Source: an uncultured Myxococcales bacterium
GTDB lineage: Bacteria; Myxococcota_A; UBA9042; DTJE01
Reading direction: 5' to 3'
Length of the DNA: 64,000 nucleotides
Assembly (NCBI GenBank): GCA_903936705.1
Contig: CAIZWN010000063.1
Span: 1-64,000, forward strand
Part shown: one piece after another, positions 1-64,000 of the stretch
How the letters are laid out: every line of letters begins with the position of its first letter
Position numbering within the stretch: the first letter of the stretch is position 1
Notes under the pieces: generated by a model
What the model was told of the DNA's origin: nothing
Databases searched by the model: none
The model's input: the letters and a program-made list of their open reading frames with translations, nothing else
Position numbers and translations under genes: made by a program

Positions 1-272
1 TCATGCACCGGAATCTACCATGGATTAGCGGCGTGTCAAGGAAATAGTTGCATTATTTCTGTCTACATTTCGGCAGCACGTTCGTGGGCCTCAGTCGCAT
101 CAGGATTGGACCGGCGACTATTTGCATTGGGGTAACTTCGGTTTAGTCCCCGAGCCTCGCAACTCTGGAAGCGCTGGCCCGTGGGCTGCAGGTTGTGTTC
201 GCGGATCTGGTCAGTCCCGAGGTCTGAATGCGCGGCGTTGCGGATCACTGTCGCAACTGCTGAATCGTTCGG
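1..272. other. Left-edge non-coding stretch
   Basis: No gene can be supported here. The short open frames have no ribosome-binding site and no recognisable residues. The stretch lies downstream of the leftward MMPL gene and runs off the window edge. Confidence 0.5.
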
Positions 273-2861
273 CTACGGGACCTGGTTCGCCTGCTGTTCG
301 GCGACTTTCGCCGACCCACGTCGCTGCTCCAGCCACAGGAGTCCGGCTGGCAGGACCAGCACCGCAGCCAGCAGGCATGCGATCTCGCCCAGAACGGCGG
401 CCGCGCCCATGCTGCGAACGGCCAGGTTCATCGACCCGGCCAGCGCGACGTATCCCAGCGTCGTCGTCAGCGAACACAGGATTACTGCGCCGCCGGTGCG
501 CCGAACCGCGACCATCGCCCCCCCCGCGCCTTCCTGGACGTACCGTTGAACGATATTCACCGCGTAGTCGACGCCGATGCCGAACGTGATCGGCAGGGCG
601 ATGAAATTCAGGAAGTTCAATTTCACCTTCAGCAGGACAAGCAGCCCGGCCATCCAGCCTACGCCGACCATCAGTGCGCCCAGTACGGTAAGGCTGGCCA
701 GTTGCCCCCGGAACGCGACGACGACCACCAGGATCGTGGCCAGCAGCGAGGCGATGACGGCAGGCGGGATGTCGTGCAGCACGGCGCTCCACATGTCCGC
801 GTAGATGACTGCGCGCCCTGAACCTACGATCCTTCCGCCATCCGGCAGGATCGTTTCCCGGTACGAGTCGGCCCAGCGGAACAGGTAGCGCGCATCGTTT
901 ATGACGTCCGGGCTGATGGGACTGATGTAGACGATGCGCCCGCGCGTTCCGTCGGTTTCGGTGAAGGGGCGCGCCATCGCATCCGGCAGATCCGCCATGC
1001 CGAATGGTTTCAGACCTTCGTCAGGCAGATAGGTCGCGACCTCGTCCCAGTCGGCGTCCGAGATCCCGCCTCGCTGATGGAACTTGTTCAACATCTGCCG
1101 AATGTGCATCAGTACCGGGATCTTCGCCTCCTGGTCGGCCGGCACAAAGTCTTGCAGTGCGTGCACGCGATCGAACGGCTTTGATTCGTCGGGGGCCTTG
1201 TCCCGGATGGCGTACAGGGTGTTCCGCAGGGGTGTCACCTGGTCAGTTCGATCCACAAGGATCGCCATGCCGTCGCTACCCACATAGCCGGTCACGTCCT
1301 CGGCCAGCCGCGTCAGCCGCATCTCCTCGACTCGGTGCGCCGGGTCGTTGCGCAGCTTCGAAAGATCGTATTCCATCGGGTCCGAACTGATGTAGCCGAC
1401 CAGCATGACGAAACCGGCTATGGCCAGCGCTGTGCCCACGGTAAATATCGTACGAGGGGCCATCTCGACGATTCGCGCGAAAGGCATACCGAAGGCCACG
1501 CCTTCTTCCATGCGATCCCGAAAGCGTCGCCACAGACTTTGCGGCTTCCCGTCAAGGACGCGCTTTCGGATGGGTACCACACGTTCGACCACCGTCAGGA
1601 TGCTGGGCAGCGTAATGTAGGTCACCAGCCAGCAAATCATCATGCCGGCGCCGCCAATAAGGCCGAAGTCCCTGAAGCCGCGGAAGTCGGAAACCATCAG
1701 CGATCCATAGGCGGCAGACGCGGCTACGGCCGACGCCAGCGTCGGTACCCAGGTGTCGCGGTGGGCAACGACGATCCCTCGTTCCAGAGACGCCTGCGCG
1801 CGTCGCTCCTCCAGGTATCGCGCCATGAATATGATGCTGAAGTTGATGCCGTTGCCGGCCACGATCGTGAACAGAAAACCTGTCGCCACGTTCAGATTGC
1901 CGACCGTCAGGCGCGTCAGGCCGAAACTCCAGGCCACGCCGATCGCTATGTTCAGCACCATCGCTATCACGGCCCGCATTCGCAGGTAGTACAGGAACAC
2001 GATGCCGATGATCATCAGGGCGCCCAGTTCGCCCACGCTGGTCAGGTCGCGGTTGATGTCCCGGTACTCGGATACGCCCGTCTCGAGGTCGCCGGAATAC
2101 GCTACCGAAATTCCCGGATGGAACCTCGGCGGGTTGACGCGTTCAACCGCCGCGCGGATGCGCTGGATTGCCTGGTCGCCCATCTCCAGGTCGTTGCTCA
2201 TGACCTTGGACCGCACCGCCACGACCACGGTGTGTCCGTCGTGCGACTGGTAGTACCCGTCCGGGTAGCGGTTTTTCGATTCCTCGGTGATCCCCAGGTC
2301 CTTTTCGATTACTTTCCTTTCAACCGGCGGCGGCATAGCCTCGTCGTCCAGCACAGCGTCCATCGCTTTTGCAATCTCGAACTCGTGGCGTGCCGTCAGG
2401 TCGCGATCGACCTTTTGCAACGCGGAAAGTTCAGCGAACAAACCTGCGCGTGGCATCAGGAAACGCCTTGCCTCCTGAATGCCGTTCTCGACACTTCCAA
2501 CCCAGGGTGGGCCCAGCGCCCCGATCTCTTCAACAAGGGCCTCCGACGCCCTGCGCAAGGCATCGACCGGAGTGTCCTCGCGGCCTTGCAGCAGCACGAA
2601 CAGCGTTGAAACCCCGGCTGTGCGGCTGGCAACCCGCTTCAGTTCCTGCACGCTTTCTCGGTTGTCTGGCAGCAGGCTTTCAAAGCCGGTGCGAACCTCC
2701 AGGCCCATCGCCAGCACGACCGCCGCGACAGTGACGGCCCCGATAGTAGCCAGGATTGCTGCCGGATGTCGCACCTGGAAGTGGGAAAGGCGCTCGGCCC
2801 ATGACGAGGTCTTCTGCCGGTTTGCAGAATCGTCGTCATGTCCATCGTTAATGAGGCCCAT
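273..2861 (-). CDS. MMPL/RND-superfamily exporter
   Basis: About 862 residues; a polytopic inner-membrane exporter of the RND/MMPL superfamily. One transmembrane helix lies near residues 40-60, followed by a large periplasmic domain. A block of helices follows around residues 265-440, then a second periplasmic domain and a second helical block near the C-terminus. This is the duplicated 1+5/1+5 topology of the family, which moves lipids, hopanoids or other hydrophobic molecules using the proton gradient. The length of about 860 suits HAE3/MMPL-like single-chain exporters rather than tripartite AcrB (about 1,050). The start is uncertain: an ATG at 2861 is used, while an in-frame TTG at 2876 adds five residues, and neither has a strong ribosome-binding site. 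The substrate is unknown, and no fusion-protein or outer-membrane partner is adjacent. Confidence 0.85.
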   Translation of the reverse strand: MGLINDGHDDDSANRQKTSSWAERLSHFQVRHPAAILATIGAVTVAAVVLAMGLEVRTGFESLLPDNRESVQELKRVASRTAGVSTLFVLLQGREDTPVDALRRASEALVEEIGALGPPWVGSVENGIQEARRFLMPRAGLFAELSALQKVDRDLTARHEFEIAKAMDAVLDDEAMPPPVERKVIEKDLGITEESKNRYPDGYYQSHDGHTVVVAVRSKVMSNDLEMGDQAIQRIRAAVERVNPPRFHPGISVAYSGDLETGVSEYRDINRDLTSVGELGALMIIGIVFLYYLRMRAVIAMVLNIAIGVAWSFGLTRLTVGNLNVATGFLFTIVAGNGINFSIIFMARYLEERRAQASLERGIVVAHRDTWVPTLASAVAASAAYGSLMVSDFRGFRDFGLIGGAGMMICWLVTYITLPSILTVVERVVPIRKRVLDGKPQSLWRRFRDRMEEGVAFGMPFARIVEMAPRTIFTVGTALAIAGFVMLVGYISSDPMEYDLSKLRNDPAHRVEEMRLTRLAEDVTGYVGSDGMAILVDRTDQVTPLRNTLYAIRDKAPDESKPFDRVHALQDFVPADQEAKIPVLMHIRQMLNKFHQRGGISDADWDEVATYLPDEGLKPFGMADLPDAMARPFTETDGTRGRIVYISPISPDVINDARYLFRWADSYRETILPDGGRIVGSGRAVIYADMWSAVLHDIPPAVIASLLATILVVVVAFRGQLASLTVLGALMVGVGWMAGLLVLLKVKLNFLNFIALPITFGIGVDYAVNIVQRYVQEGAGGAMVAVRRTGGAVILCSLTTTLGYVALAGSMNLAVRSMGAAAVLGEIACLLAAVLVLPAGLLWLEQRRGSAKVAEQQANQVP

Positions 2862-3000
2862 CCAGGACACACCCAAAGTTTCCCGGGGCGGACTTTACCA
2901 ATCCACGAACAAGAGTGAAAAAAAATCTTGCGGATCTGCGCGCAGGCACCCTTGATCCGTTAGGCCACCTTCCCGATACTAGCCGCCGCAGGAGGGCGAC

Positions 3001-3711
3001 TTGGACAAATCGGTCGGAACGTTTGGCAGCAGGGTGGACGATTGGATAGTGCGCGTTGATCCGCGGCGGTGGTCGCTGTTGTATGTCCCGTGGCGCGTGT
3101 TCCTGACCGTGGTGATGGTGGGGGTAGTAGCCATGTTCTACTACCCGGCGTCCCTGGCGACCGCAAGTCGCAGCTATGATTTGACGACTGCGCTCGACAG
3201 GGCGATTCCTTTCGTGCCCTGGACGTGGTGGATCTATTTCCCCCATTACGTGTTTGGGTTGGTGGTGACGACTGTGGTCCTGCCGGATCCAAGGGTGGCG
3301 TTCCGTGTCTTTCTTGCAATCGTTTTCGGGCAGATCATCAGTTGCACGATCTACTTTCTGCTGCCATCGGCCTACCCGCGTCCACTTGTGGTTGGAGACG
3401 CAGACCCGATCACATCTGCGGCAGTCGTCTGGTTCTGGGGCATCGACCCCCCCAACAACACCTTCCCGTCCACCCACGTCGCCAATGCCTGCATGGCAGC
3501 GATGGGCGCCTGGTACACGCGCCATCCAATAAAGTGGTATTCGGCCGCCATGGCCTTGGGCGTCTTTCTGACGGTCCACACCGCCAAGCAGCACTACTGG
3601 ATCGACGCGATCGGCGGCTTCATTGTCGCGCTGGTGTGCTTCCGCCTGGTCTTCCGTGTCTGGCCTATGCAGACGAAGCCCTATTCCCCGTCAGGATCGT
3701 CAACCGCATAA
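3001..3711 (+). CDS. PAP2-family membrane phosphatase/phosphotransferase
   Basis: 236 residues starting at a TTG, six bases after a strong AGGAGG. It is a polytopic membrane protein with the PAP2 signature PSTHVAN (catalytic His) and, near residue 200, KQHYWIDAIGG, the HYxxD motif carrying the second His and the Asp. The Arg of the classical SRxxxxxHxxxD box is replaced, as in the inositol-phosphotransferase-like (Aur1/InPase) branch. It probably dephosphorylates or transfers head groups of phospholipids at the outer face of the inner membrane. It is divergent from the MMPL exporter, and its last 31 bases overlap the tail of the convergent SEC-C gene. Confidence 0.88.
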   Translation: MDKSVGTFGSRVDDWIVRVDPRRWSLLYVPWRVFLTVVMVGVVAMFYYPASLATASRSYDLTTALDRAIPFVPWTWWIYFPHYVFGLVVTTVVLPDPRVAFRVFLAIVFGQIISCTIYFLLPSAYPRPLVVGDADPITSAAVVWFWGIDPPNNTFPSTHVANACMAAMGAWYTRHPIKWYSAAMALGVFLTVHTAKQHYWIDAIGGFIVALVCFRLVFRVWPMQTKPYSPSGSSTA

Positions 3712-4514
3712 AGCTGAGGCGGCTTGGGATGTGGCATTCCCTTGACCGGGGCCGGGGATCCATCCGGTGGGAAGTACTTGAACATCTCGACGCCGTAGTC
3801 CTCGCCGTCGCAATCGTCGAATGGGCAGCAGTCGGTGGCGGGAGGTTCCCCGGGTAGAAGATCTTTGCCCTGCAACAACCGTGAACACTGAGAACACCAC
3901 AGCCAGTCCTCCGGCTGGAACTCAGGCGGCTTCCGATATTCATCGACCAGATTGAAGAACGGAAAATCTTTCGACGAAACTCCGCAGTTCTGGCAGGTCG
4001 CCTGCCCAGGATCCATAACGCCGAAATGGCAGTTCGAGCAAAGCCAGAGGTCTCCATCCCACGTGACGGGACCGCCACCCTTGGCATGACCAGCTGCGCA
4101 GGCGGCTGGTGAATCAGGCAGTGCATCGTCAAGGCTTGCGCCGCAGTGCGAGCAAGTCTCGGGCATGTCGTCGCCGGTGTGGCAGCACGCGCACTGCGGC
4201 GGTACGCTGGTCAGTTCGTTGCACCATCTGCAGTGCACGTGCAGACCGTCGTCGAGATCGTCCTCGTACGACCCGGTTTCATCCAGCTTTCCGCCGCATT
4301 TCGCGCAGACAACCTGGTCAAAATCCATCCGGTACGTTGCATCGCAAGTCCCGCAGTGAAAATGGTCGGGTTCGTGATGCGACCTGGGGTGGTCTGCAGG
4401 CAGTACCGCTGCAGTCTGTGTCCTGGCGGCGGCCTCGTCCTTTTCCAGGCAGCATTTCTTGAATTTCAGTCCGGAACCGCAAGCACATGGATCGTTGCGC
4501 CCTATCTTAGGCAT
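3681..4514 (-). CDS. SEC-C motif protein with several zinc ribbons
   Basis: 277 residues. The N-terminus (residues 5-22) is a SEC-C zinc motif, GRNDPCACGSGLKFKKCC, as found at the C-terminus of SecA and in many small zinc proteins. It is followed by at least five CxxC pairs (for example CGTC, CAKC, CRWC, CSHC, CSNC, CSQC), suggesting a string of zinc ribbons that probably binds protein or nucleic acid. There is no signal peptide, so it should be cytoplasmic. The C-terminal 60 residues are rich in Asp, Glu and Pro. No specific function can be assigned. Its 3' end overlaps the convergent PAP2 gene by 31 bases, so the two transcripts are complementary there. Confidence 0.8.
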   Translation of the reverse strand: MPKIGRNDPCACGSGLKFKKCCLEKDEAAARTQTAAVLPADHPRSHHEPDHFHCGTCDATYRMDFDQVVCAKCGGKLDETGSYEDDLDDGLHVHCRWCNELTSVPPQCACCHTGDDMPETCSHCGASLDDALPDSPAACAAGHAKGGGPVTWDGDLWLCSNCHFGVMDPGQATCQNCGVSSKDFPFFNLVDEYRKPPEFQPEDWLWCSQCSRLLQGKDLLPGEPPATDCCPFDDCDGEDYGVEMFKYFPPDGSPAPVKGMPHPKPPQLYAVDDPDGE

Positions 4515-4781
4515 CGGTACTCCCGCTTGTCTTCAGCCCGACGGTATCGTGCCACTCCTTCGTGCGGGTCGCAATTCGCTCGCGGACTTCCTCAGGGTTC
4601 CAAATCGCCTGTCCTGCCAAGTGATTCGATGGCTGACTGGGCAGATGCCGGATTTAAGGATTGCGATGACCGTCGAATGGGCTTGCGCGACATCGCCGAC
4701 TCCTGGACAATCGTGCGGTATTCTAGACGTCGTCGGTATTACGATGCGCCGGCTTCAAGGTCTTTTCGGGGAGGTCTGAAG

Positions 4782-7118
4782 ATGCTTTCTAGGGGTGTTG
4801 GTCCTGGTATCGTGGCGTTGATGCTGGTTCTTGGTGGCGCGATGGCGTCGTGCTCGTCGTCCGGTTCGGGCGCGGGTGACGTCTGTTCAGGCGATGGATG
4901 TTCGGCGGAAGTCCCGGACGCAACGCCCGATGCACCGCCCGACGCGATCGTTGACGGCGATGCGGCCGAGGTGCCGGAAGTTGCTGCCGACGTGGACCTG
5001 CCCGAAATCGTAGGCGATGTGGTGGTTGGCGATGACGCGTCCCCCACGGACGTGCCTGGCGACGTGCCAATAGCCATGGTCGATAGAGAATTCAGCTTCT
5101 GGGCCATCTGTGGCGTGTCGATGGGCGCTGCTGCGATGACCGTTGCCGGGCACTCGTTTGCGCGAGGCGGGCCTGAATTCGACGTGATCGGCGCCATGGG
5201 CGGATATATCGACTACCGCTACATGGGCCACGTAGTTCGGGACCTGCTGATGGGCGGTTTCTGCAAGATGCAGGATATCCTGGATCGGATCGACGGGATC
5301 AATGATCCGACAACACCGGGGCTGGAATGCGGTCCGGTGCGGGCAACCCAGCCCTACGAATGGGACTGGGGGTTCAACCAGATGCACTACAACAACAACG
5401 GCGGCAATTGGAAACGCGAATTCTACCTGGACGTGATCGGCAGCTTTGCCTACGCATTCGGTAACCTGCTGTACTACAACCCCGAAAACAAGCTGCTGCC
5501 GCCCGGCGTTCCGTACGAGTGGATGAAGAACACCACCGCCCAGGACAAGTGCGCCACTCCGTACGTGATCCCGAAGAAATCCAAGGACAGCTACAACGCC
5601 GAGTACAACCCGAACGGCGACTACGATCTGGTCACGGTGTGCGACGGCGATACGCGGGTCGGATGCAAGGACGGCGACCCGAACAAGTGCGACGAAGCCA
5701 ATCCCGACTATCGTCTGCTGGCTGGCCAATATAACCCGGCACTGCCCCACAACGTGCCGTACCCCTTCCTTCTGGCGGTGGACTACAACGGCAATGGCAG
5801 GCGGGACTACGCCGAACCGATCGTGGTCAATGCGATGGAACGCTTCCTGGATGTTGGGCTGGATGGTTGCACCAACGAATTCGAGGACGGCCTTGGCGGC
5901 TGCCTGGCGGTCGCGGTCGCGAATCCGGTGGGCGATCCAAACAATGACGACTTCGACCTGATGAACAACCCGCTGGGGACGCAAGGCAACCACGAGTACG
6001 ACGACGCCAACGGCCGGCAGGAACCCTACGAGGACTTCGGGATTGACGGCGTCAAGGACACCCTGGACTTTGGCGAGGCGGACGGGCAGTACACGATGAG
6101 CCCCGGTATGAAGGCACTGCTGGAACAGGACATCCGGTCCTACTTCATGTCGGCGCCCGAGGAACAGCTACGGAAGCACACGTGGTACTTCGACGGCGGG
6201 ATTCGCGACGCCCTTCATTCGATTAATTCGAACACGAATGCCATTGCGCGCTTGCGGGCTCGTAACCAGGAAGTGAAGATCTATGACGATTTCACCAGCA
6301 CTTCCAACGCGATCATTCCGAATGGGAACCTGAACGAGCTGGCGACCGATCTTTCGATCGTGGATTTCTCGCCTGCCAAGTTCGGTCGGAACGCGATGGT
6401 TCGTTACGGCGATCCAGACGCGACTGCCGACGAGATCGAGGCTGGTAACGGCGGCCACGTTGGAGCCGGTGCCGAGGTTGTTCTGCGTGTCACGATGTTC
6501 TTCGGCATGGCTTTCAATCGTATGCCAGGCGTGTACACCAGCGAGGACTTCACGGGCATGGAGCCGATCTGGACCAGCTACTATTCCGAGGCTTTGAAGG
6601 GGCGGCGCTGGTATGTTGTCGCGCTGCCGCCAGGCTACGATGACCCGGCAAACAAGGATCGCAAGTACCCTGCCGGAATCCTGATGCCGGGAATCGGCAT
6701 GCCACTCGACTCGATGGCGGCGACAACCGCGATATTCAACCTTTTGCAGTCCAATGGCCGCATGCCGCATTTCATCACCCTGCTGCCGGACGGGCAGTGT
6801 TCGTACAGGCGCAAGAGCGACGGCAAGCGAGTAACTGGCTGCGTGCGGTCTCCGGCCGGCGGCATGGACTGTGTCGATGACGAGTGCAAGGGCCCGCACG
6901 AGTCTTGTACGGTTACCCACCTTAGTAACCGCGACAGCATGGACCAGGAGTGCAACAGCGGTCACTTCTTCGTGAACCACCAGACGAACATCTGGGCCGA
7001 CCCTGACGCGGCGCCCACCATGAAGTACGAGGACAGCCTGTTCGAGGTCGTCGATATCGTCAACAAGAACTACCGTGTCATGGACAAGGGCACGTTCAAG
7101 GTTCCGGCCGACTGGTAG
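4782..7118 (+). CDS. Lipoprotein with a circularly permuted esterase-like alpha/beta hydrolase fold
   Basis: 778 residues with a GGGGAGG ribosome-binding site before the ATG; the open frame extends upstream but there overlaps the SEC-C gene. A type II signal peptide ends at Cys24 (GAMASC). An Asp/Val/Pro-rich tether runs to about residue 98. Next comes ICGVSMGAAAM with nucleophile-elbow Ser113 and a following segment like the post-nucleophile part of esterase-D proteins. The middle holds EF-hand-like Asp/Asn loops (DYNGNGRRDY; GIDGVKDTLDFGEAD). A candidate catalytic His559 sits in GNGGHVGAG. Only at residues 611-645 does the sequence YVVALPPGYDDP...YPAGILMPGIG appear, which normally opens this fold. 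The protein ends with VDIVNKNYRV, which normally runs directly into the nucleophile elbow. The fold therefore appears circularly permuted. Substrate unknown; expected location is the outer membrane or cell surface. Confidence 0.8.
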   Translation: MLSRGVGPGIVALMLVLGGAMASCSSSGSGAGDVCSGDGCSAEVPDATPDAPPDAIVDGDAAEVPEVAADVDLPEIVGDVVVGDDASPTDVPGDVPIAMVDREFSFWAICGVSMGAAAMTVAGHSFARGGPEFDVIGAMGGYIDYRYMGHVVRDLLMGGFCKMQDILDRIDGINDPTTPGLECGPVRATQPYEWDWGFNQMHYNNNGGNWKREFYLDVIGSFAYAFGNLLYYNPENKLLPPGVPYEWMKNTTAQDKCATPYVIPKKSKDSYNAEYNPNGDYDLVTVCDGDTRVGCKDGDPNKCDEANPDYRLLAGQYNPALPHNVPYPFLLAVDYNGNGRRDYAEPIVVNAMERFLDVGLDGCTNEFEDGLGGCLAVAVANPVGDPNNDDFDLMNNPLGTQGNHEYDDANGRQEPYEDFGIDGVKDTLDFGEADGQYTMSPGMKALLEQDIRSYFMSAPEEQLRKHTWYFDGGIRDALHSINSNTNAIARLRARNQEVKIYDDFTSTSNAIIPNGNLNELATDLSIVDFSPAKFGRNAMVRYGDPDATADEIEAGNGGHVGAGAEVVLRVTMFFGMAFNRMPGVYTSEDFTGMEPIWTSYYSEALKGRRWYVVALPPGYDDPANKDRKYPAGILMPGIGMPLDSMAATTAIFNLLQSNGRMPHFITLLPDGQCSYRRKSDGKRVTGCVRSPAGGMDCVDDECKGPHESCTVTHLSNRDSMDQECNSGHFFVNHQTNIWADPDAAPTMKYEDSLFEVVDIVNKNYRVMDKGTFKVPADW

Positions 7119-7263
7119 GCCTTGTTCACAGCAAGGGATTCACTGCAAAAAGGTCCCCAAGAATCCTCCCCCCCTCCTAATTCGTGCGCTATCAAGCTAA
7201 ATGCAGCTTGTCCCCCCTCCGATTTCGTGTACAGTAGCGCCTGTTTCAAGATGAGGAAATGCT

Positions 7264-9030
7264 ATGCTTCGTCGCTTCTCCTTGCTGGCCCTTATCGTTT
7301 TGGTGCATGTGGGATGCGGGTCGTCCGATGGACCGGCGGTGCAGGATGTTTTTGCGCCTGACGCCGATGTCGTCCAGGATACCAGCCTGGTTGACACGCC
7401 AAAGACCGACGATCTGGGCCGCGCTGACACCGAGTTGCCGGACGTTGTAATCCCCGAGATTCCGGTGGGCGAAGATGTGACCATTCCTGATGTGCCGACC
7501 GACAGTTTGCCGATTGACACCGGAAGCGACGTTCAAGTTCCGATTGACGCCGTTCATGATCTGGGTACCGATGTCGAGGACGACCAAGGCGTCAGCGACG
7601 TCCCGGTTGACCTGGGCAGCGACACGTTTGTAGCCGAGGATACCGGTGCCGATCTGTACGTAGATCTGGGAGTGGACCTTGGCGTCGAGGACACCGCTGT
7701 CGAAGTTGACGTTGTTCCGCAGTGTGTCGAGAACACCGATTGCGTCGGCACCGTCGAGATTTCGGTCTGCCATCACTTCGTTTGCGAGGTCGGGATTTGC
7801 GTCATCGTAGCCGACGATGACGGGTCTGCCTGCACGGACGGCGAGTTCTGCACTGCTCCGGATACCTGCCAGGCTGGCATTTGCGTTGCCGGGCCGGCGG
7901 TAACATGCAACGACAACAACATCTGTACTGCCGATTCGTGCGTGCTGGGCGCGTGCGTGAACACTGCCGACACCTCGGTGCTTTCGTGCGGCCTGGGTGA
8001 ATGCTATCGCGAGGTTTTGCGGTGTTCGAATGGCGTGGTCAACACGTGTCAAACCGGTGACTCATCAAACGAGTCGTGCGACGGGTTGGACAACAACTGC
8101 AACGGGACCACGGACGAGGGTAACCCCGGTGGCGGCGCTGCCTGCGATTCGCCCCTTTTCGGGCCGTGCAAGGCTGGTACTACCGTGTGTCAGTCCGGCC
8201 AGGTGGTCTGTGTTCCGAATGTCCAGCCGGTGGCCGAGAAATGTGACAACATCGACAACAATTGCGACGGAACGATTGACGATGGCGATCCCAGCGGCGG
8301 TCTGCGATGCGAGACGGCCAAGCTGGGTGAATGCTTTAACGGTGTGACTGCATGCCGCAGCGGCATTGTGAAATGCGACCAGGTCGTCCAGCCCTCCGTC
8401 GAGATTTGTGACGGTCTGGACAACAACTGTGACGGGCAGGCGGACGAGGGCAATCCCGGTGGCTCCGAGTCGTGCCATACCGGCAAGCTGGGCGTATGCG
8501 ACGATGGCCGCACTTTGTGCAGTCAGGGCGAACTGGCGTGCATCCAGTTTGGCGAGGCATCCGCCGAGGTCTGCGATGGCGTCGATAATGATTGCGATGG
8601 CGTTAACGACCCCGCCGGTGCCCTCAATTGCCAGCCGTTCCTGCGCGACGAGGATGCTGATACTTACGGAGTGGCAGGCGACGTCCAGTGCCTGTGTGCC
8701 TCGGCTTTCCCATATACGGCGACCCAGGCGGGTGATTGCTGTGACACAGATCTGCGGGTCAACGAAGGCCAGACTACACCGTTCACAACCCTAGGCAATT
8801 GTGGGTCGTTCGACTACAACTGCGACGAGACTCTGACCCTGCAGTACAACTACGGTGTGGGAACCTGCGACTGGCAGGGGTTCCTTTCATGCGATGTCAC
8901 GGCAGAGGGGTGGGTTGGTCCCCAACCGTCCTGTGGCGAGGTGGGCGACGTCCTGACCGGTTGCGGCTATGCGTTCCCGATTGACTGCGGAGTCACCGCC
9001 ACGAAGGCCGTCACGCAGGGTTGCTTGTAG
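7264..9030 (+). CDS. MopE-like Cys-rich surface lipoprotein
   Basis: 588 residues. The lipoprotein signal peptide ends at LVHVGC (Cys near residue 18). An acidic tether of about 130 residues, mostly Asp, Val, Thr and Pro, follows. The rest is Cys-rich. Four copies of the MopE-type motif are visible: CDGLDNNCNGTTDEGNPGG, CDNIDNNCDGTIDDGDPSGG, CDGLDNNCDGQADEGNPGG and CDGVDNDCDGVNDPAG, spaced about 50 residues apart, with a degenerate fifth (FDYNCDE) near the C-terminus. Such acidic DxDxD-like loops flanked by cysteines are annotated as metal-binding in MopE and are frequent in myxobacterial surface proteins. It follows the permuted-esterase gene by 145 bases on the same strand. Metal identity and role are unknown. 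Confidence 0.85.
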   Translation: MLRRFSLLALIVLVHVGCGSSDGPAVQDVFAPDADVVQDTSLVDTPKTDDLGRADTELPDVVIPEIPVGEDVTIPDVPTDSLPIDTGSDVQVPIDAVHDLGTDVEDDQGVSDVPVDLGSDTFVAEDTGADLYVDLGVDLGVEDTAVEVDVVPQCVENTDCVGTVEISVCHHFVCEVGICVIVADDDGSACTDGEFCTAPDTCQAGICVAGPAVTCNDNNICTADSCVLGACVNTADTSVLSCGLGECYREVLRCSNGVVNTCQTGDSSNESCDGLDNNCNGTTDEGNPGGGAACDSPLFGPCKAGTTVCQSGQVVCVPNVQPVAEKCDNIDNNCDGTIDDGDPSGGLRCETAKLGECFNGVTACRSGIVKCDQVVQPSVEICDGLDNNCDGQADEGNPGGSESCHTGKLGVCDDGRTLCSQGELACIQFGEASAEVCDGVDNDCDGVNDPAGALNCQPFLRDEDADTYGVAGDVQCLCASAFPYTATQAGDCCDTDLRVNEGQTTPFTTLGNCGSFDYNCDETLTLQYNYGVGTCDWQGFLSCDVTAEGWVGPQPSCGEVGDVLTGCGYAFPIDCGVTATKAVTQGCL

Positions 9031-9084
9031 GCTTCTTCCGTCAATTCCGCTGATACACCAATCGCTCGTCGCGTATCCACGACA

Positions 9085-10245
9085 CTACTCAGGAATTGGG
9101 CCAGTCTCCGGAAAGATCCCCGTTTCGTTGTATTGGCGGACGGCCGGGACCAGGAAATCCGGGTAATCGGTCTGGGGCAGCGATACTCCTGCGTCGATGA
9201 ATGCCTTCCAGCCTGTGTAGTCGCCGAACGCCAGGAACAGGTCGCCGGTGCCCAGGACATCCTGCTGGACCTTGATTCCCGCGTCCCGGACGATCCCGGT
9301 CAGAACAGGATCGGCGGATCCCAGGCTGAGTTCGACTATCCGCAGGCCGGGAACGTTTTCCAGTACGGTCTGGAACTCCTCGGCGGTGGCGATCGCCGGC
9401 ATCACCCACAGGCGCGGTTCCTTCTGGACCTGGCCGACGATGACGGGGAAGTCGTCGCGAATCATGGCGACGTCCCAGTAGTTGCCCTCGGCAACCACCT
9501 GGATCACGAGGTCGGTGTTTGACGTCTTCTGGTCCACGTACAGTGCGATGCCTGCCGAACGGGCTGCCGCCAAGGCGTCCGAGAACAGGGGGATCTTCAC
9601 CTCGTCCGGGTCCTGGGCGCCGTCGAAATCAAGGGTCAATGCCAGGATCTGTTCCCAGGTCAGGGAGGACACGTCGCCGGTGCCGTCGGACGTGCGGTCC
9701 ACGTTCGAATCGTGCATCAGAACAAGAACTCCATCCAGGGTTTCCCGAACATCGACTTCCGAGAAATCCACGCCCACTGCCGCGGCGCCGCGAATTCCAG
9801 CAAGGGAATTTTCGGGGTGCTGCCGATGAAATCCGCGGTGCGCCGCAACCATCACTCTTGGGCAGGCCGGATCCGAAACACAACCGTACGGCGTTGCCCA
9901 TTCTGGCGGGGGAACGAAGGCGTCCGCCGCAGCGTCGGCAGGGATTTCTGTGATGGCGTCTACGGCGTCCGCAGCATCCGTCACCGTTTCCAAGTCCTTT
10001 GACGCATCTGTCGGGATGCCGGTGTCCTCGATGTTGTCGAAGGCGGTCTCGAAGGCGGTGTCGAAGGCGTCGGCTGCGTCCGTCGCAAGCCCCAGGTCAT
10101 CCGCGACATCGGTTTTGGAACCATTGTCGACTGTCCCGTTGGCGTTGCCGCCGCAGGCGTTCATCGACAGCGTCACGGATGCAACAAGCAAGCAGAATCC
10201 TGGTGTTCCCGGCAACACAAAAGGGGATGACACCTTCTTGATCAC
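9085..10245 (-). CDS. Glycerophosphodiester phosphodiesterase lipoprotein
   Basis: 386 residues, convergent with the MopE-like gene. An N-terminal signal with lipobox (LSMNAC) is followed by an Asp/Ala/Thr-rich tether to about residue 110. The GDPD domain then starts with VMVAAHRGFHRQHPENS, the HRG...PEN motif of the TIM-barrel family. DVRETLDGVLVLMHD follows, with the metal-binding and catalytic His. The enzyme should hydrolyse glycerophosphodiesters to glycerol-3-phosphate and alcohol at the cell surface or in the periplasm; GDPD members also act on lipid head groups. The domain length (about 270 residues) is normal. Confidence 0.88.
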   Translation of the reverse strand: MIKKVSSPFVLPGTPGFCLLVASVTLSMNACGGNANGTVDNGSKTDVADDLGLATDAADAFDTAFETAFDNIEDTGIPTDASKDLETVTDAADAVDAITEIPADAAADAFVPPPEWATPYGCVSDPACPRVMVAAHRGFHRQHPENSLAGIRGAAAVGVDFSEVDVRETLDGVLVLMHDSNVDRTSDGTGDVSSLTWEQILALTLDFDGAQDPDEVKIPLFSDALAAARSAGIALYVDQKTSNTDLVIQVVAEGNYWDVAMIRDDFPVIVGQVQKEPRLWVMPAIATAEEFQTVLENVPGLRIVELSLGSADPVLTGIVRDAGIKVQQDVLGTGDLFLAFGDYTGWKAFIDAGVSLPQTDYPDFLVPAVRQYNETGIFPETGPIPE

Positions 10246-10392
10246 GGTCGACCTCCTAGTCAGTCACTTTGTAGATCCAGGCAACATGGATCCCTGCCGG
10301 TCGGCTACCGGCCAACTAGCGGCCAGCATCTCGGGATCCTACTCCCTGGTATCTGTGTTGGAACGGATTATTGAACGCGAAGCAAAAAATCA

Positions 10393-10440
10393 ACTGGCGG
10401 ACTGGCGGACTGGCGGACTAGCTGACTAGCGGACTAGCGG
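10393..10440. repeat. Six tandem 8-bp units at the 3' end of metY
   Basis: Six contiguous 8-bp units: ACTGGCGG three times, ACTAGCTG once, ACTAGCGG twice. The last unit contains the metY stop codon (CTA on this strand), so the array abuts and slightly invades the coding end. It looks like a slippage-prone microsatellite in the GDPD-metY gap. Confidence 0.9.
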
Positions 10441-11726
10441 GACGCTTTGGCCAGCCCGTCGTCAAGCGCGGCAAGGATGTCATCGATGTGCTCGACACCA
10501 ATGGACAGGCGGATCAGATCCGGGGTGAGGCCACCGGCGCGCTGCTGTTCCTCGGACATCTGGCTGTGGCTGGTGCTGGCCGGGTGCAGAATCAGGCTCT
10601 TCGCGTCACCCACGTTTGCCAGGTGCGAGAACAGGCGGATGTTGTCGATCAGCTTGACCGCGCCGGCATAGCCGCTGGTCGCGCCGAACACGACCATGCC
10701 TCCGAAACCCTTCTTCAGGTACTTCTGGGCAACCTTGTGGGACGGGTCGCTTTCGAGGCCTGGATAACGAACCCAGGCAACACGCGGGTCCTTCTGCAGC
10801 CAGCGCGCCACGGCGAAGGCATTCGCGCAGTGCCGTTCCATGCGCAGCGGCAGTGTCTCCAGCCCCTGGAGGAAGATCCATGAGTTGTCGGGGCTGATGC
10901 AGGCACCCAGGTTGCGCAGCGGCACCGTCCGCACCCGAAGGGCAAAGGCGATTGGCGCCAGGGACCCAGGCAGGTCGTGGGCCCAGCGAAGCCCGTGGTA
11001 GTTGGCGTCGGTCTCGTTCATAAGGGGATTTCCAGAAGCCTTCCAGTCGAACCGGCCGGAATCCACGATGATCCCGCCAAGACCAGTCCCATGCCCGCCA
11101 ATCCACTTTGTCAGCGAATGGATGACGATGTCGGCGCCGTGATCGATCGGTCGCAGCAGGTATGGCGTCACAAAGGTCGCGTCCACGATCAGTGGCAGTT
11201 TGTGGGCGTGGGCCACCGCGGCGATGGCTTCGATATCGGTCACGTCCAGCACGGGGTTGCCGATGGTCTCGATGAACAGCGCACGCGTTTTCGGCGTGAT
11301 CAACTGTTCGAAACTGCCAGGATCCCTGTGATCCGCAAAGCGGACGTTGATGCCCAACTGAGGAAGGATGGTGTCGAACATCGTGTAGGTGCCGCCATAC
11401 AGATTGGAGGCGCTGACGATCTCGTCACCCTGTTTCGCCAGCGTCAGGATGGCGTAGTGGATGGCCGAAGTGCCGGAGGCCACAGCAACCGCGGCTGCTC
11501 CGCCTTCCAGGGCCGCTACACGCCGCTCCAGCACGTCTGTCGTCGGGTTTCCAAGACGCGTGTAGATATTGCCCAGTTCCTTCAATGCGAACAGGTTGGC
11601 CGCGTGCTCGGTGCTCTTGAATACGTACGAACTGGTCCTGTGGATCGGCACCGCTCGCGACAGTGTGGCTGGATCAGGCACCTGGCCTGCATGAAGGGCC
11701 AGGGTCTCAAAACGGTAGTCGGGCAT
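10434..11726 (-). CDS. metY: O-acetylhomoserine sulfhydrylase (PLP-dependent)
   Basis: 430 residues with AGGAGG upstream of the ATG at 11726; an upstream GTG-type extension is not supported. This PLP-dependent Cys/Met metabolism enzyme makes homocysteine from O-acetylhomoserine and sulfide. Recognisable parts are LALHAGQ at the N-terminus, YTRLGNPTTDVLE, the ASGTSAIHYAIL turn, and HSLTKWIGGHGTG with the Schiff-base Lys (motif SxTK). HPASTSHSQMSEEQQ near the C-terminus is typical of MetY rather than MetB/MetC. Its stop codon lies in the adjacent 8-bp repeat array. It is the downstream neighbour of the transketolase pair, with a 75-base gap. Confidence 0.92.
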   Translation of the reverse strand: MPDYRFETLALHAGQVPDPATLSRAVPIHRTSSYVFKSTEHAANLFALKELGNIYTRLGNPTTDVLERRVAALEGGAAAVAVASGTSAIHYAILTLAKQGDEIVSASNLYGGTYTMFDTILPQLGINVRFADHRDPGSFEQLITPKTRALFIETIGNPVLDVTDIEAIAAVAHAHKLPLIVDATFVTPYLLRPIDHGADIVIHSLTKWIGGHGTGLGGIIVDSGRFDWKASGNPLMNETDANYHGLRWAHDLPGSLAPIAFALRVRTVPLRNLGACISPDNSWIFLQGLETLPLRMERHCANAFAVARWLQKDPRVAWVRYPGLESDPSHKVAQKYLKKGFGGMVVFGATSGYAGAVKLIDNIRLFSHLANVGDAKSLILHPASTSHSQMSEEQQRAGGLTPDLIRLSIGVEHIDDILAALDDGLAKASR

Positions 11727-11801
11727 CTTCCTTCCTCCTGTTGATTCAGAACCATTCAAGTCTTCGGGAAGGGTCATCCCCCCCCGGGTAAACTGGCATG
11801 G

Positions 11802-12809
11802 CTACATTGCCTCGGCCTTGGCGCTGGAAAGCGCGATTTCCACGCGAACCGCCGCCAGGTCCTGTGCCTCAACCAGCGACGGTCTTCCGACAAGTCGCTG
11901 GACCTCCTCGACAAGCGCCATGGCATCAATGCGGTATTCCCTTGCAAGATACGACCTGCTGGCGCCGTGGGCGAACGTGTCCTGAAGCCCTAGTTTGACC
12001 AACTTGCCGTGGATGCCGCCTTCGACCATCAGTTCCGCGACGATCGAACCCAGGCCGCCCACGACGGTGTGATTTTCCATGGTGATGACCCCGTACCGTG
12101 CCCCTGCAATCAGCGGAGCCAGCACGCCAGGGGAAAACGGCTTCAACGTCGATACGTGCGCGTGTCCAACCGAGACACCTTTTGCCCTCAGTGCCGATGT
12201 CGCCCGTAAAGCCTCCTCGGTGCAGATGCCTGACGAGATAACGACCACGTCGGTTCCATCGGCCAGCACGCGCGGCGTATCCAGCAGCATCGGTTGGCTT
12301 GCCGGGAACAGCCGAGGGATCTCGCCCCGCAGCATCCGGACATAGACGGGGCCACGAATTGAAATCGCAAGCTCCAGAACACTCTCGGTCTCGGTGGCGT
12401 CACCCACCTCCAGCACGGTCATGTTCGGCAGCGATCTCATAACGCTGACGTCCTCGATTGCCTGGTGGGTTGCGCCTCCGGGCGTCATGATCCCGGGCAG
12501 GAACCCGAACATCTTCACGGGAAGGTTGGGGTAGGCAATGGACATCGCGATCTGGTCAAGGGCGCGCCTGTACAGGAACACCCCGAACGTATGGACACAC
12601 GGGATGAATCCTTCACGGGCAAGACCACCCGCTATGCTCAGCATGTTCTGTTCCGATACGCCGCAAGTGACGAACCTTTCTCGATATGCGTCCCGGAAGG
12701 CTCCCGTCTCGCACGATTCGGACAAATCAGCGGTCAGGACAAGGACTTCCGGGTGGTTTTCTCCCAGCTTGACCAGGTTTCGGGCATGCACCTGGGAAAC
12801 GATTTCCAT
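11802..12809 (-). CDS. Transketolase, C-terminal subunit
   Basis: 335 residues. The start at 12809 follows the stop of the N-terminal subunit by two bases, so the pair is translationally coupled. It contains the pyrimidine-binding domain of transketolase (LTADLSES, FVTCGVSEQNMLSIAGGLA with the conserved Glu that activates thiamine diphosphate). The C-terminal domain has MENHTVVGGLGS. Together with the upstream gene it would form a split transketolase, exchanging two-carbon units between sugar phosphates in the pentose phosphate pathway. Split enzymes of this type are common in archaea, Firmicutes and several deltaproteobacteria. Confidence 0.9.
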   Translation of the reverse strand: MEIVSQVHARNLVKLGENHPEVLVLTADLSESCETGAFRDAYRERFVTCGVSEQNMLSIAGGLAREGFIPCVHTFGVFLYRRALDQIAMSIAYPNLPVKMFGFLPGIMTPGGATHQAIEDVSVMRSLPNMTVLEVGDATETESVLELAISIRGPVYVRMLRGEIPRLFPASQPMLLDTPRVLADGTDVVVISSGICTEEALRATSALRAKGVSVGHAHVSTLKPFSPGVLAPLIAGARYGVITMENHTVVGGLGSIVAELMVEGGIHGKLVKLGLQDTFAHGASRSYLAREYRIDAMALVEEVQRLVGRPSLVEAQDLAAVRVEIALSSAKAEAM

Positions 12810-12811
12810 CG

Positions 12812-13810
12812 TCAGGCGATCCCCATGTTGAAGGTGGCAAGGACGTCTTCGAAGCGCCGGCGCTCGGCATCGTTCTTGATGCGGACGTAGTGCAGCTTGC
12901 CGCCAAGTTTGCGCAACTCGGCCACCCCGCGGCAGGGGTCCGTCTGGCAAAGGACCACCAGCGGTTTTCCGGGGTGTTGCGTGCGGCCGGCGTCCAGAAG
13001 TGCCTGGGCGTCGTGCCCGTCAACGGATACGACGGTGGCGCCGAAAGATTCCAGTTTTTCGGCCAGAGGGTCGATTCGCATGACCGATGACATGGCGCCG
13101 TCGCACTGCTGGCGATTGACATCCACATAGACACCGATGGAATCCATTTCGTAATGGCTCATGAACTGGAACGCTTCCCACACCATGCCGATTTGGAATT
13201 CGCCGTCCGACATGAACAGCCACATCAAACCGGGTTCCTGCTTCAGCCGCCGTCCATAGGCCATTCCTATCGCCTGGCTGAGCCCCTGCCCAAGTGAACC
13301 TGTCATCACTTCCATGCCTGGGGAGTGTTCGGCGCCGATCATCTCGACGGACGAACCGTCGCGGTTGAACTCTTGCATTGCCGACGGGTCCAGGCGACCG
13401 GTTTCGATCAACGCCGCGTAGAGGACCTGCGAATAGTGCGTGGGCGAAAGGACAAAGCGGTCCAGAATGCGCTGCCGTGGGCCGTTGTACGCGTTGCCCA
13501 GGCGATATCCGGTGTTGCCGGTCGAGGGAACTCCGGCAAACGGCGGCGGGACCAGCGGTTCTGCCACCGGGCCGATATTCATGACGCCCGAGTACAGGGT
13601 CGCTAGGATCTCGGCCGAAGAACATGCCTGGCTGAGATAGCCGCCACCATTCCTCAGCGTGTTTTCCAGCACGCGCCGGCGAATTCCCCAGGCGACCGCC
13701 GAAATCGTTTCGATTGCGCTGGCCGCTGGCACTGGCAACTCCTGTACTGGTGCGTGGTCCGTCGGAACGACCCCCTTGATGGACGCAGCAGGTTGAATCC
13801 GCTGCAGCAT
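12812..13810 (-). CDS. Transketolase, N-terminal subunit
   Basis: About 332 residues from the ATG at 13810; an alternative GTG at 14005 would add 65 residues with no family similarity that I can see. It carries the thiamine-diphosphate/Mg-binding domain: LRNGGGYLSQACSSAEILATL at the start, then SLGQGLSQAIGMAYG. MSDGEFQIGMVWEAF begins the diphosphate-binding motif and YVDVNRQQCDG ends it. A short insertion (residues about 60-90, PLVPPPFAGVP...) precedes the conserved HYSQVLYAAL. It is the first gene of the pair and is divergent from the citrate synthase gene. Confidence 0.87.
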   Translation of the reverse strand: MLQRIQPAASIKGVVPTDHAPVQELPVPAASAIETISAVAWGIRRRVLENTLRNGGGYLSQACSSAEILATLYSGVMNIGPVAEPLVPPPFAGVPSTGNTGYRLGNAYNGPRQRILDRFVLSPTHYSQVLYAALIETGRLDPSAMQEFNRDGSSVEMIGAEHSPGMEVMTGSLGQGLSQAIGMAYGRRLKQEPGLMWLFMSDGEFQIGMVWEAFQFMSHYEMDSIGVYVDVNRQQCDGAMSSVMRIDPLAEKLESFGATVVSVDGHDAQALLDAGRTQHPGKPLVVLCQTDPCRGVAELRKLGGKLHYVRIKNDAERRRFEDVLATFNMGIA

Positions 13811-14132
13811 TCTAAATGCGAAGGCAAGTTCCGGCTGTCCTGCACTGGCCGGAGTTCTAGCAAAAAAAGGTTGGGAACCCAAGCGCCGAACACTCGGTGC
13901 CACGTTTTGCAAGGCAATTGAGGTGAAAGTGATTCCCCGATTGCAGGCGGCCTTCCGGGGGTCGATGCGACAATTAGGAGCCGTTTCCTCCGGGACGTGA
14001 ATCACGCTCTTCCCAAGGCGGGCTGTGTTTACGCGCGCGTCCGGTAGACAACGCTACTACAGGATCTACAATGCCTGCGCGAAGGCTTCATGTGATTGTC
14101 CTGGCAAAAAGATGGTCCTCCTGGGGGATGAT

Positions 14133-15464
14133 ATGTCCGAGTTCGCCGAGTTGACGTTCCGTGGTCGTACGATTCGTTTGCCAGCTACCGTGGGCACCGA
14201 GGGCGAGATCGGGCTGGACGTTTCTGCCCTGCGCGACGAGATGGGTGTAATCACCCTGGACCCGGGTTACGGGAACACCGGTTCCTGCCAGAGTTCCATC
14301 GCCTTCATCGATGGCGATCAAGGGATTTTGCGATATCGCGGGTATGACATCGCGGATCTGGCCGAACACAGCGCCTTTCTGGAAGTGGCGTACTTGTTGC
14401 TGCACGGTAACCTGCCCGAGGCGGACCAGTTCGACGAGTTTGCCGAGGGCGTCATGGACAACATGCTTGTCCACGAGAACCTTCGGCACTTCTTTAATGC
14501 TTTTCCGCGGGATGCTCACCCGATGGCCGTTGCTGCTGCCGTAGTCGCATCGCTGGCAACGTTTTATCCCGAGTCCATGGGGGCCAGGCGTGGTCCGGAC
14601 GCCATGGAGTCGTGCAGGCGCCTGCTGGCAAAGTTGCCGACGATCGTCGCGTGGTCCTACAAGCAGTCACGCGGCGTTCCTGTCACCTATCCGCGTTGCG
14701 ACCTGGGGTACGTTCAGAACTTCCTGCACATGATGTTCTCGACGCCCTACCGGACCTACGAACCCGACCCGGCCGTGTCCCGTGCGATGGACCTGATGTT
14801 CCTGCTGCACGCCGACCACGAGCAGAACTGTTCGACGTCGACCGTTCGAATGGTTGGGTCCTCGCAAGCGAACATGTTTGCCTCGATATCGGCCGGCGTG
14901 TCGGCTCTTTGGGGGCCGCTGCACGGCGGGGCGAACCAGGCGCTGATCGAGATGCTGCAGTACATCCAGCTTGCCGGGCTGACGGCCAGGCAGTTCGTCG
15001 ACAAGGTGAAGAACAAGGAGGCCGGCATCCGGCTGATGGGCTTCGGGCACCGCGTATACAAGAACTACGATCCGCGGGCCATGGTGCTGAAGAAGGCGGC
15101 TGGTGACGTGCTTCAGAAGCTGGGTGTGCAGGGCCGGTTGATGGACACGGCGATGGAGCTGGAGCAGGTTGCCCTTAGCGACCCGTACTTCCTGGAGCGC
15201 AAGCTGTATCCGAACGTGGATTTCTATTCGGGGATTATCCTGCATGCGATCGGCATGCCTACGAACATGTTCACTGCCATTTTTGCCATTGGGCGGATGC
15301 CCGGCTGGCTGTCCCAGTGGATGGAAATGAACTCGGATCCCCAGACCCGTATAGCCAGACCCAGGCAGATTTACACCGGCGCGACCCAGCGCACCTACGT
15401 CCCGTTCCGTCAGCGCGGGGACGGTCGGATCCCGAATCGTCGCCCCTGCAGTGCGGGTGAGTGA
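14133..15464 (+). CDS. gltA: Citrate synthase
   Basis: 443 residues from the ATG at 14133, preceded by GGGGGA. It condenses acetyl-CoA with oxaloacetate at the entry of the TCA cycle. Conserved elements include ILRYRGYDIADLA near residue 66, LHADHEQNCSTSTVRMVGS (first catalytic His region), PLHGGANQALIEML, MGFGHRVYKNYDPRA (second catalytic His) and NVDFYSGIIL with the catalytic Asp. The C-terminal RIARPRQIYTGA is typical of type II enzymes. About 20 extra C-terminal residues (RQRGDGRIPNRRPCSAGE) look like a weakly conserved tail. Confidence 0.94.
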   Translation: MSEFAELTFRGRTIRLPATVGTEGEIGLDVSALRDEMGVITLDPGYGNTGSCQSSIAFIDGDQGILRYRGYDIADLAEHSAFLEVAYLLLHGNLPEADQFDEFAEGVMDNMLVHENLRHFFNAFPRDAHPMAVAAAVVASLATFYPESMGARRGPDAMESCRRLLAKLPTIVAWSYKQSRGVPVTYPRCDLGYVQNFLHMMFSTPYRTYEPDPAVSRAMDLMFLLHADHEQNCSTSTVRMVGSSQANMFASISAGVSALWGPLHGGANQALIEMLQYIQLAGLTARQFVDKVKNKEAGIRLMGFGHRVYKNYDPRAMVLKKAAGDVLQKLGVQGRLMDTAMELEQVALSDPYFLERKLYPNVDFYSGIILHAIGMPTNMFTAIFAIGRMPGWLSQWMEMNSDPQTRIARPRQIYTGATQRTYVPFRQRGDGRIPNRRPCSAGE

Positions 15465-15584
15465 TCCCGGTTACGTCGCATCCATCACGAATACAGCCTG
15501 TTTTTGTGGTCCTTGATTCCTGCAGCAGGTCGCGGTAGCCTGCGCCCGGTTCTGACGTCTGGCAAACAAGCTCTGGAGGTGGTC

Positions 15585-15989
15585 GTGACCTTGCGCGTCG
15601 TGGTGTTGTCGGCAGCCATGGTTGTTGTTGCCTGTTCCAAGGGGAAGGAGATTGATCAGGCTTTGTGCGGCCCGGCGGATGAGTCGATTACCGCGTCGTG
15701 CCATCTGCCCGACGGGACGTGCTGGGATCTGTACTGCAAGTCATTGAACGACAACGGCGTCTGCTTTGCCGACGACGAGCAATTGCGCGATCGCGAGTCC
15801 TGCCAGAAGATCCAGAAGGGCGTGTGGTCGGCGAAGTGCCCCTGCAAGCGCGAGGACTCGCTGGGCGGTTGCAGGACTGCGAAAGAGGAAGGGCGTACGG
15901 TTACGAAGTGGATCTACTCCGGCATGACCGTCGAACAGCATCGCAGCCTTTGCGAGTCCAGCGCCTACAACACATTCTTCGCACCCTGA
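15585..15989 (+). CDS. Small Cys-rich lipoprotein of unknown function
   Basis: 134 residues from a GTG with GGAGG five bases upstream. A hydrophobic signal ends at lipobox VVVACSKG (Cys about residue 16). The mature part has roughly ten cysteines, several as CxxxxC or CxC pairs (CPCKRE, WDLYCKS), suggesting a disulfide-stabilised envelope protein. I do not recognise a family. It sits 130 bases before the ccsA-like gene on the same strand, but nothing else ties it to cytochrome assembly. Confidence 0.65.
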   Translation: MTLRVVVLSAAMVVVACSKGKEIDQALCGPADESITASCHLPDGTCWDLYCKSLNDNGVCFADDEQLRDRESCQKIQKGVWSAKCPCKREDSLGGCRTAKEEGRTVTKWIYSGMTVEQHRSLCESSAYNTFFAP

Positions 15990-16118
15990 CCACCAATATG
16001 CCATTCAAACCGGTAACTTGGGGGTCTTTGCAAGTTGCGGAATCCCAGGCGGGCCATAGTGCGGATGGGGTCTGGCGGTGCCGGGTTTTTAGGTGGAAAG
16101 TCGGCCGTGGGGGTTACG

Positions 16119-16895
16119 ATGTCAGACGTGCTGCCTGATGGCGGCCAGCCGCTGTTGATGGCCGGTTTTATCATCGCGATATCGCTTTATGCAGCATCTG
16201 GCGCGGTGGCGGCCTTTCGGCCAGCCCTGGCGCGCCCGCTGATGGGTGCCGGCATTCTGGCCCACGTGGTTGCGATGGTTACCCGCGGCGTGCTGATAGG
16301 GTTCCTGCCGCTGACGAACAAGTTCGAATCGTTTGCGGCCGCGTCGCTGGCCGTCGCAATTGTGTTGATGCTGACGTGGCGACACCAGAGGGTCTATGTC
16401 ATGTTCCTTGCCTGGGTGGCCGTGGCGGCCCTTGGCGCTGCCTTGCTGTTGTTTCCGCCCGAACTCGCCTACCCGCCGCCCCTGATGTGGACCATCTGGT
16501 ACCCCCTGCACGTGCCGCTTTCGTTCCTGGCATACGGGCTTTGGACCGCAGCAGCCGCAGCCGCGCTGGCCTGGGCATTTGACCGTGACCCTGCATGGCT
16601 GGCACGAATTCACAGGATGGCGTTGCAGGGGTTCGGGCTGTGGTCGGTTGGCATGGTCTGCGGCGGGATCTGGGGGGTGCTGGCCTGGGGCGCATATTTC
16701 TTGTGGGATCCGAAGGTGGTCTGGTCGGTAATCTTGTGGTTCCATTACGCGACCTTTGTGCATCTGAGGCTGGCGCCCTCGACCCGATCTCGTCCCTGGG
16801 TTGCGCCGGCACTGGCCGGACTGGGTTTCGTCTGGGTACTGGTAGCCTACATAGGGACGTCATTCCTGTTCGGGAGGTCCAGCCATGCCTTCTAG
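16119..16895 (+). CDS. ccsA: CcsA-type cytochrome c assembly protein
   Basis: 258 residues, polytopic with about eight transmembrane helices. It belongs to the CcsA/CcmC haem-handling family: GGIWGVLAWGAYFLWDPKVVW is the haem-binding tryptophan-rich WWD-type segment, followed by a conserved His in SVILWFHYATF. An upstream His lies in ILAHVVAM and another in WYPLHVPLS. It delivers haem for covalent attachment to c-type apocytochromes outside the inner membrane (system II). Its last 11 bases overlap the ResB-like gene, matching the usual CcsA-ResB partnership. The start ATG at 16119 follows GTGGGGG. Confidence 0.85.
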   Translation: MSDVLPDGGQPLLMAGFIIAISLYAASGAVAAFRPALARPLMGAGILAHVVAMVTRGVLIGFLPLTNKFESFAAASLAVAIVLMLTWRHQRVYVMFLAWVAVAALGAALLLFPPELAYPPPLMWTIWYPLHVPLSFLAYGLWTAAAAAALAWAFDRDPAWLARIHRMALQGFGLWSVGMVCGGIWGVLAWGAYFLWDPKVVWSVILWFHYATFVHLRLAPSTRSRPWVAPALAGLGFVWVLVAYIGTSFLFGRSSHAF

Positions 16896-17898
16896 CGTTG
16901 GCCCGGACACCTCGAACGGTATTGCCTCGCGGGCACTGGCTATCATCAAGTCTCAGGGATTCGGGATCGCCTGCGGCCTGCTGACGACGCTGCTGCTGGC
17001 GGTCGGTTCCTTCGTGATTGCAGCAACGGGGGAGGGTGCGTCGGCGGGTGTTTCCATGGACGACGCAACCATTTTCTTCAGCAAGCCTTCCCTTTGGCAC
17101 GCATGGTTCTACCTGTTGATTCCCGTGTTGGGCATGTTCGGACTGTCCACGCTGTTGTGCACGCTGGATTCGGTGGTTGAGGCCTGGCAAGCTGGACGAA
17201 GGGTTCTGTCGGCGTACGCCCCGGCAATATTGCACCTGTCGTTCCTGCTTGCGATGCTGGCCCACGCGGTCGGAGGGTTCCTGGGGCGAGAGGACGGCGT
17301 CGTTGCGATAGGCCCGTCGTGGACATCGCTGCCGGACGGGCGCACAGCAAGGGCTTTGTCAGTCACGATAGAGGAACATCCCGACGGCACCCCGCAGCAG
17401 GTCAGCGCCGGCATCGAACTGCGCGGTCTTGATGGGGTGGTCATTCCGGCGACTGTCGCTTACAACCAGCCGATATCCAGCGGGGGCGGGTCGGATCTGC
17501 TGTTGATGATCAGGGCCGTCAGCGAGCCTCGGGGAGTTCGCCTGACCTCGGGACCCGAGGCTTGCGAGATGGATGGGCCAGGAAAAGCCTGCGTCCTGGC
17601 CGGCCGCACCATTCGTTTGACCAGCGTTTCGAGCGGAGGTCACTGGGGCGACACTCCGGTTGCATACATGCAGATCGAAGGGGCCACGGAATCGAAGCGC
17701 ATCTTTCTTTGGCCCGGGGCAACACACATGCTGAACGAAAGCGGGGCATCGTTCCGCCTGGAAAAGATCAGCCAGGTCCCGACAGTCATGGTGAGATCCC
17801 GTCATGCCCCGGGCAACCCGTGGGCGCTGGCGGCGGCCCTGGTTCTTGGATTCGGGCTTGTTGCCATGGGGCGGCGTTGGGGGTTCGGGTCTTCATGA
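16885..17898 (+). CDS. resB: ResB-like cytochrome c assembly protein
   Basis: 337 residues. Two N-terminal transmembrane helices (about residues 26-48 and 70-92) are followed by a third near residue 115, a large soluble extracytoplasmic domain (about 125-305) and a final helix (about 310-330). This is the ResB/Ccs1 topology. The motif SLWHAWFYLLIPVLGMFGLS matches the conserved ResB segment with a His at the helix start. It overlaps ccsA by 11 bases, so the two are co-translated. Its 3' end overlaps the convergent queG by six bases. It is shorter than classical ResB (about 450-550). Confidence 0.78.
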   Translation: MPSSVGPDTSNGIASRALAIIKSQGFGIACGLLTTLLLAVGSFVIAATGEGASAGVSMDDATIFFSKPSLWHAWFYLLIPVLGMFGLSTLLCTLDSVVEAWQAGRRVLSAYAPAILHLSFLLAMLAHAVGGFLGREDGVVAIGPSWTSLPDGRTARALSVTIEEHPDGTPQQVSAGIELRGLDGVVIPATVAYNQPISSGGGSDLLLMIRAVSEPRGVRLTSGPEACEMDGPGKACVLAGRTIRLTSVSSGGHWGDTPVAYMQIEGATESKRIFLWPGATHMLNESGASFRLEKISQVPTVMVRSRHAPGNPWALAAALVLGFGLVAMGRRWGFGSS

Positions 17899-18843
17899 AG
17901 TAGTTCGGCCCGACTGGTCCTCCAGCAGAGCCTGCGCGACAGTCTGCATCCCTGCCAGACCGCGTCGCCGGGCGGGTGTTGTTCCGAAACGCTTCTGGAA
18001 GGCAGCTTCGTTCATCGCCAGCACGTCGGACGGGGCTACGAATGGAAGCCCCGCGATTGGCCTGAATACCTCGCGGTCATGTCGTGTGGCTCGATGGTTG
18101 TAAGGGCAAACGTCCTGGCATCGGTCGCATCCATATAGGTGTCCGGCCAGTGGCAGGCCTTGCGGCACGGGCTGACGGGATGTCACGGTCACGTGAGCCA
18201 GACACCGGGATACATCCAGTTGGCCCGACTGCGACAAGGCTTGGGTGGGGCATGCCGAAACGCAGGCCGAACAGGTTCCGCAGTCAGGCAGGGCAGGGCG
18301 GGGCGTGTCAAAAATCACGTCGGCGTCGGTAAGGATCGACCCCAGGAACACGAACGAACCAAGGCGCGGATGTATCAACAGGTGATTCCGCCCGATGAAT
18401 CCAAGGCTCGCCGCGGCCGCCCATGGCTTTTCAAGGACCGGGCCGGTGTCCACGTAGGCGCGGGTACGTGTCCCCGTGCAATCTCTGACCATTTCCGCAA
18501 GCCGATTGACGGCGCGCCCGACTGCGTCGTGATAGTCGATTCCCCAGGCGAACCTTGATACGAAGGCCATGCCTTCTGGCCTGGCTTCAATGCCCGGATG
18601 AACCCCGGCGTAGGAAACGCACGCAAGGATCATCGTTCGGACACCTTCCAGGACCAGCGAGGGAGAAAGCCTGCGCTGAAGGCCTCGCGACAGGTATGAA
18701 AGTTCCGAAGGATACCCCGAGATAGCGGCGCCGAAATTCGTGGCCATCAGTGGCAAAGACCACGCCGGCACTGCTGCGGCATCGTCCAGGCCGCACTCAC
18801 GCGCCATGGTTGCCAGGGACGAAGACTGGATTGCCGCACCCAT
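17893..18843 (-). CDS. queG: Epoxyqueuosine reductase
   Basis: 316 residues. It performs the last step of queuosine synthesis, reducing epoxyqueuosine to queuosine in tRNA with cobalamin and two [4Fe-4S] clusters. Visible are ISGYPSELSYLSRG, the catalytic Asp segment YVDTGPVLEKPWA, and GFIGRNHLLIHPRLGSFVFLG. The ferredoxin-like cysteines are CGTCSACVSACPTQAL and YGCDRCQDVCPYN. The C-terminal HEAT repeats of longer homologues are absent. It is convergent with resB and divergent from the metallo-beta-lactamase fold gene. Confidence 0.92.
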   Translation of the reverse strand: MGAAIQSSSLATMARECGLDDAAAVPAWSLPLMATNFGAAISGYPSELSYLSRGLQRRLSPSLVLEGVRTMILACVSYAGVHPGIEARPEGMAFVSRFAWGIDYHDAVGRAVNRLAEMVRDCTGTRTRAYVDTGPVLEKPWAAAASLGFIGRNHLLIHPRLGSFVFLGSILTDADVIFDTPRPALPDCGTCSACVSACPTQALSQSGQLDVSRCLAHVTVTSRQPVPQGLPLAGHLYGCDRCQDVCPYNHRATRHDREVFRPIAGLPFVAPSDVLAMNEAAFQKRFGTTPARRRGLAGMQTVAQALLEDQSGRTTS

Positions 18844-18859
18844 GGTCCGGCATTATACT
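18831..18859 (+). promoter_or_regulatory. Sigma-70-type promoter before the MBL-fold gene
   Basis: TTGCCG at 18831-18836 and TATACT at 18854-18859 are separated by exactly 17 bases. The predicted transcript starts about 20 bases before the TTG start codon at 18888. The -35 element lies inside the first codons of the divergent queG, so the two genes share this compact control region. Confidence 0.65.
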
Positions 18860-18887
18860 CGCGCCCCGTTCGGGTCGGAGGCGCAAG

Positions 18888-19736
18888 TTGCAGTTGCAGG
18901 TCGAAGGCATACGAATAGATGTTCGTTCGCTGGCGGGCATTGCGACCACGGTCGCGTTCCCGGACTGGTCGTTGTGCATCGACATGGGATCCTTGACGTC
19001 CGCGGCACTGCGATGCGACGTCGCGGCGTTCACGCATGGCCACTCGGATCACGTCGCAGGGCTGAACCAGTTTCTGGGTGTCAGGCGACTGTATGGCATG
19101 AAGCCCCCACGACTTTTGGCTCCGGCGTCGCTAGCTCCTGTATTGCAACGTCTTGTGGACGTGCTGGGCGAACTGCAGGGCCGGCCATTCGAATCCGTCG
19201 TCGAGGCCGTACCGCCTGGCGGCGAGGTCGAGATCGGGCGGGGGTTGTTGGTGCGGCCGTTCCCGGTGGTGCACAGCGTACCTACTTTCGGGTGGGCAGT
19301 GGTGCGTCGGGTGCAGAAACTGCGACCGGAATTCGTGGGCCTGCCGGGTCCGCGGATCGAGCGCCTGAAAGCCGATCCTGCCGCGGCAATCTTCGAGGAA
19401 ATCGATTCCACCAGGATTGCCGTGACCGGAGATACTCAACTGCAGGGGCTGGATCTGGGACATCGGGACATCCAGGCGGCCGAGGTTCTGATGATCGAGA
19501 CGACGTTCCTCGATGCCGAGCGGCGGGATGCGAACGCCGCGAAGATCGGAGGCCACGTTCACCTGGATGATCTTGGAGACGTGCTGCGGCAGGTGCAAGC
19601 CAGGGCAGTAGTTCTGTATCATGTCAGCCAGGTGTATCGTCCGGACGAGGTAGCAGCCGCCGTTGAGGCGCGCGTTCCGCCCGAGTGGCGCGGTCGGGTG
19701 CATGTAGTGGTTCCAGGTTTGGAAGAACGTCTGTAG
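18888..19736 (+). CDS. Metallo-beta-lactamase fold hydrolase (RNase Z-like)
   Basis: 282 residues from a TTG at 18888, seven bases after GGAGG; a longer frame would overlap queG. The metal-binding motif AAFTHGHSDHVAGL (HxHxDH) lies near residue 50. Further ligands are VVHSVPTFGW, the Asp in AVTGDTQLQG, and a late His in VLYHVSQVY. The layout resembles RNase Z/tRNase Z-like members that process RNA or small esters, but the flexible arm is absent. The substrate cannot be read from the sequence. Confidence 0.82.
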   Translation: MQLQVEGIRIDVRSLAGIATTVAFPDWSLCIDMGSLTSAALRCDVAAFTHGHSDHVAGLNQFLGVRRLYGMKPPRLLAPASLAPVLQRLVDVLGELQGRPFESVVEAVPPGGEVEIGRGLLVRPFPVVHSVPTFGWAVVRRVQKLRPEFVGLPGPRIERLKADPAAAIFEEIDSTRIAVTGDTQLQGLDLGHRDIQAAEVLMIETTFLDAERRDANAAKIGGHVHLDDLGDVLRQVQARAVVLYHVSQVYRPDEVAAAVEARVPPEWRGRVHVVVPGLEERL

Positions 19737-19776
19737 GCTGCAGGGGCGGCTGACCATTTGACCGCAAGGGGGACTT

Positions 19777-20346
19777 GTGGAGCTGATAGGCGTCCGGCGG
19801 TTCTTGCGAACCCACCTGTCGATAGAGCAGCGACGCCTGATCAAGTTCCTGGTGGTCGGGGCGTCGGGCGTGCCGGTCAACCTGTGCACGGTATGGCTGG
19901 TAACGACATTCCTGCCGCCGGATGCCCTTGCAGGGCTAAGGGACCTTGCCGCAGATCTTTTCGATTTTTCCCCGCTGACCAGGACGGGCGTTCGTGACAT
20001 CGTGGCGTACGGGTTGGCAATCGCCGTGTCCATATTCACGAACTACCTTCTCAACAGTGCGTGGACATGGGGGGATCGGGTCGCTGCCGACGAGTCTGGT
20101 GGTTTCATCTGGCGCCTCGCGAAGTTCTACCTGGTGTCATCAGTTGCCGCAGTCGTGCAGTTGGGGACATCGACCTTCGTGTCGGCCAGCGTCAGAAGCA
20201 GCGAATTGTGGAACACAGTGATCAGTGGGGAGTTCCGGCTGTATCACGCGTTTTCGCCCGTGGTGGGCATCCTTGCGGGACTGACCATCAACTTTGTCGT
20301 TAACAACCTGTGGACATTCAGAAGGCGCTCGAACGACGGGGCCTGA
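19777..20346 (+). CDS. GtrA-family membrane protein
   Basis: 189 residues from a GTG preceded by AAGGGGGA. The family signature RLIKFLVVGASGVPVNL opens the first of four transmembrane helices. SIFTNYLLNSAWTWGDR marks the second pair, and the repeat INFVVNNLWTFRR closes the protein. GtrA proteins help move undecaprenyl-linked sugars across the inner membrane during cell-surface polysaccharide modification. A loop insertion of about 20 residues (DLAADLFDFSPLTRTG) lies between helices 1 and 2. No glycosyltransferase partner is adjacent. Confidence 0.85.
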   Translation: MELIGVRRFLRTHLSIEQRRLIKFLVVGASGVPVNLCTVWLVTTFLPPDALAGLRDLAADLFDFSPLTRTGVRDIVAYGLAIAVSIFTNYLLNSAWTWGDRVAADESGGFIWRLAKFYLVSSVAAVVQLGTSTFVSASVRSSELWNTVISGEFRLYHAFSPVVGILAGLTINFVVNNLWTFRRRSNDGA

Positions 20347-20754
20347 TCAAACGATTCCAAGTTCAAGGGCCTTGGCCTTGAATTCCTCGGGCGTATCTAC
20401 CGAGCGCTTGGTCTGCAGATCGAAGAACACCAGGACCGTGGTCGATCTGGCCAGTTCGGTGCCGTCCGACTCGCGTTTGAACAGGTATTCCAAAGTGAAC
20501 GTTCGACGCGCGAATTCGGTCAGCCGCGTTCCGACGAGGATCGTGTCGCCAAGGTGTGCAGGCGCCACGTAGCGGATGTGCACCTCGCCTACCAGATATG
20601 GCATGCGCCGGTAGGCTCCGCGCGAAAACAACGAGTCCCACAAGTCGCCCCGGGCCTGTTCCATGTAAGACAGGTAAACCGCGTTGTTGACGTGGCCCAT
20701 CATGTCGATGTCCCTGAACGGGACGACGATTCGCGTATTCCACTGGTGGTCCAA
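20347..20754 (-). CDS. Acyl-CoA thioesterase (4HBT hotdog fold)
   Basis: 135 residues from a TTG at 20754 with GGAGGG five to six bases upstream. The 4-hydroxybenzoyl-CoA thioesterase motif VPFRDIDMMGHVNNAVYLSYME carries the catalytic Asp and spans residues 8-29. Length and motif fit YbgC/FadM-type enzymes that hydrolyse acyl-CoA. It is convergent with gtrA and divergent from the NPD-type oxidoreductase. Confidence 0.86.
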   Translation of the reverse strand: MDHQWNTRIVVPFRDIDMMGHVNNAVYLSYMEQARGDLWDSLFSRGAYRRMPYLVGEVHIRYVAPAHLGDTILVGTRLTEFARRTFTLEYLFKRESDGTELARSTTVLVFFDLQTKRSVDTPEEFKAKALELGIV

Positions 20755-20865
20755 GTGCCCTCCAGACTGCGGACCACGTGAGAATGAGGCCGACTGGTCA
20801 ACTGCGCAACCCCTGTGTGCCCGACCTGTGGTAGCCTTCGCGAAGGAAATTTCCGGGAGGCTTTC

Positions 20866-21903
20866 ATGAAGACCCGCATCACCGAGACATTTGGCATCCG
20901 GCACCCGATCTTCTTGTCGGGCATGTCATGGATCAGCGTGCCCGAGATGGTCGCTGCCGTGTCCAACGCCGGCGGGATGGGCATCCTTGCAACCGGTGTG
21001 CTGGGCGTGACCCAGACCCGAGAAGCAGTACGGCGCATCCGCGAACTTACAGACAAGCCATTTGCTGCCAACGTCACGCTGTATTTTCCCGGCGCGAAGG
21101 AAAACGCTCGTGTCCTGCTGGACGAGAAAGTACCAGTCATCAACATCTCGATGGGCAAGGGCGACAAGATAGCCGAGGAAGTGCACGGTTACGGCGGCAA
21201 GGTCATCGGCACCGTGGTCAACGAGAAACACGCCAAGGCGGCTGAGGCCTGGGCCGACGCTCTGCTGGTGACCGGCCACGAGGCTGCTGCGCACGGCGGC
21301 GACGTGACCAGCCTGGTGCTGGTTCCGGCGATCGTCGATACCGTGAAGATCCCGGTTATCGCGGCGGGCGGTTTCGCCGACGGGCGGGGGCTGGCGGCGG
21401 CGCTGGCGCTGGGCGCCGAGGGCGTTGCGATGGGCACGCGCCTGATGATGACCAGCGACAGCCCGATCCATCAGGCGTGCAAGGAACTGGCGTTGGACAA
21501 GGGCATTGACGACACGGTCTACACGACGCGATTCGACGGGCAGCCGTGCCGCATTCTGGTCTCGAAGGGTTCAAAGACCGCGATGAGGCGAGGGCTGGAC
21601 CTGCCGCGCGCCCTTGTGAATTCGCGCCAGATAGCGCGGATGATGGGAATGCCATGGGCCAAGATGGCTGTTGGCGTGACGGCATCCGGGTGGAAGAACG
21701 TCCGGCAGTTGTCCTTCCTGGCAAACGCGTTCAAGGCGTTCCAGGTATCGACGCTGGACGGCGACGTGGACAAGGGCGTCCTTCCGCTGGGGCAGGTGGT
21801 CGGGTTGGTACATGACCTGCCAACGGTTGCCGAAGTCCTGGAACGGATCGTGGCCGAAGCCGACGTGGCGCGTGCGCGGTTGGATGGCGCCTTCTTGAAG
21901 TAG
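20866..21903 (+). CDS. NPD-type FMN oxidoreductase (nitronate monooxygenase family)
   Basis: 345 residues; ATG at 20866 with GGGAGG upstream. A flavin TIM barrel of the 2-nitropropane dioxygenase/enoyl reductase FabK-like family. It shows RHPIFLSGMSWISVPEMVAAVSNAGGMG at the start (FMN and substrate-binding), LLVTGHEAAAHGGD with the conserved His, and the phosphate-binding IPVIAAGGFADGRG...LGAEGVAMGTRLM. Members oxidise alkyl nitronates or reduce quinones or enoyl thioesters; the precise reaction cannot be assigned. Its stop codon abuts the 11-bp repeat array. Confidence 0.85.
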   Translation: MKTRITETFGIRHPIFLSGMSWISVPEMVAAVSNAGGMGILATGVLGVTQTREAVRRIRELTDKPFAANVTLYFPGAKENARVLLDEKVPVINISMGKGDKIAEEVHGYGGKVIGTVVNEKHAKAAEAWADALLVTGHEAAAHGGDVTSLVLVPAIVDTVKIPVIAAGGFADGRGLAAALALGAEGVAMGTRLMMTSDSPIHQACKELALDKGIDDTVYTTRFDGQPCRILVSKGSKTAMRRGLDLPRALVNSRQIARMMGMPWAKMAVGVTASGWKNVRQLSFLANAFKAFQVSTLDGDVDKGVLPLGQVVGLVHDLPTVAEVLERIVAEADVARARLDGAFLK

Positions 21904-21905
21904 CT

Positions 21906-21982
21906 TGCGACCGCCGTGCGACTGCCGTGGGACTGCCGTGCGACCGCGGTGCGATCGCCTTACGACCGCCGTGCGTCTGATC
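21906..21982. repeat. Seven tandem 11-bp units
   Basis: Seven contiguous 11-bp units of consensus TGCGACCGCCG with one to five substitutions each (for example TGCGACTGCCG, TGGGACTGCCG, TACGACCGCCG). The array begins two bases after the stop codon of the oxidoreductase gene. The 11-bp period is close to one helical turn. Confidence 0.88.
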
Positions 21983-21990
21983 ATCGAAAA

Positions 21991-22045
21991 GCCGTCGAAG
22001 GACCGCTGTCGAAACACGCTGTCGAATGACCGCTGTCGAACGACC
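21991..22045. repeat. Four tandem 13-14 bp units
   Basis: Units GCCGTCGAAGGACC, GCTGTCGAAACAC, GCTGTCGAATGACC and GCTGTCGAACGACC lie end to end. The sequence differs from the 11-bp array just upstream. The last unit runs into the -35 element of the tRNA-Leu promoter, with no spacer. Confidence 0.85.
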
Positions 22046-22047
22046 GC

Positions 22048-22077
22048 TTGACCCGCGGCGCCACTCTCCGCTATCCT
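22048..22077 (+). promoter_or_regulatory. Promoter of tRNA-Leu(CAA)
   Basis: TTGACC at 22048-22053 and TATCCT at 22072-22077, spacer 18. Transcription would start about ten bases before the mature tRNA, as usual for tRNA genes. Confidence 0.6.
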
Positions 22078-22094
22078 CCCGTCGCATTGACCAC

Positions 22095-22178
22095 GCCGGA
22101 GTGGTGGAACTGGTAGACGCGCGGGACTCAAAATCCCGTATCCGCAAGGGTGTGAGGGTTCAAGTCCCTCCTCCGGCA
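22095..22178 (+). tRNA. tRNA-Leu (anticodon CAA)
   Basis: Acceptor stem GCCGGAG pairs with CTCCGGC. The anticodon stem CGGGA/TCCCG holds loop CTCAAAA, with anticodon CAA at 22129-22131, reading UUG. A long variable arm follows (class II), and the T arm is GAGGG-TTCAAGT-CCCTC. The discriminator is A, as in leucine tRNAs. The 3' CCA is not encoded (the DNA reads ACCC). Confidence 0.96.
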
Positions 22179-22297
22179 CCCAAGTAATATCAATAGGTTG
22201 TGGGATAGGGCCGGCAACGATGGCTGCAGGGTCCAGCCCCGAACTGTTGCACCCGATTCCGGGTGCGTACGGGGGGCTCGGGTTGGACAGGCTCGAT

Positions 22298-22325
22298 TTG
22301 ACATGTTCGATTACGGGCGTAATAT
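22298..22325 (+). promoter_or_regulatory. Strong sigma-70-type promoter before the lipid kinase
   Basis: A perfect TTGACA at 22298-22303 and TAATAT at 22320-22325, spacer 16. Predicted start near 22333, giving a leader of about 90 bases before the ATG at 22426. It also shows that the kinase gene is separate from the tRNA transcript. Confidence 0.7.
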
Positions 22326-22425
22326 CGGCTCGCTCGCCAATGCCTGTTCGTGTGATTGATATTGTCGGGGGCCGGATGTCCGCTTGCCACCAGGTTTCGG
22401 TAGATTCCATTGGGTGGACGAGACC

Positions 22426-23487
22426 ATGAGAATCGGTGTCCTGACCAACCTTAACGCCAGAAAGAACCGATCTCGACGGTTGAATGCGCTCGCTTCGCGT
22501 TTTGGCGACGATTACATCGTCCGTGAGACCCGCGAGATCTCCGAGATCCAGCCTGTGCTGGAGGAGTTCATCGAGCTGGGCTGCGATTACTGGGTCAGCG
22601 ACGGCGGCGACGGAACGCTTCACTGGATGCTGAACGAGGGGCGCCAGGTTCTTCAGCGCAAGGGCCTTTGGCAGAGCGAGCGGCCATACCCGCTCCTTGT
22701 GCCTTCGAATGGCGGAACCATCGACTTCGTGGCGCGGACGGCAGGGATCAAGGGTCGGACCGAGCAGGTCGTCCGCACGCTAGCAGACGGGCTGCGGGCC
22801 GGACGGAACTTTCACACCGTGGAACTGGACACCATCGAGGTCCGCGGGCACCAGCCCGGCGATACGCCCGATACCTGGTCCTTCAAGCGAATCGGCTTTG
22901 CGATTGCGCTGGGAGGGGCCGGACAGAAGTTCTTCAGCAAGTTCTATGAGCGTCCAAATCGGAATCCGCTTGGCATCATCGACATCAGCGCCAGGACCGC
23001 CGTGGGCTACCTCTCGACACTCCCGCCGTTCAAGTGGGTCCCATACGTCCCGGCTGACCTGCGGGAACTGGGGCGACACATGTTGTCAGGGACGCGAGCC
23101 GAGGTCGTGGCAGACGGAAGGCGGTTCGATTACGGGGTCTATCAGGGCTTGCATGCCAGTTCCATCGAGGTCGACTTCGGGACCATGCGCCTTTTCGAGC
23201 ACGCTCGCGAGCCAGGGATGCTGCACATCGTGGTCGGCGCGCTGCCGGCCATCGAGGTTATCTATAAGTGGACGTGGTACGTCGTTGGCAAGCCGATCCC
23301 GGGGAAACAATGGCACGAATTCCCGGGCAGATCTCTGGACGTCGAAGCGGCCGGCGGCGAACTGCTGGACCCTGTAATCGACGGCGAGATGTTCTACGGC
23401 TTTGACCGCGTAAGTGTCCGGCCCGGGCCGCGCGTCGCGTTCCCGTCCTTCGGTGCTGGGACAGGCCGAGATTCCGTGAATGCCTAG
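22426..23487 (+). CDS. Diacylglycerol/lipid kinase-like protein
   Basis: 353 residues. The NAD-kinase/DAGK fold motif is clear: VSDGGDGTLHWMLNE (GGDGT nucleotide-binding) and LVPSNGGTIDFVA, the counterpart of PxGTxND. IGFAIALGGAGQKFFSKFYE follows in the second lobe. Such kinases phosphorylate diacylglycerol, sphingoid bases or similar lipids at the membrane. The usual Asn-Asp after the PxGT motif reads IDF here, so the substrate may differ. The ATG at 22426 has only a weak ribosome-binding site. Confidence 0.8.
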   Translation: MRIGVLTNLNARKNRSRRLNALASRFGDDYIVRETREISEIQPVLEEFIELGCDYWVSDGGDGTLHWMLNEGRQVLQRKGLWQSERPYPLLVPSNGGTIDFVARTAGIKGRTEQVVRTLADGLRAGRNFHTVELDTIEVRGHQPGDTPDTWSFKRIGFAIALGGAGQKFFSKFYERPNRNPLGIIDISARTAVGYLSTLPPFKWVPYVPADLRELGRHMLSGTRAEVVADGRRFDYGVYQGLHASSIEVDFGTMRLFEHAREPGMLHIVVGALPAIEVIYKWTWYVVGKPIPGKQWHEFPGRSLDVEAAGGELLDPVIDGEMFYGFDRVSVRPGPRVAFPSFGAGTGRDSVNA

Positions 23488-23752
23488 GGTCCACAATCTG
23501 GATGACGTAAGGATGTGCGACCGAAACGGCGTGCGGCATGTTCAGGTATGGGAGATTGTGAGGTGGCGAGGCGTGAAGGACGTCCTTCAAGATTTTGACA
23601 TGATACGAGCAGTGCGCACCTTTCCATAAGACGTACATTGCGTCGATGTGGCCAAGCAAAATTCTCTAAGTGGGTAAAGGGGCGTTTCGACGAGACCAGA
23701 AACCACCCTGGTTTTGCAATCCAGGCTGGCCGGCCTCTCTATCGTGATCGGG

Positions 23753-23781
23753 TTGACCGAGGTTGTTGAGGAAAGTATCGA
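23753..23781 (+). promoter_or_regulatory. Sigma-70-type promoter before the LDLa/Cys-rich lipoprotein
   Basis: TTGACC at 23753-23758 and TATCGA at 23776-23781, spacer 17. The predicted start is near 23788, just before the inverted repeat. Confidence 0.5.
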
Positions 23782-23796
23782 GAGCCGTTTAAGATG

Positions 23797-23819
23797 CGTC
23801 AATTCTGTACCAATTGACG
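23797..23819. promoter_or_regulatory. Perfect 8-bp inverted repeat, possible operator
   Basis: CGTCAATT (23797-23804) and AATTGACG (23812-23819) with a 7-base centre. It falls at about +10 to +32 of the predicted transcript, where a repressor would block initiation. There is no T-run, so it is not a terminator. Confidence 0.5.
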
Positions 23820-23871
23820 GATTCTCATCCATCCTCTACCGTAGCGGGGCTTCTTAACCTTGGTAACCAAT

Positions 23872-26715
23872 ATGTCGAGGTACCTGCTTATTGCTGTCGC
23901 CGTGAGCTATGCAGTCGGATGTGATTCGCAAGGTCCAACTTTGCCAGGTGATGCTGTCCCTCACGAAGATCAATGTACCCAGATCGGGGCTATTGCCTGT
24001 CAGGGTGCCAGAAAACTCGTATGCGAACGTGGTGACGTATACAACCTTTGGGTAACGGCTGCCGACTGCGAGTTTGGCTGCAAGGATGGTGAGTGCATAG
24101 GCGGAATAATTTGCGACGATAAGTGTCCCGTAGACGGTATCATGGGTTGCTTGGGCGACATGCTGATGGTCTGCCTGATGGGTGACGGATGTAATGACTG
24201 GGCAAGGCTTGACTCATGTTCAAGAGGTTGTATTGATGGACATTGCGTTGGGGACTGCCTGCCGGACTGCTTAGGGCGCGAGTGCGGCGACGACGGCTGC
24301 AATGGCTCGTGCGGCTCGTGTGGAATCACGAATACATGTGTTGAAGGTCAGTGTCGGACAGGTTGTACGGCAGACTGCATTGGTAAGGAATGTGGCAGTA
24401 ACGGTTGCGATGGCTTGTGTGGCTCGTGCCAAGTCGACGAATCGTGTGTAGACGCTCGGTGTCAGGCAAACTGCACTAAAGACTGTCTGAACCGGGAATG
24501 CGGGAACGATGGTTGTGACGGCACCTGTGGGATGTGTATAAAGGATTCAGAGTGTGTCGATGGGAAATGTTTGGAATGCGTACCTGACTGCGATGGAAGG
24601 AGCTGCGGGCCTGATGGCTGCGGCGCTACCTGTGGGACCTGTTCATCGGGAACATGTGATGGCCTCACGTTCAATACCTCGGCATCTTGTCAGGCTGGAA
24701 AATGCGTCGAAGCGCCGACCACAGTGGATTGCGACGATCAGGACCAGTGCACGACTGACACATGTGACAATGTACTAGGTTGCATAAATGAAAGAGTTCC
24801 TGGATGGAAATGCAAGGGAGACACGATCTCCTGTTCCGAACTTGGATATTTGTCCGGAAGTGCCACGTGTCAGGAAAATTGCGGCGGATATGATCGTTCA
24901 AAGTGCAATGGCAGTCTTTGCGGTAACGGCACTGTCGATCTGGGTGAGGTTTGTGACCCCAACGAAAACATCAGACTTGTGATCAAGGACCACCGCGAAT
25001 GCATAGGGCAGGGGACTGGTCCGGTGGGGCTTGGATTCTGTAAACCTGACTGCTCTGCCTGGGAGACCGTAATCTGCCGCACGGTCGGTGATTCATGCGG
25101 TGATGGATATGTTGACTCTGGTGAGACTTGCGATGGCGGCGTTAGTAGCTGCCAGGATTTTGGCTTCAAGAAGGGGGTTGCTGTCTGCGACACCGACTGC
25201 GCGCACTGGAATCTCTCAACATGTTGCGAACCGATAGTTCCTATTTGCGGCAACGGAAAGATTGAAGGAGACGAACTATGCGATGGCGACACCGCCAGGT
25301 GTCCCGTGACCATGTTCACTTCAGGAACAGCCCCGTGCAGCCCTGACTGCAAGAGCTTCAATACCTCGGCTTGCAAAGGGCCATCCTGCGGCGATGGCTT
25401 TGTCGAAGCCGACGAGAAGTGCGACCCGCCTGGGACTGTCACATGCAGAAGCCTCGGGGACGACCGCAACGGAAATGCCACGTGTTCTCCTGACTGCAGG
25501 ACACTGGATACCTCAGAATGTAATGTATCTACGATTCTTTGTGGAAACGGACTGATTGATGAAGGAGAAGCCTGCGACGAATCAGTATTCGCCAATCCTG
25601 ACACTTCATGGGCCATACTGCTTTCAAAGAAAAGGTGCGAAGAGTTGGGATTTGCTGGCAGGACTTTTGTCGAATGCCTTGATGACTGCTCCGGCTTGGA
25701 CATGAGCGTGTGTGGCTGCAGTTTGGATGACTTTGACAAGGAATGCGAAGGACGTAATTGCGGGACGGGACCATGCGGTAAAGAATGTGGGGTGTGCTGG
25801 ACCTATTATGGAAAAACCTGCGTGGACGGACAGTGTGTCTGTGACAACAAGTGCCAATTTGCAGGCCAGACCTCGTGTGCGGACGCTTACAATCTTCAAA
25901 CATGCGTCCTAACGGCTGACGGCTGCCTGGTATGGGCTTCCGAGACGCAGCAGTGTTACAGCCCGCTCAGCACGTGCCGCAACAGCAAATGTAGCTGCCC
26001 AGTCGGATATTCCGAAATCCAGGTATGTGGGAATAACGGTACGCAGAAGTACAGTTGCGATTCTCTGGGAGATCTTGTTCCCGATGGAACATGTTTGGGG
26101 GAATTTGGAATTTGTAATGCAGAGTCGGAAGGTTGCTTCGGAAATGTCTTGATGAGGTGCAATGCCTCCGGGACGGCATGGGTTCAGTATATGGACTGTG
26201 CTGCAAACGCATGCGATTTTCGCGACAGTCCTTGCAATTTGCCTAGTTATTGCGCCCAGAATGGCTTTATGGATGCCGATAATTGCCCCGGCATTTGTTC
26301 AGTAGATCCATATCCCAGATGTATCAAGGACCCAATGAATTTCGTGACAGCGGCATGCCATGACTATACGAAGAGTGGCTTGAGTTGCGGAGAAAACGGC
26401 ATCTGCCAGAACGGAAACTGCGTCGAAAGATGTGAAGCCCAACACAACTGCGACGATGGTAGTTGTGCCCCGCTTGACGCAGTCTGCAACGACAAAATTG
26501 AATGCGCTGATGGTTCTGATCAGAAAGGTTGCAGCCAATGCCGAGGCACGGCCTTCCTCTGTCCGGACGGACGTTGCATGAGTGACTGGCGTTTTTGCGG
26601 CGACTGGACATTCAAATGTGAGTCTGGGACGACCGTTGACGAGTGTCGCCTATGTGACAATTCAAATGACTGTCCGAATTATGACGATGAAGCCTATGCC
26701 GTGTGCAAATTTTAG
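23872..26715 (+). CDS. Cys-rich surface lipoprotein with myxo-type repeats and LDLa-like modules
   Basis: 947 residues from the ATG at 23872 (a TTG four codons upstream is also possible). The lipobox is SYAVGC, with Asp at +2. Region 1 (to about residue 230) has tandem modules of type DCLGRECGDDGCNGSCGSC. Region 2 (about 320-610) has five repeats beginning CGNG or CGDG and continuing GExCD (for example CGDGYVDSGETCDGG), the Myxococcus Cys-rich repeat. Region 3 has modules like ADGCLVWASETQQC, shared with the lipoprotein at 42857-45382. Residues 854-925 contain two LDL-receptor class A-like modules, the first ending CNDKIECADGSDQKGC with the acidic calcium-cage pattern. Base composition is visibly less GC-rich than its neighbours, suggesting transfer or different selection. 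A role in adhesion or ligand binding is an inference. Confidence 0.82.
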   Translation: MSRYLLIAVAVSYAVGCDSQGPTLPGDAVPHEDQCTQIGAIACQGARKLVCERGDVYNLWVTAADCEFGCKDGECIGGIICDDKCPVDGIMGCLGDMLMVCLMGDGCNDWARLDSCSRGCIDGHCVGDCLPDCLGRECGDDGCNGSCGSCGITNTCVEGQCRTGCTADCIGKECGSNGCDGLCGSCQVDESCVDARCQANCTKDCLNRECGNDGCDGTCGMCIKDSECVDGKCLECVPDCDGRSCGPDGCGATCGTCSSGTCDGLTFNTSASCQAGKCVEAPTTVDCDDQDQCTTDTCDNVLGCINERVPGWKCKGDTISCSELGYLSGSATCQENCGGYDRSKCNGSLCGNGTVDLGEVCDPNENIRLVIKDHRECIGQGTGPVGLGFCKPDCSAWETVICRTVGDSCGDGYVDSGETCDGGVSSCQDFGFKKGVAVCDTDCAHWNLSTCCEPIVPICGNGKIEGDELCDGDTARCPVTMFTSGTAPCSPDCKSFNTSACKGPSCGDGFVEADEKCDPPGTVTCRSLGDDRNGNATCSPDCRTLDTSECNVSTILCGNGLIDEGEACDESVFANPDTSWAILLSKKRCEELGFAGRTFVECLDDCSGLDMSVCGCSLDDFDKECEGRNCGTGPCGKECGVCWTYYGKTCVDGQCVCDNKCQFAGQTSCADAYNLQTCVLTADGCLVWASETQQCYSPLSTCRNSKCSCPVGYSEIQVCGNNGTQKYSCDSLGDLVPDGTCLGEFGICNAESEGCFGNVLMRCNASGTAWVQYMDCAANACDFRDSPCNLPSYCAQNGFMDADNCPGICSVDPYPRCIKDPMNFVTAACHDYTKSGLSCGENGICQNGNCVERCEAQHNCDDGSCAPLDAVCNDKIECADGSDQKGCSQCRGTAFLCPDGRCMSDWRFCGDWTFKCESGTTVDECRLCDNSNDCPNYDDEAYAVCKF

Positions 26716-26837
26716 GGGAATTACTGTACAGCAGTTCTTGAAACGAATTCTTGCTTGGACTATCTGAGTTGATCCCCGCCAGCATAAAGTGATCCATTCG
26801 GCCATCGGAAACTGTTCTACTGTTCTACACGCGAATA

Positions 26838-27347
26838 TCACTCCCGCTGCGCGAACAGATGATCCGGGGCCTGGACCGCAATGACCAGTCCGCGGGCGCA
26901 GACGTGGCCCGCTGCGAACATCGTCTCCTCGACCACGACCTTCCGGCCTGTAACTTCCTTGACCCGGGCGCGTACTTCCAGGGTTACGCCCATGGGCGTC
27001 GGACGCAGGTAGTCGACGTGCAGCGAGGCCGTCAGGAATCGCAGGGGAGGTTCGCTGTCCATGGGTCGGTTCTGGGCCCGGTACATGGCGGCGGCAGCGG
27101 TGCCGGTGCCGTGGCAGTCTATCAGCGAGGCAATCAGTCCCCCGTACACGTATCCGGGAATCGCGATGTGCTGCGGCCCCGGGTCGTACCGGCAGACTGA
27201 CTCGTCACCGTCCCAGAAACTGCGTACGTGCAGGCCAGGCTCGTTCAGACGGCCACAGCCGTAGCACCAGGCCACGTCATCTGGGTAGAAATCCTGGAAG
27301 GCCTTGTCGTCGGGCGGCGGAAGGGCCGGTTCGGTTTTCGTTTCCAC
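26838..27347 (-). CDS. PaaI-type thioesterase (hotdog fold)
   Basis: 169 residues from a GTG at 27347, seven bases after GAGGA. The frame stays open for 175 codons further upstream, but that part has no recognisable protein features. The hotdog core includes YVYGGLIASLIDCHGTGTAAAA, where the PaaI/YbgE-type HGGxxxxxxD position reads YGGLIASLID. LHVDYLRPTPMG is the following conserved strand. Two cysteines in WCYGCGRLNEPGL precede the core, a pattern seen in a subset of such thioesterases. It should hydrolyse an acyl-CoA; the substrate is unknown. Confidence 0.8.
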   Translation of the reverse strand: METKTEPALPPPDDKAFQDFYPDDVAWCYGCGRLNEPGLHVRSFWDGDESVCRYDPGPQHIAIPGYVYGGLIASLIDCHGTGTAAAAMYRAQNRPMDSEPPLRFLTASLHVDYLRPTPMGVTLEVRARVKEVTGRKVVVEETMFAAGHVCARGLVIAVQAPDHLFAQRE

Positions 27348-27807
27348 GGGTTGTCCTCGTGCGGTCGGCACGATTGCCTGACGCAAGGATGTTAGCAGAT
27401 GCGCGCGCCGTGAAAAACCCGTGGCTTGGCGAACGGGATACAAAACAGGTCGCTGGCGAAAAGGCCTACGACGATAACCAGACCCAAATGTTGGAAAGGC
27501 ATGCGCCAGCGACAGGCCGTCGGAACCATGGGCGTGTTGTCCCAGATCTTTGCCTGCGTTGTCGAAATCGCTTGAGGGAAGGTCGCCGACGCTCTGATCC
27601 ACGGCAAGGCGTTGTGGATCGAGGTGCGCCCCACCCGACCCTGGGCGAGGCGGCTGAAGTTTACCCGAGATGCGAGAGCGTTGCTGAGGTTGACCCGCCG
27701 GCCTGATCTCCGGTTTTCTGCCACAGCGGCGCCGAATAATTTGCTGAAGAAAAGCATGTCCAAGGGACAGGTGCGGATAGAATGGCTGCAGTGGAAGGGA
27801 GGACCAA
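27348..27807. other. 460-base divergent intergenic region
   Basis: It separates the leftward thioesterase from the rightward osmC-like gene. A leftward frame of 123 codons (27392-27763) overlaps the thioesterase's upstream region, but has no ribosome-binding site and no family resemblance. No repeat or RNA structure stands out apart from a small TGTCC-N3-GGACA inverted repeat near 27758. Confidence 0.45.
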
Positions 27808-28203
27808 ATGGAAATGACGATTACGTTCAGTGGCGGCCTGAGGGTTGATGCCGAGGTCAACGGGCGGATCATTCACACCGACCAGTCGGTCAAGGCCGGC
27901 GGCGAGGGGAGTGCGCCCGAGCCCTACACGCTGTTCCTGGCCTCGATCGGCACCTGTGCGGGAATCTATGTTCTGTCGTTCCTGAAGAGCCATGACCTGC
28001 CGACGGAAGGTGTGCACCTGGTCCAGCGGATGACGTACGACGACGTAAACCACCGTATGGCAGCGATCGATCTGCAGATCGTCGTTCCCACGGGCTTTCC
28101 CGAGAAATACCGCAAGGCGCTGGAGCGTTCGGCTGGACTGTGCGCGGTGAAGCGTGCACTGGCGAACCCGCCCGAGTTCACAGTGGGCTCGGTCGAGGGT
28201 TGA
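27808..28203 (+). CDS. OsmC-family peroxiredoxin-like protein
   Basis: 131 residues with GGGAGGACCAA before the ATG. The two reactive cysteines are in ASIGTCAGIYVLSFL and SAGLCAVKRAL, at the positions of the OsmC/Ohr catalytic pair, and PEPYTLFLAS matches the conserved helix before the first Cys. Family members reduce organic hydroperoxides in the cytoplasm; this short form resembles YhfA-type OsmC proteins. It lies about 100 bases before the sensor kinase on the same strand, but a regulatory link is not evident. Confidence 0.85.
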   Translation: MEMTITFSGGLRVDAEVNGRIIHTDQSVKAGGEGSAPEPYTLFLASIGTCAGIYVLSFLKSHDLPTEGVHLVQRMTYDDVNHRMAAIDLQIVVPTGFPEKYRKALERSAGLCAVKRALANPPEFTVGSVEG

Positions 28204-28305
28204 CTACCGGAAAGGCAGGTCTGAGGTCTTGAAGGCGCTCGAGTTGGTGCCGACCTTCGCCAAGTAGTGTGCTATCTTCGTTCGAAGGCTGCGAGGGCGA
28301 ATCCG

Positions 28306-29946
28306 GTGCGCTTTCCCTACCTCCGGTTCGCGCTGATCCCGATTGTAGTGGCGGGCTTGTCCATCCTGCTTGCGGTCACCACGCGCCTGGAGCAGGAACG
28401 CCAGTACGACGTGTTGCAGGCGTTGTACGAATCCCACGCCCGTTCAGCAGGACGCATGGTTCGCGAGGCAGCGCAGGAGGCGACCTGGTCTACTGGACTG
28501 GTGTACTCGATGTCGGCTGAGAGCGCTGCGCTGCTGCTGGAGTTGCTGGGGCCTCCAGGTACCGGTGAAGACTGTGCCGCTCTGACATCCAGGATTCCCT
28601 ATCTGGCAATTTGGGCTGCGCGTGATACGAACGATGTACGGGGGTGCATGGACCGTGTGCCCGTGGGCTCACGTTTGGCGTTCGTGGACGGAGTGCTGGC
28701 CGCGCCCGACGGCGATTTTGTGGAGGATGACCGCACGCGTGAACTGGGGGTGTTCTGTGCATGGACTCGCGGCGAATCAGTTGCGACGGTCGTATGCATG
28801 GATCGAGGTCATCTTGACGAGATTCGCCTGGAGGTTGGCCTTGGCCCGCTTCTGGCAGACCTGAAGGACCGGGATCTGGAGTACGTGGTGGTCCAGGACC
28901 CAGGTGGAATTCTGGCGGCGTCTCCCGCACCTGGACGGATTTCGACATGGGACAATGACCCCGTGTTGGCGCAGGTTCGGGAGGGAGCGCTGGACGGGCT
29001 GCAGGGCCGAATGCTGGACCGGGACGGCCAGACAGTCTACGAGGTCATCGGGCCCCTGGACCTTGTCGATGGTACTCGCGCGGTGGTGCGAACTGCCCTG
29101 GATGCCGGCGAACTGGTGCGCTTCCGGACCTGGATCAGCCATAGGCAGGCGCTCATGGCTGGCGTCCTGGGCGGGGTGGTTTTGCTGAGCATCGCGCTGG
29201 CCTTCGTAATGGGTCGGGCCGTCCGACGCCGGAGGGAGTTTGTCGACGCTATGCGTCGTCGTGAGGAGGAGGGTCGGCACTGGCAGTCTCTGGGCCAAAT
29301 GGCTGCCACTGTGGCCCACGAGGTACGGAACCCCCTGAACACGATCGGTATGGCGCTGCAGCGACTGTCGCGTGAGATCCATGTCGATCCAGCGGACGAC
29401 GCCGGCTTCCATGACCTGCTGGCAATGTCGGCGGATGCCTCCGACCGGGTCGAACGCGTCGTTTCGGAGTTCCTGGAACTGGGGAAGCCACTGGATCTGG
29501 ACCGTCGCGCCTACCCGGCGTCCGCGCTGGTGCAGGAGGCCCTGGCCTCACTTGCCATGCGGGCGGTGGGCGAGGGCAAGACTCTCGAGATCAGGTGCGC
29601 CTGTTCCGGCGATGTCATCGTTGATCGGCAGAGATTCGGACAGGTCGTGGCCAACCTGGTCGCAAACGCCCTGGACGCCGTGGGTCCTGGGGGAATCGTC
29701 ACCGTTGTAGCGGAATGCCAGCCGGGTACGTTCCGGGTGGTGATTTCCGACGACGGTTCGGGGATGGACGCGGCGACGCTTTCGCGTGTTCAGGAACCGT
29801 TCGTCACGACGAAGGCCCACGGAACTGGTCTGGGCCTCCCCTTGGCAAGGCGTCTTGTCGAGGCGCACGGCGGCACTCTGGTTCTGAATTCCCAGCAGGG
29901 CGTCGGGACGCACGCCACTCTGGTGCTGCCTGCGAAGGAAACGTAG
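28306..29946 (+). CDS. Membrane sensor histidine kinase
   Basis: 546 residues from a GTG at 28306 behind GAGGGC; a GTG at 28267 would add 13. A first transmembrane helix is at about residues 6-24. A periplasmic sensor domain of some 255 residues with several cysteines follows, then a second helix (about 280-302) and a short coiled linker. The phospho-acceptor motif is VAHEVRNPLN (His338). N, G1 and G2 boxes follow: NLVANALDAVGPGG, DDGSGMD, and GTGLGLPLARRLVEAHGG. It autophosphorylates and should pass phosphate to the response regulator 36 bases downstream. The sensor domain is not one I recognise. Confidence 0.9.
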   Translation: MRFPYLRFALIPIVVAGLSILLAVTTRLEQERQYDVLQALYESHARSAGRMVREAAQEATWSTGLVYSMSAESAALLLELLGPPGTGEDCAALTSRIPYLAIWAARDTNDVRGCMDRVPVGSRLAFVDGVLAAPDGDFVEDDRTRELGVFCAWTRGESVATVVCMDRGHLDEIRLEVGLGPLLADLKDRDLEYVVVQDPGGILAASPAPGRISTWDNDPVLAQVREGALDGLQGRMLDRDGQTVYEVIGPLDLVDGTRAVVRTALDAGELVRFRTWISHRQALMAGVLGGVVLLSIALAFVMGRAVRRRREFVDAMRRREEEGRHWQSLGQMAATVAHEVRNPLNTIGMALQRLSREIHVDPADDAGFHDLLAMSADASDRVERVVSEFLELGKPLDLDRRAYPASALVQEALASLAMRAVGEGKTLEIRCACSGDVIVDRQRFGQVVANLVANALDAVGPGGIVTVVAECQPGTFRVVISDDGSGMDAATLSRVQEPFVTTKAHGTGLGLPLARRLVEAHGGTLVLNSQQGVGTHATLVLPAKET

Positions 29947-29982
29947 ATCGGCCTTCTGGTGGTCGGTGGAAGGAAATTTCAG

Positions 29983-31350
29983 ATGGATATGCGTGACAAG
30001 GCGACCCTGATGCTAGCGGAAGACGACGCCGTGCAGCGTCGGATGCTGGCCGGGTTCCTGCGGAAGGTGGGCTACGACGTAGAGGAGGCTGGGTCGGCGG
30101 CCGAAGCTTCGGAGAAGGCTCGGGATCACCGGATCGATCTGTTGATTACCGACCTTCGCCTGGGCGGTCCCGACGGGATCTCCCTTCTGGAGGACTTGCG
30201 GCGCGTCCACCCCGACCTGCAAGCGATCGTCGTGACCGCCTACGGGACGGTCGAGGATGCGGTGCGGTCCATGCGGGCAGGGGCGTACGACTTTCTGGGC
30301 AAGCCCGTGGACCTGGCCCGCCTGGAGGCTCTGGTCGCGAAGGCGCTGGAGAAGGTGGGACTGTCTAGGGAGAACCGATCCCTGCGTCAGGCGGTGGAAG
30401 TTGCGGACGCCTTCTCCGATTGGGTAGGTGACAGCGCGGCCATCGGGCAGGTGAAGGAACTTGCGCTGAAGGTCGCGGCCAGCAGGGCATCCGTGATGAT
30501 TCTGGGCGAGTCGGGGACGGGCAAGGAGGTGGTGGCACGGGCGATCCACCAATTGTCCGGCCGTCGGGCAGGGCCATTCGTGACGTTGAACTGCGCAGTT
30601 CTCAGTGAAACGCTGGTCGAGTCGGAGCTGTTCGGCCACGAGAAGGGGGCGTTCACGGGTGCCTCGGTGCAGAAGAAGGGACGCTTGGAACTGGCCAAGG
30701 GCGGGACCCTGTTCCTGGACGAGGTCGGAGACATCCCCCTGTCGGTCCAGGTGAAATTGCTGAACGTTCTGCAGACCGGGCGGTTCGAACGGGTCGGAGG
30801 AACCCAGACGCTGGAAACCGATGCCCGGGTGCTGGCGGCAACTCACCGGGATCTCGATGCGCGGATCGGGACGGGCGAGTTTCGGGCTGACCTGTTCTAC
30901 CGCTTGGCCGTGGTGACGATGCGGATGCCGGCCCTTCGTGAGCGGCCAGGCGACATTGCGGCCCTGGTGGCGCACTTCGTTCGCAAGCACGCTGACCTGT
31001 CCCCTACCGGAATTGCGGGCGTGTCGGACGATGCCCTGGCAGCCTTGGCCCGCCACCCGTTTCCCGGGAACGTTCGCGAGTTGGAGAATCTGGTAGAGCG
31101 AGCGCTGGTGCTTGGGGACGGGCCGATCCTGGAGGCAAGGGACTTTCCCCTGGGCTTAGGGGGGGCATCTGTCAAGGCGCACGCTGGTACTGCGTTGGGG
31201 GGACTTGAGGATCAAGTTGCCAGTCTCGAGCGGGACCTCATATTCCGGGCACTGGAACGCCACGGGGGAAACCAAAGCGCCGCGGCCAGGGAACTGGGTC
31301 TTACCGAGCGTTCGGTTCGCTATAAGATGCAGAAACTGGGTCTGGACTGA
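29983..31350 (+). CDS. NtrC-type sigma-54 response regulator
   Basis: 455 residues. The receiver domain (1-120) has acidic pocket EDD and phospho-acceptor Asp57 in LLITDLRLGG, plus the conserved Lys in FLGKPVDLARLE. The AAA+ domain follows: Walker A GESGTGKE, the sigma-54-contacting loop GAFTGA, and Walker B GGTLFLDEVGDI. The C-terminal Fis-type helix-turn-helix is NQSAAARELGLTERSVRYKMQKL. It is in an operon with the kinase. Two identical inverted repeats begin eight bases after its stop codon and a sigma-54 promoter lies 130 bases after it, so the next three genes are its probable targets. Confidence 0.95.
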   Translation: MDMRDKATLMLAEDDAVQRRMLAGFLRKVGYDVEEAGSAAEASEKARDHRIDLLITDLRLGGPDGISLLEDLRRVHPDLQAIVVTAYGTVEDAVRSMRAGAYDFLGKPVDLARLEALVAKALEKVGLSRENRSLRQAVEVADAFSDWVGDSAAIGQVKELALKVAASRASVMILGESGTGKEVVARAIHQLSGRRAGPFVTLNCAVLSETLVESELFGHEKGAFTGASVQKKGRLELAKGGTLFLDEVGDIPLSVQVKLLNVLQTGRFERVGGTQTLETDARVLAATHRDLDARIGTGEFRADLFYRLAVVTMRMPALRERPGDIAALVAHFVRKHADLSPTGIAGVSDDALAALARHPFPGNVRELENLVERALVLGDGPILEARDFPLGLGGASVKAHAGTALGGLEDQVASLERDLIFRALERHGGNQSAAARELGLTERSVRYKMQKLGLD

Positions 31351-31358
31351 CCACCACT

Positions 31359-31396
31359 TCGACCTGGACGTCGAAGGACCTCGACGAAAACGTCGA
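31359..31396 (+). promoter_or_regulatory. Paired inverted repeats, likely enhancer sites for the response regulator
   Basis: Two copies of TCGAC-N6-GTCGA, at 31359-31374 and 31381-31396. Their centres are 22 bases apart, two helical turns, as expected for cooperative dimers of an NtrC-type activator. They lie about 85-125 bases upstream of the sigma-54 promoter, the usual enhancer distance. No T-run follows, so terminators are unlikely. Confidence 0.75.
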
Positions 31397-31480
31397 ACAC
31401 TGCTGGGCTCGATGGGGTGCGTTTGTGGTCAGTTGGTATGTTATTGCATTATTACAATGAGTTAAAAAACTGGATCAGCG

Positions 31481-31496
31481 TGGCACGATGCTCGCA
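31481..31496 (+). promoter_or_regulatory. Sigma-54 promoter
   Basis: TGGCAC-GATGC-TCGCA: the -24 element is perfect, and its GG (31482-31483) is exactly ten bases from the -12 GC (31494-31495). One mismatch occurs in the -12 box (TCGC for TTGC). The predicted start is near 31507 and the first gene begins at 31553. The flank upstream (31435-31470) is AT-rich, favouring DNA bending. Confidence 0.8.
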
Positions 31497-31552
31497 ATAG
31501 ACACCTTTGCCGGCCCAAGGTGGGCTGGTACTGGAAACCTTGGAGGTGCCGA

Positions 31553-31945
31553 ATGAAGACTAACCTGAAGAACCTGTTTGTGGTGGTGGCGATTGCGGGC
31601 CTGCCCGCGGTGGCGTTCGCAAGCGACGTGGACCCCGTGAAGGGGAAGGGTCAGGCAGCCCAGGCTGGCCAGTTGACCCAGGCGCAGGACCAGGTTCAGG
31701 CCCGGGATGGGACCGGCGCGGGATTCGTTGATGCGGATGGCGATGGCCTCTGCGACAAGAAGGGCACCGGCACCCAGGGCAAGGGTCAGGGCAAGGGCCA
31801 AGGCAAGGGTCAGGGCAAGGGCAAGGGGCAGGGCAAGGGCGCCGGCCAAGGCATGGGCAAGGGCGTACACGGATCTGGCTTTGTGGACGCAGACGGCGAC
31901 GGGGTTTGCGATCACGCACAGAACCGCAAGGGCATGGCCAAGTAA
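31553..31945 (+). CDS. Small secreted EF-hand-like protein with a KGQG repeat
   Basis: 130 residues with GGAGGTG before the ATG. A Sec signal peptide (LFVVVAIAGLPAVAFA) is cleaved near residue 24. The mature protein has two near-identical calcium-loop-like motifs, GFVDADGDGLCD and GFVDADGDGVCD, each with a Cys. They flank a Lys-Gly-Gln-Gly repeat of about 30 residues encoded by tandem GGCAAG/GGTCAG hexamers (about 31780-31865). DxDGDGxCD loops are known from dockerin, thrombospondin type 3 and bacterial EF-hand proteins. It is the first gene after the sigma-54 promoter. Metal or polyanion binding is an inference. Confidence 0.8.
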   Translation: MKTNLKNLFVVVAIAGLPAVAFASDVDPVKGKGQAAQAGQLTQAQDQVQARDGTGAGFVDADGDGLCDKKGTGTQGKGQGKGQGKGQGKGKGQGKGAGQGMGKGVHGSGFVDADGDGVCDHAQNRKGMAK

Positions 31946-32004
31946 GGCAGGGTGCGACCGACACGGCCTGGGGGAACGGACTTCCCCCGGGCCGCGGAGG
32001 GACC

Positions 32005-32397
32005 ATGAACATCAGGATGGCGTTGCTGGTGCTGGTCGCTGCGTCGGTGTTGCCTCGAATGGCGGCAGCTGAGGTGGCGGTGGAGCCTGCGAAGGCTCCC
32101 GTCGTTAAGGTTGTGCCGACAATAGTCGCAACACCTGCTGCGGCAGCGGCGGCGCAGCCGGCGCCGGCGGTGTCTCCCGCGGTGTCTCCGGCCTCGGCTT
32201 CGACGTCCGGCGAAGGGGCCACGTTCGTTGATCGCGATGGCGACGGTATCCAGGACGGGCAGGAACACCGTTTCCGGAAGCACGGGAAGGGTGCGCAGGG
32301 ACACGGGGCCCCGGGCATGGGCGACGGGGCTGGCGGAATGCGGCGGTTCCGAGGCGGCGGGGGCGGCAACGGCCCGTGCCAGGATGGCGGGAAATGA
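32005..32397 (+). CDS. Second small secreted EF-hand-like protein
   Basis: 130 residues, the same length as the previous protein; GGAGGG precedes the ATG. A signal peptide ends near residue 22 (MAAAEV). An Ala/Pro/Val-rich stretch is followed by one calcium-loop motif, TFVDRDGDGIQDGQE, and a basic His/Lys/Gly-rich tail ending in GGGGGNGPCQDGGK. The FVDxDGDG core is shared with the upstream gene. Its stop overlaps the next start (ATGA), coupling it to the beta-barrel protein. Function unknown. Confidence 0.75.
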   Translation: MNIRMALLVLVAASVLPRMAAAEVAVEPAKAPVVKVVPTIVATPAAAAAAQPAPAVSPAVSPASASTSGEGATFVDRDGDGIQDGQEHRFRKHGKGAQGHGAPGMGDGAGGMRRFRGGGGGNGPCQDGGK

Positions 32398-33488
32398 AGG
32401 GCGCGATGCGGGTCGTGATGGTAACCCTGGTGACCCTGTTCGCGGCTGGCCCGGTTCAGGCGCAGGAATTCAGCGTAGCCGGTGCCGTAGGGAGCGTCTG
32501 GACCGACAACGTGTTCCTTATGCGGACGCCCGAATGGGACGCGTCGATTTTGCCAAGCCTGAAAGTGGGTATGGACTTTGGAACCTACTGGACGCTGCAG
32601 TATGACGGGTCCGCGGAGATATTTACGAACAATACGGATCTGATCTCGCACGACCACGCATTGCGGCTCCAGGTGAACCCGGCCTTCGGGCCGGAGGGAA
32701 AGAACGAGTTCCTGGTGGCCCTGGGTGTCGAGACGCTGCGGAACCAGGACGCCTACAACGCCCTGAACTTCGTGGGCGGTCAATTGAACGCTGCCGTCAG
32801 TTTGGAACCTGCGCACTGGTTCGCCTGGCAGGCCGGTGTCGAGTTGCGCTATCGCGGCTTCTATGACGACGTTCAGTCGAACGCCCTGGACGTTCTGGCG
32901 ACGACGAGTTTGCGCTTTACTCTGGCGTCCCGGACCACGCTGACCCCACGCGTCGGGTACGGTTTCCGGTACAACCTCGGGCTGAAGGGACAGGCACAGG
33001 GACGACCCGACCGCGACGATCATCAACTGGACGTGGGCCTTCACATCAGCCAGGGCCTGTGGGCCCAGGGCGGGCTGCAGGCCGACTATTCATACCGCCA
33101 CCTGTTTTCGACCAGTCAGACCCTGACGCGCAAGCTGACCCAGGCCCAGTTCGCCTTCCTGACGTCGGACTTCATCGCAGGGGGTCACCGGGCCTACCTG
33201 AAGTACAAGCAGGTCCTGCCGAAGGGTTGGTCGTTCGTGGTCGGTTTGGAATTCAGGACGCTGGAATATCCGGGGTGGCCTGCGACCAACCTGGATGGGG
33301 CCGTCATCGCGCCCAACCGCGAGGACCGCAAGTTGATTCCGCACGCGTCCGTGGCCTATGGCCACGAATTCGGGAACCTGACATTGAACGCGACAGTGTC
33401 GTACAACTACATCCGGCAATGGTCAAACTCGGCCGACTACGACACGCAGGCTCACCAGGTCGGCGTGAACATCGGGCTGGAATACTGA
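32394..33488 (+). CDS. Outer-membrane beta-barrel protein
   Basis: 364 residues; the ATG overlaps the previous stop by four bases. A signal peptide is cleaved after AAGPVQAQ. The mature chain is a series of amphipathic strands with alternating aromatic and polar residues (for example TYWTLQYDGSAEIF, FAWQAGVELRYRGFY, LTLNATVSYNYIRQW). It ends in a terminal aromatic (VGVNIGLEY), the classic beta-barrel assembly signal. It resembles uncharacterised outer-membrane barrels of about 16 strands. It is the last gene of the putative sigma-54 operon and may export or anchor the two EF-hand-like proteins, which is an inference from context. Confidence 0.8.
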   Translation: MKGAMRVVMVTLVTLFAAGPVQAQEFSVAGAVGSVWTDNVFLMRTPEWDASILPSLKVGMDFGTYWTLQYDGSAEIFTNNTDLISHDHALRLQVNPAFGPEGKNEFLVALGVETLRNQDAYNALNFVGGQLNAAVSLEPAHWFAWQAGVELRYRGFYDDVQSNALDVLATTSLRFTLASRTTLTPRVGYGFRYNLGLKGQAQGRPDRDDHQLDVGLHISQGLWAQGGLQADYSYRHLFSTSQTLTRKLTQAQFAFLTSDFIAGGHRAYLKYKQVLPKGWSFVVGLEFRTLEYPGWPATNLDGAVIAPNREDRKLIPHASVAYGHEFGNLTLNATVSYNYIRQWSNSADYDTQAHQVGVNIGLEY

Positions 33489-33546
33489 TTTCGAAGTTCC
33501 AATCTGCCCCGTTATAGGCACAGTTGTATGTTGGTTTCAAAGCATC

Positions 33547-34935
33547 TTATTGAGGTGCACTGCCAGTAATACTCATGGATAGCTCCGCGACGTCCGTCCC
33601 ATAGGAATTGGTTGCACTAATTGAAACCGCGAATGTACCCTGCTGCGGTGGTATTCCGCTGATTACCCCTGTGTGTTCATCGATATTCACTCCTGGCGGA
33701 AGACCTGTGGCTTTGTACGAATCCGCCAGATTAATCGTTTCGATCTGATACGAGAGATCACGCCCAGCCACAGTGGCCATAGTGTTCGAACTCTCGATCA
33801 ATGGATAGCCAACGTGCTGACGCTGCAAGAGAAATGCATGTACACGCTTTCGCGCATTGTCCCTGATGTTCATCCAGAAAAGATTGAAGTCATGCATGTG
33901 ATATATCAAACGATCATGCATAAGTGATTCGCCACTTATGAAATAATCCTCGGAAAGGGGGGGGCTTGCCATCAAATAGCCTAGATCATTCCTAGTCGAT
34001 ACCACAGCGGGGAGGATTCCCTTGAAGCTGGTTTTGAGCACTCCGAAAGGCACGGCACCCAGGTTTAAAAAGGCTGGGGCGATTTCGGCATCCTCAACCC
34101 AGGTCATCGGATTGACGCTGAACAGCAATTGATCCGGCGTGGCACTTACCCATCGTTGTTTGTCGAGATTCCAATACACCTGACCGAGAATCCAAGCGGC
34201 ACGATCTGTGAATCCCTCTCCAAAAGTCTCCCAGAGAGCGACGCAACCAGTCTGCTGCGGCGTTGAGCATGCCGCAAGTCCTCCGCCCGCCGCGGAATCC
34301 AGCATTGTGCGAGGCAATGCCAGTCCGGGAATCCATGCCGCAACAAGGAGATCGGCGCACGGCTTTCCGGCAACTTCCTCGATCAACAGTCGCTGCCCGT
34401 GATTGGCCCCCTGGCTGTGACCCGCAATGATAAAGGGCCGGCCCTGATTCAGGTTTTCGAGGTAGTAAAGAAAGGCCTGACGAACATCCTCGTAGGCGAT
34501 ATTCAACGGTTTCTGGAGGAGGTCTTCGCTACCACCGAACCGGAAAATTGCCATCTGGCGATAACGTGGCGCAAAAATCCTCCCCACCGAATTGAATGAT
34601 GCGGCCTGTACCTCCAGCATCAGGTCAGTAGTATCGTTTACCGTGGAATCATCTATGGATGCGTTGTCGGGACCAGTAACGTAATAGGTTGTCGGATGGA
34701 TATAGAAGACATCGACTTTTGCACTTTCTTCAAGGCTACTAAGCCCGCTGCCGCCCGGAATTTCGGTGGCAGAACTTCGTTTGCCAGGCATCGCCGCCCA
34801 TGATTGCGGCAGACTGTAGTCTATTGAGGTTATTGCCGTGGCTGATTCATCCGAGCAACCGGCGAACAACATCAGTGTTGCCAGGGCCGGTAGTGCCGGG
34901 AAGAGTCTGGTGCAATAGTAGAATTTTCTGATCAT
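33547..34935 (-). CDS. DUF3089-type alpha/beta hydrolase lipoprotein with Ig-like tail
   Basis: 462 residues with GGGAGACTGA before the ATG. Lipobox MLFAGCSD. The hydrolase part starts with VDVFYIHPTTYYV and contains the nucleophile elbow FIIAGHSQGANHGQRLL; both fit DUF3089, a family of extracytoplasmic alpha/beta hydrolases. The last 90 residues form a cadherin/He_PIG-type Ig-like domain: LPPGVNIDEHTGVISGIPPQ followed by AVSISATNSYGTD. Codon use is less GC-biased than in flanking genes. It is convergent with the beta-barrel gene. Substrate unknown. Confidence 0.82.
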   Translation of the reverse strand: MIRKFYYCTRLFPALPALATLMLFAGCSDESATAITSIDYSLPQSWAAMPGKRSSATEIPGGSGLSSLEESAKVDVFYIHPTTYYVTGPDNASIDDSTVNDTTDLMLEVQAASFNSVGRIFAPRYRQMAIFRFGGSEDLLQKPLNIAYEDVRQAFLYYLENLNQGRPFIIAGHSQGANHGQRLLIEEVAGKPCADLLVAAWIPGLALPRTMLDSAAGGGLAACSTPQQTGCVALWETFGEGFTDRAAWILGQVYWNLDKQRWVSATPDQLLFSVNPMTWVEDAEIAPAFLNLGAVPFGVLKTSFKGILPAVVSTRNDLGYLMASPPLSEDYFISGESLMHDRLIYHMHDFNLFWMNIRDNARKRVHAFLLQRQHVGYPLIESSNTMATVAGRDLSYQIETINLADSYKATGLPPGVNIDEHTGVISGIPPQQGTFAVSISATNSYGTDVAELSMSITGSAPQ

Positions 34936-35267
34936 TCAGTCTCCCTATACATAGGAATTTCCATTTGCCGAAACGTCCACGAAGGACAGTATCGACGGGC
35001 GGGGAGTACTGGTCAACGCTCGATTCTCGCGAGAACGCGGCACCGCTGAATCCGGTGTCGTCCTGTTGTCTGCGACGAAGCTTCTTGTGATTGGTACGAG
35101 TGCGCGGACGCACAGATTCGTGCTAATGCGCACGCTGGAATGAAAGCCCCGTCCAGGTAGTAGCTGTAGATACAGGTACTTGCATAGCAGCTATTCTGGG
35201 TACGCGCCTTGCACTGGCCACGTCGGGGCTCGCCATCGGGGGCGTTGCCTCTTCGATGGAGGTTTCG
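34936..35267. other. 332-base divergent intergenic region
   Basis: No gene is supported between the DUF3089-type gene and the LolA-like gene. I find ribosome-binding sites for both flanking genes but no convincing promoter pair or repeat. Confidence 0.45.
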
Positions 35268-36038
35268 ATGCGAATGATCAGATGCCAGGCGCTTTCCATA
35301 TTCGTCATGCTGCTGGCGGTGTCAGTTTCGGTAACGGGACTTGCCGCGACAGGGACAGACGAACCCGACCCTGAGGCGATTCTGCGCCAGATGGATGACG
35401 CTATCAGCGGATACCAGGACCAGGCCATGGACGTCACGATGACGATCCTCGACACGGACGGTTCAAAGAAGTCCTACGACTTTTCGATCCTGCAGAAGGG
35501 GACCAGTCTGCGTATGGTCCGGATGCTGTCCGGCGAGCTGAAGGGAATGGCCACACTGGTGGAGGACCGGGATCGGGTCTACGTCTACCTTCCAGGCTTC
35601 AAGAAGGTTCGTCGGGTGGCCTCGCACAACATGAACCAGAGGTTTGCTGGTTCCGACTTCACAAATGACGACATGGCAGCGACCACATGGGCAAACGAGT
35701 ACGACGCCACACTGGAGCGCGAGGACGACAGCAACTGGTACCTGAGGTGCAAGCCCAAGCCTGGCGTCAAGGCGCAGCACCCGGAAGCCCTGCTTGTGGT
35801 CGACAAGCTCCACGGATACCAGGTGAGCGTCGAGTACCTGGATGCCGACGGTACGCCGGTGCGTCGCCAGGACAGTTCCAACCTGAGCGATTTCGGTGGA
35901 GCAAAGCGCTTTTCGAAGGTGGTGATGACAGACATGCGTTCGGGTCATAGCACGATTCTGTCAATCAGGGATTTCCGGGTGAACCGGGGGCTGGAAGATA
36001 GTCTGTTCAGCGTTCGTGCGCTCGAGTGGAGCAGGTAA
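35268..36038 (+). CDS. LolA-like outer-membrane lipoprotein-sorting protein
   Basis: 256 residues from the ATG at 35268, five bases after GGAGG. A signal peptide covers about residues 1-27. The body (DPEAILRQMDDAISGYQDQAMDV...) has the LolA/LolB-like half-barrel pattern of the TP_0789-type family, including VYVYLPGFKKVRRVASHNMNQRFAGSDFTNDDM, a strongly conserved stretch. These proteins are periplasmic carriers of lipids or lipoproteins and often accompany RND/MMPL exporters. Here no exporter is adjacent; the MMPL gene at the left end of the window is more than 30 kb away. Confidence 0.85.
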   Translation: MRMIRCQALSIFVMLLAVSVSVTGLAATGTDEPDPEAILRQMDDAISGYQDQAMDVTMTILDTDGSKKSYDFSILQKGTSLRMVRMLSGELKGMATLVEDRDRVYVYLPGFKKVRRVASHNMNQRFAGSDFTNDDMAATTWANEYDATLEREDDSNWYLRCKPKPGVKAQHPEALLVVDKLHGYQVSVEYLDADGTPVRRQDSSNLSDFGGAKRFSKVVMTDMRSGHSTILSIRDFRVNRGLEDSLFSVRALEWSR

Positions 36039-36189
36039 ACTGCGGGCGTTTGTGCCATTCCGATCAAGAAGTTGCGGAATGCGTTACCGACAGCTACCGC
36101 TGGAGCAGACTATCGCGGATATGATTGCGCGGCTGGGGTCGGATGAGGCTACCATTCCCTAAAATGCGGTGCGCGCACGAGGTGCCTTC

Positions 36190-36951
36190 ATGAGCATAGA
36201 CGAGGGTTTTCGCCTGATGCTGCTGGCATGGATTGGGCTGGCTCCGGCCATTGCTCTTGTGCTTCTGCGGATTGCAGCTCCGTACGGACGCCATAACGCA
36301 AAATCCGCCGGACCCACGGTACCGGCTGGTATCGGCTGGTTTCTGATGGAACTGCCTGCGTTGCTGATATTCCCGACCCTGGTTATTGCGATGGGCACTG
36401 CGTCGGCGTCGCCGTCTCTACTGATGCTGCTGGCATTGTGGCTGCTGCACTACGGAAACCGGGTGCTGGTGTATCCCTGGCGGGTGAAGTCAGGCAGCCC
36501 GATGCCGCTGGTCATCATGCTGTCTGGCATCGCGTTCAACGGCATCAACGGTGTGTTCCTGGGCCTGGGTCTGACGGGTCTCGGGGGGCCTTCGGCCATC
36601 GAATCGATCGTGGATATCCGAGTCGTACTGGGGGCCATCATCTTCCTGGGCGGCTTCGCGTTGAACCTGCAATCCGATTCGGTTCTACGTCGGCTTCGTA
36701 TGGACGGCAGGCCTGGATATCGCGTTCCCACCGGATGGGCCTACCGATTCGTTTCCTGTCCCAATTACCTCGGCGAGCTGCTGGAATGGGTCGGCTGGGC
36801 CATCGCCTCGTGGAGCCTGCCGGGACTGGCGTTCGCGCTGTGGACCGCGGCCAATCTGGTTCCCCGTGCCCTTGCGCACCACCGATGGTACCTCCGAACA
36901 TTTCCCGACTACCCGGCAGGAAGAAAGGCGGTCTTGCCTGGTTTGCTGTAG
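36190..36951 (+). CDS. Steroid 5-alpha-reductase family protein
   Basis: 253 residues from the ATG at 36190 with GAGGTG upstream. It is a polytopic membrane protein with the motifs of the 3-oxo-5-alpha-steroid 4-dehydrogenase family: APYGRH, GWFLMELPAL, LLHYGNRVLVYPWR and GYRVPTGWAYRFVSCPNYLGELLEWVGWA (residues about 177-205). The C-terminal HHRWYLRTFPDYPAGRKAVLPGL is the NADPH-binding end. Family members reduce a C4-C5 double bond in steroids or related enoyl chains using NADPH. Conservation is nearly complete over all recognisable motifs. Whether the substrate here is a sterol, a hopanoid precursor or a fatty enoyl is unknown. Confidence 0.9.
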   Translation: MSIDEGFRLMLLAWIGLAPAIALVLLRIAAPYGRHNAKSAGPTVPAGIGWFLMELPALLIFPTLVIAMGTASASPSLLMLLALWLLHYGNRVLVYPWRVKSGSPMPLVIMLSGIAFNGINGVFLGLGLTGLGGPSAIESIVDIRVVLGAIIFLGGFALNLQSDSVLRRLRMDGRPGYRVPTGWAYRFVSCPNYLGELLEWVGWAIASWSLPGLAFALWTAANLVPRALAHHRWYLRTFPDYPAGRKAVLPGLL

Positions 36952-37158
36952 GGGAGTCAGGAACTTATCGACGAACCCGTCCGGTTCGGCTTGGCACACG
37001 TCATTGGCCTGACCAAGAAACCCAGTCGAGGTCGGTACTATTCCGGTAGGTGGTTTGACGGACGTGGCCATAATCGTGTCCTGCTCTTCCAGCGATCGCC
37101 ATGCAGGTCGCGTCCGTGTAGAATCCGACCGGCTAACCGTCGGCACAGGGAGGAAACC

Positions 37159-38346
37159 ATGAATGCGTCCAAGGGGATCCTGCTTGCCGCCTGCGGGTCG
37201 ATGCTGCTGGCGTGCGGCTCGACGCGGGATTCAAGTGACATCCTCCAAGCCTACGATAACGGCCCCGGGGTCGACATCGGTTCCGACCTTGTTCAGGATG
37301 AAGTGGCGGATGTTTCGCGGGACAGCGCGGTCGATACTGCCGTGGACGTCGCAGCCGACGAAAGTGTTGAAGCGGACGCCCCACCATCACGAACTTTCAC
37401 GATCCTGACGTTCAACGTTGGAACCACCGACAACATTTCTCATGATGGGGACCCGGACGGCTATTCCGACGCCCTGTCCGTCGTCAATGCGGCCTTCTAT
37501 GGAAACAACCTGGCCTGGTTGCCTGCCCAGGACAGCCTGAAGTCTTTGCTGGAAGCCCTGAAGCCCGACATCATTGGCTTCCAGGAGTTGTACTTCGACG
37601 GGAACTGCACAAGCGACTGCGCCGCGATCGAGGCCGGCGATCCTGTTCTATTCAGCGCAGCCTGCGAGGGTGATTCGATGGCGTGCGGGACCTGGACCAC
37701 TGGCGGCCCGATAACGGTTCGACGCATTCTTGGCCCTGACTACGCGGTGGCCTGCGCCCCGAACCATCCGGACAATTGCGTCGCCGTTCGCAAATCGTTC
37801 GGCGCCTTGAAGGATTGCGACGACGGCCCGTGCCTGGACGGGCTGGATGGTCTGCGTCCCCCGAACGGATGCACCGGAGGTGCCCGCGTGGCCACGGCGG
37901 TCATCGGCCTTGTCGATGGGCCCGAGGTTGCTGTGGTCGATGTCCACACGACCGCTGGAACCAACGTCGAATGTCGGACCGCCCAGTTCCAGCAGGTATT
38001 CGAGGATCGAGGCGACGGCAAGCCCGCGACTTTCGGCCAGCACAACATCGTCGTCGGTGACATGAACATCGATCCCTTCCTGATGAACCCCGACTACGAC
38101 GCCAGCGTTGCCTATTGGAACCAGAAGGTCGGCGTAGGCAAGCCGTTCCAATACCTGTCGTCTTCCGACTCCTCCGGTCCCAACACCCACCCCTACAGCT
38201 TCATGAAGCTCGACCACGTGATTTCGAACGACCTCATCGGTTCATGCGTTGTACTGGGGGTGTCCGAAGGCACCACGGCCCCACTGTCGATTGACAGCAC
38301 CTACTTCGATCATCGCCCGGTGTATTGCGTGGTCAACGTGCCATGA
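37159..38346 (+). CDS. DNase I-like (endonuclease/exonuclease/phosphatase) lipoprotein
   Basis: 395 residues with AGGGAGGAAACC before the ATG. Lipobox MLLACGST, then an Asp/Val-rich tether to about residue 75. The EEP domain follows: FTILTFNVGTTDN (first strand), PDIIGFQELYFDG with the metal-binding Glu, VVDVHTT with the catalytic His, VVGDMNIDP with Asp and Asn, and a terminal SIDSTYFDHRPVYC with the last catalytic His. The family cleaves phosphodiesters in nucleic acids or sphingomyelin/phosphoinositide head groups. A secreted, lipid-anchored form would act outside the cell or in the periplasm. Confidence 0.88.
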   Translation: MNASKGILLAACGSMLLACGSTRDSSDILQAYDNGPGVDIGSDLVQDEVADVSRDSAVDTAVDVAADESVEADAPPSRTFTILTFNVGTTDNISHDGDPDGYSDALSVVNAAFYGNNLAWLPAQDSLKSLLEALKPDIIGFQELYFDGNCTSDCAAIEAGDPVLFSAACEGDSMACGTWTTGGPITVRRILGPDYAVACAPNHPDNCVAVRKSFGALKDCDDGPCLDGLDGLRPPNGCTGGARVATAVIGLVDGPEVAVVDVHTTAGTNVECRTAQFQQVFEDRGDGKPATFGQHNIVVGDMNIDPFLMNPDYDASVAYWNQKVGVGKPFQYLSSSDSSGPNTHPYSFMKLDHVISNDLIGSCVVLGVSEGTTAPLSIDSTYFDHRPVYCVVNVP

Positions 38347-38374
38347 ATGAATCTGGTCGATCGTTGGACGTTGT

Positions 38375-38770
38375 CTATTGGGCTGCGGGAGAATCGGTTT
38401 TTGTGGCAAGGGCGGCGTCAAACATCCGGCGGAACTCGTCGCGAGGGACGGCTCCGACGCGATAGTCCAGAACCTTGTTCCCCTGGAACAGTGCCAGGGT
38501 CGGGATCGACTGGATGCCTAGGGCGGATGCAACGCCCGGGTTGGAGTCTGTGTCCAGCTTTGTGAACTTGATGCGACCGGCATACTCGCGAGCCAGTTCC
38601 TCGACGACGGGCGCGACCATTCGGCATGGCCCGCACCAGGGGGCCCAGAAGTCGACGAAGACGGGCAAGGTGGACTGGATCACCTCGGTCTCGAACGTGT
38701 CGTCCGTGACGGAAATTACCTGATTGCCGGTTGCGACATTTGATTCTGAACCGGGTGCGGAACTGTTCAC
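38375..38770 (-). CDS. Thioredoxin
   Basis: 131 residues from a GTG at 38770 with GGAGG five bases upstream; the ATG at 38782 overlaps that ribosome-binding site and is less likely. The active site is FVDFWAPWCGPCRMVAPV (WCGPC), followed by the conserved cis-Pro in SIPTLALFQG. It is a cytoplasmic disulfide reductase. It is the last gene of the arsR cluster, but a separate promoter lies directly upstream. Confidence 0.93.
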   Translation of the reverse strand: MNSSAPGSESNVATGNQVISVTDDTFETEVIQSTLPVFVDFWAPWCGPCRMVAPVVEELAREYAGRIKFTKLDTDSNPGVASALGIQSIPTLALFQGNKVLDYRVGAVPRDEFRRMFDAALATKTDSPAAQ

Positions 38771-38832
38771 GTGAACCTCCATGTTTAATGGCATCGCCTT
38801 CAAAGGCGTGTCGGCAATCGCCTGACGAAAAC

Positions 38833-38861
38833 ATGATGGAAACCGATGGCCCCGGTGTCAA
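38833..38861 (-). promoter_or_regulatory. Promoter of the downstream thioredoxin gene
   Basis: On the minus strand: TTGACA (38861-38856), 17-base spacer, CATCAT (38838-38833). The perfect -35 with ideal spacing supports independent expression of this thioredoxin. Confidence 0.55.
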
Positions 38862-38878
38862 GGATGGCGCAAAAGAAA

Positions 38879-38898
38879 TATATCGTGAATGAGATATA
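38879..38898. promoter_or_regulatory. AT-rich inverted repeat, possible ArsR-family operator
   Basis: TATATC (38879-38884) and GATATA (38893-38898) separated by eight bases, just upstream of the -35 of the thioredoxin promoter. AT-rich dyads of this kind are typical ArsR/SmtB sites; assignment to the ArsR protein encoded nearby is inference. Confidence 0.45.
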
Positions 38899-38904
38899 AG
38901 CGGG

Positions 38905-39522
38905 TTAATCTGAACTTGCGGCCTTTCGTGCGACCAGGCAATACGACTCACTGAACCCGTCGATCGAGTCGATGTCCTCGAACGCCTCGGCCATGACTTC
39001 CGTTCGGGCCAGCGCGAACGGTACTCTTTCATGAATCGGCGGGCCCATGGTCCTTTCCACGCCTGGCGGCAGGTCGTCCCAGTCGATGATTGCCAACCGC
39101 CCTCCAGGGACCAGTAGTCGTCGGATCTCTCGCAGAAATCCGCGCCGGTCGGCCAGTTCATGGTAGACCGCGCCCATCACGACGACGTCCACTGAACCAT
39201 TAGCCAGAGGGACCTGGTGTTCGGTGGACAGAACCGGAGTCACTTGATCCCCTCGCGCGTGCCCGCGCAGCCGCTGTGCCAGGTGGGCAAGCATCGCCGG
39301 TTCGCTGTCGACGCCGCTGAAGTGAACCCCTGGGGGTGAAGTGCCCAGAAGCGCGATCAGCCAGTAGCCGGTCCCACAACCGATATCAGCCACCTTGTCA
39401 CCCGGTTTCAGCGCGAGGGCCGCGGCCAAAAGCCCAGGTGGCATGGCCTGTCGCCTCTGCGGGTCGTCCAGTCTCGCTGCGTTGGCAGGATCGAACTTGT
39501 GCACGTTGTCGTGGTGGCCCAT
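38905..39522 (-). CDS. SAM-dependent class I methyltransferase
   Basis: 205 residues with a GGGGGG-type ribosome-binding site. The N-terminal MGHHDNVHKFDPANAARL is a His-rich lead typical of small methyltransferases found beside ArsR regulators. Motif I is VADIGCGTGYWLIALL; later motifs are VDVVVMGAVYHEL and LLVPGGRLAIIDW. It transfers a methyl group from S-adenosylmethionine to an unidentified acceptor. The three-Cys pattern of ArsM is absent, so arsenite methylation is not supported. It lies between two thioredoxins in one cluster. Confidence 0.85.
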   Translation of the reverse strand: MGHHDNVHKFDPANAARLDDPQRRQAMPPGLLAAALALKPGDKVADIGCGTGYWLIALLGTSPPGVHFSGVDSEPAMLAHLAQRLRGHARGDQVTPVLSTEHQVPLANGSVDVVVMGAVYHELADRRGFLREIRRLLVPGGRLAIIDWDDLPPGVERTMGPPIHERVPFALARTEVMAEAFEDIDSIDGFSESYCLVARKAASSD

Positions 39523-39539
39523 GAGGTTCTGCCCCCCCG

Positions 39540-39956
39540 TTATCCGAACAGCTTTGCCAGCAGTCCAGGCTTCTTGATGCCCAGTGAACGGTCGAGCATG
39601 TTTCGCATTTCGTCGATGGACCCTGCGCCGATCTTCGATTCCACCACGTCCTTGCCCTTGAAGATCAGCAGTGTGGGTATCGACCGGATTTCCATGGCGC
39701 CAGGAACGCCCGGGTTGGACTCGGTATCCATCTTCACGAACTTCACGCGACCTTCGTACTCCTCGGCCAGTCTTTCGACCACGGGGGCGACCATCTTGCA
39801 GGGGCCGCACCAAGGCGCCCAGAAATCCACAAGAACCGGAATCTCGGATGCGACGACTTCGCGCTCGAAAGTTGCATCGCTGATCGCACGCACCCTGGAC
39901 TTGGGTGCGTTGTTCGTCTGCTTGTTCGCGAGCCACGCGGGACGATCATTCTTCAT
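39540..39956 (-). CDS. Thioredoxin
   Basis: 138 residues with GGAGG before the ATG. Active site VDFWAPWCGPCKMVAPVVERL; cis-Pro in RSIPTLLIFKGK. An N-terminal extension of about 25 residues is rich in Lys and Asn, and the C-terminal tail (KKPGLLAKLFG) is basic. It is followed 17 bases later by the methyltransferase, so the two are almost certainly co-transcribed. It is similar to, but clearly distinct from, the thioredoxin at 38375-38770. Confidence 0.93.
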   Translation of the reverse strand: MKNDRPAWLANKQTNNAPKSRVRAISDATFEREVVASEIPVLVDFWAPWCGPCKMVAPVVERLAEEYEGRVKFVKMDTESNPGVPGAMEIRSIPTLLIFKGKDVVESKIGAGSIDEMRNMLDRSLGIKKPGLLAKLFG

Positions 39957-40000
39957 TGGAACCTCCAGGGCTGGCGCTATGCCGGCCCGTCAACAGAAAT

Positions 40001-40342
40001 TCAGCTCGCGCCACGAGCAACCCTTTTGGCGCGACATTCGGCAGACCTTGCGACAGCGTCGATGCCCAGAACGTGCAGGGCATCAACGGCGGCACTCGTC
40101 ATCGCAACATTCGACAGTGCGTACTCGCGGCAGCGTCCATCAGGGCGGCATGCCAGAAGGCCGGCTTCGCGAAGCAGGGCAAGTTGCTTGGAAATAGTGG
40201 CCTGGTTCTCGCCCAGCGCGATTACCAGATCTCCGACGATCATTGGGCCTTCGCGAAGTTTCTCGATGATCTGCAAGCGCAAGGAACTGGAGAATATTGC
40301 CGCCACCGAAACCACTATTTCCGATTTCTTCCGGGCCTTCAT
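40001..40342 (-). CDS. ArsR-family transcriptional repressor
   Basis: 113 residues with GGAGGTGGCGA before the ATG. A winged helix-turn-helix: RLQIIEKLREGPMIVGDLVIALGENQATISKQLALLREAGLL, recognition helix included, spans residues 22-63. Cysteines at RPDGRCREY and SAECRAKR could be part of a thiol or metal switch. The usual ELCVCDL metal box is replaced by MIVGDLVIAL, so classical As/Cd sensing is not supported. It heads the thioredoxin-methyltransferase cluster and has its own strong promoter. Confidence 0.9.
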   Translation of the reverse strand: MKARKKSEIVVSVAAIFSSSLRLQIIEKLREGPMIVGDLVIALGENQATISKQLALLREAGLLACRPDGRCREYALSNVAMTSAAVDALHVLGIDAVARSAECRAKRVARGAS

Positions 40343-40369
40343 TCGCCACCTCCATCCAACATTACCCGC

Positions 40370-40394
40370 GGGGAATATGTCCGAAGGGGAATAT
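40370..40394. promoter_or_regulatory. Direct repeats over the arsR -10 box, likely operator
   Basis: Two copies of GGGGAATAT at 40370-40378 and 40386-40394, 16 bases apart. The second overlaps the -10 element of the arsR promoter, the position expected for autorepression. Confidence 0.55.
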
Positions 40395-40418
40395 ATGAAC
40401 GGCTGGGCTTGTAGTCAA
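40390..40418 (-). promoter_or_regulatory. Promoter of the arsR-trx-methyltransferase cluster
   Basis: On the minus strand TTGACT (40418-40413), a 17-base spacer and TATATT (40395-40390). This is one of the best sigma-70-type promoters in the window. The start would be about 40 bases before the ArsR ATG. Confidence 0.7.
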
Positions 40419-40462
40419 GGGGCCAAGCGGAATCGAATTCTGGCGGGTCGTCGCTTTTGTTC

Positions 40463-41257
40463 TTACAGCAGGGCCAGAAGGGAGCAACTGCTGGAATCGC
40501 CGGCATCACAACCGCTGGCGACAACTGCGCGGGCATCGACCGTACTGGGATAGACGCCATCGCCATTGAGGTAGCGCTGGCCCAGATCGGAACAGGCTCC
40601 GCCGTCGGGGTGGCTCTGGCACAGATCCTTCAGCATCTGCTCGCCCTTGGTCTCGTTGGCAGCCACTCCGAACCCGTCGATCAGGCTGTCTGCCACCTGC
40701 TTGCAGTAGGGTTCGGCTGCTGCATCGTTCTGGGTGCAGACGCGCGTTGCATACTGATAAGCCAGGCGCGCGAGGCCGGAATCGACCAGTTCCGTAGCTT
40801 CCATGTACAGGTACGTGGCTGCGTCTTCGCAGGCCGGACGATTTCCAAGGTCGCAGCCCTTTCGGAACAGGGCCAGAGCCTTAGAGGAGGTCTGGACGTC
40901 CTGGAGGTCGGCAGCGGCGGCGCACTGTGCTCCGTCGCCCAGGTTGCAACCCTTGATGAACAGTTCGGCGGCGCGGCGAAGATCCGTTCGTGAGTCCTGT
41001 GCAAAGCGGAACCTGGAGGCCGCGAACTTGCAGCTTTCCGCGCATCCGCTGTCGCAGCCTTTCACTGCCAGTGCCGTACAGGCGTTCCCGTTGTCGTTGT
41101 CGCAGGCAGCTTGCAAGGTTGCCATCACGTTCGTGGCATCGGCTGGACCCTTCTGATCGTCAATCGCGTCCGAAGTCGTACCGGATTGGGCGGGCATGGA
41201 AATCAAAAGGCCTGCTGCAACCGCGACAATCGTCAGTAGATTTGACCGGGAGGTCAT
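40463..41257 (-). CDS. Secreted Sel1-repeat protein with paired cysteines
   Basis: 264 residues from the ATG at 41257, six bases after GGGGA. A signal peptide ends around AQSGT. The mature part consists of helical Sel1-like repeats with cysteines placed in pairs: FIKGCNLGDGAQCAAAADL, FRKGCDLGNRPACEDAATY, and later VVASGCDAGDSSSC. This is the pattern of Helicobacter Hcp-type Cys-rich Sel1 proteins, in which each repeat carries a disulfide. A periplasmic or secreted binding protein is likely; no enzymatic motif is seen. It is divergent from the PHP gene. Confidence 0.82.
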   Translation of the reverse strand: MTSRSNLLTIVAVAAGLLISMPAQSGTTSDAIDDQKGPADATNVMATLQAACDNDNGNACTALAVKGCDSGCAESCKFAASRFRFAQDSRTDLRRAAELFIKGCNLGDGAQCAAAADLQDVQTSSKALALFRKGCDLGNRPACEDAATYLYMEATELVDSGLARLAYQYATRVCTQNDAAAEPYCKQVADSLIDGFGVAANETKGEQMLKDLCQSHPDGGACSDLGQRYLNGDGVYPSTVDARAVVASGCDAGDSSSCSLLALL

Positions 41258-41346
41258 CGTGTTCCCCATACGTTCAATGGTTTCCAGTACAACAAAATGT
41301 ATATCGGAGCACTCGTGCAATTACTTTAGGGTGAATTTTTCAGGCA

Positions 41347-41366
41347 CGGAAAGAAGGGTCTTTCCG
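41347..41366. repeat. Perfect 8-bp inverted repeat between divergent genes
   Basis: CGGAAAGA-AGGG-TCTTTCCG, in the gap between the sel1 gene and the PHP gene. Neither side carries a T-run, so it is more likely an operator or leader hairpin than a terminator. Confidence 0.6.
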
Positions 41367-41439
41367 AACGAAAAAGGGGCGCTTGTGCCATCCGTAGATT
41401 CCTCGGACAATCAGACGAGTTTACGGGAGGGCTGAACCG

Positions 41440-42783
41440 GTGCAAATCAACATCCAGTCGTTCAGTTTTGCGATGTTCGCTGCTTTTGTCATGCTGGCAG
41501 CAGGATGCAAGTCGTCGGGGCTGAAGGGAGATCCGGCGACTGCAGATGATGCGGTCGCAAGTGCGGATGTTCCGGAAGTCGATGCCGAGCCTTCCGATAT
41601 TTCAACTCGGGATCAGGTGGCTGCCGATCCGGATGTCCCCGCCGACCTGGATGTCCCGGTCGATCCTGACGTGACCGTGGTTGACCTTGCTGTCGACCAT
41701 GGTTCGGGTGCCGACGATTCACTGATTGTTGCGGACGATGGCGGGGAAGATGCGCCACCCGACATCCAGCCTCCCGACGTCGGCCCGCCGCCTCCAGAGG
41801 GGTGCGTTCTTGGGGAATTTCGTCCGTACTTCGGGAACATGCATGCACATACATCAAATTCCGATGGGGCTGGGACGCCTGCCGATGCGTTTGCCTATGC
41901 GCGCGACACCGCAAAACTGGATATCCAATTTGTCACGGACCACCTGGAGCAGTTGTACGTGATTCCGTGCCTGATGCCCGACAAGGATTTCCCCGACTGC
42001 CAGCAGGCGGCAACGGACGCGACCGTTTCCGGGACTTTCCTGGCTGGGTGCGGCTTTGAATACGGCACGTCATTCGGCGGGGTGACCGGCCACAACAATG
42101 TCTACTTTGCGGCAGGCCTGTTTCCCTGCCTGCAAGCCTATTTCACCGAGTTCTACCAGAGTGTCGTGGACGACAAGAGCTGCATCGCGCAGTTCAACCA
42201 TCCAGGTGATTCGTTCACTCACACCTGGAGGAACTTCGAATACCACGCCGACGTGGACCAGAACTTGAACCTCATGGAGTTCAACACCGGCGGCGACGCA
42301 TGGGCCTTGTTCTTCCAGGCGCTTGACGCTGGATGGCACGTGTCGCCGCTGTACGATCAGGACAACCACGGAGCCGACTGGGGAACCAAGAACGACTCGC
42401 GCGCGGGTTTCTTCATGACTGACCTTACTGCCGAGGCCCTGCACATGGCGATGCGCGATCGCCGATCGTTTGCGACGACGGACAAGAATTCGACGATCGC
42501 CCTGAAGACCGCGGATGGTTGCTGGATGGGGTCGATCCTGCAGAAGGTGAAGTCGGTGACCGTGACTGCCGAGGTTGCCGATCCGGATTCTGGGGATGGC
42601 TTCATTGCCCTCGAGTTCTGGGGGCCGAAGATGACGCAATTCCGTGCGGTTGATTGCGCAGGCGCTTCGACATGCTCGGGTTCGACCACGGTCCAGGTTT
42701 CAGGGCCTACTTTCGTCCTTGCGCGGGCGTTGCAGTCCGACGGCCAGTACATGGTGTCCGCGCCCATCTGGATGGAACCATAG
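41440..42783 (+). CDS. PHP-domain phosphoesterase-like lipoprotein
   Basis: 447 residues from a GTG preceded by GGGAGG. Lipobox MLAAGCKS and an Asp/Val/Pro-rich tether to about residue 115. The PHP domain opens with YFGNMHAHTSNSDGAGTP (metal-binding HxH) near residue 128. IQFVTDHLEQ carries the next ligands, and NHPGDSFTHTW a later His. The arrangement fits CehA/McbA-type metallohydrolases. The tether places it at the cell surface or in the periplasm; the substrate (phosphodiester, phosphonate or ester) is unknown. Confidence 0.83.
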   Translation: MQINIQSFSFAMFAAFVMLAAGCKSSGLKGDPATADDAVASADVPEVDAEPSDISTRDQVAADPDVPADLDVPVDPDVTVVDLAVDHGSGADDSLIVADDGGEDAPPDIQPPDVGPPPPEGCVLGEFRPYFGNMHAHTSNSDGAGTPADAFAYARDTAKLDIQFVTDHLEQLYVIPCLMPDKDFPDCQQAATDATVSGTFLAGCGFEYGTSFGGVTGHNNVYFAAGLFPCLQAYFTEFYQSVVDDKSCIAQFNHPGDSFTHTWRNFEYHADVDQNLNLMEFNTGGDAWALFFQALDAGWHVSPLYDQDNHGADWGTKNDSRAGFFMTDLTAEALHMAMRDRRSFATTDKNSTIALKTADGCWMGSILQKVKSVTVTAEVADPDSGDGFIALEFWGPKMTQFRAVDCAGASTCSGSTTVQVSGPTFVLARALQSDGQYMVSAPIWMEP

Positions 42784-42856
42784 GTTCTTCGGACTTGTCA
42801 GGGCAATGAATCGTGGAAGGTGGGGCGAACCCGGGGCATCAATTTGAATCGTTTCC

Positions 42857-45382
42857 CTATCGTGCCGGCGCGGGAATCGTGAACAGGGATCGGAAGCCCT
42901 CTACCGGATCGACTTCCTTATCAGGGTTTGATGGGTCGAAAAACCAGGTCTGCGTGGTGTCAACGCGGAACTTGTACGTGTACTGGCCGGGTGTCAGACC
43001 TTGTACCGTTGCCGTACGATGGCCCGTCAGTGGGGTCAGTACCTGGAAAATCTCATATGCGGGATTCGTGTAGTTTCCCGCGACCGACACCTGGTATCCC
43101 TGGTCGCGTACGGTGAACGTCACGGAGGTTGGCGTCACTTCCGGCGAGATGATCGTGTAGCAGACGCCTGTGTCGCAGTACTGGTTGGCATCGGTGCACG
43201 GATTGGCAGCAGGCAGCCATGCCCAGCATCCGCTGTTTTCCTGGCATGTTTCCAGAGCACCTTCAGTCGTGCAGCGTCCGGCGTCAATCGTGTCGCAGGT
43301 CTTTATGAATTCGACCGTGACTGCACTGTAATCCAAGGGCGGCACCTTGTCGGGGTTCAGTGGATCGGTGACCCACGTCCCGTCGGCTACGAATTTGTAC
43401 TCGTACGTTCCAGCCAGCGTCACATTGACTGTGGCGGTCCATACTCCGTCCGTCAGGACCGCGGGTGTGGAAACCGAACTCGGGCCTACAAAGTTGCCTC
43501 GAACCTCGACCTGCGACCAGCCCTCGTTGACCAGCCTCAGAGTGACCTTGCCGCAGTCGACACTTGGAGACACGACCTTGCGGCATTCGCCCTGAACGCA
43601 GGAGTCCCCGTCCAGGCATTGCTGCGCATCCGACCATGTCGTGCAGCCCAGAGGATCGGGGGCCGCGCAGACCTGGCGCTGGGACAGGCCGACGCAACGA
43701 TTCTGGCCGGCTACGCAGGGGTTGTCGCACTCGCAGCCTTTTGCGCCGACGCAGACCTGGTTGGCCGGGCAAGATTGGGACGGCGCCCACTTGATGCAGT
43801 TCGCGACGCCAGGGACTTCAACGCATGTCTGCAGGAGTCCCTCGGGCGAGCAGCGGTTCGTGCCGATTGCCGGGCAGTCCAGATCCGACACGCACAAAGG
43901 TCCGCATACGCCATCATTGCAGGTGTTGCCGTCGGGACACGGCTCGGGGACTCCCCAGTACAGGCAGTCGTTGGTGTCCTTCAGGCAGGTGGAAGCGTTG
44001 TCGTAGTCGATGCAGCGTTTGAGGTCGGCCTGGGTGCAGCCAGCCTCGACCCGGCAGGCGCAGGCGCCGCTGAGTTCCTGGCACTCCTGATGTGCCTGGC
44101 AGGCAACTGCGTCGCCGAACTGTATGCAAACCGGGTCCGCCACCACCTGCTCGCAGGTGGCAAAGGAATCGCGAGATTCGCAACGGGTCACTCCGGCGTC
44201 GGAACAACCAGGGGAGCTGCTGCAGATGTCAACGCAAACATCGACCTTGCAATTGGCGCCGCCACCGCAGTCCTGGTACTCCCAGTACGAACACGACGCG
44301 TCATCGACCAGACACACCTTCCGGAACTGAGTGTCGGCCACAGAACATTCGGCAGCGCCATCCAAGCAGGGCGATTCACAGACGCAGGCACTTCCCGTAC
44401 AGGTCTGGTGCAGCGGGCAGTCGGTGGCGATGCCCAGCTTGAAGCAGCCGGACGCAACCTCCTGGCAGGTCCGTAACAGCCCGTTGGGGCTGCATCCAGT
44501 AGCATCAGGGGCCGTGCACTCGGGGTCGGAAACACAGTCGACTTTGCATTCCCCTGCATCGCACGTCAGGACGCCTGGACACGCCACGGCATCGCCCCAT
44601 TTCAGGCAGCCAGGTTGGCGTGTCTGGCATATCTGGTAGGCGGTGCCCGATGCGCACTGCATGTCTCCCTCAGTCGGGCAATCGCTGACGCAGACTTCCT
44701 CGCAGACGCCAGCTCCCTTGCATACGGCATCGCCTTCGCAGGCCACTGTAGCGCCCCAGACGCGGCAGCCGGCGGGGTTTTCGATGCAGCTCTGGTAGAG
44801 ATTGGGTTCGTCTCCGAAACATCGACGGTCCGTGATTGTCGGGCAGGAATGCTGGCACTCGCAATTGCCGTCACCGACGCATGTTTGCGCCTCGGGGCAT
44901 GAATTCTCGACTCCGAACTTGTAGCACCCGGCAGCGGCTTCGATGCATTCCTGGAACGCCGCGGCCGAACCGCACCGCTTGTCGCCGGTTTTTGTGCATC
45001 CCGGGTCGCTGAGACAGACATCGAGGCACTGACCGGCGTCACAGGCCTTGCCGGTACCGCAATCCTCGGCGGCAGCCCATTTCAGGCAACCGTCCACACC
45101 GAGGGTGCAAACCTGGAAGAAGCCCTGGACACCAATAGCGCACTGTCGGTCGCCAGCCGTGGTGCAATCCGGGGTGCACGGCAACTCGGGCACCAGATCT
45201 ACGCCGGCGGAATCGCCGCTATCGTCCTCGAGCCGATCGCCGATGGGGAGTTCCCCCAATGGAAGGTCATTGGAATCGTTGCCTGTTGCAGGTCCAGGGC
45301 CATTTGAACCGCCGCAGGAAGCCATCAGCAGCATTCCAAGAATTCCAGCTGTCGCGCAAGACAGCAAACCCTTGCGAGTCAT
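42857..45382 (-). CDS. Lipoprotein with 11 Cys modules and two CBM48-like domains
   Basis: 841 residues. Lipobox LLMASCGG and a short acidic tether. About 11 modules of 48-55 residues follow, each with roughly six cysteines in the pattern GDxxC...C...GCLKWGxAxxC...TCDxGxC. Ten lie between residues 68 and about 605. Domain 1 (about 610-695) reads VEVRGNFVGP...AGTYEYKFVADGTWVTDPLNP. An 11th Cys module follows, and domain 2 (about 748-841) reads VSVAGNYTNP...GQYTYKFRVDTTQTWFFDPSNP. Both resemble CBM48/AMPK-type glycogen-binding domains. No catalytic domain is present, so surface binding of alpha-glucan is plausible but unproven. The Cys module is shared with the lipoprotein at 23872-26715. Confidence 0.82.
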   Translation of the reverse strand: MTRKGLLSCATAGILGMLLMASCGGSNGPGPATGNDSNDLPLGELPIGDRLEDDSGDSAGVDLVPELPCTPDCTTAGDRQCAIGVQGFFQVCTLGVDGCLKWAAAEDCGTGKACDAGQCLDVCLSDPGCTKTGDKRCGSAAAFQECIEAAAGCYKFGVENSCPEAQTCVGDGNCECQHSCPTITDRRCFGDEPNLYQSCIENPAGCRVWGATVACEGDAVCKGAGVCEEVCVSDCPTEGDMQCASGTAYQICQTRQPGCLKWGDAVACPGVLTCDAGECKVDCVSDPECTAPDATGCSPNGLLRTCQEVASGCFKLGIATDCPLHQTCTGSACVCESPCLDGAAECSVADTQFRKVCLVDDASCSYWEYQDCGGGANCKVDVCVDICSSSPGCSDAGVTRCESRDSFATCEQVVADPVCIQFGDAVACQAHQECQELSGACACRVEAGCTQADLKRCIDYDNASTCLKDTNDCLYWGVPEPCPDGNTCNDGVCGPLCVSDLDCPAIGTNRCSPEGLLQTCVEVPGVANCIKWAPSQSCPANQVCVGAKGCECDNPCVAGQNRCVGLSQRQVCAAPDPLGCTTWSDAQQCLDGDSCVQGECRKVVSPSVDCGKVTLRLVNEGWSQVEVRGNFVGPSSVSTPAVLTDGVWTATVNVTLAGTYEYKFVADGTWVTDPLNPDKVPPLDYSAVTVEFIKTCDTIDAGRCTTEGALETCQENSGCWAWLPAANPCTDANQYCDTGVCYTIISPEVTPTSVTFTVRDQGYQVSVAGNYTNPAYEIFQVLTPLTGHRTATVQGLTPGQYTYKFRVDTTQTWFFDPSNPDKEVDPVEGFRSLFTIPAPAR

Positions 45383-45473
45383 GGGACACCTCCGATATAT
45401 CTGGGGCGGATGCTAGCACGAACATGACTGACAAATCACATGTGAATCAATCGATAGTTGCCGGCGATTCCGG

Positions 45474-45555
45474 TGCGAGAGGCGGGACTCGAACCCGCAA
45501 GCCTTTCGGCGCTGGAACCTAAATCCAGTGCGTCTGCCAATTTCGCCACTCTCGC
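45474..45555 (-). tRNA. tRNA-Leu (anticodon UAG)
   Basis: Read on the minus strand: acceptor GCGAGAG pairs with CTCTCGC. The anticodon stem CTGGA/TCCAG holds loop TTTAGGT, with anticodon TAG reading CUA. It has a class II variable arm and T arm GCGGG-TTCGAGT-CCCGC. Discriminator A; CCA is not encoded. Confidence 0.96.
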
Positions 45556-45559
45556 GATC

Positions 45560-45577
45560 GATGCGGCGCGCCGCATC
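45560..45577. repeat. Perfect 18-bp palindrome in the tRNA-Leu leader
   Basis: GATGCGGCGCGCCGCATC lies between the -10 box and the 5' end of tRNA-Leu(UAG). It would form a hairpin in the precursor or bind a dimeric protein. Confidence 0.8.
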
Positions 45578-45588
45578 CCAGGGAAACG

Positions 45589-45616
45589 AGGGTAGCCCGG
45601 TGACGGCTGGTGTCAA
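45589..45616 (-). promoter_or_regulatory. Promoter of tRNA-Leu(UAG)
   Basis: On the minus strand TTGACA (45616-45611), a 16-base spacer and TACCCT (45594-45589). The 5' leader before the mature tRNA would be about 25 bases and includes the palindrome. Confidence 0.6.
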
Positions 45617-45703
45617 GGCGGTGAAGCATGCGGCCCTTGTCGATGCTGTCGGTGATCGTTGGTGATGCCTGTGAAGGTCGACGCAAATCTTCAAGGCCGG
45701 TCT

Positions 45704-45790
45704 AGAAGCCGTGCGCAGGGGGCCTCGACCCGAGCAATGTGCTGGGACAGGGGATGCCTGTCCGAGAAGCCGTGCGCAGGGGGCCTCGAC
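45704..45790. repeat. Two identical 26-bp direct repeats
   Basis: A 26-base sequence beginning AGAAGCCGTGCG and ending GGGCCTCGAC occurs at 45704-45729 and 45765-45790, 61 bases apart. Shorter similarities (GATGCCTGT, TTCAAGG) flank both, hinting at an older duplication of about 61 bases. Confidence 0.85.
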
Positions 45791-45821
45791 TTCAAGGTTC
45801 GTCGCCGGTATCATCGCCGGC

Positions 45822-46208
45822 ATGAAACCTACACCATTCCAGATTTTTTGCGGTTATTACCTGGGGCTGGACCGGGATTTCAACTACCGGTTTTTGAATC
45901 AGCGTCAACTGGCGGCGCACTACGGACTGGATTCGGAGGAGATGCGCCATCTGATTGAGGAATGCCACCTTACGCCCGAGATTTCGCGGCACGTCGATTA
46001 CAACCTGGTCAAGGCGCATGCCACTGCCCAGGAACTGTTCGACGCTGGCAGGCGCGACGATGTCATTGACCATGCGCGCCGGACTTTCGAGGAATTCCGC
46101 CAGGCCCTTGTCCGATACGATCCTTCAAAGGACTTCGAGAACATCGACTATGACAGGCTGTTTCCCGGGGATGCGCCCGCGAAGCCAGATAACGTCGGTA
46201 ACGAGTGA
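45822..46208 (+). CDS. Conserved hypothetical protein
   Basis: 128 residues with no signal peptide. The N-terminal half (FLNQRQLAAHYGLDSEEM...IEECHL) looks like a small helix-turn-helix, and the C-terminal half is helical and acidic, ending DYDRLFPGD. The ribosome-binding site before the ATG is poor. The composition is that of a real soluble protein, but I do not recognise a family. It lies between the 26-bp repeats and a convergent ferredoxin-type gene. Confidence 0.65.
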   Translation: MKPTPFQIFCGYYLGLDRDFNYRFLNQRQLAAHYGLDSEEMRHLIEECHLTPEISRHVDYNLVKAHATAQELFDAGRRDDVIDHARRTFEEFRQALVRYDPSKDFENIDYDRLFPGDAPAKPDNVGNE

Positions 46209-46261
46209 CTTCCCGTCCCCGAGTTTTCCTGCCCGACTTACTTGGGTTCATGACACCAGGT

Positions 46262-47566
46262 TCAAGCCTGGCCGGCGCGCTTCAGTCCGTTAAGCGCCAT
46301 GCGGACGAAGGTGGACTTCACCTGCTCGCGGGCCAAAGCGGCGCGCGCAGGCGGGGATGTCAGCACGACGCGGACCAGGGTGCCCAGGAAGCGGTGGCTG
46401 AGGCGCTTGGGGTCGTCGAAAAGTAAATTCTGAAACTTTCCGCGTTCCAGCGCCTGTATCATCATTCGCTCCATGATGGTTTCGGGCGTTCTGATGCGTG
46501 CCGGTTGCTTGCGCAGAGTCAGCGAGTCGAACCGGCAATGGCGCACGCACACGCCGCAACCAAGACACGTGTCTGCGTTGACGACGGCACGTGTCTTGCG
46601 CCGTGGTGCACGTGGCGTAGGGGTTGACGGGATCAGGCTGATCGCCTCGACCGGACATGCCTTGACGCACTTGTTGCATCCGTTGCAGGCATCTTCGGCC
46701 GGCACCGCGAGCCATCCGGACGTTACTATGGCCTCCTTGTTCTTCAGCATCCGGATGCCGTCCAGCATCTCGCAGCAGCAAGGACAGCAGTTGCAGATGT
46801 AGGTGGGGCGGCGCTTGACGTTGTCGCACATCTGGACCATGCCGTGCGAATGCGAGAATTGCATGATCTCCAGGGCGCGAGCCTTGTCGATCCGGCGTGC
46901 CATGCCGTTGCGGACGAGGTACTCGGCACCCATTCCAAGGCTGAGGCAGTGCTCGGCGGGAAAGTCGCACCCGCGGCCCAGGCGGCGGGCCATGTGGCGG
47001 CAGTGGCACAGGCCCTCGGCCCAGGATTCGGCGGAACCGATGATCTCCTCGGAACGTTCCCAGTCCAGAATCTCGGTGTGGCTAGCCGGCGGGAGTACGG
47101 TCTCGTCAACCAGTGGGCGGGCGATGAAGGTCGGGGAATCCAGCAGCATCCGGGCAAAGGCAAGATCCGGGTCCTCGCGCAGATACGTCCACATCAGCTT
47201 GGCGACCCGGTCCTGGTCTATGTCTGTCCGGACCCGCATCATGGTGAACTCGAAGAAACCGACGACGGGAGGGTTCAGAAAGTAGACGATTCGACCGTCC
47301 GGGCGTTCGAGGTCCACGATCAGGCCGCGACGAACCAGCGAATCGACAATCGCCTGGGTAACAGGGATGTCCAGGCCGGCAAGGGTCGCAATACGCTTGA
47401 TCCCGGACAGTTTCATGGGCAAGACCGAGGCGACCCGACATTCCTCGGGCGAGAACAGTTCGGACAGCATGTCGAAGATGGCCGGATGCTCGGGCAGTCC
47501 GATTGCCCCCTTGTCCACGCGCTGCTGAAACTGCCGGTACTCCTTGCGGGTCGGGTCGTGGGTCAT
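46262..47566 (-). CDS. Ferredoxin-type 4Fe-4S protein with N-terminal winged-helix-like domain
   Basis: 434 residues. The N-terminal third looks like a winged-helix domain (MKLSGIKRIATLAGLDIPVTQAIVDSLVRRGLIVDL). The middle has CHCRHMARRLGRGCDFPAEHC and the dense cluster CNCCPCCCEML. The C-terminal part holds a dicluster ferredoxin: CNGCNKCVKACPVEAI and CLGCGVCVRHCRFDSL. Proteins of this layout are found mostly in anaerobes and deltaproteobacteria, with an electron-transfer or sensing role that is not defined. It is 45 bases upstream of dapB's 3' end, on the same strand, so the two may be co-transcribed. Confidence 0.8.
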   Translation of the reverse strand: MTHDPTRKEYRQFQQRVDKGAIGLPEHPAIFDMLSELFSPEECRVASVLPMKLSGIKRIATLAGLDIPVTQAIVDSLVRRGLIVDLERPDGRIVYFLNPPVVGFFEFTMMRVRTDIDQDRVAKLMWTYLREDPDLAFARMLLDSPTFIARPLVDETVLPPASHTEILDWERSEEIIGSAESWAEGLCHCRHMARRLGRGCDFPAEHCLSLGMGAEYLVRNGMARRIDKARALEIMQFSHSHGMVQMCDNVKRRPTYICNCCPCCCEMLDGIRMLKNKEAIVTSGWLAVPAEDACNGCNKCVKACPVEAISLIPSTPTPRAPRRKTRAVVNADTCLGCGVCVRHCRFDSLTLRKQPARIRTPETIMERMMIQALERGKFQNLLFDDPKRLSHRFLGTLVRVVLTSPPARAALAREQVKSTFVRMALNGLKRAGQA

Positions 47567-47611
47567 CTAATGGACTCCATCAGGGTAAAAATGGTCGTCA
47601 AGGACCCTAGT

Positions 47612-48382
47612 CTAAGGCTCGCGGAAAAGATCAGCCACTTGCACCAGCCCAGGGGCGCGGCCCAGCAGGCGACGGGCCAGTGAAATAGCTCCCTGCGCGA
47701 ACGCCAGGCGTGACGCCGCGCGATGGGTGATCTCGATGCGATCGTGATCGCCCAGGAACATGATCGTGTGGTCGCCGATGACCTCTCCGCCACGAACAGC
47801 CAGAACGCCCAGTTCATTGGAAGCGCGCGGACCGCACTGGCCCTCGCGGCCGGTCACGACATGGAGATCATTACCCAACAGTCCCTCGGCAAGCGTCATC
47901 GCGGTTCCGGAGGGCGCATCGCGCTTGTGGCGGTGGTGGATTTCGACAATCTCGACGTCGTACCGTGGGCCCAGCATCTGCTGTGCCATGGTCGACAGAA
48001 GATGCAGGCAGTGGACGCCGACGCTGGTGTTGCTGGCCACAAGAATCGGGGCGCCGTCGGCCGCTGATCGCAGCATCGCCATGTCCGACGAGGATAGTCC
48101 AGTGGTGCCGATGACCACCGGAATTCCTCGCGCTGCCAAAGCGCGTGCAAACGGGATGCTGCCGGCCGGATGGCTGAAATCGATGCCAACGTCCACTTCG
48201 TCAGCGGCGGATGGATCGGTGTGCAGCACCAGCGGACCGCATGGTCCCTGCAGTGTGTGGCCTGTTTCGGGATGGCCCGGGGTCTCCAGCAGGGCCAGTA
48301 CCTCTATATCCGGTTCGCCGGCCGCAGCCTCCTGCACCATCCTGCCCATGCGTCCACGGGCACCGTTTATCGCGATTTTCAT
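47612..48382 (-). CDS. dapB: 4-Hydroxy-tetrahydrodipicolinate reductase
   Basis: 256 residues from the ATG at 48382, preceded by GGAGACATCG. It makes tetrahydrodipicolinate for lysine and diaminopimelate. The nucleotide-binding motif [12 protein letters not shown] is at the N-terminus. IDFSHPAGS follows, and the active site is [20 protein letters not shown]. The C-terminal [26 protein letters not shown] is canonical. It is divergent from metK. Confidence 0.95.
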
Positions 48383-48460
48383 CGATGTCTCCACGGGAGT
48401 CGCGCGCCGAGCATCTCAAAGCCTGGTGCTGCGGTCAAGGCTTCGGTACCGGATCCAACA

Positions 48461-48489
48461 TTGACTTTTCGGTTCTGGAAGGGTATCCG
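48461..48489 (+). promoter_or_regulatory. Promoter of metK
   Basis: TTGACT at 48461-48466 and TATCCG at 48484-48489, spacer 17. The predicted leader is only about 20 bases, too short for a SAM riboswitch. Confidence 0.6.
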
Positions 48490-48517
48490 TTTCCGACCTT
48501 TTTCGAGTGAGGGCGCC

Positions 48518-49678
48518 GTGGCGCAGGGACGATACATTTTCTCGTCCGAGTCTGTCACCGAGGGACATCCGGACAAGGTAGCCGACCAGATTTCCGATGC
48601 GATCCTGGATGCAATCATCGCGCAGGACCCGCATTGCCACGTGGCATGCGAGACCCTTGTGACGACAGGTCTTGCGTTCGTGGGTGGCGAGATCACCACA
48701 GACTGCTGGGTTGATATCCCGGGTGTGGTGCGCAACACGATCGAGAAGATCGGATACACGGATCCGTCGATGGGTTTCGAGGCAAAGACCTGCGCGGTCG
48801 TGACGTCGATCGACAAGCAGTCCCTGGATATCGCCATGGGCGTTGACCGCGGCAGCGCGGAATCGCAGGGTGCCGGCGACCAGGGAATGATGTTCGGGTT
48901 TGCCAGCAACGAGACGCCCGAGTTGATGCCGATGCCGATTACCCTGGCGCACCAGATTGCGCGTCGGCTGGCGGCGGTCCGCAAGTCGGGCCTGCTGCCA
49001 TGGGTGCGGCCCGACGGAAAATCGCAGGTTTCTGTTGCCTACGAGGGTGGCGTCGCCAGGGAAGTCACTGCCGTTGTCGTATCGACCCAGCATTCGGAAG
49101 ACGTGTCGCAGGAGACCATTCGCGAGGCGATTACCGAGGAAGTGATCCGGTTCGTGGTTCCAGCGCATCTGATCACGGCAGAAACGAAGATCTTCGTGAA
49201 CCCGACGGGGCGCTTCGTCATCGGTGGGCCGATGGGCGACTGCGGCCTGACCGGGCGGAAGATCATCGTCGATTCCTACGGCGGCATGGGGCGTCACGGA
49301 GGCGGTTGCTTCAGCGGCAAGGATCCCAGCAAGGTTGACCGCAGCGGAGCCTACTACGCGAGGTACGTCGCGAAGAATCTGGTGGCTGCGGGCCTGGCGG
49401 ACCGCTGCGAGATCGAGGTTGCCTACGCCATTGGTGTGGCCGAGCCGATCAGCATCCTGGTCGAGGCGTTCGGTACCGAGAAGGTGTCGTTGGATCGCAT
49501 GCACGACCTTGTGCGCAAGCACTTCGATTTCCGTCCCGGCATGATCGTGCGTCAACTGGACCTGTTGAAGCCGACGTTCCTGAAGACGGCAGCGTACGGT
49601 CACTTCGGGCGCAGCGAGGAAGGATTCTCCTGGGAGAAGACCGACCGGGCCGAGGCGATCAGGGCCGACGCGTTCTAG
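48518..49678 (+). CDS. metK: S-adenosylmethionine synthetase
   Basis: 386 residues from a GTG at 48518 preceded by GAGGG. It forms S-adenosylmethionine from methionine and ATP. Signatures are [33 protein letters not shown], and the P-loop-like [19 protein letters not shown]. The canonical GGGAFSGKD reads GGGCFSGKD here. The C-terminal part is complete ([11 protein letters not shown]). Confidence 0.96.
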
Positions 49679-49762
49679 GCTCCAGTTGCTGCCGGTGTTT
49701 CGTCCACGTCTATCGTCCGTTCAAATTGATGCCCAGGATGACGACTACGAAATGGAGGGCAA

Positions 49763-50821
49763 CTACCTGCCAGACTCGCCACGGACTGCTGCGCCCATGG
49801 CCGCGAGGCCGACGCCGGGGTCCGGGAAGCCGATCTGGTATCCGGCATGATTCAGGTTGGCGGTGGAAATTCGCGTGTTGGAGGACAGCACCTCAGCGAG
49901 GTCGGGGTCAAGGAAGGGGAGGGCCTTCCGGCGGGCAGCCATCATGCCGTCCGCTCGCACCGCGATCGCTGCAGCAGCGGCGAGCCACGATGCCTTGACT
50001 CCCGGAAGGGGAAGGACCGGCATTCCGCGGGCCGTGGCAGCCAGACGCAGAAGGTCATCAACAGAGGTGCGCGACCCGTCCGCGACGAAGATTGTGGCGT
50101 TTTCCCCCGACGTGTATTTCGCCAGATGAACGGCAGCGCCGCATGCATCGTCAAGATGACACAGTGGCACCTGGCCGGCGGGTGTTCCGGGAACAGGCAT
50201 GGCTGGCAGCCATGACGGCCTGAAAAGGGCAGAAAGAGGCAGCCCGGCATCGGCGCCTATCAGATGGCCGGGACGCAGAATCGTGTATCTGACGCCCGAT
50301 TCCGCACACCTGCGGCGCACGACGTATTCGCCAAGCGACATTGCGCGCGCAAGCTTGCTGCGCGGGTCAGGGGTTGCCGATTCGTCCAGCTCGCCAGCAC
50401 CAGTAATGCCGGCAACCGTGGCGGACGAGAAGACCGCGACGCGGCGCAGACGTCCTGCAACCCGGGCGGCCGAATCAAGGGCGTTCCCAGTCCCCTGCAC
50501 GACGGAACGCCACTGGCCCTTCCACGATCGGTCTCCCTCGCGTGGGCGCGCCGCCAGAAACATGAAATCAACGTCCTTCAGCAGAGGGTCCAGTGCGCCG
50601 GCCTCGCAGACGTCGGCGGTCTGGACCCAGGCTCCTGCGTCCCTGGCCGACTCGAAACGGGCTCGGGCACGCCCTCCGGGGATGTCCAGGACGTCACCGG
50701 CCTCGGCGGCAATGACGTCGTGGCCGGCCCGAGCAAGCAGGACGGCAAGCCGTGCACCGATTGGGCTTCCTGCACCCACAACCAGGCTTCGGTACTTTTT
50801 TGCAGCCACGTCGTCCTCCAT
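49763..50821 (-). CDS. NAD-dependent epimerase/dehydratase-like SDR
   Basis: 352 residues. An extended short-chain dehydrogenase fold with N-terminal SLVVGAGSPIGARLAVLLA, the GxxxxxG Rossmann motif. VAVFSSATVAGI holds the substrate-binding Ser. The active-site Tyr appears as SLGEYVVRR, lacking the usual YxxxK Lys (Arg at that position). ILRPGHLIGAD corresponds to the conserved RPGxxxG. With the catalytic Lys replaced, it may act as an atypical reductase/epimerase or a regulatory protein. Substrate not identifiable. Confidence 0.75.
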   Translation of the reverse strand: MEDDVAAKKYRSLVVGAGSPIGARLAVLLARAGHDVIAAEAGDVLDIPGGRARARFESARDAGAWVQTADVCEAGALDPLLKDVDFMFLAARPREGDRSWKGQWRSVVQGTGNALDSAARVAGRLRRVAVFSSATVAGITGAGELDESATPDPRSKLARAMSLGEYVVRRRCAESGVRYTILRPGHLIGADAGLPLSALFRPSWLPAMPVPGTPAGQVPLCHLDDACGAAVHLAKYTSGENATIFVADGSRTSVDDLLRLAATARGMPVLPLPGVKASWLAAAAAIAVRADGMMAARRKALPFLDPDLAEVLSSNTRISTANLNHAGYQIGFPDPGVGLAAMGAAVRGESGR

Positions 50822-50952
50822 CCCAGCCCGCTTCAGATCCCACCGATGTAGCCTTTAGTCAAGCCCCGAGATGAGATCAAACATGGGAAGTGGATGCTGA
50901 CATGAACCTGATCAGACTGCTAAAACAACCACAATCCAGCAATCCGACGTTC

Positions 50953-50981
50953 TTGCAACGTCCTTCGCTGTGTGGTATCAA
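50953..50981 (+). promoter_or_regulatory. Candidate promoter of the yebC-ruv cluster
   Basis: TTGCAA at 50953-50958 and TATCAA at 50976-50981, spacer 17; predicted start about 35 bases before the yebC ATG. Confidence 0.45.
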
Positions 50982-51022
50982 TGCGCGTCTTTTCTGGGCG
51001 CTTCCCTTTTCAGAGGACTGCC

Positions 51023-51772
51023 ATGTCTGGTCACAGCAAATGGGCTACCATCAAGCACAAGAAGGGCAAGGCTGACGCAGCGCGCGGCCGGCTCTTCACC
51101 AAGCTCATCAAGGAAATCACGATCGCGGCGCGAATGGGCGGCGGGGATGTCGAAGGAAACCCGCGGCTCAGGCAGGCCGTCCTGACCGGCAAGGGCATGA
51201 ACATGCCCAACGACAACATCGACCGCGCAATCAAGAAGGGCACGGGCGAGTTGGAAGGCGTTTCGTACGAGGAAGTTTCGTACGAGGGCTACGCCCCAGG
51301 CGGCGTTGCGGTCATCATCGATTGTTTGACCGACAACAAGAATCGCTGCGTGTCCGAGATTCGGCGCATCTTCCAGAAGGGCAACGGCAACATGGGCTCC
51401 CAGGGGGCCGTGGGCTGGATGTTCGAGATGAAGGGCCTGATCGAGGTCGAGGCTGATGGCAAGACCGTCGATGACATGATGGAAGTCGCGCTTGACGTGG
51501 GCGCGGATGACGTCACGGGCGAGGAAGGCCTGTTCGAGTTTGTTACCCAGCCGACCGACCTGATGGATGCGGCTGAAAAGCTGAGGGCCGCCGGGTTCAA
51601 CGTGACGTCCGCCAAATCGGCGAAGGTCCCGAAGAACATGACCAAGGTCACAGGCAAGGACGCCGAACAGACCTTGCGCCTGATCGATGCGCTTGAAGAC
51701 AACGACGACGTCCAGAACGTGTACGCAAACTTCGACATCGACGAGTCCGAACTTGAAGGCCTGATGTCCTAG
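51023..51772 (+). CDS. yebC: YebC/PmpR-family protein
   Basis: 249 residues with AGAGGA upstream of the ATG. It starts [22 protein letters not shown], the hallmark of the family, and shows [19 protein letters not shown]. The [21 protein letters not shown] segment is also conserved. Members are transcriptional regulators or translation factors that relieve ribosome stalling at proline stretches. Its position directly before ruvC matches the E. coli gene order. Confidence 0.95.
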
Positions 51773-51842
51773 TTTTGAATCGCTTGGTCTGATACGGGTC
51801 GGGCCGGTTTCATTCAGTCCCGCCCGCGCCCCCGGAAAAGCC

Positions 51843-52364
51843 ATGAGTCGAGTGCTAGGCATCGACCCCGGCAGCCGCGTCACCGGATGGGGACTCATCG
51901 AAGGCGACTGGGGCAACAGTCGCTGCATCGGCAGTGGCACGCTTCGGCTGGGCGACGATCGTCCCATGGGGGCGCGCCTGAAGATCCTGCACGAGGGACT
52001 CGTCGGGTTGATTCGTGAATTCGCCCCCGATATGGTTGCCGTCGAGCGGGTCTTCGTGGCGAAGAACGCCGATTCTGCCTTGAAGCTTGGGCATGCGCGT
52101 GGCGTGATCCTGATGACGGTCGAGGAAGCCGGGTTGCCTGTTCACGAATACACCCCGGCCCAGGTCAAGAAGTCGGTTACCGGCAGCGGCAGGGCATTGA
52201 AGGGGCAGGTTGGGATGCTGATCCGGGCGATCCTTGGGCTGGACCATGATCCGCCTGAGGATGCCGCGGACGCACTGGCAATCGCACTGACGCACCAGAT
52301 GCTGGGAGGCTCGCGGGCGCTGGCCGAACTGGCCGGTGCGTCGTGGGGGAGGAGGCGGCGATGA
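51843..52364 (+). CDS. ruvC: Holliday junction resolvase
   Basis: 173 residues. Endonuclease that cleaves four-way junctions at the end of recombination, working with RuvAB. Catalytic acidic residues are visible in VLGIDPGSRVTGWG (Asp), VAVERVFVAKN (Glu) and PEDAADALAIALTH (two Asp). The start has no strong ribosome-binding site, and the last four bases overlap ruvA (ATGA), coupling their translation. Confidence 0.96.
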   Translation: MSRVLGIDPGSRVTGWGLIEGDWGNSRCIGSGTLRLGDDRPMGARLKILHEGLVGLIREFAPDMVAVERVFVAKNADSALKLGHARGVILMTVEEAGLPVHEYTPAQVKKSVTGSGRALKGQVGMLIRAILGLDHDPPEDAADALAIALTHQMLGGSRALAELAGASWGRRRR

Positions 52365-52954
52365 TCGGCTTCCTGCGCGGGAAGGTCGTAGCGATGGGTA
52401 CTGCCGACATCACCGTTGATGTTGGCGGCGTCGGGTACGAAGTCGTAGTGGACCGGCAGTCCAGGCTGGGCGTGGGGCCTGTGGGCAGCGAGGTCGTCCT
52501 GTGGATCCGTACGCTGGTCAGGGAGGACGCCATCTCGCTGTTCGGGTTCGACAGCGAGGTTGGCAGGACCGTGTTCGACCTGCTGGTGTCGGTGTCGGGG
52601 ATCGGGCCGAAAATGGGGTCGGCGATCCTTGGCGGATTTTCGCTGGCCGAGTTGGTCGAGGCTGTTCGCGAAAAGAACACGAAGAAGTTGTCCACGATCA
52701 GCGGCGTCGGCAAGAAGACGGCCGAGCGTCTGGTCCTGGAATTGTGCGAGAAGTTCATGGCGCTGCCGATCGAGGCGCCGTTGCGTCCCGCCGGGATTCC
52801 GTCCCTGCTGTTCGACGACGTGAGGTCTGCCCTTGCGAACCTGGGATTTGCCCCCCGTGACGTCGAGTCGGTGCTGCGTGCCGTCCCGCTAGATGTACAC
52901 CCGACACTTGAAGGACTGGTGCGGTATGCCCTGTCGATCCTGACTGCAAGGTAG
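52361..52954 (+). CDS. ruvA: Holliday junction branch migration protein, junction-binding subunit
   Basis: 197 residues from the ATG at 52361, which overlaps the ruvC stop and follows GAGGAGG. It contains the OB-fold N-terminal domain ([13 protein letters not shown]), two helix-hairpin-helix segments ([15 protein letters not shown] and [16 protein letters not shown]) and a C-terminal domain that binds RuvB ([15 protein letters not shown]). It binds junctions as a tetramer. Confidence 0.96.
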
Positions 52955-52992
52955 TCAGTGGCGGCAGCATCCGGCTGCACGCTGGAGGCCCG

Positions 52993-54018
52993 ATGTCCGA
53001 AGACACCACCAGGCGACTGTCAACCCCGAAAAAGACCGAGGAGGAAGTTGCCGAGTTTGCATTGCGCCCCAGGTCGTTCGACGAGTTCGTTGGTCAGGAG
53101 GCGTTGAAGGCCAAATTGAAGGTCTTCGTGACGGCAGCCAGGCAGCGAGGCGATGCACTGGACCACATGTTGCTGTGCGGTCCTCCCGGGTTAGGCAAGA
53201 CAACTCTTGCTCACATTTTGGCTGCCGAACTTGGTGTCGAGATGAAGCAGACGTCTGGTCCTGCAGTCGAGAAGAAGGGCGATCTTGCCGGTATATTGAG
53301 CAATCTGAACGAGCGGGACGTCCTGTTCGTGGACGAGATTCATCGGCTGAATCCCGTGGTCGAGGAGAACCTGTACCCGGCCATGGAGGACTATGCATTC
53401 GACGTCGTGATAGGCGAGGGTCCCGGCGCGCGGTCGTTGCGGCTGAAGCTGAAGAAGTTCACGTTGATCGGTGCAACCACGCGTACTGGATTGCTGACCG
53501 GGCCGCTGCGGGATCGCTTCGGTATCGTCGAGCGAATGGACCATTACCCGGCCAGCGAGTTGTCGGAAATTGTCAGCAGGTCTGCGCGGATCCTTGGCGT
53601 GAAACTGACGGATGGCGCCGCCGACGAGATCGGGCGTCGGGCACGCGGCACCCCGCGCATCGCCAACCGCCTGTTGCGACGGGTGCGGGATTTCGCGCAG
53701 GTCGAAGGCGACGGGACCGTGACCACGGCTGTTGCCGCCTCGGCTTTGTCCCGGCTGGACGTGGATGCTTGCGGGTTGGACGCGATGGACCGCAAGTATC
53801 TACTGTGCATGATCGACAAGTTCGGAGGGGGGCCCGTAGGCGTCGAGACGATGTGCGCGGCCCTGTCCGAGGAAAGGGACACCCTGGAAGAGGTGGTCGA
53901 ACCCTACCTTCTTCAGGAGGGGTTCCTTCAGCGAACACCACGTGGACGCATGGCTACGGCATTGGCCATGCGGCATCTGCACCGCGAGGCGCCCCCGACT
54001 GGTGGCGATACATTGTAG
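52993..54018 (+). CDS. ruvB: Holliday junction branch migration ATPase
   Basis: 341 residues. AAA+ motor of the RuvAB complex. Walker A is [18 protein letters not shown], Walker [13 protein letters not shown], sensor 1 [10 protein letters not shown], arginine finger region [13 protein letters not shown], and sensor 2 [17 protein letters not shown]. The C-terminal winged helix ends [18 protein letters not shown]. It follows ruvA by 38 bases. Confidence 0.97.
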
Positions 54019-54024
54019 ATTCAA

Positions 54025-54786
54025 TCAGGCCAGCGAGCGGCCGCCATCAACTGCGATCGTCACACCGGTGACATGGCGGGATTCGACCAGGAATCGCACG
54101 GTCAAGGCGACGTCCTCGGGCGTGCCGATCCTGCCGCGCGGGATTCGTGAGACGATGCGGCGCCGGTCTTCATCGGATTCGTCATCCCTGAACAGCACTG
54201 TTCCGGGGGCTACAGAGTTTACCGTTATTTCGGGGGCCAAAGCCCGCGCCAGGGAACTGGTCAGCATCGCAAGGCCAGCCTTGGACACGCAATAGGGTAC
54301 ATGGTTGCCGAAGGGCCGCTGGGCCGCCACGTCAGTTATGTTCACGATTGCCCCGGACCCGGTTGCGCGCATGCGGGGTGCTGCCTGGATGCTACACAGG
54401 TAGGGGGCTTTCAGGTTTGTATCAATATGGAAGTCGAAGTCCTCGGCAGTCAGCGTCAGGACCGGGGTGCGTCTGAAGACGGCGGCGCTGTTCACCAGAA
54501 CGTCCAGGCGCCCGAACTCCCGGTCCAGGTCCAGAAACATGGCGTTGATCTGGTCGGCGCGCGTCAGGTCGGCCTGGAAGATCAGTGCGCGTCGACCCAG
54601 TACAGCGATTTCGGCGGCTAGTTTCGCGGCCTCGGACGGTGAAGATCTGTGGTGAATCGCGATGTCATATCCGGCACGGGCAAGTTCCAGGGCAATCGAT
54701 CGGCCGACCCGCCGGGCGGCGCCTGTAACAAGCGCGACCTTTGCCGAAGTCGCAGTTGCGGAAGTCGCATCTGGGAAGCGGTTCAT
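54025..54786 (-). CDS. Pteridine-reductase-like short-chain dehydrogenase
   Basis: 253 residues from the ATG at 54786. The Rossmann motif is VTGAARRVGRSIALELARAG (TGxxRRxG) and the catalytic pair is YCVSK. The usual catalytic Ser is replaced by Asp in IVNITDVAAQRPF, as in pteridine reductase PTR1 and FolM. IHHRSSPSEA, which binds NADPH phosphate, also fits PTR1. It probably reduces dihydrofolate, dihydromonapterin or another pteridine with NADPH; a general SDR cannot be excluded. It is convergent with ruvB with a six-base gap. Confidence 0.82.
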   Translation of the reverse strand: MNRFPDATSATATSAKVALVTGAARRVGRSIALELARAGYDIAIHHRSSPSEAAKLAAEIAVLGRRALIFQADLTRADQINAMFLDLDREFGRLDVLVNSAAVFRRTPVLTLTAEDFDFHIDTNLKAPYLCSIQAAPRMRATGSGAIVNITDVAAQRPFGNHVPYCVSKAGLAMLTSSLARALAPEITVNSVAPGTVLFRDDESDEDRRRIVSRIPRGRIGTPEDVALTVRFLVESRHVTGVTIAVDGGRSLA

Positions 54787-54796
54787 CGGATTTCCG

Positions 54797-55576
54797 TCAG
54801 AGGCCGTTGCGCTGGGCGTCCACGGGGCAGAAGCCCTCGACCGAGAACTGGGCCTTGCCGCCAAGGATGCCAACCTTGCCCCACAGCCAGTACCACATCC
54901 CTGGCATTATGGGGCTGCAGTTGTCCAGGACATCACATTCCGTGCCCTGGCAGCCGATCGAAATTTCCATGCCGCTGAGGACGATCGGGAAAATTTCTGA
55001 ACCTATGAACATCGGGGCAAAACATGATTTGCAGCAGGGATGCTCGCTGGTGCATACATCCAGCATCGAGCAGGTCTGCACCCCTGGCCATGCCTGCGTC
55101 TTGACCTTGACGTGAACTTCCCCGGCCCCGTTCATCAGCAGGTGGATCAACTCCTCGACGGCAGAGGCCCCCTTTTCCGAACACTCGTGGATTCGTATGC
55201 AGTTGGGGTCCGATTCCGGGTCATCCGAGCAGGGAAGGCCTGCCTCGCCGTCGAGGGCCAAGTAGGCCTCATCGGACAAGACTGTTTCGCCAAGGAACAA
55301 CGCATCGAGTGCCGCCGGAAGGTCCGCTGGCGAAAGGTCAGTCGCGCCAGGGTAGGTGTCGGATTCAACAGCGGCATCATGACTGCTGGCATCGGAATCA
55401 CCCGTGGCGTATGCATCAGCTTCGATTGAACCTGGTTCCAGAACCACAGCATCGGCCAGAATCGGGATCTCGAAATTCTTCGAGTCTGATTCGGACAGGT
55501 TGGACGAGCCGGGACCATCGCTTGGCAGGCAGGCCGCAAATGTGGTCATGCAGGCTATCGCGACGATCCAGCGCAT
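54797..55576 (-). CDS. Cys-containing lipoprotein of unknown function
   Basis: 259 residues from the ATG at 55576, behind GAGGG. Lipobox MTTFAACLPS, then an Asp/Ser/Ala-rich tether to about residue 90. The C-terminal domain has a dozen cysteines (CSEKGA, CCKSCFAPMF, CQGTECDVLDNC) and an aromatic segment GMWYWLWGKVGILGGKAQF. I do not recognise the fold. It precedes the SDR gene by ten bases on the same strand and may be co-transcribed with it. Confidence 0.7.
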   Translation of the reverse strand: MRWIVAIACMTTFAACLPSDGPGSSNLSESDSKNFEIPILADAVVLEPGSIEADAYATGDSDASSHDAAVESDTYPGATDLSPADLPAALDALFLGETVLSDEAYLALDGEAGLPCSDDPESDPNCIRIHECSEKGASAVEELIHLLMNGAGEVHVKVKTQAWPGVQTCSMLDVCTSEHPCCKSCFAPMFIGSEIFPIVLSGMEISIGCQGTECDVLDNCSPIMPGMWYWLWGKVGILGGKAQFSVEGFCPVDAQRNGL

Positions 55577-55670
55577 CAAACCCTCGTGGGACCAAAGCTC
55601 ATCAACATGGGCATTATAAGAAATCGTCGCGAAGAATGCCGAATGTCTGAAGAAAAATGATCGACTTGCA

Positions 55671-57248
55671 TCAGGCCGCCAGCGCAAACTGCAACACGGC
55701 TGCCGTAATCAGCAGGGCGATAGAAGCTGCCTTGCCGGAAACGTTCACCCGTCGAGCAAGGACCGAGGATGCAGCCAGGATCGCCGAGATCAGGCATATC
55801 GGGACGGCGGCGTTGGGTGTCGTCAGCGGGTCGGCGGCCAGGAAGAACGCTGCGGCGCGCAGGACAGCCAGGGTCGCCAGCAGGATGGCCAGCGGTTCAA
55901 GCAGTGCCATTCGTGGCCGGGTTCCACGGCGCAGTGACAAGATTATCGAACTGCCGGCCACCAGTGGACCAATCGAGGCCAGAAGGCCGAAGGACAAAGG
56001 GATTCGATATGGGCCGTCATGCGTTGGGGCGGCTTCCAACACCGTCAGCGATGCCGGCAGACGAGGCAGGATGTCCTGCTGAAACCGTGCAGAAAGGCTG
56101 TCGAAAGTTTCCGCCAACGGCAGATGTCCAACGGTATACCCCAGCAGGATTGCGCCGCCAGAGATTGCCAGGGCTCCCGCAGCCAGTCCAACTAGACGAG
56201 ACAATCCAGCAAAACGGGGGCCTGCCGCATATGCGGACACGAACAATAGAATTGCGATTGTCGTCGCCAGGGAAGCACTTTTGAACGGCTCAAGCGACAC
56301 CAGCGCAGGGATGGCCCCAACCCAGGTTGAAACATCCAGAGGCGTTCGTGCGAGGGCCGCGTACAGCACCGGGGCCCCTGTGTTGCCGGATCCGGCAGGG
56401 ACCAGTCCCAGGCCCGGGCCGGCCAATGGGTTGGCCAGGACGATCAGCACGACCAAGGCCAGCCATGCCGACAACTTCCTACTGTCATCATCAGCCTGGA
56501 AACGCGCATAAAAGACCGCCAGCAGAAGGGCCGCCGCGGCCGCCAGACTTGCCAATATGTTGAAAATTGCCGGAATCCACGAGGGCAGACCGGCAAGAAT
56601 CGAGGGCGCCGGGATTGCCAGCGGTCTGCGGGAATCCACCCTGAAGCTGACGGGAGATGCAGGCTTGGCATCGCCGTTCGGTGGCAGATGCGCGCGCACC
56701 TTGCCGTCGGCCTGCCGCTCGGCTGCCCAGGGTCCGGTGGAAAGAACACCGAATGCGACCAGACGCTGCCCGTCAGAACCGGGCAACTGGTAGACAGCGC
56801 CTTCTTCAACAACCTGCCTGCCACCCGGGGCAGCATCAATGACTGGCTCGATTGTAAGACGCGTCGGGTCGCGGATCTCGGGTGGGGCTGATGACAGGCC
56901 GGTCAAAATGAAGGCAACCAAAGCCAGCAGCAGCAGCACCGAGGCCGCGAGGTCGGCGAATCCCAAGGGGACTTTCGGGGACGCAGCACGGGTCAATTTG
57001 ACGGCAACGCCGTGGATTGCCACCAGCGCCAGAAGTACCCAGGGAAGCAGGGCGCTGCCAAGATGATGCAGACCCAGCAGCGAAACGAATCCTGCCGAGC
57101 CGTGGGACCAGGACTCGATCACGTCCTTGTCGGCCAAGCCCTGCGGGACGTCCAGTGCCGCCATGCATAACGCGACCAGTCCGATGATGGCTAGCGCAGG
57201 AACGATTGGTGATGCGAGGACGTCGAGCGTATTACGATGGGCTTTCAT
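55671..57248 (-). CDS. Polytopic membrane protein, weakly ResB-like
   Basis: 525 residues from the ATG at 57248. About 13 predicted transmembrane helices. The N-terminal part, with LLGLHHLGSALLPWVLLALVAIHG after the first helix, recalls the ResB/CcsA haem-delivery family. A soluble loop of about 110 residues (about 125-240) follows, and then paired hydrophobic helices to the C-terminus. Its length and layout suit a fused or divergent cytochrome c assembly protein, but no WWD-type haem motif is visible, so the link is tentative. It is divergent from dnaJ. Confidence 0.6.
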   Translation of the reverse strand: MKAHRNTLDVLASPIVPALAIIGLVALCMAALDVPQGLADKDVIESWSHGSAGFVSLLGLHHLGSALLPWVLLALVAIHGVAVKLTRAASPKVPLGFADLAASVLLLLALVAFILTGLSSAPPEIRDPTRLTIEPVIDAAPGGRQVVEEGAVYQLPGSDGQRLVAFGVLSTGPWAAERQADGKVRAHLPPNGDAKPASPVSFRVDSRRPLAIPAPSILAGLPSWIPAIFNILASLAAAAALLLAVFYARFQADDDSRKLSAWLALVVLIVLANPLAGPGLGLVPAGSGNTGAPVLYAALARTPLDVSTWVGAIPALVSLEPFKSASLATTIAILLFVSAYAAGPRFAGLSRLVGLAAGALAISGGAILLGYTVGHLPLAETFDSLSARFQQDILPRLPASLTVLEAAPTHDGPYRIPLSFGLLASIGPLVAGSSIILSLRRGTRPRMALLEPLAILLATLAVLRAAAFFLAADPLTTPNAAVPICLISAILAASSVLARRVNVSGKAASIALLITAAVLQFALAA

Positions 57249-57379
57249 CGGAGCCACGGGTACCACGATGGGGGCGCGGGTGTCAACCTTGGGCGGGCAA
57301 GTCCCGAGGTACTCGACCCTTCCGTTTAAGGGCAATCGAACCCATAATGCGCTCGGTTTGAATGCGGGGCATGGGTTCG

Positions 57380-58294
57380 ATGCAAGGGAAAGACTATTAC
57401 AAGCTTCTGGGCACCGAGCGTTCCGCCACTGCCGACGAGATTCGCAAGACGTACAGGAAATTGGCGATGCAGTTTCATCCGGACCGGAATCCGGGGAACA
57501 AGGCAGCCGAGGACAGATTCAAGGAGATCAACGAAGCCTACGCGGTTCTTTCGGATGCTGAAAAGCGCAAGCAGTACGATACGTTCGGGGCCGAAGGGTT
57601 CGGCCAGCGGTTCTCGCAGGAAGACATCTTCAAGGGATTCGATTTCCAGTCGATCTTCCGGGACATGGGGTTTGGCGGGGACATGTTCGGGTCGGCCTTC
57701 GGTGGCGGCGGAGGGCGACGCGGCCACTCGAAGTGGGGAGACCCGTTTTCGGGTCAGCACCAGCGAGCAGTCCCAAAGGGCGAAGACACCGTTTCCGACA
57801 TGCGGATTTCGTTCTACGAGTCGATTAACGGTGGTGAGCGGGTAATGCAGGTGCCCACGCCGGAGGGCGGGTGGGAGAAGATCAGCGTCAAGATCCCGGC
57901 GGGCGTTTCGACCGGAAAAACGTTGCGGTTGAAAGGGAAGGGCGGAGTATCGCCGTACGGGGGCGAACGCGGCAATCTGCACCTGCGAATCGTGGTCGAG
58001 GACGACGCCGTATTCAGTCGCGACGGCAACGATTTGCGATGTGACGTGAAGGTGCCGGTGTCGGTTCTGGTGCTGGGTGGCTCGGTCGAGGTGCCGACCA
58101 TGGCTGGTCCCAAGCGGGTAAAGGTCGCCAAGGACACCCAGCCATGCGCCACGCTGCGTTTGCAGGGCCTTGGAGCCCCGGCAGGCGGCGGGAATCAAGG
58201 GGACCTGTTTGCCCGGTTGATACCCGTGCTGCCTACGAAACCTGACGAGAAGGTGTTGCGTCTGTTTCGCGAACTGGCCGAGGCCGGGTTCTGA
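57380..58294 (+). CDS. DnaJ-type co-chaperone (CbpA-like)
   Basis: 304 residues from the ATG at 57380; ATGs at 57362 and 57371 are also possible. The J-domain KDYYKLLG...MQFHPDRNPG carries the HPD motif that stimulates DnaK. A Gly/Phe-rich linker follows (GFGGDMFGSAFGGGGG). Two beta-sandwich substrate-binding domains complete the protein (EKISVKIPAGVSTGKTLRLKGKG; LFARLIPVLPTKPDE). The Cys-rich zinc finger of classical DnaJ is absent, so it is the CbpA subtype. Confidence 0.93.
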   Translation: MQGKDYYKLLGTERSATADEIRKTYRKLAMQFHPDRNPGNKAAEDRFKEINEAYAVLSDAEKRKQYDTFGAEGFGQRFSQEDIFKGFDFQSIFRDMGFGGDMFGSAFGGGGGRRGHSKWGDPFSGQHQRAVPKGEDTVSDMRISFYESINGGERVMQVPTPEGGWEKISVKIPAGVSTGKTLRLKGKGGVSPYGGERGNLHLRIVVEDDAVFSRDGNDLRCDVKVPVSVLVLGGSVEVPTMAGPKRVKVAKDTQPCATLRLQGLGAPAGGGNQGDLFARLIPVLPTKPDEKVLRLFRELAEAGF

Positions 58295-58345
58295 GGTTAT
58301 CCTGCGTCCATGAACGAATTCACGATTTCATGCCGGAGTCGAAGG

Positions 58346-59527
58346 ATGAAAGTCATGTGCATCGGCATACGGATGCTGCCTTGGCTCGGCTTGCTGGCGC
58401 TTGGCGTGGCGGCTTGTGGCGAGAAGATTCCCTATCCCCCGCTGCGTCGGCCGGATGCTCATTCGCCTGGAATCGTGGCGAAACCCGAGGCGTCTACGGC
58501 CGCGCCCATGCCCGCGGCGGCGCCCCCACCTGGGACTGCTGCGCGCCCCGGCATTCGTTCGCTGATGGCGGTAAGGACACCCGAGGGGTCGTTTGTCGTG
58601 TCGTCGCGGCCCGGAGGTGGAGACCAGTCGGTTCGCAAGGTTCCTGGCATTGTTCATATTCTGCCCGATGGCGTTGAAAGGGGCGTCAGGGTCGTTTCGG
58701 AATCGAAACGCGCCGTGACTGGTGCGCCGGAGTCGCGCTTTGTGCACCTGGCGATCCGGACCGGGGCGAAGGAATCTGAACTGGAACTACCAGAGTCGGA
58801 GGAACGGCCCGACCTGGAGCTTGCGGCCAAAGCCGATCCTGACCTTGCCAGGGAGTTCTACCACAGGGAGAGCCTGGTTCCTGTCGGGATGTCAGGTTCG
58901 CGGGTTGCCTTCGTTTTCGGGATCGATGGGTTCCTTGGTGGGGCGCACCCATATGCGTCGCGGCGGTTGGTTGTCGTCGACCTTGCGGCCGGGCGCCTTG
59001 AGGACTCGTCCGCGCGGTTTGCCGGAAGGGATCTTGCTGCCGATGTGCTTGGAGACGCCAGGGAGACTACATGTGTGAGAAAGCCTGCCGGTGTAGCCGC
59101 CATGGAAGGTCGTGGTGGCGAACTGGCCTGGGTCGTTGGGCTGTCCCATGACGTTGAGTCGTGTGCAGGAGGCTTCCGCATCGCCCGCCTGAAGGATCCT
59201 TCGTCGGATGATGCGCGACCGTCTCCCGATACGGTTGTTGCAAAGGACGGTCTGCTTCATGTAACGGACTCGATTGTCGAGGGGCCAGTGGCCGACTGGC
59301 GTCTTTCCGGGGCCTCGGGTGCGGCGGTCCTTCTGATGGGGGGTGATCGTAACGATCGTGTCCTGTCGCCGTGGGCAGCCACTTTCCCCAGGCGTGCCGG
59401 TGTTTCAAGCAGGGAGATCAGATACTGGGAACCCGGAATGGCCGCTTCCTCGGTACTAGGGCGCGCCTCGGGCATCCTGTCCGTGCAATTCCTGGACGGC
59501 GCCTCAGCATCTGGCAAGAGTCCGTGA
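58346..59527 (+). CDS. Lipoprotein of unknown function
   Basis: 393 residues from the ATG at 58346 (a start at 58310 has a poorly placed ribosome-binding site). Lipobox ALGVAACGEK; a Pro/Ala-rich linker (about residues 30-65) precedes a mostly beta domain. Repeated aromatic/Gly strands with conserved Asp/Arg (SRFVHLAIRTG, RVAFVFGIDGFLGG, RRLVVVDLAAGRLEDS) suggest a beta-propeller-like fold, but this is inference. It is convergent with the transglycosylase gene, with a 22-base gap. Confidence 0.6.
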   Translation: MKVMCIGIRMLPWLGLLALGVAACGEKIPYPPLRRPDAHSPGIVAKPEASTAAPMPAAAPPPGTAARPGIRSLMAVRTPEGSFVVSSRPGGGDQSVRKVPGIVHILPDGVERGVRVVSESKRAVTGAPESRFVHLAIRTGAKESELELPESEERPDLELAAKADPDLAREFYHRESLVPVGMSGSRVAFVFGIDGFLGGAHPYASRRLVVVDLAAGRLEDSSARFAGRDLAADVLGDARETTCVRKPAGVAAMEGRGGELAWVVGLSHDVESCAGGFRIARLKDPSSDDARPSPDTVVAKDGLLHVTDSIVEGPVADWRLSGASGAAVLLMGGDRNDRVLSPWAATFPRRAGVSSREIRYWEPGMAASSVLGRASGILSVQFLDGASASGKSP

Positions 59528-59549
59528 CCCGTAGTCGCCGCGATCTGGT

Positions 59550-62378
59550 CTATTCTCCGCCGTATTCCTCGTCGGGCGGTTCGTCGTCAGTTCCTTCCGG
59601 CGGGGGCTGGATTGCGGAAAAACGGATGTGTTGTTCCAGTGCGGCTGCAACTTCTTCCGGGTTGATCCTCTTGCGTCGTTCCATCTCGACCAGGAGTCCC
59701 TTGACGCGCCTTTCGAACGAGGCAGGCACTGCGCCATCCTCGACGTGCTTGTGGTACATGCGCGGGTTCGGAATGATGGTCACAAGATAAGCCGATTCCA
59801 GCAGCGTCAGTTCCGGGGGGCGCTTGGCGAAGTAGTGGCCGGCAGCTTCGCGCAGCCCCCAGAGGTCCGGTCCCCACTCGATCACGTTCAGGTACAACTC
59901 GAGAATCTTCTCCTTCGGCAAGGACTGTTCCATTTGCCAGGTCAGGAAGACCTCTTGCAGCTTGCGGGAAAGCGTCTTTTCACGCGAAAGAAAAAGGTTC
60001 TTCACGAGTTGCTGCGACAGTGTACTCGCCCCCTGGTAAAAGCCGCCGCGCTCGAGGTTGACCTTGAACGACCTGCGAATACCGACCTGGGAAAAACCCT
60101 TGTGCTCGAAGAACGTCGCATCTTCTGCCGTGGTCAGTGCCTCTATCAGGTAGCCTGGCACCTCGGTCAGCGGCACCCATTCGGGCGTAGCCTCTCCCAC
60201 CAGACGGTCGACTACCGTGCCGTCGCCCTCCTCGATCCTGTGCAGGAATGCCGACCTCAGAAGACCCAGGTCAATCGCCTTGCCCAGGCTGACAGTTGCC
60301 ATGTCGGCCACGTCAGGCTTGACATCCAGACGCACCGCATCAAGGTTGCCAGTATCAACGTCAAGGTCCAGCGAGGCAGCGAAGGTCCCCACAAGAACCA
60401 TTCCATCCAGTGAAGCAAGGATCTCGCCTGGAATCGAGTCGACCAGTTCCTGTGCCGGGAGGCGTTCGATGTGTCCCTTCAAAGCAAGACGTGGACGCAT
60501 GGCAAGTTGCGAGGCGTGCAGTTCGAAAGGCAGCGAGATGCGGCCCAGCGACAGGCGTCCATCGACCAGGTCCAGGCTGTCGGATGAACCGTCGACCGTC
60601 AGCGTCCCGCCAGCCGACAACTGGCCAAGGTGGATTGGGGCCGAAGCGACCGAGGGAAGGTCCAGAACCAGGCCAGCCAGCTGCGATCGTCCGGAGGCTA
60701 CAAGGCGTTGCGACCTGAAGTCGCCCTTCAGCGTCCAGTCCGACTGGCTGACGACGGCATCCTTGACGTCCAGCCACCTCGGAAGAATGGCGCGGAACGG
60801 GTACAGAGGCAACCACGAAGCCTTCACAGATGCCGCCACGTCACCGCTGGCCGGGTCGATCGTGATTCGCGCCTCGTTGGCGTCCGCAGGTGCCTCGGGA
60901 CATTCGAATCGCAGCGATGCCTCGATGGCCCCTCCAGCAGTTCTTTGAATGCGGGCCTCCATGTTGACCATGGACTGCCCCGGCCGCGCCGTGACCTGTC
61001 CAGGCTCAAGGGTTCTGACCGTTGCTCCATGCACGACCAGGGTTGCCTCGGGAAGCGCCTTGGAAGCGGCCAGTAGTGCTTCGTAAAGGTTTGAAAAACG
61101 GTGCCGGGTGTCCTGGTACCATTTTGCCATCCTGATCTGGAAGGCAGGGCCCTCCTGCAGCGAGGTAGACGATGTAGCTGATGCGCTTGCCCTGGAAGCG
61201 GCAGCAGTCGTTGAAACGTCAGTTCTTCGTCCGCGAGACTCTCGAATAGGCGCGTCGCCCGACACAATATGACCAGTCGTCGATGTGGCTGGACGCTTCG
61301 AGGCCGTCGCTTCGGGCCGCACTGTGGCTGGACGCATCCCCACGTCCAGGATCACGTCAACCGAAGGCCGCAAGATCTCCAGCGATCTAAGAGTCCGGCC
61401 AGCCAGAAGGCTTCTTGCCGCTGGCACCATGCCGGAAGGGAAACGATCGGCCAGCAGCAATGACGCCGGTCCCGCGACGTCGTCCCAACGAACGGTCATG
61501 CGCTCGGCACGTGCGAACCAGCGATCCGGATTCACCAGGGCAGCTCCGACGATAGACGCCTCGCCGGGGGCCCATTCTGCGCCCTCTGCGGAAAGTGTTC
61601 CGATTGAAGCCTGGAATATCACCGAAGGTGCGACGCGAATGGATGCCTTTTCGAATGCCTCGGTTCCCAGTACGACCTCTGCCTCGCAGCGTCGTGAGGT
61701 GCCGTCCCCCTCGTCCAGCAAAAATTTTGCCACCAGCTTGCGGCGGGCCTGAACGGAATCATCAAGGGATGGGGAGAGGTCGATGTGCCCATCCTTGATC
61801 GTCCATTGGCGCTGTCCGATCCATGCGGTCGCGTCCAATTCCAGGACCTGGAGGTCGGGAAGGCGGGCGACGCGGAAGCCATTCGATGGCACGGGAGCAC
61901 TGTCGTCGTCATCGGGAGATGCTTTCGAGGTGCCAGGCAACAGGCCCTGCAGGCGATGCAGCGCTGCTTTCGGACTTGCAAGCGGATGCTGCTGGTCGGC
62001 CAGACTGACCTTCAGTCGCTCCACCCGCACCCGCTGAATCCTGCGGCCCCCCATCAAGAAGGCAAAAGGATCCACATCGACCCGCATGCCTTCGATCGTC
62101 AATTCCCAGTCGGTGTCGACACGCCAGGTAACGTGGTCTATCGCGACTTCAGTGGAACCGCGAAGTGCCAGGCCCTCGACCTGGAACTTGCCCCCAAGCT
62201 TTGATGACCACCTTTCGATCTCGTGTCTGGCAATGCCCTCAATCAGACGGGGCAGAAACAGGACTGCGGTAAGACAGCAGACCAGAAGAATGACAAGAAC
62301 AACCGCTGCGCGGAACCGGATACGCTGAAAGCGGGGCTGTGGGGGCTGGCCAGAGGCTTCGGGTGCGCGGGGCGTCAC
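59550..62378 (-). CDS. AsmA-like/GT51 peptidoglycan glycosyltransferase fusion
   Basis: 942 residues from a GTG at 62378 that shares one base with the upstream TAG. An N-terminal transmembrane helix (about 22-42) is followed by a 650-residue AsmA-like extracytoplasmic region, with beta-rich repeats typical of lipid-transport/bridge proteins. The C-terminal 200 residues form the GT51 domain: EDATFFEHKGF (catalytic Glu near residue 749), GASTLSQQLVKNLFL, RKLQEVFLTWQMEQSLPKEKILELYLN and WGLREAAGHYF. No transpeptidase domain is present, so it polymerises lipid II into glycan strands as a monofunctional enzyme. AsmA-GT51 is an unusual architecture. Confidence 0.87.
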   Translation of the reverse strand: MTPRAPEASGQPPQPRFQRIRFRAAVVLVILLVCCLTAVLFLPRLIEGIARHEIERWSSKLGGKFQVEGLALRGSTEVAIDHVTWRVDTDWELTIEGMRVDVDPFAFLMGGRRIQRVRVERLKVSLADQQHPLASPKAALHRLQGLLPGTSKASPDDDDSAPVPSNGFRVARLPDLQVLELDATAWIGQRQWTIKDGHIDLSPSLDDSVQARRKLVAKFLLDEGDGTSRRCEAEVVLGTEAFEKASIRVAPSVIFQASIGTLSAEGAEWAPGEASIVGAALVNPDRWFARAERMTVRWDDVAGPASLLLADRFPSGMVPAARSLLAGRTLRSLEILRPSVDVILDVGMRPATVRPEATASKRPATSTTGHIVSGDAPIRESRGRRTDVSTTAAASRASASATSSTSLQEGPAFQIRMAKWYQDTRHRFSNLYEALLAASKALPEATLVVHGATVRTLEPGQVTARPGQSMVNMEARIQRTAGGAIEASLRFECPEAPADANEARITIDPASGDVAASVKASWLPLYPFRAILPRWLDVKDAVVSQSDWTLKGDFRSQRLVASGRSQLAGLVLDLPSVASAPIHLGQLSAGGTLTVDGSSDSLDLVDGRLSLGRISLPFELHASQLAMRPRLALKGHIERLPAQELVDSIPGEILASLDGMVLVGTFAASLDLDVDTGNLDAVRLDVKPDVADMATVSLGKAIDLGLLRSAFLHRIEEGDGTVVDRLVGEATPEWVPLTEVPGYLIEALTTAEDATFFEHKGFSQVGIRRSFKVNLERGGFYQGASTLSQQLVKNLFLSREKTLSRKLQEVFLTWQMEQSLPKEKILELYLNVIEWGPDLWGLREAAGHYFAKRPPELTLLESAYLVTIIPNPRMYHKHVEDGAVPASFERRVKGLLVEMERRKRINPEEVAAALEQHIRFSAIQPPPEGTDDEPPDEEYGGE

Positions 62379-62812
62379 TAGTTGCCGCTGGTGCTTGAGC
62401 CGCCGCTGGAAGACGACGCCCAGGCGATGAGACCGATCAGCGTGCCAGCCAAGGCCACGCCGACAGAAATCCACACGGCGGTCTTCCATGTGGACATGTG
62501 ATCGACTTCAGCGAACTTGGTCAGCCCGTTGACGTCCAGAATATAGTCCCGGTCGGAAGCCACGAGCTGTGATTCGGTCATCTTGAAGTTGAACGGAGTT
62601 ATCGGGTATCGCTTGCCGCCTTGCGAGCGGACGAAGAGGCGCGTGTCCTCCTTGACGACGATTTGTTTGCCCGACGCGTCCTGAACCGTCGCCTGGCCCG
62701 ACTCGGGGACCTCTTGCAGGTTGGACAATTCGGAGCGTGGGACCGTGTAGGTGTTGTAGCACCCAAGACTGAACATCGAAACCGCTAGCACGGCTGCAAC
62801 CAAGCGCTTCAT
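62378..62812 (-). CDS. Small lipoprotein coupled to the glycosyltransferase
   Basis: 144 residues with GGGAGAGCG before the ATG. Lipobox VSMFSLGCYN (Cys about residue 18). A soluble central part contains strand-like segments (KQIVVKEDTRLFVRSQGGKRYPI), and a hydrophobic segment sits near the C-terminus (TAVWISVGVALAGTLIGLIAW), ending in a Ser/Gly tail. This layout, lipid anchor plus C-terminal membrane helix, suggests it spans or bridges membranes. Its TAG stop overlaps the GTG of the transglycosylase by one base, so they are translationally coupled; a partner or activator role is inference. Confidence 0.75.
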   Translation of the reverse strand: MKRLVAAVLAVSMFSLGCYNTYTVPRSELSNLQEVPESGQATVQDASGKQIVVKEDTRLFVRSQGGKRYPITPFNFKMTESQLVASDRDYILDVNGLTKFAEVDHMSTWKTAVWISVGVALAGTLIGLIAWASSSSGGSSTSGN

Positions 62813-62937
62813 CGCTCTCCCCTGTGTGCTGGTTCCATAAAGACCCGGGGCGGATCCTAGTCAACCTCCCCGAAAAAGAAAAGACCAATCATGCAAAACA
62901 GGCAGATCCGTCGGTGTCGCGACAACCACTTGCATTT

Positions 62938-63984
62938 TCAGGTCAGGTATCGCGACTCCAGAAACGCCCTTAAACGCTGATCAGACCGCACCAGTTCCAG
63001 TGCAACGTCCGCATGCCCCGGAACGTAGCCGTTGCCGATCAGCAGCGATACATCCTTGCCCACGCCCTCTGCGCCCAGCGCCGTGGCCGTGAACGACGTG
63101 GCCATGTTGAAGAAATACGATGTACCTCCGTCGCGTGTCGCAAGCACGGTCGCCATCTCGGTCCCCGGGATATTGGTGGTGTTCAGGACCACGTCCAGCA
63201 GACGGCCGTCGGTAGCCCGATGCACCGCGTCCAGAACCGCCAGCGGGCTCCTGGCGTCGGCCAGGATTCCATGGTGCAGGAAGCCCATGCCCATCAGCAT
63301 CTCAAGGGAGTCGGGACGAACGTCGATTCCGTAGACGCGTCCGGTCGGACCGGTTGCCCGCATCGCTGCTGCGGCGCACAACAGACCGGATTTTCCGGTT
63401 CCAAGAATGCCCACGTGCATGCCGGGACGTACCAGTCGAACGGTCTGGGCCGGGGCTCCGGCAACGTCCAGCACTGCCAGGGCGACGTCCCTGGGGAGAT
63501 CGTCGGGAAGTCTGACCCCGATGCCGGACGAGAACAGGATGGCATAGCCTTCGGCTGCAACCTGATCCCGTTCCATGTGGACCTTAGATATCCCGTCGAG
63601 GTGCAGCGGCGTCAATGACAGGGAAACCAGCGATGCAATACGGTCGCCCTGGTGGGCATCGACAGGGCCGTCATAGTCCGCCCCGACCTCACGGACGGTT
63701 CCGACCAGCATGCCTCCGGAACCGGTCACCGGATTGTGCTGCTTGCCGCGCTTGGAGACGGTGTCAAGAATCATCCTGGCCACGTCATCCGGGATCCCGT
63801 TCGCCGCTTGCTTCATCTGTGTGAAGGATGCGGCATCAATGTTCAACATCTCGATATCGATAAGCATTTCGGTTGGGTGCAGCGGCAGGGAGTTGTCCAC
63901 GCGCCAAGCGGCCTGCGGAAGAACGCCTCGTGGTTCGATCACCCGGTGCGTGCCATAGCGGACGCCCGCATCAAAGCCAGACAT
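62938..63984 (-). CDS. kdd: L-erythro-3,5-diaminohexanoate dehydrogenase
   Basis: 348 residues, complete within the window. It catalyses NAD-dependent oxidative deamination of 3,5-diaminohexanoate in the lysine fermentation pathway. Conserved stretches are YGTHRVIEPRGVLPQAAWRVD, IDIEMLNIDAASFTQMKQAA and SKRGKQHNPVTGSGGMLVGTV. The NAD-binding VGILGTGKSGLLCAAAAMR follows. GGAG lies about nine bases before the ATG. The other pathway genes (kamA, kamDE, kce, kal) are not in the window; they may lie just beyond the right edge. Confidence 0.9.
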   Translation of the reverse strand: MSGFDAGVRYGTHRVIEPRGVLPQAAWRVDNSLPLHPTEMLIDIEMLNIDAASFTQMKQAANGIPDDVARMILDTVSKRGKQHNPVTGSGGMLVGTVREVGADYDGPVDAHQGDRIASLVSLSLTPLHLDGISKVHMERDQVAAEGYAILFSSGIGVRLPDDLPRDVALAVLDVAGAPAQTVRLVRPGMHVGILGTGKSGLLCAAAAMRATGPTGRVYGIDVRPDSLEMLMGMGFLHHGILADARSPLAVLDAVHRATDGRLLDVVLNTTNIPGTEMATVLATRDGGTSYFFNMATSFTATALGAEGVGKDVSLLIGNGYVPGHADVALELVRSDQRLRAFLESRYLT

Positions 63985-64000
63985 TGTCGCTTACTCCGAT

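What the first reader, a model, noticed from the sequence alone, without database searches (positions are those of the whole stretch)
4782..7118. Lipoprotein esterase whose alpha/beta fold appears circularly permuted
In esterase-D-like enzymes the opening strand (LPPGYDDP...YPxxxxxHG) precedes the nucleophile elbow GxSMGxxA. Here the elbow with Ser113 comes first, straight after the lipoprotein tether. The candidate His559 follows. The opening strand appears only at residues 611-645, and the chain ends in NKNYRV, the segment that normally runs directly into the elbow. The ends therefore meet where an unpermuted enzyme is continuous. A 450-residue middle with EF-hand-like loops separates Ser from His. 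The order of elements is directly visible; the homology to esterase D is judged by eye.
Basis: partly seen in the sequence, partly recalled or inferred. Interest (0 to 1): 0.82.

Follow-up and report, generated by a model that had tools for sequence, protein, structure and literature searches.

The report
Circularly permuted esterase lipoprotein family
A bacterial surface enzyme and its relatives in about a quarter of the sampled genomes of its phylum carry a standard esterase domain whose first half has moved to the end of the chain, so the catalytic serine comes first; this rearrangement is known elsewhere in the superfamily but I found no report of it in this enzyme branch.

Summary
The 778-aa lipoprotein (4782-7118, +) runs: tether, nucleophile elbow GVSMG (Ser113), a cap of about 320 residues, Asp476, His559, then the esterase opening strands (LPPGYDDP...YP...G.G), ending 13 residues after NYR. 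I collected 58 diverse homologues; 101 of 379 genomes of the phylum have a strong match. All 58 have one GxSMG elbow, placed first. Profile comparison puts the C-terminal block on the first half of conventional esterases and the N-terminal block directly after it. Against PDB 7xrt, model 464-547 matches residues 24-107, 607-632 matches 118-144, and 13-53 matches 145-188 (E 3.6e-20). Rotating the family profile merges two hhalign hits (scores 113 and 73) into one (184; E 4e-14 and 1e-8 become 1e-23). All 45 permuted rows of the tree fall on one side of a branch (support 93), as one ancient permutation would give. The closest precedent is type 2 PHA depolymerases: same order, no detected sequence similarity. 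The 3D test failed: only two sequences could be submitted (pLDDT 29). Activity and substrate are untested. Verdict: a real, apparently unreported, widespread permuted branch of the PF00756 esterases.

The parts
4782..7118 (+). CDS of the permuted esterase lipoprotein, 778 aa plus stop
   Evidence: ORF and translation; homologues
4782..5090 (+). Signal peptide with lipobox-like MASC (Cys24) and Asp/Ala/Pro-rich tether, residues 1-103
   Evidence: Sequence; 45 of 58 homologue N-terminal extensions have a lipobox-like motif by a simple pattern
5091..5225 (+). N-terminal hydrolase block: strand beta5, nucleophile elbow GVSMG, strand beta6 (residues 104-148)
   Evidence: In the family this block aligns with conventional-esterase profile positions 166-211 and with 7xrt residues 145-188
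5118..5120 (+). Ser113, predicted nucleophile
   Evidence: In GxSMG in all members; members were picked by this motif, so its invariance is partly by selection
5226..6176 (+). Cap insertion between beta6 and beta7, residues 149-465, rich in invariant Asp/Gly/Glu
   Evidence: invariant columns; Ser-Asp spacing 277-386 residues in 45 members
5781..5816 (+). EF-hand-like loop DYNGNGRRDYAE, residues 334-345
   Evidence: Pattern D-x-[ND]-x-[NDG]-G-x-x-D-x-x-E present in 42 of 45 members; calcium binding not tested
6207..6209 (+). Asp476, predicted catalytic acid, in strand beta7 motif FDGGIRD
   Evidence: Invariant 45/45; this stretch aligns with the 'YLDxGxxD' strand of conventional esterases
6456..6458 (+). 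His559, predicted catalytic histidine, in GGHVG
   Evidence: 44/45 members
6573..7076 (+). C-terminal hydrolase block: opening strands (LPPGYDDP, YP...G.G, LLPDG), Cys-rich insert, last helix and YR (residues 598-765)
   Evidence: In the family this block aligns with conventional-esterase profile positions 30-175 and with 7xrt residues 24-144
7077..7115 (+). C-terminal tail of 13 residues; the chain ends where conventional esterases run on into the elbow
   Evidence: Tail of 5-23 residues after YR in all 45 members

Best explanation
The gene encodes an outer-surface lipoprotein whose catalytic domain is a naturally circularly permuted PF00756-type (esterase D/feruloyl esterase-like) alpha/beta hydrolase. 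The break lies just before strand beta5, so the chain begins with the nucleophile elbow (Ser113), passes through beta6, a cap of about 320 residues with EF-hand-like loops, beta7 with Asp476, then His559, and only then supplies the opening strands with the oxyanion-hole loop (Gly637-Gly639). It ends next to its own start in the folded domain. Shown at sequence level: element order, adjacency of the two blocks on independent profiles, conservation across the phylum, and one side of the tree for all permuted rows. Inferred: that the blocks pack as one alpha/beta hydrolase, that Ser113-Asp476-His559 hydrolyse an ester at the cell surface, that the cap binds calcium and selects a bulky substrate, and that the gene arose once from a conventional esterase by duplication and end loss.
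For: 58 non-redundant homologues each have one GxSMG, placed first, and the 45 aligned ones end 5-23 residues after YR. PF00756 is hit in 42 of 45 members, with the elbow part of the model matching near the N-terminus and the start of the model near the C-terminus in different members, above the curated cut-off. The family profile against the PDB hits feruloyl esterases down to E 3.6e-20, with pieces in permuted order meeting at residue 144/145 of 7xrt. A profile of 24 conventional esterases gives the same split in individual members. hhalign: natural order gives two hits (scores 113.4 and 73.1), rotated gives one of 184.3, E 1.3e-23. With HMMER on single members, the best stretch rises by more than 3 bits after rotation in 28 of 45, and a shuffled-N control gives no rise. 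Asp476 45/45 and His559 44/45. Conventional esterases in the same genomes show the joined segment, e.g. L159 'VDRTYRTIATREGRAIAGLSMGG'. In the tree all permuted rows fall on one side of a branch, SH-aLRT 93.
Against: No usable 3D model: pLDDT 28.8 for the core and 43.6 for the C-block, from two-sequence alignments. The window protein itself has no Pfam hit and only a weak PDB hit (E 0.11). The usual His of 'HG' near the oxyanion hole is Pro in 11 members, including this one. No activity data. No duplicated intermediate was found.
Confidence: 0.88

Rival explanations
1. The two halves complement each other between molecules (a swapped dimer or oligomer), so each active site is built from two chains and the fold within one chain is not a closed permuted domain.
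For: Sequence cannot tell intra- from intermolecular pairing; a large cap and a linker separate the halves.
Against: The ends lie where an unpermuted chain is continuous, as expected for closure within one chain, and the tail after YR is short in all 45 members.
Confidence: 0.06
2. The domain is a permuted esterase fold that has lost catalysis and serves as a calcium-dependent surface binding or structural protein.
For: The 'HG' His is Pro in 11 of 45 members; the cap is larger than the catalytic part; no activity data.
Against: Ser is present in every aligned member, Asp476 in 45/45 and His559 in 44/45. The His of 'HG' is not part of the triad.
Confidence: 0.12
3. The order is an illusion: a short elbow-like motif near the N-terminus, with a second fold at the C-terminus that only resembles the esterase opening strands.
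For: The window protein alone gives only marginal similarity.
Against: Both blocks are significant on their own in hhalign (E 4e-14 and 1e-8), they abut on the template, and their scores add on rotation. Phylum-wide conservation. No other GxSMG elbow in the chain.
Confidence: 0.02
4. Assembly or gene-fusion artefact in a metagenome-assembled genome.
For: The genome is in 84 contigs, and the one named relative (L001) is a metagenome-assembled genome.
Against: The same architecture is found in about 100 independent genomes, including one-contig and two-contig assemblies G196, G356 and G340.
Confidence: 0.01

Closest known systems
PF00756 esterase family (esterase D, CE1 feruloyl esterases; PDB 7xrt, 1jjf, 5cxu)
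   Same: Same opening strands, helix ending in YRT/YRV, GxSMGG elbow, beta7 Asp and His; matched by Pfam, NCBIfam Xylase_Ferestase (26 of 45 members) and PDB profile searches.
   Different: Element order is rotated: the first half of the domain follows the second. A cap of about 320 residues lies between beta6 and beta7.
Extracellular short-chain-length PHA depolymerases, catalytic domain type 2 (Penicillium funiculosum PHB depolymerase, PDB 2d80)
   Same: Same relative order: triad first, oxyanion hole C-terminal to the triad (PMC2666664). From memory, Hisano et al. 2006 describe 2d80 as a circularly permuted alpha/beta hydrolase.
   Different: No detectable sequence similarity: 2d80 is absent from the PDB profile hits up to E 10, and NCBIfam matches the unpermuted type 1 model in 19 members but no type 2 model. 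It looks like an independent permutation.
alpha/beta hydrolases with permuted peripheral strands (SE_1780 3fle, Mbeg1-like PF11187, DUF6792 PF20591)
   Same: Natural strand permutation within the superfamily, reviewed in PMC11878206.
   Different: There the peripheral strands beta1 and beta2 are permuted and reversed; here the break is before beta5 and the whole first half moves.
Conventional lipoprotein-like esterases in the same genomes (L159, L160, L161)
   Same: Similar opening block and elbow sequence, lipoprotein-like N-termini.
   Different: Unpermuted, 360-570 aa open frames, no acidic cap.

Membership tests
PF00756 putative esterase (by homology) | Score above the curated Pfam cut-off | tested here: met
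   Met by relatives (42 of 45 hit at E<=1, best 9.9e-13; scores 33-42 against cut-off 22 in six checked); not met by the window protein alone.
PF00756 putative esterase (by homology) | Linear order: opening strands, then elbow, Asp, His | tested here: not met
   Order is elbow, Asp, His, opening strands in all members. It is therefore a permuted relative, not an ordinary member.
alpha/beta hydrolase superfamily | Nucleophile elbow Sm-x-Nu-x-Sm and acid and His in order after it | tested here: met
   GVSMG Ser113, Asp476 (45/45), His559 (44/45)
alpha/beta hydrolase superfamily | Central eight-stranded sheet in three dimensions | tested here: inconclusive
   AlphaFold2 with two sequences gave pLDDT 28.8 and 43.6; the models are not interpretable.
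[quoted passage not shown]
   Opening block follows His559 by about 60 residues; definition from PMC2666664.
Type 2 PHA depolymerase catalytic domain | Sequence similarity to known type 2 enzymes | tested here: not met
   No 2d80 hit to E 10; no type 2 model among the NCBIfam hits (I did not check that the library holds one).
Esterase (activity) | Serine-dependent ester hydrolysis | not testable with these tools
   Needs a biochemical assay.

The most novel reading that the evidence does not exclude
A single ancient circular permutation founded a large esterase lineage in this phylum, independent of the PHA depolymerase permutation. It put the membrane tether directly before the catalytic serine strand, so that the active site and a calcium-bound cap are held at the outer membrane surface; cap motifs also inserted in the LPS transporter LptD of other lineages hint at a shared surface role.
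Probability: 0.2. Interest if true: 0.75.

Novelty: new variant of a known kind. Interest (0 to 1): 0.62.

Why it matters
Natural circular permutations of whole catalytic domains are uncommon. This one is widespread in its phylum, has unpermuted relatives in the same genomes, and interrupts the chain immediately before the nucleophile elbow strand. It makes the origin of permutations and the tolerance of the alpha/beta hydrolase fold testable by comparing natural pairs. It also explains why such proteins are missed or half-annotated by linear profile methods.

Tried and rejected
Whole-chain rotation without trimming the tails did not raise HMMER single-stretch scores, probably because the tail and linker of about 25 residues at the joint split the match; trimming at YR and before the elbow strand resolved it. 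I did not hand in the deep family alignment, because loci from the genome search are not on that tool's list. The viral contig scan found no relative. I looked for a duplicated first half in the N-terminal extensions of 58 members: no match to the esterase profile better than E 1.1. L122 and L120, which hit PF00756 only at the elbow, were checked as possible further permuted families and read as an acyltransferase-like domain followed by a conventional-order hydrolase (by eye). Literature searches found no report of permuted esterase D or CE1 enzymes in the held library. One alignment call failed on a frame error and one paper search on a bad term.

Full report
What is there. The ORF at 4782-7118 (+) encodes 778 residues: a signal peptide with a lipobox-like MASC, an Asp/Ala/Pro-rich tether, and from about residue 104 the sequence FSFWAICGVSMGAAAMTVAGHS, which reads as strand beta5, nucleophile elbow and following helix of an alpha/beta hydrolase. 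LPPGYDDPANKDRKYPAGILMPGIG starts at residue 615, and YEDSLFEVVDIVNKNYRV closes the chain apart from 12 residues.

Alone it is nearly invisible. The protein has no Pfam match up to E 10. Its only PDB match is a feruloyl esterase, AmCE1, at E 0.11, and only to residues 598-671; a second, negligible piece puts residues 108-124 on that enzyme's elbow.

The family. Homologues occur in 23 of 53 related genomes and in 102 of 379 genomes drawn from the phylum. With the family profile I counted by hand 101 of 379 genomes with a match of E below 1e-20; weaker matches are mostly to the opening block only, and those I read (L159-L161) are conventional esterases. One named relative (L001) is a Myxococcales metagenome-assembled genome. 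From the loci I took 58 non-redundant proteins: each has exactly one GxSMG, near the start of the conserved core, and all but L011 (cut by the contig end) and the divergent L088 visibly end a few residues after a YR-like motif. Selection used the GxSMG motif, so its invariance is not independent evidence; the matches lacking it were truncated at the N-terminal side.

The permutation test. (a) Pfam PF00756 is found in 42 of 45 members. In some members the elbow part of the model (about 110-154) matches near the N-terminus, and in others the model start (1-67 or 5-115) matches near the C-terminus. (b) The family profile against the PDB gives feruloyl esterase 7xrt at E 3.6e-20: profile 464-547 on residues 24-107, 607-632 on 118-144, 13-53 on 145-188, and weakly 319-367 on 201-252. 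The end of the permuted chain and its beginning thus fall on neighbouring residues of an ordinary enzyme. (c) A profile of 24 conventional esterases from related genomes finds the N-terminal piece at about positions 159-213 and the C-terminal piece at 30-175. (d) In hhalign the natural family profile gives two hits, scores 113.4 (E 4.2e-14) and 73.1 (E 1.1e-8); after rotation they become a single hit, score 184.3 (E 1.3e-23), nearly the exact sum. (e) At the level of single proteins the best stretch rises from a mean of 21.8 to 35.6 bits on rotation; joining a shuffled N-block gives 20.6.

Active site. Ser113 is the elbow serine. Asp476 in FDGGIRD is invariant (45/45) and its strand aligns with the beta7 'YLDxGxxD' strand of conventional esterases, weakly on its own (E 0.003). 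His559 in GGHVG is kept in 44/45. The oxyanion-hole loop would come from Gly637-x-Gly639 of the C-terminal block (both 45/45). The usual His before this Gly is Pro in 11 members, including the window protein. Between beta6 and beta7, the usual site of caps in the superfamily (PMC11878206), lies an insertion of about 320 residues with EF-hand-like loops (pattern in 42 of 45 members). That it binds calcium is inferred.

Origin. Conventional lipoprotein-like esterases in three genomes that also have the permuted form (L159-L161) carry the joined segment, e.g. VDRTYRTIATREGRAIAGLSMGG. In a tree on 167 shared columns all 45 permuted rows fall on one side of a branch (SH-aLRT 93), as one origin would give; the root is unknown and some conventional branches are long. 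The distant members have 200-330 or more extra N-terminal residues, weakly ZU5-like in one case (E 0.087, below cut-off), with no sign of a second copy of the first half.

What could not be shown. Packing of the blocks, activity, substrate and calcium are therefore inferred. A swapped dimer or a catalytically dead binding protein remains possible.

Comparison. The nearest thing in working order is the type 2 catalytic domain of PHA depolymerases, where the oxyanion hole is C-terminal to the triad (PMC2666664). No sequence link to it was found, so the two permutations look independent. By homology this family belongs with PF00756 and CE1 enzymes, but it fails the defining linear order, so I call it a permuted branch. 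I found no earlier report in the held open-access library, which lacks most subscription journals.

Noticed in passing
L089:745-3372 (876 aa), L156:1017-4004, L157:77-2860: Proteins of other lineages of the phylum (L089 is LptD by Pfam PF04453; L156 and L157 share its flanking sequence by eye) carry an insert like NPDPHGDDFDISLNPGGTEGNGRFDEGEPLADRG that matches the esterase cap motif (model about 240-294, E about 1e-11 to 1e-7). It may be a mobile acidic module.
   Followed up: partly
window 7264-9030: The next gene downstream is a lipoprotein-like protein with four MopE-type putative metal-binding motifs (PF11617).
   Followed up: partly
window 9085-10245: Lipoprotein-like glycerophosphodiester phosphodiesterase (PF03009).
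   Followed up: no
L054, L075, L067 N-terminal 200-330 residues: Distant permuted esterases have an extra N-terminal domain, sub-threshold ZU5-like in L067, absent from the window protein.
   Followed up: partly
L054 and L083 near the C-terminus: Some members carry repeats like CNDGLDNDNDGVTDAGDPNC inside the opening half of the esterase domain; NCBIfam's acidic double-disulfide repeat NF033662 is matched in 9 of 45 members.
   Followed up: no
L088:1075-2853: A short, divergent permuted member (593 aa open frame) that branches between the rest and the conventional esterases; its highest identity is to conventional L159 (36% over 129 shared columns). It may be close to the ancestral form.
   Followed up: partly
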